From NCBI GenBank assembly GCA_028683595.1, contig JAQUHM010000003.1, positions 1-34,855 on the forward strand: a stretch of DNA of 34,855 nucleotides, read 5' to 3'. Every line of letters begins with the position of its first letter. Position 1 is the stretch's first letter. This DNA comes from Geobacteraceae bacterium (GTDB lineage: Bacteria; Desulfobacterota; Desulfuromonadia; Geobacterales; Geobacteraceae). The translations under genes and the position numbers were made by a program. Positions 1-34,855 of this stretch are shown piece after piece. The notes below the pieces were generated by a model. The model was not told the DNA's origin. It did no database searches and saw only the letters and a program-made list of their open reading frames with translations.

Positions 1-397
1 GCGAAGCCTGGGTGCTGGGGATGTAAAAGCCGTCGATGATTATGCCGAATGAATCACCACCGCGAACGGACGCGAAGTTCATAACCTTGCGCCCCTGAAA
101 GGTCGATGCTACACCGGCGGCGCGGGAAATAAGATCATACACGTCCTTCGGATTGATGGCCTCGATCTCCTCCCGGTTAATCACTTCGGTGGAGATTCCG
201 GCGCTCTCCGGGACGGCATATTGACTATAGACTGGTTCGACCTCTTCCCCGCTGAATCTACCGGCCTCTTTTTTGGCGGAGACCGTTACGGGTTCCAGGC
301 TGTGCTTTTTCACCTCTGCGTTACCTGTATCTGCATGGACTGACGAAACATGGCCAAACAAGAAAAACAGACACAGCGTTACCACCACACTTTTCAT
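1..397 (-). CDS. TonB-dependent outer-membrane receptor, N-terminal part (runs off window start)
   Basis: Reverse translation MKSVVVTLCLFFLFGHVSSVHADTGNAEVKKHSLEPVTVSAKKEAGRF...YDLISRAAGVASTFQGRKVMNFASVRGGDSFGIIIDGFYIPSTQAS: signal peptide, TonB-box-like EPVTVSAKK, plug-domain motif. Open at the 5' edge, so absent from the ORF track. Confidence 0.85.
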   Translation of the reverse strand, partial: MKSVVVTLCLFFLFGHVSSVHADTGNAEVKKHSLEPVTVSAKKEAGRFSGEEVEPVYSQYAVPESAGISTEVINREEIEAINPKDVYDLISRAAGVASTFQGRKVMNFASVRGGDSFGIIIDGFYIPSTQAS

Positions 398-453
398 AAA
401 GCTTTCTCCTTTGTTCATAGCAGTAGCAGAGACGGATGCTCCGCATCAGACAC

Positions 454-485
454 AAAAAAAACCGGCGAGAGAATACACGTCGGCC
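454..485 (-). terminator. Terminator-like hairpin of riboswitch copy A
   Basis: Minus strand GGCCGACGTGTATTCTCTCGCCGGTTTTTTTT: CCGaCG/CGcCGG stem followed by 8 T, 19 nt after the RNA core. Confidence 0.55.
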
Positions 486-503
486 TTTGCAGCCAGTGAG
501 TCT

Positions 504-594
504 TCTCCTTTCCAAAAGGGAGGCGACGCTGTTTCCGGCGGCGCCCATCGCCCGGCGTCCATAACAAAAGTATCCCAGGACGTGCGGGTCGGAG
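504..594 (-). ncRNA. Moco-type riboswitch, copy A (upstream of TonB-dependent receptor)
   Basis: Minus strand CTCCGACCCGC...GCCGGAAACAGCGTCGCCTCCCTTTTGGAAAGGAG; near-identical to two further leaders in the window; the CGCCTCCC..TGGAAAGG core resembles the E. coli moaA leader (recalled, not searched). Confidence 0.78.
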
Positions 595-677
595 ATGAAA
601 AACCTGTTTCCGCAGCTATTACTTCACTTCATCCTGATCATCCTTCTTGAATTTTCGGCTGCCATACATAAATTCAT

Positions 678-1412
678 TTAATCGAGCCTGTATATTATCG
701 GCATGCTGAGTTCCACCCATTCGGGGGGCTGCGGAAACGGTTCCACTTCACGAATGGTATCAACGACATTCCTGTCAAGGATTTCATGCCCCGAACCGTC
801 TTTAATCCAGATTTTGTCCACCCGACCGTTTTTCAGTACCTGGAAGCAAACCACGACCCGGCCTGTCCATCCCATCTTCCTGGCCCGGGGCGGATAGGAG
901 AGGTGTTTTTCAATGAGCTCCTTGATATAGGCGTAGTGCTCCCGGGAATATCCTGCACGAGCCTGTTCCCCTGAGCTGTTTTTGCCGGCACCGGCTGGAG
1001 CGACAGACGCAGTCCTGATCGGCGCGGCCGTTCCCTGCTTTCCGCTGTTATCCAATGTCGCCGTTGAAACCTTTTCCGGCAAGGCTTCATGCCGCTTCGC
1101 TGCTACGGCAACCGGTCCCTCCGTCTCCAGGGCCGGTTGCCGTATGCTGACCGAAGCGGCCCGCGGCGTCTCCACATTATTTACGACCTTTTTCTCCCGA
1201 ACCTCGGCACACCGTCTTTTCATAGGCGCCGCCGGCTGTTTCGCCGCTGTTTCCTTCCGCGCCGGGGCCACCCCCCCGGAATCGATGAGGGTGAAGTCGA
1301 TTACGACCGGTTTGCCGGGCTGGGCGAAGGTGCTCCCGACGGCATACATGCTCCCGAGAAACACCCCGTGAAGAATGATGGACAAAACAGCCGCTTTTCC
1401 GCCACTGGTCAT
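678..1412 (-). CDS. tonB: TonB-like energy transducer
   Basis: N-terminal TM segment, variable linker, C-terminal TonB domain YPPRARKMGWTGRVVVCFQVLKNGRVDKIWIKDGSGHEILDRNVVDTI. Confidence 0.88.
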   Translation of the reverse strand: MTSGGKAAVLSIILHGVFLGSMYAVGSTFAQPGKPVVIDFTLIDSGGVAPARKETAAKQPAAPMKRRCAEVREKKVVNNVETPRAASVSIRQPALETEGPVAVAAKRHEALPEKVSTATLDNSGKQGTAAPIRTASVAPAGAGKNSSGEQARAGYSREHYAYIKELIEKHLSYPPRARKMGWTGRVVVCFQVLKNGRVDKIWIKDGSGHEILDRNVVDTIREVEPFPQPPEWVELSMPIIYRLD

Positions 1413-1789
1413 AACTTCCTCTCCGTCTGGAGGCTGACCTTCTGGAAGCCGGAATTCTTCACCGTATCGAGCACGTCCACGAAGGTCTGGAGAGGCAAGT
1501 CCCGGTCGGCCCTGACAAGGAACGGGCTGTTCCTGTCCAGAGGCTTCATGGCCTCCCTGAGCGTCTGAATGGTGACGGGCTTGCCGGTGAAATAAACCGT
1601 GACCTTCCTGTCAATCTCGATGGTCCGGACCTTGAGGGTTTCCGCACTGTTCCGCGAAGCCTTGGGAAGCTGAACCGCTATCCCACCGCTGGCAATAAAC
1701 GTTGACGTCGTCAGTACAATGGTCAGGAGTACCAGCATGATATCCACGAACGGAATGACGTTTATGTAATCAAATCCCTTCTCTTCCAT
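1409..1789 (-). CDS. exbD: Biopolymer transport protein ExbD/TolR family
   Basis: [23 protein letters not shown] motif; overlaps tonB start by 4 nt. Confidence 0.92.
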
Positions 1790-2204
1790 GCTGAATCTCC
1801 CATTGAAGAATAAGTACCTTTGCCTTTCTCAGGAGCAGGTTGTAAAGAACCACCGACGGGATAGCAACCAGCAGCCCGACGGCTGTAGCTTTCAGCGCCA
1901 GTGCGAGTCCGACCATGATCTTGCCGGTATCCATGAATCCCTCGTTTCCCATGGTGTAGAAGGTGAGCATGATGCCAAGGACAGTGCCGAGAAGACCCAG
2001 GTACGGCGCATTGCTGCCGATAGTCGCGATGATGTGCAGCTTTCGGGTAAGCAGCAGTTCCAGCTCCTTTTTATCGGGAAAATCACCCGGGTGGATCCTC
2101 CGGTAAACAAGCAACCGCTCGATGGCGCATGCCACCGCGATCACGCTCAGCAGGGTGAGCAGCCAGATAATCCCGTAGTCGACGACTATTTTCAGAGATT
2201 CCAT
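1770..2204 (-). CDS. exbB: MotA/TolQ/ExbB proton channel family protein
   Basis: 144 aa, [20 protein letters not shown]...[23 protein letters not shown]; overlaps exbD. Confidence 0.92.
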
Positions 2205-2277
2205 GACACAACCTTTCTTTTCAGCTTCGTTGTTTTGCCTGCTTCAGTCCGCACATGATAACTACTGCGAAGCGTAT

Positions 2278-2835
2278 CTAGTCCGCCTCCTCGTAATAGG
2301 CGCCGAGCAGGCACGCCCTGCACAGCGGCCCCACTCCGGTTGCCGGATCCGCAAGGTCTTTCCCGTCAAAGACCTTTTCCCCGCACTTTGCGCACTGAAC
2401 TATCCGCAAAGGCTTTCCGGGGAGTTCCTCCGGTTTCAGAGAGACTTTAACCTTCTTCCAGCAAAGGAGTTCTTCATCAGGAACCGTCAGTACGCGCTCC
2501 TTGGCATCCTCGCCGGAATCATCTGACGAATCGCGCGGTTTCAGGCTCACCCGCCAGGCAACGTCCTCCTTCAGGTTGATGAAGGTTGCCGCCATCCTGC
2601 CGTAATCCACATACTTCAGGTTTCTTCTCCCCAGCCGGGTCCCGGTGGCGATCAGGACCGCATCGGCAATGCAGCGGTCGTTTTCGATAAAAACGATCAG
2701 GTCCTTTACCTTTTCCGGCATGGCCAGTTCCAGCCCCTTTTTGGCAATACGGACCCCAAGGGACTGCCCGGCGCAAAAGTGGCCGTGGTAATCGACACAG
2801 CGCTGCAGCGTCTCGCGAACATCGGTAATCAACAT
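2278..2835 (-). CDS. FmdE-family protein with C-terminal zinc-ribbon-like segment
   Basis: CVDYHGHFCAGQSLGVRIAKKGLE...FIENDRCIADAVLIATGTRLGRRNLKYVDYGRMAATF (FmdE), then CAKCGE...CRACL. Confidence 0.88.
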   Translation of the reverse strand: MLITDVRETLQRCVDYHGHFCAGQSLGVRIAKKGLELAMPEKVKDLIVFIENDRCIADAVLIATGTRLGRRNLKYVDYGRMAATFINLKEDVAWRVSLKPRDSSDDSGEDAKERVLTVPDEELLCWKKVKVSLKPEELPGKPLRIVQCAKCGEKVFDGKDLADPATGVGPLCRACLLGAYYEEAD

Positions 2836-2875
2836 GAATAACTCCTCCTCTATTGTAGTAATTCGGCTATTTCAT

Positions 2876-3670
2876 TCAGGCTGCGAAGCGTCTGCCGCTG
2901 CCGATCTTTCTCGGGATGCAGACCTTGAAATTCTCCCGCAGCGAATGGACGTTCACCTCCCTGCCGTACAGGGTGAACAGGCTCTCGCTGGTAATGACGT
3001 TGTCGGGCACTCCGTCCGCGATAATAGACCCCTCCTTGAGCATGATGACCCGGTCGGCAATCCAGAGGGCATGGTCAGGAAAATGGGTTGACTTGATAAA
3101 GGTGTACCCTTCGTCGCAGAGGGCGATCAGCCCTTCCAGGAGTTTGATCTGGTTGCCGTAATCCAGACCATTTGCCGGCTCATCCATGATGAAGGTATGT
3201 GCTCCCTGGGTCATGGCCCTGGCAATGAGAGTCAGCTGGCGCTCGCCGCCACTGATCCGGGTATAGGGCCGGTCCTGGAGATGCAGTATGGACAGCTTGT
3301 CAAGAGCGCCGAGGGCGATGTCCATATCCTCCGCGGAAAAACGGGAAAAGAACGTCTTGTGCGGTATCCTGCCCATGAGCACCACGTCGATCACCCGGTA
3401 GGCAAAGGACGCCCGGTGTATCTGGGGCACATAGGCAATGCTCCGTGCAAGGGTCTTCTGCCGCAGGGTGGAGATGGACCGCCCTTCGAACAGGACCCGG
3501 CCCTTTTCAAGGCGGTAGAGTCCGAGAAGGGTCTTGAGCAGGGTGGTCTTTCCACTCCCGTTCGGCCCGAGGAGCGAGATTATTTCCCCCTTGTTTACCG
3601 CAAGGGATACGTCCCGCAGGACCGGTTTGTCGGGGAAGCCAAAGGTGATATTTTCAGCAACGAGCAGCAT
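2876..3670 (-). CDS. FecE/BtuD-type ABC transporter ATP-binding protein
   Basis: Walker A GPNGSGKTTLL, signature ISGGERQL, Walker B TFIMDEPANGLD; start chosen at MLLVAEN. Confidence 0.92.
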   Translation of the reverse strand: MLLVAENITFGFPDKPVLRDVSLAVNKGEIISLLGPNGSGKTTLLKTLLGLYRLEKGRVLFEGRSISTLRQKTLARSIAYVPQIHRASFAYRVIDVVLMGRIPHKTFFSRFSAEDMDIALGALDKLSILHLQDRPYTRISGGERQLTLIARAMTQGAHTFIMDEPANGLDYGNQIKLLEGLIALCDEGYTFIKSTHFPDHALWIADRVIMLKEGSIIADGVPDNVITSESLFTLYGREVNVHSLRENFKVCIPRKIGSGRRFAA

Positions 3671-3672
3671 CG

Positions 3673-4683
3673 TTACGCCCAACCTTTCCGTGCGTTTTTC
3701 AGCACCAGTATGAAAAAGGGTATACCCATGAGGGAGGTGACGATCCCCAGTGGGATCTCAACGGTAAAGAGCATCCGCGCCACGTCATCCACCGCAATCA
3801 GATAGATGGCACCGATCAGGGCGGCAACCGGCATCAGGAGCCTGTTGTCGGGGCCCACGAGCATCCGCGCCACATGGGGGATGATCAGGCCGACCCAGCC
3901 GATCATGCCGCCGATTACAACGGTCAGGGCACTGATGAGGGTGGCAAGGAAGATCAGGGCCATGCGGATGCGTGTCACATTGATGCCCAGGGATTTCGCT
4001 TCGTCATCGCCCATGCTCAGGATATTGAGATAACGGGAAAAGAGCAGCAGGCAGAGGATTCCACAACAAATGGGGATGGAGACAAGGTAGACGGTCTTGC
4101 CGTCCGCCAGGGAAAGCCCGCCCATGAGCCAGTAGACGATGGCGGGCAGCTGGTTGTATGGGTCGGCCGTGTATTTGACGATGGAGAGGAGCGAGGTGAA
4201 CAGGGCGCCGCTGATGATCCCGCCGAGGATCAGCATCAGCAGCCGGTCTCCGTGGTAGAGCCTTGCGATGCCCACGGCGATGAGAACAGCCAGAAAACCG
4301 CAGAGAAACGCGCAGGCCTGCACGGCAAACCAGCTGCTGCAGGCGATCATCCCCAGTGCGGCACCAAAAGATGCTCCGGACAGGACCCCGAGGAGTCCCG
4401 GAGAAACGAGCGGGTTGATGAACATGGCCTGGAAGGCGGTTCCTGAAACGGACAGGGCGGAACCGATCAGGGCAGCGGCGACGATTCGCGGCAGCCTGAT
4501 GTCCAGGAGGATATTCGAAAACAGGGCGTATTTCTCCTTGTCCAGCGAGCCAAAGCCTGCTGAAGTGGCTAAAAACTCGAAGAGTTCGTGGAGGGTTATC
4601 TCGTATTTGCCCAGGGTAAGGGAAAGCAGTGCCGTGAAGATGAGAAGAGAAACCAGGCAGGGTATCCAGATGTTCTTTTTCAC
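3673..4683 (-). CDS. FecCD/BtuC-family ABC transporter permease
   Basis: Multi-TM, LPRIVAAALIGSALSVSGTAFQAMFINPLVSPGLLGVLSGASFGAALG...GWVGLIIPHVARMLVGPDNR. ORF extends to 4851; a GTG start at 4683 is favoured. Confidence 0.88.
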   Translation of the reverse strand: MKKNIWIPCLVSLLIFTALLSLTLGKYEITLHELFEFLATSAGFGSLDKEKYALFSNILLDIRLPRIVAAALIGSALSVSGTAFQAMFINPLVSPGLLGVLSGASFGAALGMIACSSWFAVQACAFLCGFLAVLIAVGIARLYHGDRLLMLILGGIISGALFTSLLSIVKYTADPYNQLPAIVYWLMGGLSLADGKTVYLVSIPICCGILCLLLFSRYLNILSMGDDEAKSLGINVTRIRMALIFLATLISALTVVIGGMIGWVGLIIPHVARMLVGPDNRLLMPVAALIGAIYLIAVDDVARMLFTVEIPLGIVTSLMGIPFFILVLKNARKGWA

Positions 4684-4804
4684 TGATGGGTGTTCTCCTC
4701 GCTGTGGTAGTACGTATTCAGGGGGTGAGTCGTAAGGTTTAAGACTCAAGGCTGATGGCTGATGGAAAAGGCCGTACCTCCTGCCTGACCTGCCATTGTT
4801 TTCT

Positions 4805-5845
4805 TCATTTGTTAAGGACCCTTCTGATCTGGGTGTCAGACAACTCGGCATGCAGGAACAAGCGGTAGAACTCCCGCGTCTCTTTCACCATGTCCAGCGG
4901 CACCCTCTCCGGGTAGAGGGTATTTGCCAGCCACTTGATGCCCAGCAGACGCATGTACGAGGGAGGCCGGTCGAACCAGTTGAACGGCGACCTCGGTATC
5001 AGATAGACCCTGCGGTCCTGCACGGCCCTGATGTTTTTCCAGCGGGGATCAGAGAATACCCGCTGATAAAACGCCGGTTCCTGAACCACGATTACCTCCG
5101 GATTCCAGACCAGCACCTGTTCCATCGTGGTCTTCTCCATCCCCCTTTGGGTTCTTTGCGTGCATTGGAAGACGTTTTTGCCTCCCGCGTAGTTGATGAG
5201 CTCCGCATGTACCGACCGGTCGCATTCGCTGCTCAAACCGTTACCCCCTTCCGCGTAGTAGACCCGCGCCTTCTTGGCGTCGGGGATACCGGCAACGGCA
5301 CGCTGTATTCCGGTCAGGCTGCGGTCCGCGTATTCGGCCAGGCGGCGTCCCCGCTCTTCCCTGTTCAGCAGTCTTCCGAGAAACCGGAAGGTGTCCGCAT
5401 AGCGGGGAAGATCCAGCGCCATGATATGGATTATCGGTTTGCGGATCCGCTTCAGTGCCTCCTCGGTCTTGTCTTCCATGCTTGATCCCTGCCATCCGGA
5501 TATCAGTATCAGATCCGGGTTGACCTTGATCAGTATCTCGATGTTGGCCGACTGCCCCTGTCCGTACCAGCCGCCAATCACCGGTAGCGAGCGTATCCTC
5601 TCGGGAAAAAATAGCCTGTCCCCACCATTTTTCGGCGCGTTCCAGCCGACGAGTAGCGAGGGGTCCATGGCGTAGAGAATACTTGTAACCGGGGGAGAAA
5701 CACCGTAGATCCTGGAAATCTTTACCGGTACCTCTACTGGGCGGCCGTCCATGTCGACGATTTCACGAGCTTCCGCCTGAAAAGCGGGCAGGAGAATCGC
5801 AAGGGAGAAAATAGTTCCGATCAATGGTGCGATTATTTTACTCAT
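4805..5845 (-). CDS. Periplasmic substrate-binding protein of FecB/BtuF-type ABC transporter
   Basis: Signal peptide; REIVDMDGRPVEVPVKISRIYGVSPPVTSILYAMDP...NPDLILISGWQ...; adjacent to cognate permease and ATPase. Confidence 0.9.
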   Translation of the reverse strand: MSKIIAPLIGTIFSLAILLPAFQAEAREIVDMDGRPVEVPVKISRIYGVSPPVTSILYAMDPSLLVGWNAPKNGGDRLFFPERIRSLPVIGGWYGQGQSANIEILIKVNPDLILISGWQGSSMEDKTEEALKRIRKPIIHIMALDLPRYADTFRFLGRLLNREERGRRLAEYADRSLTGIQRAVAGIPDAKKARVYYAEGGNGLSSECDRSVHAELINYAGGKNVFQCTQRTQRGMEKTTMEQVLVWNPEVIVVQEPAFYQRVFSDPRWKNIRAVQDRRVYLIPRSPFNWFDRPPSYMRLLGIKWLANTLYPERVPLDMVKETREFYRLFLHAELSDTQIRRVLNK

Positions 5846-6099
5846 CCGTATAAACCTTGCATAAATTTGGAGCAGAGATACGTCTGCCCGGCTCAGGCCA
5901 CTTTCAGGTTTTCTCTTCCCGTGAAAAAGGAGGCGGCCGGTCTGGGCGGGGCCGGTTGCCGAAGCAACCCGTTGGAATAAGTGGAAAAGACTTGATTCGT
6001 GCGGGTTTTGCCAAGCCTGATGCTCAGGGGGGCGAGGTGGGCGAATGAAGAGCCGTATGGCTATGTCTGTTTCCGCCGTGTTTCACCGGTTTGTGAAAC

Positions 6100-6135
6100 A
6101 AAAAGGCCGGCGAAGTTGGACACCCGCCGGCCTTT
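6100..6135 (-). terminator. Terminator-like hairpin of riboswitch copy B
   Basis: Minus strand AAAGGCCGGCG(GGTGTCCAACTT)CGCCGGCCTTTTTG: 11-bp perfect stem plus T tract, 18 nt after the RNA core. Confidence 0.8.
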
Positions 6136-6152
6136 AAAAACCGTAGTGTTCA

Positions 6153-6243
6153 CTCCTTTCCAAACACGGGAGGCGACGCTGTTTCCGGCGTCACCCATAG
6201 CCCGATGCCCATAGCCAATTGCCGTAGGGTCAGCGGGTCGGAG
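6153..6243 (-). ncRNA. Moco-type riboswitch, copy B (upstream of FecB-like gene)
   Basis: Minus strand CTCCGACCCGCTGACCC...GACGCCGGAAACAGCGTCGCCTCCCGTGTTTGGAAAGGAG; same core as copies A and C. Confidence 0.82.
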
Positions 6244-6345
6244 AGACAGATAGATAAAAGTTGCTAAAAATGATGGGTTCTAAGTTGTGAAAATTATGAT
6301 TTTCCTTTTTGAGTAAACGGTACAACCTGCAGATGATGGTTAGCA

Positions 6346-7248
6346 TCACTCCTTATCCCACCAAATGACGGCCCAGCATATCCTCCTAGGGTACGACATC
6401 ATCCATTTACCATCTTTGCAGACAAGGTGCTCCTTCAGGAATGCCTGCAAAATATTCGCTTCTTCGGGTGCTGAAACCTCCATCTTGGAACTGAGGAGAG
6501 TAAAAGCGTCTTCGTGACTTTCATAAGTATTCCGTTCCTGGTAGGTGATAAAGTTCACATTGGCACGGATACCCATCCGGTAGAGCAGGTTGCAGAGGTA
6601 AATATAGTCTGGGCCGGGATTCAAGTCTCTGCCAAGTGCTCGGAAGATACGTCGATCATGGGGGCCATCTCCGACAATGGTGGAGACATAGACCCGCTTG
6701 CGCGCGGCCTTGTTCAGCTTTTCCAAGGCACTTTCGAAATCTTCTGTAATCAGTGAGCGCGAAGCGAGTGCCACGTCATGCTCGCCGATACCCAGTGCGT
6801 TCCAGTCATCCTCCCATGCTCCCTGGACCGTTTGGATAGTGGTGATGTTCAGTTTCCTGGAGCGTTCCTGAAGAAGGGACAGCATCGTGCCCGAGATATC
6901 CAGAGCGGTAATCTGTTTTACCCGCTCTGCCAGGGGAATCGCGAGCGTACCTGCGGCACAGCCCACATCAAGAAGTGTCCAGTGAGGTTTCACCTCCAGC
7001 AGGCGCAGAAACTTTACTGAATAATCACTCTTGGATGAATTCCTTGCAAAGGCTGGAGCACGCTTGTCCCAATAGGCAGGAGCGGCGCTGGGAGAGGATT
7101 TCAGCTTTCTCTTCTCCCAGCAGATCCTGTTCCAGTCGATCTCCCTGATGTCAAGTGGTTCGTATCGGCGGTCTTTTGACGTGTCGTATTCATGACTCAG
7201 TTGCTCTCTGCTTTCGGGTTGCCCGTTCAGGTAGTGAATTGGCTTCAT
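6346..7248 (-). CDS. Class I SAM-dependent methyltransferase
   Basis: Motif I LLDVGCAAGTLAIPLAERVKQITALDIS; start MKPIHYLNG with AGGAG upstream. The longer ORF to 7557 translates the riboswitch leader and is rejected. Confidence 0.85.
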   Translation of the reverse strand: MKPIHYLNGQPESREQLSHEYDTSKDRRYEPLDIREIDWNRICWEKRKLKSSPSAAPAYWDKRAPAFARNSSKSDYSVKFLRLLEVKPHWTLLDVGCAAGTLAIPLAERVKQITALDISGTMLSLLQERSRKLNITTIQTVQGAWEDDWNALGIGEHDVALASRSLITEDFESALEKLNKAARKRVYVSTIVGDGPHDRRIFRALGRDLNPGPDYIYLCNLLYRMGIRANVNFITYQERNTYESHEDAFTLLSSKMEVSAPEEANILQAFLKEHLVCKDGKWMMSYPRRICWAVIWWDKE

Positions 7249-7295
7249 GGCTCGATCTCCTGGCCAACGTGTACTCTCCCAGAGTCTGACGAAAT

Positions 7296-7337
7296 AACCC
7301 GCACTGATACCGATTCGCTCAGTATCAAATGCGGGTT
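7296..7337 (-). other. Strong leader hairpin between riboswitch C and the methyltransferase
   Basis: Minus strand AACCCGCA-tt-TGATACtGA-gcgaa-TCgGTATCA-g-TGCGGGTT, near-perfect inverted repeat without a T tract. Confidence 0.7.
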
Positions 7338-7410
7338 CCGTTAAGCCTGTCTGGCGGCAGGGGACGAAGTGGACGCGTTTTGATTGACAGATTAGGTTGT
7401 TCGCGTCGCA

Positions 7411-7445
7411 CAAAAGCGGCCGACGACAACAAGCTCCCGTCGGCT
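7411..7445 (-). terminator. Terminator-like hairpin of riboswitch copy C
   Basis: Minus strand GCCGACG(GGAGCTTGTTGT)CGTCGGCCGCTTTTG; 21 nt after the RNA core. Confidence 0.6.
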
Positions 7446-7464
7446 GTAAACTGCCGAAGTGTCT

Positions 7465-7554
7465 ACTCCTTTCCAACCATGGGAGGCGACGCTGTTTCGG
7501 GTGGCACCCGCAGCCCAGTTCCCTGGAGATGGCCGAAGGGAAGACGGGCCGGAG
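7465..7554 (-). ncRNA. Moco-type riboswitch, copy C (upstream of methyltransferase)
   Basis: Minus strand CTCCGGCCCGT...CCACCCGAAACAGCGTCGCCTCCCATGGTTGGAAAGGAG; same core as copies A and B. Confidence 0.8.
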
Positions 7555-7582
7555 CAAACTCGAATTCTATTTCTCAATCCGT

Positions 7583-7613
7583 TATGTAATTAGTTACTGT
7601 ACGAAATGTCAAG
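7583..7613 (-). promoter_or_regulatory. Possible sigma70-like promoter for riboswitch C transcript
   Basis: Minus strand TTGACA (7608-7613) and TACATA (7583-7588), 19-nt spacer; -10 is weak. Confidence 0.3.
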
Positions 7614-7836
7614 AAAAATATTCGTGATGGATTTTCTTATATTTTCATGAGACAAAATATATATGCTATTTCCGAAACCTCAAACATTCACTTTGCGTGA
7701 GAAGGTGAATTGAGGTATTATTCCATCCGCTGACTGGTTCCCTTTGTAAAATCTGAATGAAAGACCGGTTGGCTGATCATCGGTCGGTGCTTAAACATGT
7801 TTCCTGTTGCGCACCGGCAGGACAAGGAGTAAGTAT

Positions 7837-8286
7837 ATGGCAAGTCTCAATAAGGTAATGTTGATCGGGAATCTCGGCAAAGATCCTGAGGTTCGGTACA
7901 CCACGTCGGGTACGGCGGTGGCGAGTTTCTCTCTCGCAACGAGTGAGCGTTTCAAAAACCGGAGTGGTGAATGGGAAGACAAGACAGAGTGGCATAACGT
8001 TACCCTCTGGGGTAGGCTTGCGGAAATTGCCGGTGAATATCTGGCCAAGGGAAAGACAGTCTATATCGAGGGTCGCCTTCAAACCAGAAAATGGCAGGAC
8101 CGCGATGGCCGGGACCGGTACACCACGGAAATAGTGGCAGATAAGATGCAGATGCTTGGTGGTAAAGGTGAAGGCGGAGGCGGAGGGCGTCAGGGTTCAG
8201 GAAAGAGTTCTGATGGCGCCGGACAAGGTGGTTCACCGGGCTATGAAGAGCCGGTATTCAATCCTGATGACGATATTCCGTTCTAA
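7837..8286 (+). CDS. ssb: Single-stranded DNA-binding protein
   Basis: [35 protein letters not shown]...[12 protein letters not shown], acidic tail DDDIPF; AAGGAG SD. Confidence 0.97.
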
Positions 8287-9539
8287 GATAGTGTCGTTTC
8301 TCCGGCAATGACAATGCGGTTCTTGCCGGTCCTCTTGGCATGGTAGAGGGCATCATCTGCAGCTTTTACCAGTTCGTCAGGAGTGTTCCCATGGTCAGGA
8401 AATGCTGCAATACCGATACTGACGGTGATTCTTTTGCCCTGTATCAGCAATGCAGCGATTTCATGCTGAATTCTCCCGGCGAAGGCGACTGCATTCATCT
8501 CTTCCGGTGAGCAGGGCTCTTTTGCAGTTGTACTTATCGGGGTTTCAGGAAGGATAATACCGAATTCTTCTCCACCATACCGGCAGGGAATGTCAATATC
8601 GTAAGGTGGGTTTGTTTCACTTCGACGGACGTTTTTACGTAATATTCCGGCGAGTTCCTTGAGAGCCCTGTCCCCTTCCAGGTGACCGAAGGTGTCATTG
8701 AATTCCTTGAAGTGGTCAATGTCCAGAAAAATAATGGAAAAGACGTGGCCGTAACGGATTGACCGCTGGATTTCACTGTTGAGTCCCTTGAAAAAATAGC
8801 TTCTGTTGTATAATTTAGTTGTCTGATCTTTAACTACCAGTTGCTTCAAGGAAAGTTCTTTTCTACGATTTACTCTGACAATATGGGACCCAATGGTTGT
8901 CATCGCTACCATCATGACCACAGTCCATGTCCAAAGGAGCAGGGCGTAGCGTGGATCCTGCTGCTGGTCTTCCGTGATAAAGGGAAAATCAACCGGATTC
9001 AGAAGTTCACTGGCCTCGGCCGCGATAAGTATGCCAAAAGCCAGGATCGTTACAATGCAGAAGATCCAGGTGTCTCGTCTGCGCTCCAGGAGCAAGGACG
9101 CTTCCAGTGTGAGGAAAGGGTAGATTGCCCAGAATGGGCTGAAAACGCTCCCGCAATAATGGATCAAGACAGTTGTTGCGATAATGTCCAGCAAAATCTG
9201 GAGATGATTGGATAGGGCGAAGTGGCTCAGTTCGCGGTAGAACAGATGATAGAAGAGATTGTAGCAAGCTGTAGTCAGGAGGGTGCAAGCCGGGATGGTA
9301 AGCAGGGCAGTGTCGTGGGAATAGTCGTGGCTCGAGGAAAGCAGCAGGCTCCCTGCATACAACCCATAGACGCACAGCATGAGGAGAAAAATCCATCGCA
9401 TCCTGATAATCAGGAGCATGTGGCCCTTTGTTTTAGCCAATTTTTCCAGCTCCTGACTTGTGGGATCCCCTTGGTAGCACCCGAGATGACGCACAAAGAT
9501 CTTGAAGAGAGCGGTTCTTTCTAAGTCCTGTATTTTCAT
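8283..9539 (-). CDS. Membrane-anchored GGDEF diguanylate cyclase
   Basis: N-terminal hydrophobic helices; C-terminal [12 protein letters not shown]...[20 protein letters not shown]...[15 protein letters not shown]...[12 protein letters not shown]. Confidence 0.93.
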
Positions 9540-9651
9540 TGTCAGAGTGTATCGGGGGGCCGAACCTCCTTTTGTCCTCGAAATATTGAAGGCCTGCGAA
9601 TCTGTCTTTGGATAAAAGAGGATTGTTGATATTATATCTCAAGGAAATATT

Positions 9652-10293
9652 ATGTCAAGCAATAAAAATCACTCTGAGATAGGGGTGAGGATTAAAGAGA
9701 TTCGTCTGTCTCGTGGTCTTACGCAAAAAAACTTTGCAACTTCGCTCGGAATAGTCCAGGGTTTTCTTAGCGATGTGGAGCGAGGCAGAAAACTGCCTTC
9801 CGAAACGCTATTGATAGCGTTGTGTCATCTCTACGAGATAAGTGAGGAGTGGCTGTTCACTGGTGAAGGAGAGATTTCCCGGAAAGTGTTCCCCCGGGAA
9901 GAGATGGAAAAATATGTTGCTTCGACGATACCGCTCCTTAAGAGGGTGCCACCGGAATTTCCGGATGGAATAGAAGATCAGGACATTTATGATCGGATTT
10001 CCCTGCCCGGGATTCCCGAGGGTTGTTATGCCTTTTTTTTCTATGGAAATTTCATGGCGCCCACGGTTCATGATGGTGACATTATCATTTTCACCGAATA
10101 TGAAAACTTTGCCAATGGTGATATTGTGCTGTTGAACAACCTGTGGGGGGAGACAATTCTGCGGAGATACCGAATGAGAGACGATGAGGTGCTTCTTTCT
10201 CCTGACAATCCCCAGTACCGTCCCTTCCGGCTGGAAAAAAACACGCGGATTTTTGGCAAGGTTATCGAGATATGGCGGAAGGTTAAGTTTTAA
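9652..10293 (+). CDS. XRE-family HTH regulator with S24/LexA-like C-terminal domain
   Basis: HTH IKEIRLSRGLTQKNFATSLGIVQGFLSDVERGRKLPS; C-terminal FYGNFMAPTVHDGDIIIF...NGDIVLLNNLWGETILRRY resembles S24 fold. Confidence 0.85.
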   Translation: MSSNKNHSEIGVRIKEIRLSRGLTQKNFATSLGIVQGFLSDVERGRKLPSETLLIALCHLYEISEEWLFTGEGEISRKVFPREEMEKYVASTIPLLKRVPPEFPDGIEDQDIYDRISLPGIPEGCYAFFFYGNFMAPTVHDGDIIIFTEYENFANGDIVLLNNLWGETILRRYRMRDDEVLLSPDNPQYRPFRLEKNTRIFGKVIEIWRKVKF

Positions 10294-10338
10294 CGGACCA
10301 GAACAGTTCGGCCTGTTGTCCAAGATGCCGGAAAAGAA

Positions 10339-10377
10339 AAGAGCGAGGTCTGAAGCACAGGCCCCGCTCTTTTTTTA
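10339..10377 (+). terminator. Rho-independent terminator after XRE regulator
   Basis: AGAGCGaGGtCTG-AAGCA-CAGgCCcCGCTCTTTTTTT. Confidence 0.75.
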
Positions 10378-10388
10378 GGTTTCGTGCA

Positions 10389-11024
10389 CTATTTCTGAAC
10401 CCAACGCCCGTTTGCCAACTGAATCCACCATCCTGCTTTTGCTTCTTCCCTCTTTGTGTCGGCATACGTTGCTGCTGCTTTGGACAGTACTTGGCTCAAT
10501 GCATCTTTTGTTTCCGGCTGTTTGTTCACCCGCAGGATCGCTTTTGCCATGTTGATGATAACGGTCTTGCGGTTGCTGTTCTCCGCTTGAACGATAGCCT
10601 GGGCACTCCCCGCTTTGGATTGGTCCCGTATGGCAACTCTTCCGTCGACCGCTTCGCCGACAACCCCGCTGTCACGAAGAGCGTTCAACTGGGGAAGACG
10701 GGCGCGCATCTCCTCGTATGCCTGCTGAACTTCGGGCATTCCGGAGAGTTCTTCTGCCAGCTTGTTTCCCAGGTCCTCCGCCCATGCTTCGGCAGCAAAA
10801 CTGATGACGGGAATAAAGCTTAGCGGCTTTTCGGCAGGCATTTGTTGTTCGGGTAGCTGTTGCAGATCTTCTTTCGGTTGCTGCTTCAGGAGCATTTCGT
10901 CCAGGGATTTGTATGCCTGTTTCACATCCTTCTCAGGGAAATAGACATTGACCGTGATAAAAGCACAAGCGGCCAGAAGTCCTGTTGCTGCAGCAATGAC
11001 CCATCGAGTGAGAGCCTTTTTCAT
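10389..11024 (-). CDS. DUF1318/YdbL-like lipoprotein
   Basis: Lipobox LLAAC; ITVNVYFPEKDVKQAY; C-terminal domain VGEAVDGRVAIRDQ...VIINMAKAILRVNKQ...WIQLANGRWVQK. Confidence 0.75.
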   Translation of the reverse strand: MKKALTRWVIAAATGLLAACAFITVNVYFPEKDVKQAYKSLDEMLLKQQPKEDLQQLPEQQMPAEKPLSFIPVISFAAEAWAEDLGNKLAEELSGMPEVQQAYEEMRARLPQLNALRDSGVVGEAVDGRVAIRDQSKAGSAQAIVQAENSNRKTVIINMAKAILRVNKQPETKDALSQVLSKAAATYADTKREEAKAGWWIQLANGRWVQK

Positions 11025-11162
11025 GACAACCTCCATTTTTCATAGTCTGTTGAGAGAAATATACCACAGTGGCTGAGGGAAACAAAGAAGGTAAAAACTG
11101 TCAGCCGTATCATGCCGGTTGTCGAGGAGAATCAGCAACAGGGCCACTTCTCCCGTTTTTGC

Positions 11163-14100
11163 CTATTCAAGCCATTTGAGATCAGTTTGAACGGGCTGCG
11201 TCTCCTTCCCCCCTCCTTTGCCCCGTGCAGCCGCATCCCGGATCGATTCAAGAAGGTGGTCGAGGGCTATCCGGTTCTGCACCGGGGCAACGGAAACGCT
11301 CAAATCTTTCATGCCCAGGAAGTTTGTGTGCGAAATGTTGAGTTTCTCAAAGGTAAGGAAGTTTTGCTTGAGAAAGGCGCTTATCTCTCCGTTGTCATAG
11401 GGACGATCATTCTGGAAAAAGAAGCCTCTCAGCTTTTTCCCGGCAAGTTTCTGGAGAAATTCCTTGCTGACCAGCATCTCTTCTCCTTTACCGGTGCGCG
11501 TCCAGAGGTTCACAAACCCCGTCAACTCTTTCAGCCCGCTTTTACTGTTTCGCAGACTGAGAATGCCGTCGACCCTGCCGGTGATATAGCCTTTAATTGA
11601 AGGAAAAGAGTCGCAGAATTGTTTGAGACTTAGATCGTTGAGCAAGAAATCCACTCCGTATTCCGGAGTTCCCTTCAGAATCAGATAGCCGCTGCCAAGG
11701 AGTTTTCCGTCATAAAGGTTCAGTTCGATTGGGGAGACCTTCATGATTCCTCTGGACGCACTGATAGATAGTGAAATTATCCCTGTTTCGAGTGCTCCAA
11801 AATGGATCGTGCCGATTGAGACGTGGTTTCCTGACCCGGAACTTTTGTTGAGACCTTCCAGGATTCTGGAATAATTTTCTCTGCTGTAGCTGAATGGAGC
11901 GTGCTCCGGTTCGCCTCCCTGCCAAGGGAATTCCAGGGAGAAGGGGAGGCTCCCCTCAATTCCGGTAACGGTGATTTTCTGAGATGGAATCTCCAGTGAT
12001 GCCGATTCAAGAGAGAGGGTGCCGTTGATTCGGGTGCTGGAGCCATGAAGTTCAGCGGAGCCAGCAAGTGAGCATGATCCTTCGCAGGAGGCTTCCTGAA
12101 GATTTCGAGGGAGCGCATTGGCAAAGGTGTCAAGCAGTGAGTTAATGGTAGCAGAGGGTATGCTGAAGGAAAGGTTTCCCTCTCTGTCGGCAGAGGCAAA
12201 ACGCTCTACCGTTCCTCCAATCCGAAGGGACGTCCCGCCGGAAAGGCGCAGGATACCTTTCTTCACGGTCAGGTTTTTCCTGTGGATTGTTGAATCGAAA
12301 GTGGCGGCAATTCCAGTTGCAAGGGTTTTCCCTGAAGAACCTTTCAGTGAGATGTCGCCCCCTGTTACTGCAATATTTCCATCAATTCCGCTTTGCTGCG
12401 TATAGGTGCCACTCAGAAGGACGTCTGCTATACCGGCTGAGATGCGAGGTGAGACTTTACCGGGTAAAAGACTTCCAAACTGTTCGAGTTCCTGTTTCAG
12501 AAGACTGGCCGTGAAAGAAGTCTCTTTGGATTTGGAAAAAATCCCGGTGTGGACCCGTGCGGAAAGTGTTCCTCCGAGAGAGTGTCCCTTGATTTCCGCT
12601 CCGACATTCTTACCATCTGCATTGAGACGCACAACACACGATGCCACAGGTTGATTCCGGTATGCTAGAGATGTTACGGAAATATCGGATGTTCCCACCA
12701 GGGAACGCTTGTTATCTTCAGTGAAGTACCAGGCCTTTATTTGCCCTGCTATGCCGGAGGCGGTCAGGTCACCGCTTCTGACCTCAGCACCGGCAAGGCT
12801 GGCGAAAAGAGGAATCTGCTTCTTGTCCTGACCGTCTTCCTTCAACGGCAGTCTTCCGCGAATTTCCCTGGCTTGGATTTGAGTTGAGGCAAAGGTGCAC
12901 AAGACTTTTTGGAGAGTTACTTCCCGACTTCTCACGGTGAAGCCTGTTTTTGCGGAAAACGGCTTGTCGTCGAGATTCCCGCCAGACGCTTCCAGCGAAC
13001 CACTGGCGGAAAAAATGCCTTTGTTTCTTTGCATACGTGAGAAGATCGCGGTCTTATTGAGGGAGATCCGGCGTTTAGATGACGTACCAGCCATAGAGAC
13101 AAGGTCCAGTGCTGTCATCCCGCTAAAATCCTGCGGGGAGGTACCGGAGAGTTTTGCCGTGGCAGTAACTTTCCCGGAGGTAAGGCGGGTTGTTGGCAGC
13201 TTTTTTGCCAGGAACCCGTCCAGTGAGGTGAAGGGGATGTTGCGAGCAGAGCAGTTGAGCGTAAAAGGGACTGGTGCCGTGTCGAGATACTGAAATGATC
13301 CTCTGAGAGGTATCCCGGCAACCATAGCTTTGATTGTTGGTGCTGCAAGTTGTGTTGGCTTGAAACGGGGGCTGAAGAGTGCGGTAAAAGGGATGGAGAG
13401 GGAATCGATCAGAGGAGTATCTTTCTGCCTCTCGGTGAAAACCTTACCGATAATCCGCCAGTTTTGTGCCGTTTTGCTCAGGGAAAAGTCGGCAGCTCCT
13501 CCGGTAAGGATGAGCTGTTTTGCTTGAACCAGGGCAACCCTTCTGAGGGAAAGATCTCCGGTAGCCGTGGTAATCCCTTTGCTGCGGTCTCCTTTTAACT
13601 CAACCCCGCGTGAGGAGATTTCCCCTGACAAGGAGATCTCCCGTTGTGTGGATACCGGCAACCGGGAAAAGAATGAGCCAAGGTCGATTTTGTCGGGAGT
13701 CAGCTGAAGGGTGAAGGCACTTTCTTTACTGGCTTGCTGCATCGAGCCCCTGGCCCTGATTGTCATAAGGTTATGGACGGTAAGCTCTGCGCCGGTGAGT
13801 TCTGCACTGTCGGCCTTAAAATCATAACGGGCCTCTACATTCAGATGTCCCTCAATCGGTAGACTTTTCTCAGAAAAAGAGTATGAGAGCTGTCTGAAAG
13901 AAGTGGCAACCTGGATCACGAGGAGTTTGTCGCGCAGATCCGCGGAAAGAGTCAGTTTTCCCAGTGCATTCTCAAAGTGAAGAGGGGGCTTGCCATGCAG
14001 GAACTGTTGCAGCGGTGCGAGGGACAAGGCGGGGGCATCCGCCGTAACATGAAAGACAGAATTGTCGCCCAGATGACCTTCTGCCGTCAACCGAAGAGGA

Positions 14101-14708
14101 TTGCCCTTGGCATCTTTCCCTGAGAGTGCCAGTTTCGAATTCGTTGTCCCTTTGGTTGAGAAATCAGTAAGCGACAGGCCCAGCTTCGCAATCGTGTAGT
14201 CGTTTATTCGGATGGAGGTGTCCTGCAAGGAGAATCGCTTTATTACGATTTCTTCCGTTGGTTTTTCTTTCTTTTTCGAAAAACGCTTCAGCAGGGAGGA
14301 AAAATTCCAGCTGCCTGGGGAATTCTTTTCGGCAATGACGCTGAGCCCGATAACTTCCAACCTGGACAGGCTCCGTTTTCCCTGTATCAAGCCAATGATG
14401 TCTGGTGTGAGAGAGATTGTGCGGGCGGAAATCATCTTTCGGTTTGGGAAGCCGGGAGGGCCTTCAATAACGATGCCGTTCAGGTAGATAGTTCGTCCGG
14501 TCACGGTAAGTCCGTCAATGGTAACCTTGTGATTGCACCATTCAGACATGGTGCGCCCCAGATAATCAGTGGCCATTGGGGTGGCCAGCAGGATCCGAAA
14601 AAGGAGATAAACAGAGAAGGCGGGAAGCGCTACAATGATAAACGACCTGGAGACGAGTCTTTTCCAGGGAGGTGAATCGGACACTTTTTTTGCGCGAGGT
14701 TCATTCAT
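11163..14708 (-). CDS. Large AsmA-like/YdbH-type membrane-anchored protein
   Basis: 1181 aa, N-terminal TM, repeated beta-rich segments; C-terminal PIELNLYDGKLLGSGYLILKGTPEYGVDFLLNDLSLKQFCDSFPSIKGYITGRVDGILSLRN resembles AsmA-like/YdbH C-termini. Confidence 0.75.
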   Translation of the reverse strand: MNEPRAKKVSDSPPWKRLVSRSFIIVALPAFSVYLLFRILLATPMATDYLGRTMSEWCNHKVTIDGLTVTGRTIYLNGIVIEGPPGFPNRKMISARTISLTPDIIGLIQGKRSLSRLEVIGLSVIAEKNSPGSWNFSSLLKRFSKKKEKPTEEIVIKRFSLQDTSIRINDYTIAKLGLSLTDFSTKGTTNSKLALSGKDAKGNPLRLTAEGHLGDNSVFHVTADAPALSLAPLQQFLHGKPPLHFENALGKLTLSADLRDKLLVIQVATSFRQLSYSFSEKSLPIEGHLNVEARYDFKADSAELTGAELTVHNLMTIRARGSMQQASKESAFTLQLTPDKIDLGSFFSRLPVSTQREISLSGEISSRGVELKGDRSKGITTATGDLSLRRVALVQAKQLILTGGAADFSLSKTAQNWRIIGKVFTERQKDTPLIDSLSIPFTALFSPRFKPTQLAAPTIKAMVAGIPLRGSFQYLDTAPVPFTLNCSARNIPFTSLDGFLAKKLPTTRLTSGKVTATAKLSGTSPQDFSGMTALDLVSMAGTSSKRRISLNKTAIFSRMQRNKGIFSASGSLEASGGNLDDKPFSAKTGFTVRSREVTLQKVLCTFASTQIQAREIRGRLPLKEDGQDKKQIPLFASLAGAEVRSGDLTASGIAGQIKAWYFTEDNKRSLVGTSDISVTSLAYRNQPVASCVVRLNADGKNVGAEIKGHSLGGTLSARVHTGIFSKSKETSFTASLLKQELEQFGSLLPGKVSPRISAGIADVLLSGTYTQQSGIDGNIAVTGGDISLKGSSGKTLATGIAATFDSTIHRKNLTVKKGILRLSGGTSLRIGGTVERFASADREGNLSFSIPSATINSLLDTFANALPRNLQEASCEGSCSLAGSAELHGSSTRINGTLSLESASLEIPSQKITVTGIEGSLPFSLEFPWQGGEPEHAPFSYSRENYSRILEGLNKSSGSGNHVSIGTIHFGALETGIISLSISASRGIMKVSPIELNLYDGKLLGSGYLILKGTPEYGVDFLLNDLSLKQFCDSFPSIKGYITGRVDGILSLRNSKSGLKELTGFVNLWTRTGKGEEMLVSKEFLQKLAGKKLRGFFFQNDRPYDNGEISAFLKQNFLTFEKLNISHTNFLGMKDLSVSVAPVQNRIALDHLLESIRDAAARGKGGGKETQPVQTDLKWLE

Positions 14709-14907
14709 GATGGCTCTATCGTTTTATCTCCTGAGGAGTCAGAAGTTGTTGTATGGGTGCCTGCAAAGGGAGTCACTTGGGGTGCAGAGTTGAAAGCATG
14801 CCGGTTCCGAATTCCGATTTTCTGTGAAATCGCTTTCACTGTTCAAGTATATCGCAATTCCGTTGTGGAAAGGATTTCTTTCCTGACGGAAGATGAGCAT
14901 ACAGGTT

Positions 14908-14930
14908 AAAAAAAAGCCCCGCAACGGGGC
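14908..14930 (-). terminator. Rho-independent terminator (minus strand)
   Basis: Minus strand GCCCCG-TTG-CGGGGC-TTTTTTTT. Confidence 0.75.
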
Positions 14931-15132
14931 GGGGCATTCCTTTAGTCGTTATATAATATGAACTGAGGGTTTTAAGCCGCCAGGGTAGTCAGTAATTGGC
15001 TCTCCTGGAAGCGTAAAGCAGCCGTATTCCCGTAAAGTGCAGGGTGCCTGCCGGCTGAAATCAAAATTCCCATTTTTAAACGCGATTCAATCACTGCCTG
15101 GAAAGTCCGGCAGGACGGAGTGGCGCTCAGCC

Positions 15133-15420
15133 CTATTTCTTTTTGGTGGGTGCTACGGCTGCTTTCAGGGCTTTGCCGGGACGGAACTTGGGAACCTTTG
15201 CTGCTGCAATCTTAATTTCCTTGCCTGTCTGCGGGTTTCTGCCCACACGTGCTTTCCTGGTAGCGACTTCAAAACTGCCGAAGCCAACAAGTGTTACCCT
15301 GTCACCCTTTTTAAGGGCAGCGCTTACTGCATTGATAAATGCTCCTACAGCCTTTTCCGCTGCTGCCTTAGTCAGGTTGGAAGATTTTGCCACGGCCTCC
15401 ACGAGTTCTGCTTTGGTCAT
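15133..15420 (-). CDS. hup: HU-family DNA-binding protein
   Basis: [32 protein letters not shown]...[30 protein letters not shown]. Confidence 0.97.
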
Positions 15421-15630
15421 ACTGGCCCTCCTTTAAAGATGTAAGGATAAATTATCTTTACTATATACGTTAAATTGGAGTTTGCAAGGGATAATTTAAC
15501 GGAAAATCTTTTTTTTTCAGGGAGAAAAGGCAGCAAAATCGGGCATTTTGGTACCTTTCATAGTCGTAGAGTGGCGATCCGGGCCTTGTTTGCTGCCGAT
15601 GTTCAACATAACTTCCTGATATCATACGAG

Positions 15631-18108
15631 TTATTGCCATGGTACCGGCGGTGGTTTTATGGCAGGCTCCTGGTGCTGCTTATCTTCACCATATTCAGTC
15701 GGTTCCGTTCCTGCCACAAAGCATTCCATTATGTTGTTCGGTTGCCCCTGCTTGGCAAGAAGCCCGGTGGTAGGGTCGATAGACACAAAGGAAACATCCG
15801 GTGGCGTCACGAACGGTTGTACAGGGGTATTCGCAAGGGCTTGGCTCATGAAGCCTGTCCATATGGGAGCAGCTGCCTGCCCACCGGAACCTCCTGCACC
15901 AAGGGACCTCTCATGGTCATAGCCAACCCAGACGCCGGCAATAAGTTGGGGAACGTAACCGATAAACCACGCGTCTTTCATGTCATTGGTGGTACCGGTT
16001 TTGCCTGCAACCGGACGGCCGAGGGCTTTTGCCCGCTGACCGGTGCCGCTGGTAACGACGCTTTCCATCAGATTTGTGATGATATAGGATGTTTCCGGTG
16101 AAATGACCGGGATGGCGGAAAGAACTGTTCCGTCCAGAGAGGCTTCGGGTTCATCCTGGATTTCCTGGGTGGCGGATGACATTGTGGAAAGGACCGGTAA
16201 TTTCGGCGGCACAACTTCTTCCAGGGTTCTTCCGTCTCCATCCACTACCTTGGTAATGAAGTATGGGGTCGTTCTGAAACCACCGGAGGCAAAAACAGCA
16301 TAGGCAGAGGTGAGTTCCAGCGGGGTCACGCTCGATGCGCCGAGCGCAAGGGCAAGGTTTGGGGAGAGTGTTGAGGTTATTCCAAGTTTCTTTGCATACT
16401 GGATGGCATAACCTACTCCAATGTTTTCCAGAATCTTGATGCTTACCACATTGATAGAGTCGGTCAGAGCCTCACGCATTGTCACCGGGCCGCGGTATTT
16501 ATTGTCATAATTGTGCGGCTTCCAGCTCTTTCCCGGGTTTATGTCAAATTCGATCGGTGCATCGTCGATTATCGATGCAGCCGTCATTCCCTTGTCCAGG
16601 GCTGCGGCATAGATGATTGGCTTGAATGCGGAGCCGGGGTTTCTTCGGGCCTGCATCGCACGGTTGAACTGGCTCCGGCGGAAATCGTATCCTCCAATCA
16701 TGGCTTTTACGGCACCACTTTTCGGGTCGAGAGCTATCAAGGCAGCCTGGGCAAGTGGTTCCTGGTCCAAGGCAAAAATCGCTCCCCGCTTGTTGTTATC
16801 CGGGGTGACCAAGGATACTTCGAGAACTGCTCCCAGGGAAATAGCCTTTTTCTCTTTTTTCTCATCTGTTCCGTAGTGGTCCAGCAAGGGGACCTTGCCG
16901 GCCCACGCCATATTTTTCTTTCCCATGGTACCGATTCGGTCGCCGACGCGAAGGGTGAGTTCCTTTTTTGAGGGGTTAACCGCGACCACAACACCCTGAT
17001 AGGTCTCGCCCTCTTTCAGGTTGGTGGTGCTGATGCCCTGTTCAACCTTGCGGCAGAAAGGTTCGATCTCTTCCTGGTTCAGTCTGCGAACCGGGCCTCG
17101 AAAACCCTGCCGTTTGTCCACGGCTTTGAGTCCGTTCACGACGTTTTCATAGGCAGCTTTCTGCATAGTGGCGTTCATGGTGGTGTATATTCTCATGCCA
17201 CCCTTGTAGAGGAGGTCTTCGCCGTATTTCGCTTCGAGCTGGATGCGGATGTGCTCAAGGAAGTATGCAGACTGGTCACTGTTCATTTTCTTCAGTGAAG
17301 TGATAACGATTGGGGTTTTGCGGGCATGTTCTGCTTCGGCGCTGGTGATGTATCCTTCTTTTACCATTCTTTGCAGCACGTACTCCTGTCGTTCCCTTGC
17401 CCGGTCGAAATGTTTGATGGGTGAATAGAGTTCCGGCCCCTTCGTTAGACCTGCCAGCATGGCCATCTCAGCCAGATTAAGGTTTTCCACATCCTTGCCG
17501 AAATAGGTTTCGGCTGCGATCTCGACTCCATAGGAGCCGCTGCCCAGGTAAATCTGGTTCAGATAGATATAGAGGATTTCTTCCTTGGAAAGCTTTTCTT
17601 CCATGCGCTTTGCCAGAATGGCCTCCTTGATTTTGCGGGAAAACTTTTTTTCCGGAGTCAGCAGCATGGAACGTGCAACCTGCTGGGTGATTGTTGAGGC
17701 CCCTTCTTTTTTGCTCATCGTCATCAGGTTTTTTAGCGCGGCCCGGAGTATTCCAGGGTAATCGAGTCCACCGTGCTGAAAAAAGTTTGAATCTTCTGCT
17801 GAGACGAATGCCTGGATGAGTTTTTTCGGGATTTTGTCCACAGGCACCACGGTGCGGCGTTCCAGGTAAAACTCTCCCACCAGGGTGCCATCATCTGAGA
17901 AAACCTGGGAGACTATGGGTGGCTTGTAGTCAGCCAGACGGTCTACCTTTGGCAGGGAAGTCAGGAGGTACAGATAGTATCCACCTAAGCCAACCGTGCT
18001 AATCAATGCCACGATGGCCATCGTAACCAGCAGGACAGGCAGTATTTTTTTGCCGGATTTCCGGCGTCTGTTTCCTGGGGATTTTCCTTGTTCCGGGTTT
18101 GCCGCCAT
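15631..18108 (-). CDS. Penicillin-binding protein 1A
   Basis: Transglycosylase EDSNFFQHGGLDYPGILRA...GASTITQQVARS; transpeptidase RNPGSAFKPIIY, SIN, GKTGTTNDMKDAWFIGY. Confidence 0.95.
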   Translation of the reverse strand: MAANPEQGKSPGNRRRKSGKKILPVLLVTMAIVALISTVGLGGYYLYLLTSLPKVDRLADYKPPIVSQVFSDDGTLVGEFYLERRTVVPVDKIPKKLIQAFVSAEDSNFFQHGGLDYPGILRAALKNLMTMSKKEGASTITQQVARSMLLTPEKKFSRKIKEAILAKRMEEKLSKEEILYIYLNQIYLGSGSYGVEIAAETYFGKDVENLNLAEMAMLAGLTKGPELYSPIKHFDRARERQEYVLQRMVKEGYITSAEAEHARKTPIVITSLKKMNSDQSAYFLEHIRIQLEAKYGEDLLYKGGMRIYTTMNATMQKAAYENVVNGLKAVDKRQGFRGPVRRLNQEEIEPFCRKVEQGISTTNLKEGETYQGVVVAVNPSKKELTLRVGDRIGTMGKKNMAWAGKVPLLDHYGTDEKKEKKAISLGAVLEVSLVTPDNNKRGAIFALDQEPLAQAALIALDPKSGAVKAMIGGYDFRRSQFNRAMQARRNPGSAFKPIIYAAALDKGMTAASIIDDAPIEFDINPGKSWKPHNYDNKYRGPVTMREALTDSINVVSIKILENIGVGYAIQYAKKLGITSTLSPNLALALGASSVTPLELTSAYAVFASGGFRTTPYFITKVVDGDGRTLEEVVPPKLPVLSTMSSATQEIQDEPEASLDGTVLSAIPVISPETSYIITNLMESVVTSGTGQRAKALGRPVAGKTGTTNDMKDAWFIGYVPQLIAGVWVGYDHERSLGAGGSGGQAAAPIWTGFMSQALANTPVQPFVTPPDVSFVSIDPTTGLLAKQGQPNNIMECFVAGTEPTEYGEDKQHQEPAIKPPPVPWQ

Positions 18109-18296
18109 AGTGATCGAACTCCGTTCATATAGGGGTAAAATTGGTGAATCTGTGAAGAATAGACCATCTTGTCACGTAATATCAAGGGATAACTGGTATG
18201 TTTCATGCTCTGCGGCTATTCCTTTCCAGCACTTTTCCCTTGCCATGGGGGCCTTGACCGGTATAATACGGTTGTCTTTAGACCCTGTGAGGCATT

Positions 18297-20366
18297 ATGG
18301 ATACTCCCTCTCTCAATACTATCCGCAACATAGGAATCATCTCCCACATCGATGCCGGAAAGACAACGGTATCGGAGCGGATTCTCTACTATGCAGGTGA
18401 GACCCACAAGATGGGAGAGGTGCATGACGGTCAGGCGGTCATGGACTGGATGCCCCAGGAGCAGGAACGAGGCATTACCATTACCGCCACGACCACCACC
18501 TGCCGCTGGCGGGGGTACTGGATCAACCTCATCGATACTCCGGGACACATTGATTTTACTATCGAAGTTGAGCGGAGCATGCGTGTGCTGGATGGTGCGG
18601 TTGCCATCTTCAGTGCCGTCGAAGGGGTCGAACCCCAGAGCGAATCGGTATGGAGGCAGGCAGACCGCTACGGAGTGCCACGGATCTGTTTCATCAACAA
18701 GATGGACCGGGTCGGCGCTGATTACCGGGTAGTCCTGGAGCAGGTGGAGAAGAGGCTTGGTGCTCATCCACTCCTGCTGCAACTGCCTTTTGGGAGTGAA
18801 GGAAGCTTTTCCGGAGTCATTGACCTCCTGGCCGGGGACCTCCTGCAGTTTCACGAGGCGGATCAGGGCATGACCGTGGAGCGATTTCCCCTCCCTCAGG
18901 AGATGAAAGCGGAATTCTGCGCAGCTCGAGAAGCTATTATCGAGGCTGCTGCCGATTTCGATGATTCCATTCTCACAGATTTTATTGACGGCATCTTCGT
19001 GGAACCGGCTCGGTTACGGCTAGCAATACGCAAAGGTACCATTGCCTCCCGGCTCTTTCCGGTTTTTCTGGGTGCTGCGCTCCGTAACAAGGGGGTACAG
19101 CCCCTGCTGGATGCCGTTGGAGAGTATCTTCCCTCTCCACTTGACGTTCCACCTGCAATCGGGATACTCCCCGGAACCGATGTCACGGAAGAAGTCCGCT
19201 GTGACACCAAGGCACCTTTCTGTGGATTGGCCTTCAAGGTTTTTTCCGATGAGGGGCGCAAACTTACTTTTCTGCGGATCTATTCAGGTACGTTGCGTCC
19301 GGGGTCAACGGTTTTTAACATGACACGAAACAGTCTGGAAAAGGTGGCACAACTCTTCCGGATGCATTCCCATAAAAGGGAACGGCTGGAAGAGGCTTCA
19401 GCTGGCGACATTGTGGCGGCTTCGGGACTCAAGGATGTCCTTACCGGAGATACCCTCTGCGATACTGCTCATCGAATTCTCCTCAAGGGCCTTTCCATTC
19501 CCGACCCGGTGGTCTCTCTGGCGGTGGAGCCGAAAGGGGCCGAAGATAAGGAGAAGCTGCCGCTGGCACTGGAAAAGCTTCAGTGGGAAGACCCCACTTT
19601 CCGTGTTCGAGAGGATGAAGAGACGGGCCAGACTATCCTGACCGGAATGGGAGAGCTCCACCTGGAGATCATTTCCGATCGCCTGCTGAGGGATTTCGGA
19701 GTGGAAGTGAAGACCGGCCGTCCACAGGTCGTGTTCCGCGAGACTCCAAAGCGTGGCGTTGAACATCGGGAAGTTTTCCGGCGTGAGCTTGACGGCAAGA
19801 TTCACGGGGGAGAAGTTCTGTTGCGGCTTTCTCCGTTGCAGCGGGGGACGGGGGTGCTTGTCGTTTTGCCTTCGCCGGATGAGTCGCCCCTTCCGCCCGC
19901 TTTGCTGGAGCTTTTGGGTTCTTTGCTGGAACAGTCGTGCTCAGTTGGCGGCATATTCGGATACCCGCTGACGGATACGGAAGTGCGGATCCTGGAGGCC
20001 CCCCTTGAACCCGGCTTCACCACCGATACCGGTTTGCGTGCCGCAGCACAACGGGGCCTGATGATGGCCTTGCGGACTTCAGGTTCGGCACTTCTCGAGC
20101 CGATCATGTCTCTGGAGCTTACTGCTCCGGCTGAGTATACCGGCAAGGTTCTCGGTTCGCTGCAGAAAAAGCGTGGCCGGATTGAAGGCGTTACGTCCAG
20201 GGGGAGCCTCGAGATTATTCAGGCGAGCGTGCCGCTTGCGGAAATGTTCGGTTATATGTCTGAAATCCGGAGTGCTACCAAAGGCCGCGGAAGCTTCACC
20301 ATGGAGTTTTCCCATTTTGATCTGGCTCCGGCCGAGACAGTGAAGCGATTGGGTTTACCCTTATAA
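18297..20366 (+). CDS. Elongation factor G paralogue (EF-G2-like)
   Basis: GTPase motifs [28 protein letters not shown] domains III-V; diverged domain IV. Confidence 0.9.
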
Positions 20367-20454
20367 CAGGGACCATTCGGGTAGGAGATGTCAGGGTGTG
20401 AGGCTGACGATCAAAGACCTGAGATAGATCTCCAGTCGCCATCAGGAGATGGAA

Positions 20455-22128
20455 ATGCCGGAAAGAAAAAATACCAAAGGAACTGTGCCGAAATCCGAGG
20501 ATGGAGTGCTCAAAGGGAGCGGCATAGCCCTTGCGGAACTCTACAAGGCACTGAAGGCCATTGCCTTCTACCCGGAAAGCCACCCACTTCGAGAGGAGAT
20601 ACTCCGGCGGGCCTTCCAGGCAGTACGGGGCCTGATGATTGAAGGAGGTCTTTCTCTGGGGGTACATCGCTCAGGAGTCTCGTTCCTTGACCGTGAAGAG
20701 AAAATAGAAAGTAGCCGGATGACATTGGCCCTGGCAAAGGAACTTTTTACTCGTGAGATCCAGCGGCTTTTTTTTCTTCCCGAACTTTCCTTTTCCGATT
20801 TTACAGCATTTCTTGAGTTGCTGGCTCAGGAGCCTCAACGGATTATTTCCGATGGTGGCGTGGTCAAGGTCCTCTCCCAACGGGGTGTTACGACGGTTGT
20901 GGCCAACGAGATCAACATCTCGGCGGTTTTTACAAAGCATGCTTCAGGGAAGACTGACGAGACTTTTTTCGCGGAGGGGAACTTCCTTGGTGAGGGAGAG
21001 GGCTCCGGGGAAAAAATGGGTAGTGCAGAAGGATCGACTGATGACGTTGCCTCGGGAAAAGGGACCGGTTCTTTCGGAGAAGTGCCCTTGGAGAGCCTGG
21101 AAGATCTGACGGTAAAAGAGTTGTTTTCGCTGATGGAGAAGGAATCCGATGACACACGATACGGCCAGTTGGCCGGTCTGTTGGAGAGCAAAGGGTATTT
21201 CTTGAAAGAAGACGGTAACTTTGACCCTTTGTTCCAGATTCTCCTCGGCCTTTTGAACCAGAATACCGATGCGACACGGAGCGAAGTGCAGCGGGACGTG
21301 TCTCTTCGGACCTTTCATGATCTGGCCAGTGGACCAATGCTCGATCACCTGCTGGATCACCTGGAGGATGAGGGTTTCAATCAGAAGGAGATTGTCTATC
21401 TTATTCTGCATCACTTGGGAAAAGAGACCGTTGAAGCAGTTATCCCCCGACTTGTCGCCAGCGATTGCCAGTTTGCGAGGAAGGCTCTAACGACGGCTCT
21501 GCTCCGGTTAGGGCCTTCTGCGGTTTCCGCTCTGTTGACATTCCTGGCGGATAGCAATTGGCAGGTTGTTCGTACTGCCGTGGCGGTTCTGGGCGAAATG
21601 CAGGACAGGAATGCCGTAAAGGGGTTGATGCTGGCCGCCTATCATGTGGATACCCGGGTGCGACTTGAATCAATCCGTTCTCTGGCCGAAATAGGAGGAA
21701 GAGAAGCGACTGCAGTTCTTTTCGATCTTTTTCGTGACAAAAACAGGACCATCAGAAGGCAGGTTATCCTCTGGCTGGGAGTTACCAGGAATGAAAGTGC
21801 CCTGCAACCTCTTTGCGACCTGGTTATGGAACGGGATATAAGGGGTAAGAACGTTACCTTGAAAAAAGAGGCACTGCTGGCCATTGGTCGGATCGGGGAT
21901 CCTCGATCCCTTGACGCGCTGGTTCGGTTGGTGGAGAAAAGACGCTTTCTGGCACTTGGCCGCTGGGAGGAGCTCAAGATTCTCGCTCTTGAGACAATCG
22001 GCCGCCTGGAGGGTAAAGAGGCTCTGGATTTTCTGCAAAAGACTGCATCACGGGGCGGACGGATCGGACAGGCGTCTGCGGCGGTATTGGAAAACATGGG
22101 GGATGGGTCGCGGAGTAAAAATGAATGA
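20455..22128 (+). CDS. HEAT-repeat protein with N-terminal domain shared with the next gene
   Basis: Repeats such as FLADSNWQVVRTAVAVLGEMQDRNAVKGLMLAAYHVDTRVRLESIRSLAEIGG; SD GGAG before ATG at 20455 (ORF also opens at 20449). Confidence 0.82.
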   Translation: MPERKNTKGTVPKSEDGVLKGSGIALAELYKALKAIAFYPESHPLREEILRRAFQAVRGLMIEGGLSLGVHRSGVSFLDREEKIESSRMTLALAKELFTREIQRLFFLPELSFSDFTAFLELLAQEPQRIISDGGVVKVLSQRGVTTVVANEINISAVFTKHASGKTDETFFAEGNFLGEGEGSGEKMGSAEGSTDDVASGKGTGSFGEVPLESLEDLTVKELFSLMEKESDDTRYGQLAGLLESKGYFLKEDGNFDPLFQILLGLLNQNTDATRSEVQRDVSLRTFHDLASGPMLDHLLDHLEDEGFNQKEIVYLILHHLGKETVEAVIPRLVASDCQFARKALTTALLRLGPSAVSALLTFLADSNWQVVRTAVAVLGEMQDRNAVKGLMLAAYHVDTRVRLESIRSLAEIGGREATAVLFDLFRDKNRTIRRQVILWLGVTRNESALQPLCDLVMERDIRGKNVTLKKEALLAIGRIGDPRSLDALVRLVEKRRFLALGRWEELKILALETIGRLEGKEALDFLQKTASRGGRIGQASAAVLENMGDGSRSKNE

Positions 22129-23488
22129 GATAACTCACCAGGATGCGCAACGGGCAGCGATGCTGCTGATGGCTTCCATCAAATCGGCGGCTTTTTATCC
22201 ACAGGCCCATCCTGCGGTGCGCCAGCCTCTGGAAGAGCTTAACAGTATCTTCAACGACATGGTTCGAGTAAAGCCCGAGATTCACCTTGGCGTGGTCGAA
22301 GGGGTCTTTTTCCTGGAGGGCAACCTGTTTGTCTCGCCGAATTCTTCCGTTGCGGAACTTGCCGAACGCTTGATTGATAAAGGCATCTTTGCCATAACCC
22401 TGTTTGGGGGGGTAACTTCCGACGACCTGTTCCTGTTTGCTTCACTCCTTGCCCGAAAAAACTTTCCTGCCGAGCTTGTTTTCGAAGAACTGTCAAGAAA
22501 AGGCGTTACGACAATAAAGTATGGTATCGACGAGGTGCAGGATGGGTGTGCCGCCGAGGAGGGTGGGGCATCTCCTCTCCGTACCTACCACGATGCACTG
22601 GATGCCATACGCGGGACCATGAAAGACATCGAGCGCGGCAGGATTCCCGCCAGTGAACGGATCAATGAGGTTGTCGACAATATGGTCTCCCTGACGATCA
22701 AGGACCATACCACCATGCTTGGCCTTGCCATGATAAAGGATTACGATAATTATACCTTCAATCATTCCGTCAATGTCGGGATACTTGCCGTTGCCCTGGC
22801 CGCATATCTGGGAATGGACCGCGAAGCGCTCCGTGACACGAATACTGCCGGGTTGCTCCATGATATCGGCAAGATAAGAATTGAAAAATCCATCCTCAAC
22901 AAACCGGGAAAGCTTTCCGGGGACGAGTATGAGGAGATGAAGAAACATGCGGAAAAAGGTGCTGAAATTGTAAGAGAAATGGAGAATATTCATTCGCGGG
23001 TTACGGATGCCGTACTCGGGCATCACATAAGATATAACCGCAGCGGATACCCGGAGTGGGCAAGGAAGAGGGATTTTGACCAGTTGGCCGATATCCTGGC
23101 GGTTGCGGATTGCTACGACGCAATCACCACCCTTCGCACCTATAATTCACCGGTTCCGCCGAGGGCTGCGCTGGACGTGCTGCGGAGAATTTCCGGGACA
23201 TCCCTGAAAGGTGATCTGGTGGAGAAATTTGAGGAGATGATGGGGAAATATCCGGTGGGAACCCTCGTGAGGCTGGATACCAACGAGATAGCACTCGTGG
23301 TAAAACCCCATCCCCAAGAGAGCGCCGAGGCTGCGGTGAAGATAATCATCGACGCACAGGGGACTACCTTGGAAAAGCCCAGACTGGTAAGCCTTGCCCC
23401 GCAGGACGGGAGTCGCTATGCAACCATTGTCACCCAGGTTGATCCGCTCCTGAAAAATATTGATGTGAGTCGCTACTTTCTTATGTGA
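22121..23488 (+). CDS. HD-GYP-type phosphohydrolase with N-terminal accessory domain
   Basis: HSVNVGILAVALA...TAGLLHDIGKIRIEKSILNKPGKLSGDEYEEMKKHAEKGAEI...LGHHIRYNRSGYPEW...ADCYDAITTLRTY; start MNEITHQDA overlaps previous stop by 8 nt. Confidence 0.88.
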   Translation: MNEITHQDAQRAAMLLMASIKSAAFYPQAHPAVRQPLEELNSIFNDMVRVKPEIHLGVVEGVFFLEGNLFVSPNSSVAELAERLIDKGIFAITLFGGVTSDDLFLFASLLARKNFPAELVFEELSRKGVTTIKYGIDEVQDGCAAEEGGASPLRTYHDALDAIRGTMKDIERGRIPASERINEVVDNMVSLTIKDHTTMLGLAMIKDYDNYTFNHSVNVGILAVALAAYLGMDREALRDTNTAGLLHDIGKIRIEKSILNKPGKLSGDEYEEMKKHAEKGAEIVREMENIHSRVTDAVLGHHIRYNRSGYPEWARKRDFDQLADILAVADCYDAITTLRTYNSPVPPRAALDVLRRISGTSLKGDLVEKFEEMMGKYPVGTLVRLDTNEIALVVKPHPQESAEAAVKIIIDAQGTTLEKPRLVSLAPQDGSRYATIVTQVDPLLKNIDVSRYFLM

Positions 23489-24065
23489 AACGCAGGGTAC
23501 CGAGAGCCTGGGCCGCAGCTTCCCGGGTACGCTGATGGGGCGAGCAGAGCAGTTCCATAATCTTCACCTCAAGGGTTCCGTCACCGATATGACCCAGGGT
23601 GCAGGCTGCTTCCGCATCGAGAAGGCCGTCTCCTGCATCCAGAAAAGGCAGCAGAGCGGGGACGAGTGCAGGATCTTTGAAGTTTTTCAGAGCGGCAATA
23701 GTCTTTGCTTGAATGGTGGGATTCTGGTCTTTCAGCCCCTCCATAAGAACGGGGAGTGCCTTGGGATGGCCGAGGGTGCCGAGGACCTCAATTGCGACTG
23801 ATTTAATGTTTTCCTCGGGCCGGGAAGCACAGTAACGCAGGGGGGGGATGACTTGTTCTCCGCCGATTCTGCCGAGGGCATACAATGCCTTTAGTTTGGT
23901 GCCGAGGTCGCCCTTTTTCAGGGCTTCGAGGATTTCAGGAAGGCTGCCGATACTTTCTAGGCGCTCGAGAGACTCCGCTGCGGCAACTCGAACCTCTTCG
24001 CAGGGGTCGGTCAGCAGCGCTGAAAGGGCATCTCTTCGCTTTTGCGTTGAACTGAATGATTTCAT
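23481..24065 (-). CDS. HEAT-repeat/PBS-lyase-like protein
   Basis: Consecutive HEAT units (LKALYALGRIGGEQVIPPLRYCASRPEENIKSVAIEVLGTLGHPKALPVLMEGLKD). Confidence 0.82.
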   Translation of the reverse strand: MKSFSSTQKRRDALSALLTDPCEEVRVAAAESLERLESIGSLPEILEALKKGDLGTKLKALYALGRIGGEQVIPPLRYCASRPEENIKSVAIEVLGTLGHPKALPVLMEGLKDQNPTIQAKTIAALKNFKDPALVPALLPFLDAGDGLLDAEAACTLGHIGDGTLEVKIMELLCSPHQRTREAAAQALGTLRFT

Positions 24066-24161
24066 ACAAGTTTAAGATAGTAGCAAAAAGCGGAAATTTA
24101 GCAACAATTTATTATCTGGAATCTTGATTCTGGGCCTCAGATTCCCAGAAAGGAGGAATGC

Positions 24162-24500
24162 ATGAAGGAAAATATCAAAGCGGCACTCCTCTCCGCCCTT
24201 GTTCTGCCGGGGGTTGGGCAGTTTTATCGTGGCCGGACAGTGAAGGGTGGGGTTCTGGTGGTCCTGGTATCGATCGTACTGCTGATTTTTGTTGTTCTGG
24301 CAGTCCGGGCTGTTCAAGACGTTCTTCATGTGGTTCGGATAACCGGTAGAATTGAGGACGTTGCGGTTGTTGATAGCCTGCGCGGTCATTTGCCGTCCTT
24401 GCTTTGGCTCGGGGGTATACTTTTCTGTGTCTGGATATACGGGGTGGTTGATGCATTCCTTGGGAGTGGTTCGGCCAACAAGGACGAGCCGGGTAAATGA
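24162..24500 (+). CDS. Small membrane protein, TM2/DUF5683-like
   Basis: KAALLSALVLPGVGQFYRGRTVKGGVLVVLVSIVLL, with further TM helix; AAAGGAGG SD. Confidence 0.7.
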   Translation: MKENIKAALLSALVLPGVGQFYRGRTVKGGVLVVLVSIVLLIFVVLAVRAVQDVLHVVRITGRIEDVAVVDSLRGHLPSLLWLGGILFCVWIYGVVDAFLGSGSANKDEPGK

Positions 24501-24602
24501 TTTTTCCACGGGTTATTATGGCAGGCCGGAAAAGGCATTGGTCACACTATTGATTTGACAAATAGCCTTGATCTGTGGGATAAAATAGAACATTAAAAAA
24601 GG

Positions 24603-24630
24603 GGCCCCTCCCAAGGGGCCTTGTTTTTTT
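24603..24630 (+). terminator. Rho-independent terminator-like hairpin
   Basis: GGCCCC-TCCCAA-GGGGCC-TTGTTTTTTT, between 24162..24500 and fabH. Confidence 0.75.
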
Positions 24631-24653
24631 ACCTGCAGGGTACGGAGAGATAT

Positions 24654-25634
24654 ATGTTGTTTGCTAAGGTTTTGGCCACTGGCGGTCGAGTCCCTGATAA
24701 GATTGTGAAAAATTCGTTTTTCGAGTATCTGGTCGAGGATGCGGATACCTGGATTTTTTCTCGAACGGGAATTCGTGAGCGTCGCTTTGCCGCCGATGAC
24801 GAAGCCACTTCTGATCTTGCGACTGCCGCAGCTTTTCAGGCGCTTGAGGCTGGCAAGATTGACCCACTTGATCTTGATTGCATTATCGTCGCAACATCCA
24901 CTCCGGACATGATTCTTCCCCCGACCGCCTGCATGGTGCAGAAAAATATCGGCGCAGCGAACGCGCTTGCCTTTGACATGAACGCTGTCTGCAGCGGCTT
25001 CGTCTATGCCGTGGAGGCAGCGGATAATTTCATCAAATCGGGAAAATACCGCAGGGTTCTCGTGATTGGTGCCGACTGCTACTCGAAGATTCTCGATATG
25101 CAGGATAAAACTACCTGCCCTCTCTTTGGTGATGGCGCAGGTGCGGTTATTCTGGAGTCTTCTCCAGAGCCGCAAGGCATTCTGACAACCCACATCGAGA
25201 GCGACGGCAGCCGTTGGGAGCTGATTCAGGTTCCCTCTTCCGGCACCCGCAAGCCCATCACCCCGGAGTCGATTGCACTCAGGGAGAATACTTTCAAAAT
25301 GGCGGGCAGGAGCGTCTATACCTTTGCTACGGATGTTATTCCCAAGCTTGTTGCCAGGGTGACTGAAAAAGCGGGAATCACTCCAGCCGAGCTAAACTTT
25401 ATCATTCCACACCAGGCCAACAGTCGAATCATTGATGTGATCACGAAAAAGACCGGGATTCCGGCGGAGAAGATCCTTCTCAATCTTGACCGTTACGGCA
25501 ATACTGCCGCAGCTTCTGTCGGGCTTGCCCTTGATGAGAATATTCGCAATGGTGTCATCAAAGAGGGAAATCTCGTGATGATAATGGGTTTCGGCGGCGG
25601 CCTGTCGTGGGGCGGGATGCTGCTCAAAATCTGA
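24654..25634 (+). CDS. fabH: 3-oxoacyl-ACP synthase III (KAS III)
   Basis: Catalytic Cys in NAVCSGF, His in IPHQANSRI, Asn in RYGNTAAAS; GGAGAG SD. Confidence 0.92.
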   Translation: MLFAKVLATGGRVPDKIVKNSFFEYLVEDADTWIFSRTGIRERRFAADDEATSDLATAAAFQALEAGKIDPLDLDCIIVATSTPDMILPPTACMVQKNIGAANALAFDMNAVCSGFVYAVEAADNFIKSGKYRRVLVIGADCYSKILDMQDKTTCPLFGDGAGAVILESSPEPQGILTTHIESDGSRWELIQVPSSGTRKPITPESIALRENTFKMAGRSVYTFATDVIPKLVARVTEKAGITPAELNFIIPHQANSRIIDVITKKTGIPAEKILLNLDRYGNTAAASVGLALDENIRNGVIKEGNLVMIMGFGGGLSWGGMLLKI

Positions 25635-25649
25635 AGGTTGAGACGATTT

Positions 25650-27056
25650 TTATTCCGCACAGCAGGAGAGCCTGCTGATATTCCGGGTGAACCCCTGGGC
25701 GCAAAGGCGCAGTCCTTCAGCCATGGATGGGTAAACGTGGGTCATATTTGCCAGGTCGCTGACGGTAATCCTGCAACGGATTGCCAGAGCTGCTTCATTG
25801 ATAATATCAGCTCCCCGATGGCATGACAGGTGCACGCCGAGCAGCCTGCCGCTTCCTTCTTCCGCTACCATCTTGATTGCTCCGGCGGTATGGCCTGTTA
25901 CCTGGGCCTTGGGTATGGCCGACACCGGGATGGTGTTGGTAGTTACCTGATATCCGGCTTTCCGGGCGGATTCTTCCGTGTACCCGACGGTTCCGATCTC
26001 CGGGTCGGTAAAAATGGCCATTGGTAGCGAAGAATAGTCGATCCGGCAGGAGCAGTCAGGCGTAAGCATGTTATCCACGGCAACGATACCTTCCCGGGCT
26101 CCAACTGTCGCAATCATCATTCCGCCTGTCACATCACCCGCTGCCCAGATACCGGGTGCCGTGGTCCGCATCTGGTCGTCTACCGTGACAAATCCTCTGC
26201 CGTCCACTTTCACCCCTACCTTTTCCAGACCTATTCCAGTCGATGCGGGAGCGGTTCCCGCGGCAACCAGCAGTTTTTCTGCCCGGAAAGTTTTTCTCCG
26301 TCCATCGCTTTCCGCAATCACTTCCACCGTGTTCCCTGTCTGCGTTATCTCCTGAACTTTCACGTCCGGGAAGAACTTCATCCCCTCCTTCTGTAATGCC
26401 GTCTGCACTGCCTGTACCGGTTCGGTTTCCACGTGGGAGAGGATGCGGGTACCATGTTCGAGTACCCGAACCTTTGTTCCCATGCGGGTGAACATCTGCC
26501 CCAGTTCTACTGCGATGACACCTCCGCCGATAATGATCAGTGACGAGGGGAATTTTTTGAGGAGCAGGGCGCTTCGACTCGTCAGGTAGTCGACTCTATC
26601 GAGGCCGGGGAGGGCAGGGATCAATGGAAAGCCACCGGTGGCAACCAGTATTCTGTCCGACCTGAGTACCTGCTCGCCAACTTCCAGGGTTTGTGGCCCG
26701 ATAAACTTTCCGGTACCCTTGATCAGACTCAGGCCCGGTACTTCCTGGAGGACATCGAGATACTTGGTCTTTCGCAAACCTTTTACAACTTTATTTTTAT
26801 GATTGGTCAGATGCTCCCAGTCAATGCCGTCCGTTACGGTTCCTACTCCTAGTAGCTCGCCGAGATGCGCTTCCTGCCGGAACAGGGCCGAGTGAATAAG
26901 GGTCTTGCTGGGGATGCATCCCCAGTTGATGCAGGTACCGCCCGGGGCGCTCTTCTCGATCATTGTTACCTTGAAGCCGAGAGTCCGGGCACGCAACGCA
27001 GCGGCAAAGGCGGTGGATCCTGATCCGAGAATTATGATATCGCAGTCTGTGGGCAT
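25650..27056 (-). CDS. Mercuric-reductase-like pyridine nucleotide-disulfide oxidoreductase
   Basis: GSGSTAFAAALRA, redox motif GGTCINWGCIPSKT, C-terminal vicinal cysteines RLSCCAE; start MPTDCDIIILG. Confidence 0.85.
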   Translation of the reverse strand: MPTDCDIIILGSGSTAFAAALRARTLGFKVTMIEKSAPGGTCINWGCIPSKTLIHSALFRQEAHLGELLGVGTVTDGIDWEHLTNHKNKVVKGLRKTKYLDVLQEVPGLSLIKGTGKFIGPQTLEVGEQVLRSDRILVATGGFPLIPALPGLDRVDYLTSRSALLLKKFPSSLIIIGGGVIAVELGQMFTRMGTKVRVLEHGTRILSHVETEPVQAVQTALQKEGMKFFPDVKVQEITQTGNTVEVIAESDGRRKTFRAEKLLVAAGTAPASTGIGLEKVGVKVDGRGFVTVDDQMRTTAPGIWAAGDVTGGMMIATVGAREGIVAVDNMLTPDCSCRIDYSSLPMAIFTDPEIGTVGYTEESARKAGYQVTTNTIPVSAIPKAQVTGHTAGAIKMVAEEGSGRLLGVHLSCHRGADIINEAALAIRCRITVSDLANMTHVYPSMAEGLRLCAQGFTRNISRLSCCAE

Positions 27057-27301
27057 GATGGAACCTCGCCGTGCAACTCTACCATAAACCGGTCCCTGGG
27101 CAAAGACTGGAAATTCTCCGGTTGGGTATTGAAGTGCTCCTTTCCTCGGCTGACAGGGATTAAATTTATGCAATTCGGCGGAAATTGATATATAGTTTCT
27201 TTCCGTAGGAGAAAATGAGCAACTCTGCCGGTTACCTACCCGATCATCTTTCAAATACAGTTTATTGCCGGGCAGAAAAATGTTGCCAGGGCAGGAGAAC
27301 C

Positions 27302-27985
27302 ATGGAATACCAAAAGATATTGAAGAAATCTCTCCTCTTCTCCGGACTGAACGAGGAAAACCTTGCTGAAGTAGCTGCCATTGCCACCAAACGCACCTAT
27401 GGGAAAGGGGAGGTTCTCTTTACCGAAGGGGAGCCTGCCGAGGGTTTTTATCTGATTGCTTCCGGCACAGTGAAGCTGTCGAAGATATCTTCGGACGGCA
27501 AGGAAAAGGTCCTGCACTTTGCTTATGCTTCGGAGACATTTGCCGAAGCTGCTTTTTTCGGTGACGGCCGCTATCCTGCCGAAGGGCGGGCCCTTGAGAA
27601 GGTTGAGGCCCTCTATTTCCCCCGGGCTGCCTTTATGGGGATTCTGGAGCGGAACCCCCGTTTCTCCCTGAATCTCATCGTCACCCTGTCGCTCTCGGTG
27701 AGACGTTTCGCCCGTCAAATCGAGGAGCTCACTTTTGCCGAAGTACCGAGCAGGCTGGCGGGATACCTGGTTGATCTCGCAGCTAAAAAATCAACCAGCT
27801 TCCAGGGCAAAACCTATCTCGATCTGGAGATCAAAAAAGGTGAACTTGCCTCCCACCTTAGTACGGTCAGCGAAACGCTTTCCCGTGCACTCAAAAAGCT
27901 GAAGGAGGAGGGGGCAATCGAGGTTAAGGGAAGCCGGGTCGTTATCCAGAATATGGAGCGTCTGAAGGAAATAGCTGCAAAGTAG
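27302..27985 (+). CDS. Crp/Fnr-family transcriptional regulator
   Basis: cNMP-binding fold GEVLFTEGEPAEGFYLIASGTVKLSKISSDGKEKVLHF and C-terminal winged HTH KGELASHLSTVSETLSRALKKLKEEGAIEVKGSRV. Confidence 0.92.
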   Translation: MEYQKILKKSLLFSGLNEENLAEVAAIATKRTYGKGEVLFTEGEPAEGFYLIASGTVKLSKISSDGKEKVLHFAYASETFAEAAFFGDGRYPAEGRALEKVEALYFPRAAFMGILERNPRFSLNLIVTLSLSVRRFARQIEELTFAEVPSRLAGYLVDLAAKKSTSFQGKTYLDLEIKKGELASHLSTVSETLSRALKKLKEEGAIEVKGSRVVIQNMERLKEIAAK

Positions 27986-28054
27986 GAAAACGGTTCCTTG
28001 GTGGTAATCCCATCCATTGGTGCCGTGACTTTCCGTGGAATGTTCCCTCCGCAC

Positions 28055-28417
28055 TTATCTGCAGTTTTCCGCAGCTTCCGTACCTGCTTTCGCCGCGCGT
28101 AGAACCTGCTGCAGGTGCCCTTTGCTGGTCTCGAGAGTTTCCGCTTTCATGGCATCCCTTGCTGAACGGAAGGCCTTGTAAAACTCCACCTCTGCTTCAT
28201 GGCACGAGCATTCATCGGCACTGTTTTGTGCGCTCTCGGCGGCCAATTCGGATTTTTTCGCGTATTCCCGTACTTTGGCCAAGGACGATTCCCGCACGCC
28301 ATGCAGGGCGTAGCGATAGGAATCAAAGCCGCTGTTTTCCATATCGGAGCATCCAGCCTGCGTCTGTGAAGGAACGAGGAGATAAAGCAGCATCATGCTG
28401 CAGAGCAGCTGTTTCAT
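28055..28417 (-). CDS. Small secreted Cys-containing protein of unknown function
   Basis: Signal peptide MKQLLCSMMLLYLLVPSQTQA; helical mature region containing C, CSC, C. Confidence 0.6.
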   Translation of the reverse strand: MKQLLCSMMLLYLLVPSQTQAGCSDMENSGFDSYRYALHGVRESSLAKVREYAKKSELAAESAQNSADECSCHEAEVEFYKAFRSARDAMKAETLETSKGHLQQVLRAAKAGTEAAENCR

Positions 28418-28683
28418 GGGATACCCTCCTGAATAGTATTTCTGCGCAGTCAATGTTCAGCGTCCGCAAACCGAAGCACATGAATGGTGTTGGAAAAATG
28501 ATGATCTTTCACTGTTTCTAGCAGACAAATAGCGCATAATCAAATATTCTGTTTCTTGTCCAGTGACATTGTCCCCCGCGCTGAATCATTCCCTTTCCTG
28601 GCCCACCCTTTGTATTTGAAAGGAATCTGCGGACACACTGTCGGATACTTCCTTTACAATCAGCAGTGGAAGTATCTCATTGA

Positions 28684-29094
28684 ATGAATAAAGGAATAAA
28701 TATGCTCGGTCGACTCTTTCTGCTCTTTTCTATAGTCCCCATCATTGAAATCTGGCTCCTGATAAAGGTTGGCAGGGTAATTGGCGCCTTGCCGACTGTC
28801 TGCCTGCTTCTTGTCATTTCCATGGTGGGGGCCTGGCTGGCAAAGTCCCAGGGGCTCAGGACGGTCGCGGCCATTCGCGACGAACTCGCAGCGGGGCGGC
28901 TTCCGGCCTCAAGTCTGCTGGACGGTGCAATGATACTCGCAGGGGGGATCCTCCTGCTGACTCCCGGATTTTTCACCGATTTCCTTGGTCTCTTTTTTCT
29001 CTTCCCGTTGAGCAGGACCTTGCTCAAAAAATGGCTTGGGAGAGTTCTGGAGCGGGAGCTTTCCAGGGGAACAATAGTAATTCAGCGACGGTGA
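28684..29094 (+). CDS. fxsA: FxsA family membrane protein
   Basis: LGRLFLLFSIVPIIEIWLLIKVGRVIGALPTVCLLLVISMVGAWLAKSQGLRT...LLLTPGFFTDFLGLFFLFP. Confidence 0.9.
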   Translation: MNKGINMLGRLFLLFSIVPIIEIWLLIKVGRVIGALPTVCLLLVISMVGAWLAKSQGLRTVAAIRDELAAGRLPASSLLDGAMILAGGILLLTPGFFTDFLGLFFLFPLSRTLLKKWLGRVLERELSRGTIVIQRR

Positions 29095-29157
29095 AGACGG
29101 GCCGGGGCGTCAGCGGCAGATGATGAGTCGCCATCTGGTCCGAGGAGGGTTTCTTCC

Positions 29158-29781
29158 GTGAAGCGTGAAGACAAAATACGTCTCAGTATCGCCCGCGAGG
29201 CTGCCCGCATCATGTACGAAGACGGGGTCAAGGAATACCGTGACGCCAAGCGCAAAGCGGCCAAGTCTTTCGGCCCGGAGAAGACCCTCTCGCTCGGTTC
29301 TCACCTGCCGTCCAACGCAGAAATACATGAAGAACTTTCCCGTCTTATCAGGATGAACGAAGGGGATGTCCATCCTGAGCGACTTCACCGGATGCGGCTC
29401 CTGGCCCTTTCCTGGCTTGAGCTGTTCGCACCATTCCGCCCCTATCTGGTGGGATCGGTTTTGGCCGGGACTGTCACGGAGCGGAGTGACATCGACCTCC
29501 ACCTGTTTGCCGATTCTTCCGAAGAGGTGGAGCTTTTTCTGGCGGAGCGGGGTATCCCCTATGAACCGGAGACCGTCACTATCCGCCATGGCAGCGAGTT
29601 CCGAGAGTATTATCACCTCTTTCTGGACGATGACGGAATTGTTGTCGAATGCACGGTATATGATCCATCCGAACGGCACCAGCGGCCAAAAAGCAGTATC
29701 ACCGGCCGTCCCATGGAGCGGGCTGACGCGAAACGATTACGGGAAATGATAGCGGTAGAGAGCAATACCTTCTCTGAATAA
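29158..29781 (+). CDS. Nucleotidyltransferase-fold protein
   Basis: GTG start with GAGGAGG SD; YLVGSVLAGTVTERSDIDLHLF (GS...DxD). Confidence 0.75.
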   Translation: MKREDKIRLSIAREAARIMYEDGVKEYRDAKRKAAKSFGPEKTLSLGSHLPSNAEIHEELSRLIRMNEGDVHPERLHRMRLLALSWLELFAPFRPYLVGSVLAGTVTERSDIDLHLFADSSEEVELFLAERGIPYEPETVTIRHGSEFREYYHLFLDDDGIVVECTVYDPSERHQRPKSSITGRPMERADAKRLREMIAVESNTFSE

Positions 29782-29783
29782 CT

Positions 29784-29871
29784 GTAGGGGCGAAGCAAGG
29801 TTCACCTGCTTCGCCCATTCCTGTTGCCGAAAATGCGGGCGAAGCAGGTAAGGCTTTTGCTTCGCCCCTAC
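29784..29871. repeat. Nested inverted repeat (REP/MITE-like)
   Basis: Outer arms GTAGGGGCGAAGCAA / TTGCTTCGCCCCTAC (15 bp perfect), inner arms ACCTGCTTCGCCC / GGGCGAAGCAGGT (13 bp perfect). Confidence 0.85.
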
Positions 29872-29910
29872 GGTACAACCACATCCGTAAAATTGATCAG
29901 CATCAGAAAA

Positions 29911-29943
29911 AGACCTGCCAGGTTTTCAAAACCTGGCAGGTCT
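29911..29943. repeat. 33-bp near-perfect palindrome
   Basis: AGACCTGCCAGGTTTT-C-AAAACCTGGCAGGTCT, 16-bp perfect arms with 1-nt centre. Confidence 0.9.
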
Positions 29944-29986
29944 GACCAGACCAGTTACTACTGAAACTTCACGAAGAGCACCCTAC

Positions 29987-30628
29987 ATGAGAACTACGCT
30001 TCTGGAAATATTCGATGCCCTCCTTGCAGCTTATGGTCCCCGCTTCTGGTGGCCTGCCGAGACGCCCTTCGAGGTCTGCGTAGGGGCCATCCTTACCCAG
30101 AACACCAACTGGGGCAATGTGGAAAAAGCCATCGTTAACCTGAAAAGAGAGGGCCTTTTGTCGCCGGAGGGGTTGCGGGATATTCCCATCGAGCGGCTGG
30201 CGGAATTGATCCGGCCGGCCGGTTATTTCAATGTGAAAAGCGGGCGGCTGAAGGATTTCATCGGCTGGCTGTTTTCGGAACACAAGGGAAGTCTTGAGGG
30301 AATGTTTTCAGGCGACTGGCGAGAGTTGCGGGTTGATCTGCTGAAGGTGCGGGGGATCGGACCCGAAACGTGCGATTCCATCCTCCTTTACGCCGGGCAT
30401 AAACCGTCCTTTGTCGTGGACTCGTACACAAAGAGGCTCTTTTCCCGTCTTGGCCTCATCTCCTCCACGGCTTCTTATGACGAGGTGCGCGCCCTGTTTA
30501 TGGAAAACCTCCCGGCCGAAGTTGCGCTCTACAACGAATACCATGCTCTCATCGTCCAGCACTGCAAGGAACGCTGCCGCACCAAACCACTGTGCAGGGA
30601 ATGCTTCCTCCGGGTCCGCTGTGAATAG
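29987..30628 (+). CDS. Endonuclease III-like HhH-GPD DNA glycosylase
   Basis: PFEVCVGAILTQNTNWGNVEKA, HhH LLKVRGIGPETCDSILLYA, catalytic-type D in FVVDSYTKR, C-terminal FeS cysteines HCKERCRTKPLCRECFLRVRC. Confidence 0.88.
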   Translation: MRTTLLEIFDALLAAYGPRFWWPAETPFEVCVGAILTQNTNWGNVEKAIVNLKREGLLSPEGLRDIPIERLAELIRPAGYFNVKSGRLKDFIGWLFSEHKGSLEGMFSGDWRELRVDLLKVRGIGPETCDSILLYAGHKPSFVVDSYTKRLFSRLGLISSTASYDEVRALFMENLPAEVALYNEYHALIVQHCKERCRTKPLCRECFLRVRCE

Positions 30629-30647
30629 TACCGGCAGGCATCAAACT

Positions 30648-31568
30648 TCACTTCCTGACGCATAGTGCGCTCCCCTGTCGAGAATCACGTCTTTCCAGTT
30701 CGTAGTCGATGGCATTCAGTACTTCGAACTTTTTCAGCGACCAGAGGGGAGCGATCAGGTGGTCCCTTCCTCCATCACCGGTCAGCCGCTGGACGGACAT
30801 GTCCGGCCTGAGCCTCTCCAGGAAGTCGCAGACCAACCCAACGTAGTCATCTCGATCAAGCATCTGCACTTCGCCACGGGCGTACATGTCCGCAAGGGGT
30901 GTTTCCTTCATGACATGGAGGAGGTGGATCTTGACACCGTCTATTCCCAGTTCGTTCAACACCTTGGCCGTGCCCAGCATCTCGTTCCTCGTCTCTCCCG
31001 GCAGTCCGAGGATAACATGGGCGCTGACCCGGATGCCTTCCCTTTTGCATGATCGGACCGCTTTCTCAAAGGTTGGGAAATCGTGCCCCCTCCCGAGAAA
31101 GTCCAGTGTTCTGTCCAGTGAAGACTGGAGACCCAATTCCAGCCAGAAATATGTCTTCCGGGTGTATTCCCCCAGCAGCGCAATCGTTTCAGGCGGAAGG
31201 CAGTCGGGGCGGGTGCCGACAATGAGACCCACCACATCGTCTGCTGCCAGCGCCTCGTCATAGAGACGTTGAAGCGTCTCCGCTGGCGCGTAGGTGTTTG
31301 AGTATGCCTGGAAATAGGCCAGGAAGCGCTTGGCCTTGTACTTGCGGGTCATGACCTCTTTGCCCGCTTCGAGCTGCTCTGCTACCGGGACCCCTGCCTG
31401 GATGCCGTGGGCTCCCGATCCTTTGCCCCCGCAATAGATGCAGCCGCCTGTCCCCAGGGACCCGTCCCGGTTGGGGCAGGAAAACCCGGCGTCAACCGAG
31501 ATGCGATGCACCCGGCAGCCGAAGACCCGTTTCAATTCGTCAGAGAATGCGTTGTATCTTTTTTCCAT
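30648..31568 (-). CDS. Radical SAM protein, YhcC/TIGR01212-type
   Basis: GFSCPNRDGSLGTGGCIYC, FLAYFQAYSNTYAP, GTRPDCLP, WLELGLQSSLDRTLDFLGRGHD. Confidence 0.88.
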   Translation of the reverse strand: MEKRYNAFSDELKRVFGCRVHRISVDAGFSCPNRDGSLGTGGCIYCGGKGSGAHGIQAGVPVAEQLEAGKEVMTRKYKAKRFLAYFQAYSNTYAPAETLQRLYDEALAADDVVGLIVGTRPDCLPPETIALLGEYTRKTYFWLELGLQSSLDRTLDFLGRGHDFPTFEKAVRSCKREGIRVSAHVILGLPGETRNEMLGTAKVLNELGIDGVKIHLLHVMKETPLADMYARGEVQMLDRDDYVGLVCDFLERLRPDMSVQRLTGDGGRDHLIAPLWSLKKFEVLNAIDYELERRDSRQGSALCVRK

Positions 31569-31752
31569 GGAATTCCAGACGGCTGAGGTTTTTGGGGACG
31601 TCTGCAGGCTGCCCAATCTCTTAAACAGTGTAGCCCATCAGTAATGGAAAGCGCAACAGACAGAAGAATAGTAGTATATCATTGATAAAAGTACATAGAT
31701 CTGGTAGGTGAGATAGTGTCGGCGTCTGGTGCAACGTACGAGTGACAGGCTC

Positions 31753-32895
31753 CTAGGTTTTGATGATTTCATGCATGGTGCTGAGAAAGGTCTCGATCTC
31801 CTGATCCGTGGTGAACCAGCCGGGGCTTACCCGGATGGTGCCGGCAGGATAGGTGCCGATGGTGCGGTGAGCCCACGGGGCACAGTGAAGGCCGGTCCTT
31901 ACTTCAATATCGTATTCCTGGTCCAGGGTGAACCCGAGCATGGCGGGATCCCTCCCTTCAACGGTGAAGGAGACGATGCCGCCCCGCTCCTTTTCCGGAG
32001 CGGGACCATAGAGGGTAATCCCCCGTAATCTGCCAAGTCCTTCCACCAGGTGGCGGGCGAGGGACATTTCTTTTTTTCGGATTGTCTCGATCCCGGTGCT
32101 GAGAATGAATTCCACCCCTGCCCGTAAGCCTGCAATGCCGGGGGTGTTAAGAGTGCCGCTTTCGAAACGGTCCGGCATTTCTTCCGGTTGCTCTTCACCA
32201 CTTGAGTGGCCGCCGGTTCCTCCCACCACCAAGGGTGGCAATTCCAGGCCTTCCGCAATATAGAGAAATCCGGTGCCTTGTGGTCCCAGCAGACCCTTGT
32301 GGCCTGGTGCGGCAAGGAGACTGATTCCCATGGCCGTGACGTCGATCGGCATGACACCGGCAGTCTGGGCGGCGTCAACCAGCAGCGGTACACCTGATTT
32401 GGTTGCCAGATGGCCGATTTCGGCCAGCAGCTGAACAGTGCCGGTGACATTTGAGCAGTGGGAAAGGACGATGAGGCGGGTGTCGGCTCGGAGTGCTGCT
32501 GCCAGGTCACGGGGATTGAGGAACCCGCTCCGGTCGCAGGGTATCCGGGTGATTGACGATCCCCGTTTTTCGGCCAAGCGGAGTGGCCGGGAAACCGAAT
32601 TGTGCTCCATGGTTGTGGTGACGGCATGGTCGCCGGGACGTAGCATCCCGGCGATTGCCAGGTTCAATGCCTCGGTTGCGCTGCTGGTAAATGCCAGGCG
32701 GGATGAGTCCTTGATCCCGAACAACTCTGCCAGGCTTTCCCGTGCCCCGAAAACGATGCGGGTTGCATCCAGGCCCCGGCGGTAGCCACCACGCCCGGGG
32801 CTGGTGCCGATCTCCCGGAGGGCATGGTCCACTGCCCGGTAGACCGATTCCGGCTTGGGATGGGAGGTGGCAGCATTGTCGAGGTAGATGGGCAT
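31753..32895 (-). CDS. Cysteine desulfurase-like class V aminotransferase
   Basis: MPIYLDNAATSHPKPE, TSSATEALNLAI, VDAAQTAG, PLP-Lys AAPGHKGLLGPQG, active-site Cys region VRTGLHCAPWAH. Confidence 0.9.
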   Translation of the reverse strand: MPIYLDNAATSHPKPESVYRAVDHALREIGTSPGRGGYRRGLDATRIVFGARESLAELFGIKDSSRLAFTSSATEALNLAIAGMLRPGDHAVTTTMEHNSVSRPLRLAEKRGSSITRIPCDRSGFLNPRDLAAALRADTRLIVLSHCSNVTGTVQLLAEIGHLATKSGVPLLVDAAQTAGVMPIDVTAMGISLLAAPGHKGLLGPQGTGFLYIAEGLELPPLVVGGTGGHSSGEEQPEEMPDRFESGTLNTPGIAGLRAGVEFILSTGIETIRKKEMSLARHLVEGLGRLRGITLYGPAPEKERGGIVSFTVEGRDPAMLGFTLDQEYDIEVRTGLHCAPWAHRTIGTYPAGTIRVSPGWFTTDQEIETFLSTMHEIIKT

Positions 32896-32903
32896 GGTTG
32901 CTC

Positions 32904-33071
32904 CTAGGAGTCTGTCGGGCTTAGGAAGTCGATGCGAAAATTCGACTGGGCGAGGACAGATTTTGTCGATTTTGCTGGGCAATAGTTGTTCTAATGACCA
33001 AAAAAACGGCGGAATATGGACCGGACAGATGGATTTGCAGCAGACTTTACCTAAGTCCGACAGACTCCTAG
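32904..33071. mobile_element. MITE-like non-coding element with CTAG flanks
   Basis: 18-bp TIRs GAGTCTGTCGGGCTTAGG (32908-32925) and CCTAAGTCCGACAGACTC (33050-33067), 17/18 complementary; CTAG at both edges; 160-bp core with no convincing ORF. Confidence 0.82.
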
Positions 33072-34144
33072 AAACGGCTGCGCAGGGCAAAGTGAAAAAC
33101 GACATCCGGGGCGGTATCAACCCACACATCTTCCGAAACCCCCACATCGAGGAATGTCTTTTCGCTGAAGCCGATTGTTCCTCCCGAGACCAGTTGGATG
33201 GAGCCGCTGTTCACCTGTTTCAGGTTGCTGCCGGTATAGAAGGAGGTATGGGCGTCGCCCTGGACCTTCAGTGCGAGCCATTGCAGGGGGCTCCAGCCGA
33301 AACCGAGGGAACCGAACCCGACAAGGTTACGCTGCTGGTCTTCCAGTACGTCGCCGTCGGTCAAGGCCATGCCGCCGGCGGCAGCATATACTGTCAGGTG
33401 GCCGAGGGGCAGTTGGCAGTCGTCGCTGGCGGTCAGCCATAGGGCGAAATCGGTGCTGCCGCTACCGAAGAGGCGGTTGCTGTTACCGGTGGGTAGCTTG
33501 ATGCTGGCGTGCAGTGCGACTGCCAGAGGTGCTGCTGAATCACCTTGGTGGAGCTGCCATGCTCCTGAGAGGCGGATGTCGCCGATGCCATTCGAACCAT
33601 CGTTAACCAGAACCTTCGTGACTCCATTTCTGGTGTACTGATAGAGAAGCCGGTTGCGGGGGGATGATTTGCGTATCCCTTGGGGCAGGCCGAAGGCATC
33701 GTGGAAACCTTCGATGAAATCGTCAAGAAATCCGCCGCTGTTCGCCAGATAGGGAATGTCGATACCGACCTGGAATCCCGGTGCGATTCCGTAACGGGCC
33801 GAGAGATTGAAGCGGTAGGTCTCACCGTCGAGCATGATTTCGTCCGACTGCGAGATGCCGGACGTAGAGTTGCTCGATACGTCGCTGGTGAGAGTTGCCT
33901 CGAAACTGCTGGCCGGAACAACGCTGGCACTGCCGATTGAGGGCAGGCCGAAAACCCGAATCAACGGGCTCTGGTTATTGCTCTGGAAAGGGATGATATC
34001 CATGGCGGCCACGGTATCCGGAGTGCCAGGGACCATGACAGCTAGGGCCAGCAGGAGCAATCCCACGTAATTGAAGGGGCGCCAACCGGCAGAATTGCGT
34101 GACTGCCGGTCTGGTGAACGTGTAATTTTGCAAACAATATACAT
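33068..34144 (-). CDS. DUF3187-like outer-membrane beta-barrel protein
   Basis: Signal peptide region, amphipathic beta strands, terminal Phe (FHFALRSRF*); start MYIVCKITRS with AAAGGAG SD. Confidence 0.72.
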   Translation of the reverse strand: MYIVCKITRSPDRQSRNSAGWRPFNYVGLLLLALAVMVPGTPDTVAAMDIIPFQSNNQSPLIRVFGLPSIGSASVVPASSFEATLTSDVSSNSTSGISQSDEIMLDGETYRFNLSARYGIAPGFQVGIDIPYLANSGGFLDDFIEGFHDAFGLPQGIRKSSPRNRLLYQYTRNGVTKVLVNDGSNGIGDIRLSGAWQLHQGDSAAPLAVALHASIKLPTGNSNRLFGSGSTDFALWLTASDDCQLPLGHLTVYAAAGGMALTDGDVLEDQQRNLVGFGSLGFGWSPLQWLALKVQGDAHTSFYTGSNLKQVNSGSIQLVSGGTIGFSEKTFLDVGVSEDVWVDTAPDVVFHFALRSRF

Positions 34145-34353
34145 AGCAGGCGGTTCTCCTTTGCGGGGATTGTTTCGATCTTGTGTCGGCAGGGGAAAGG
34201 CAGTAAAGATTCCATAAAGCAAATATCGAATAATTGCAAGATGATAGTTTGCCAGTACACTGATGATACATTCTGCCATGTTTCCAGAGGTTTTCCAGCG
34301 GGCAGGCAACTGTCCGGAACCGGAAGTCCAAAAACCGTTCGAAAGGAGGCTGG

Positions 34354-34855
34354 ATGATTTTTCTTTCGCTGTTCTTCTTTCTTTTCCTCTCCAGCTCGAG
34401 CGCTGGAGATTGTGGCACTTTCTACAATCATCTCTGGGGCGGTTTTTCAACCTCCCTCGTCAATCGTTCGCCGGAGCAGCGCGGCAATGCTGATCGGGCT
34501 GCTATGGACCTGAACGGTATCATCATTTTCCCGGGAGCAGTGTTCAGTTTCAATGACAATGTTGGCGCAAGAGACAGTATGAAAGGATATCGCCCGGCAC
34601 CGATCATCAATGACCAGGGAGGCCTGAGTGATATCCCGGGAGGCGGCATCTGTCAACTGGCCACAACTATCTATAATGCGGCGCTCGAGGCAGGCCTTGA
34701 GATCGTTGAACGACATCCCCATTCGCGGAGCGTGAGCTATGTACCTCCCGGGCGCGACGCCACTATTCTTACCTGGCGCAAGGATCTGAAGCTGCGCAAT
34801 CCCCATTCTTATCCCCTGCTGCTGAGAGTGGTGGTGGCAGAAAATCGGCTGACGG
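34354..34855 (+). CDS. VanW-family protein (truncated by window end)
   Basis: Manual translation MIFLSLFFFLFLSSSSAGDCGTFYNHLWGGFSTSLVNRSPEQRGNADRAAMDLNGIIIFPGAVFSFNDNVGARDSMKGYRPAPIINDQGGLSDIPGGGICQLATTIYNAALEAGLEIVERHPHSRSVSYVPPGRDATI; AAAGGAGG SD. Confidence 0.9.
   Translation, partial: MIFLSLFFFLFLSSSSAGDCGTFYNHLWGGFSTSLVNRSPEQRGNADRAAMDLNGIIIFPGAVFSFNDNVGARDSMKGYRPAPIINDQGGLSDIPGGGICQLATTIYNAALEAGLEIVERHPHSRSVSYVPPGRDATILTWRKDLKLRNPHSYPLLLRVVVAENRLT

Follow-up and report, generated by a model that had tools for sequence, protein, structure and literature searches.

MITEs are normally lineage-specific remnants, and palindromes of the ERIC, Correia and REPIN types are short, multicopy, hairpin-forming and intergenic. 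The element analyzed here is likewise short, multicopy, hairpin-forming and intergenic, but it is set apart from the descriptions of those palindromes by its ends, by its target and by an interior conserved across distant groups. Within the Geobacter group, the Chunjie MITE of Geobacter uraniireducens is described, in a paper citing Chen et al. 2008, as 178-235 bp long with direct repeats and one copy in an operon (PMC10969869). As outlined in that paper, Chunjie resembles the present family in being a Geobacter-group MITE with a copy inside an operon, and the same outline (PMC10969869) separates the two, since the present family is 162-165 bp long and carries no direct repeats. IS5 of E. coli makes a 4-bp target duplication, with CTAG as its commonest target (PMC5493358); the present element shares the CTAG target but has other ends and no duplication. 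In the IS1182 family, some members target palindromes, and IS1272 is reported to make no target duplications and to target inverted repeats (PMC5678879). Our element resembles this family in its 14-17 bp ends, AGGAGYCTGTCGGA(CTT), in the CT^AG edges that were also found around two full insertion sequences (L327 and L429), and in the lack of a target duplication. It differs in that the 164 bp contain no transposase and in that the terminal ~16 bp alone match, the interior being unrelated to that of L327 or L429. IS1272, moreover, replaces a stem-loop target, whereas the empty sites corresponding to our locus show no loss of target DNA.

The window, that is, the whole stretch of 34,855 nucleotides that was analyzed, carries the element between two co-directional genes. 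The relevant features are as follows.

31753..32895, minus strand: gene for a class-V aminotransferase (cysteine-desulfurase-like), on the downstream side of the element (PF00266, 5e-87)
32901..32905, minus strand: AGGAG, Shine-Dalgarno-like, of the downstream gene, wholly host DNA
32904..32905, strand not applicable: CT, left-flanking host half of the CT^AG target
32906..33069, plus strand (the strand with the favoured single-strand fold family-wide): MITE, 164 bp, AGGAG...CTCCT (covariance model 152 bits on the plus strand, 63 on the minus strand)
32906..32925, plus strand: left terminal inverted repeat AGGAGTCTGTCGGGCTTAGG
33050..33069, minus strand: right terminal inverted repeat AGGAGTCTGTCGGACTTAGG (minus-strand sequence)
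33068..33070, minus strand: rebuilt TAG stop of the upstream gene, T from the host (33070) and AG from the element (33069-33068)
33070..33071, strand not applicable: AG, right-flanking host half of the CT^AG target
33068..34144, minus strand: gene of the DUF3187 outer-membrane type, on the upstream side of the element, coordinates including the stop (PF11383, 4e-61)

The beginning of an open reading frame with a VanW-type look (judged by eye) also lies at 34354-34854 on the plus strand, divergent from the DUF3187 gene.

The original prediction was of a MITE-like insertion with inverted ends and CTAG edges, and this was borne out: the arms at 32904-32925 and 33050-33071 are 22 nt long and 95% complementary, CTAG is present at each edge (32904 and 33071 outermost), and the same genome contains 16-18 copies, several of them truncated. 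While the inverted pair does span 32904-33071 as predicted, the mobile unit is 32906-33069, and the outermost CT and AG belong to the host. The element is short (164 bp) and non-coding, with 20-bp terminal inverted repeats and no transposase inside, and empty sites demonstrate insertion polymorphism both for the window site and for another copy (L062). A target site duplication was not found; assignment to a MITE of the IS1182 family is still allowed, because the IS1182-type elements detected in this work and IS1272 lack a duplication as well. As a MITE event, the insertion in the window is ordinary, and its junction is neat.

Of the 58 genomes searched, 15 had matches to the element, and one complete genome (G026) contains as many as ~60 copies. 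The ends, together with a recognisable core, recur in elements of 162-165 bp from named isolates, among them Dyella nitratireducens, Pseudomaricurvus alcaniphilus, Marinobacterium profundum and Endozoicomonas species, and from metagenome-assembled genomes (MAGs) of betaproteobacteria and Desulfobulbaceae; a more divergent element was seen in a spirochaete MAG. The family is broader than was to be expected: elements of ~164 bp with common ends and core are present in beta- and gammaproteobacteria and in Desulfobacterota, and probably in spirochaetes too; MAG records may be mis-binned, which leaves the isolates unaffected. A covariance model added full-length copies from other families of the phylum to which the window belongs, though just 10 of 297 genomes had them, a patchy distribution. 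Among 120 loci, some have the same ends around other interiors, and the ends are thus more widespread than the 164-bp core. Plasmid and phage collections yielded one partial match, on a Pseudomonas plasmid, and nothing besides. At two loci (L145:405-564 and L166:401-561), copies adjoin or are nested against the terminal repeat of another copy. A description of this hairpin family was not found in the sources searched.

The RNA fold of the 168 nt in the window is exceptionally stable (z = -7.5; none of 200 shuffles equally stable). When 32 copies were aligned, 93% of the cells were paired, against 29-51% with the partners slid, and 29 of 48 pairs had changed on both sides; double-changed cells numbered 238 versus 82 in shuffles, although copies within a lineage are non-independent, so that p-values overstate the evidence. 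Such symmetry might be no more than a by-product of cruciform DNA or of the correction of palindromes as they replicate, and not reflect selection for a single-stranded fold, since compensatory changes can also arise by template switching where no selection acts. Correction of a DNA palindrome should, however, give G-T and A-C mismatches equally, and in folds computed without G-U pairs the former outnumbered the latter 79 to 8. Nor does it account for the plus strand forming the more stable fold in 40 of 41 copies, although the orientation of the element relative to neighbouring genes was without bias (21/20/20/19), which makes an external strand bias unlikely; and the unpaired motifs are conserved too. 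The strand bias is spread over ~30 of the 48 pairs, and canonical copies that the model detected later, and that had no part in building it, are biased in the same direction. We regard a by-product of this kind as unlikely, though of all the alternatives it keeps the most weight.

The G-T excess, the stability of one strand and the compensation together suggest selection on the single-stranded fold of the plus strand, as RNA or as ssDNA. Our fuller reading is that the family may be a mobile structured nucleic acid with conserved internal motifs and compensatory, strand-specific selection, spread between distant groups by IS1182 ends, and thus a transposon-borne ncRNA or an ssDNA transposition hairpin and not a passive deletion derivative; to this we would give an even chance. 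The window copy had no match in Rfam above the gathering score, and other copies hit only generic microRNA hairpins, far below the cut-off. One 190-bp copy (L469:1501-1690) contains an extra ~25 nt, which fold into an additional hairpin at the apical loop and leave the remaining fold intact.

For the edges, the four outermost bases per side were tabulated, first in 81 copies and then in 95, the latter from five genomes. CTAG stands on both sides of 42 copies, and this, together with the CTAG duplications made by IS5 (PMC5493358), would suit an IS5-like MITE that duplicates a 4-bp CTAG target, as the original prediction had it, with asymmetric copies resulting from later mutation; at a CTAG target, that model and insertion without duplication yield identical sequence. 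Three observations make it improbable. First, mutation should strike all four positions equally, but in G026 the inner AG/CT deviate in 1 of 176 cells and the outer CT/AG in 33 of 176 (Fisher 8.5e-10), the inner rate being comparable to the ~2% deviation of the terminal repeat; over all 95 copies the inner and outer deviations were 18/380 versus 84/380 (8e-13). Secondly, IS5 also duplicates CTAA, TTAG and other YTAR tetramers, and equal non-CTAG tetramers on both sides were seen in none of the 95 copies. Thirdly, the matching ends belong to IS1182 elements. A further possibility, an IS630/Tc1-like MITE reading GGAG...CTCC with TA duplicated within CTAG, gives the same final sequence at a CTAG target and agrees with the NTAN target of IS630 (PMC5678879), but is hardly credible because the putative TA copies behave in opposite ways (variation is 16% at the left T and 2% at the left A, but 0% at the right T and 16% at the right A) and an IS630 transposase with these ends was not seen.

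The unit is consequently AGGAG...CTCCT set into CT^AG without a target duplication, its inner halves being conserved like the terminal repeat and the outer halves variable. The left and right outer dinucleotides in G026 vary independently, with CTAG on both sides in 24 copies where 21.0 are expected from the separate frequencies; duplication of a target, be it CTAG or TA, would not produce such a pattern. In other bacteria the outer bases are chiefly CT on the left (34/48) and AG on the right (38/48), with CC/GG second. Orthologous empty sites read GTAG (three relatives) or ATAG (one more relative) for L062, and CC^AG (three genomes) for L171. They agree with one tetramer that was not duplicated, and by themselves also with a mutated duplication; orthologous empty sites are few for copies with both outer sides deviating, and they separate the two models weakly. 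At six other copies (L054, L057, L061, L147, L149 and L122) the orthologous sites are strongly diverged or shifted.

The terminal repeats of the element, AGGAGYCTGTCGGACTTAGG, are of the IS1182 type. Partners were found by scanning species genomes for the end sequence and by searching relatives for IS1182 transposases. Two full insertion sequences were obtained, both encoding an IS1182 transposase, bearing AGGAG[T/C]CTGTCGGA ends and flanked as CT^AG: L429 is 1603 bp long with ends AGGAGTCTGTCGGACT and AGGAGCCTGTCGGACTT between flanks CT and AG, and L327 is 1499 bp long with shared ends AGGAGCCTGTCGGA between the same flanks. Against the NCBIfam IS1182 model, the L429 transposase scored 354 bits with neighbouring pieces and that of L327 gave 2.8e-70; L430 and L441 have a single matching end each. 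The element thus shares its ends with insertion sequences that carry an IS1182 transposase, and it shares the palindromic CT^AG preference without duplication. The search for further copies and a transposase with matching repeats, proposed at the outset, found the copies in the genome itself and transposases with matching ends in other genomes. Neither the genome that carries the element nor G007 and G026, two relatives rich in copies, yielded an intact IS1182 element with matching ends, and reading of the neighbourhoods of the repeats in its own and related genomes revealed no transposase. The IS5/IS1182 N-terminal domain (PF05598) had no match in G026, G017, G042 or G006 and a single match, without matching ends, in G007. 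Open-licence papers contained nothing relevant on the end sequence or on IS1182 together with MITEs.

Since the partner elements come from other genomes and no intact one was found in these three, mobilization in trans is what we infer: an IS1182-family transposase, of the DDE type, would move the element into the centre of CTAG-like sites. The element would accordingly be named an IS1182-linked MITE, the link consisting solely in common ends and edges. Taken as a whole, the description of 32906-33069 as a non-autonomous MITE with IS1182-type ends, inserted at CT^AG without duplication and moved in trans by an IS1182-family transposase, is in our judgement probably correct. A second MITE type with the same IS1182-type ends, of 148-150 bp and with a different AT-rich interior, was observed in another family of the phylum (L463, L464, L465 and L470).

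At the gene junction, the DUF3187 gene ends on the minus strand as CGT TTC TAG, and the sequence ahead of the aminotransferase start reads CTAGGAGCAACC ATG, also given as AGGAGCAACC-ATG; a long hairpin now occupies the interval of 172 nt that separates the two genes. A tightly packed, co-directional pair split by the element had been predicted, with an empty site consisting of the stop codon, 8 nt and the next start. This arrangement, TTTTAGGAG(T/C)ACCG-ATG, was found at the same joint in two congeners (loci L088 and L089), with TTT in place of TTC: CGA-TTT-TAG-GAGTACCG-ATG in G007 and CGT-TTT-TAG-GAGCACCG-ATG in G006. The insertion is therefore real and has separated a tightly spaced pair. 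The reverse history, an ancestral insertion precisely lost in these two congeners, is compatible with the two genomes by themselves, but G001, G003 and G005, with different spacings at this joint, lack the element as well, so that several independent precise losses would be required; we consider it extremely unlikely.

The target in the window was the TTC-TAG-GAG joint between the DUF3187 gene and the cysteine-desulfurase-like gene 8 nt downstream. TAG was split after its T, the stop was rebuilt by the terminal AG of the element, and the AGGAG of the second gene was left intact. Because AG opens the element and CT closes it, insertion into CT^AG makes each junction read CTAG again. The right CTAG does supply the restored stop, as had been proposed, but the AG of this stop is the element's own end and not a duplicated target. 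The proposal that duplication also restored the Shine-Dalgarno sequence did not hold, for the AGGAG ahead of the second gene consists of host DNA throughout and was never broken; CTAGGAG is seen on both sides because the first five bases of the element are AGGAG too. Loss of the tight spacing may have changed the coupling of the two genes. Copies L058:2135-2294, L124:543-703 and L147:404-563 likewise lie in very short intergenic gaps directly upstream of genes.

With AG...CT ends and a CT^AG target, the element can land in a stop codon, rebuild it and split packed genes while breaking neither. Of more interest than the insertion itself is the family to which it belongs, a transposon-borne hairpin that shows strand-specific compensation and is conserved among distant bacteria. 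Unlike usual MITEs, the 164-bp family keeps its length, its core motifs and its strand-biased fold across distant bacteria, and it allows a direct test of whether a transposon system of the DDE type needs, or disseminates, a folded RNA or ssDNA.
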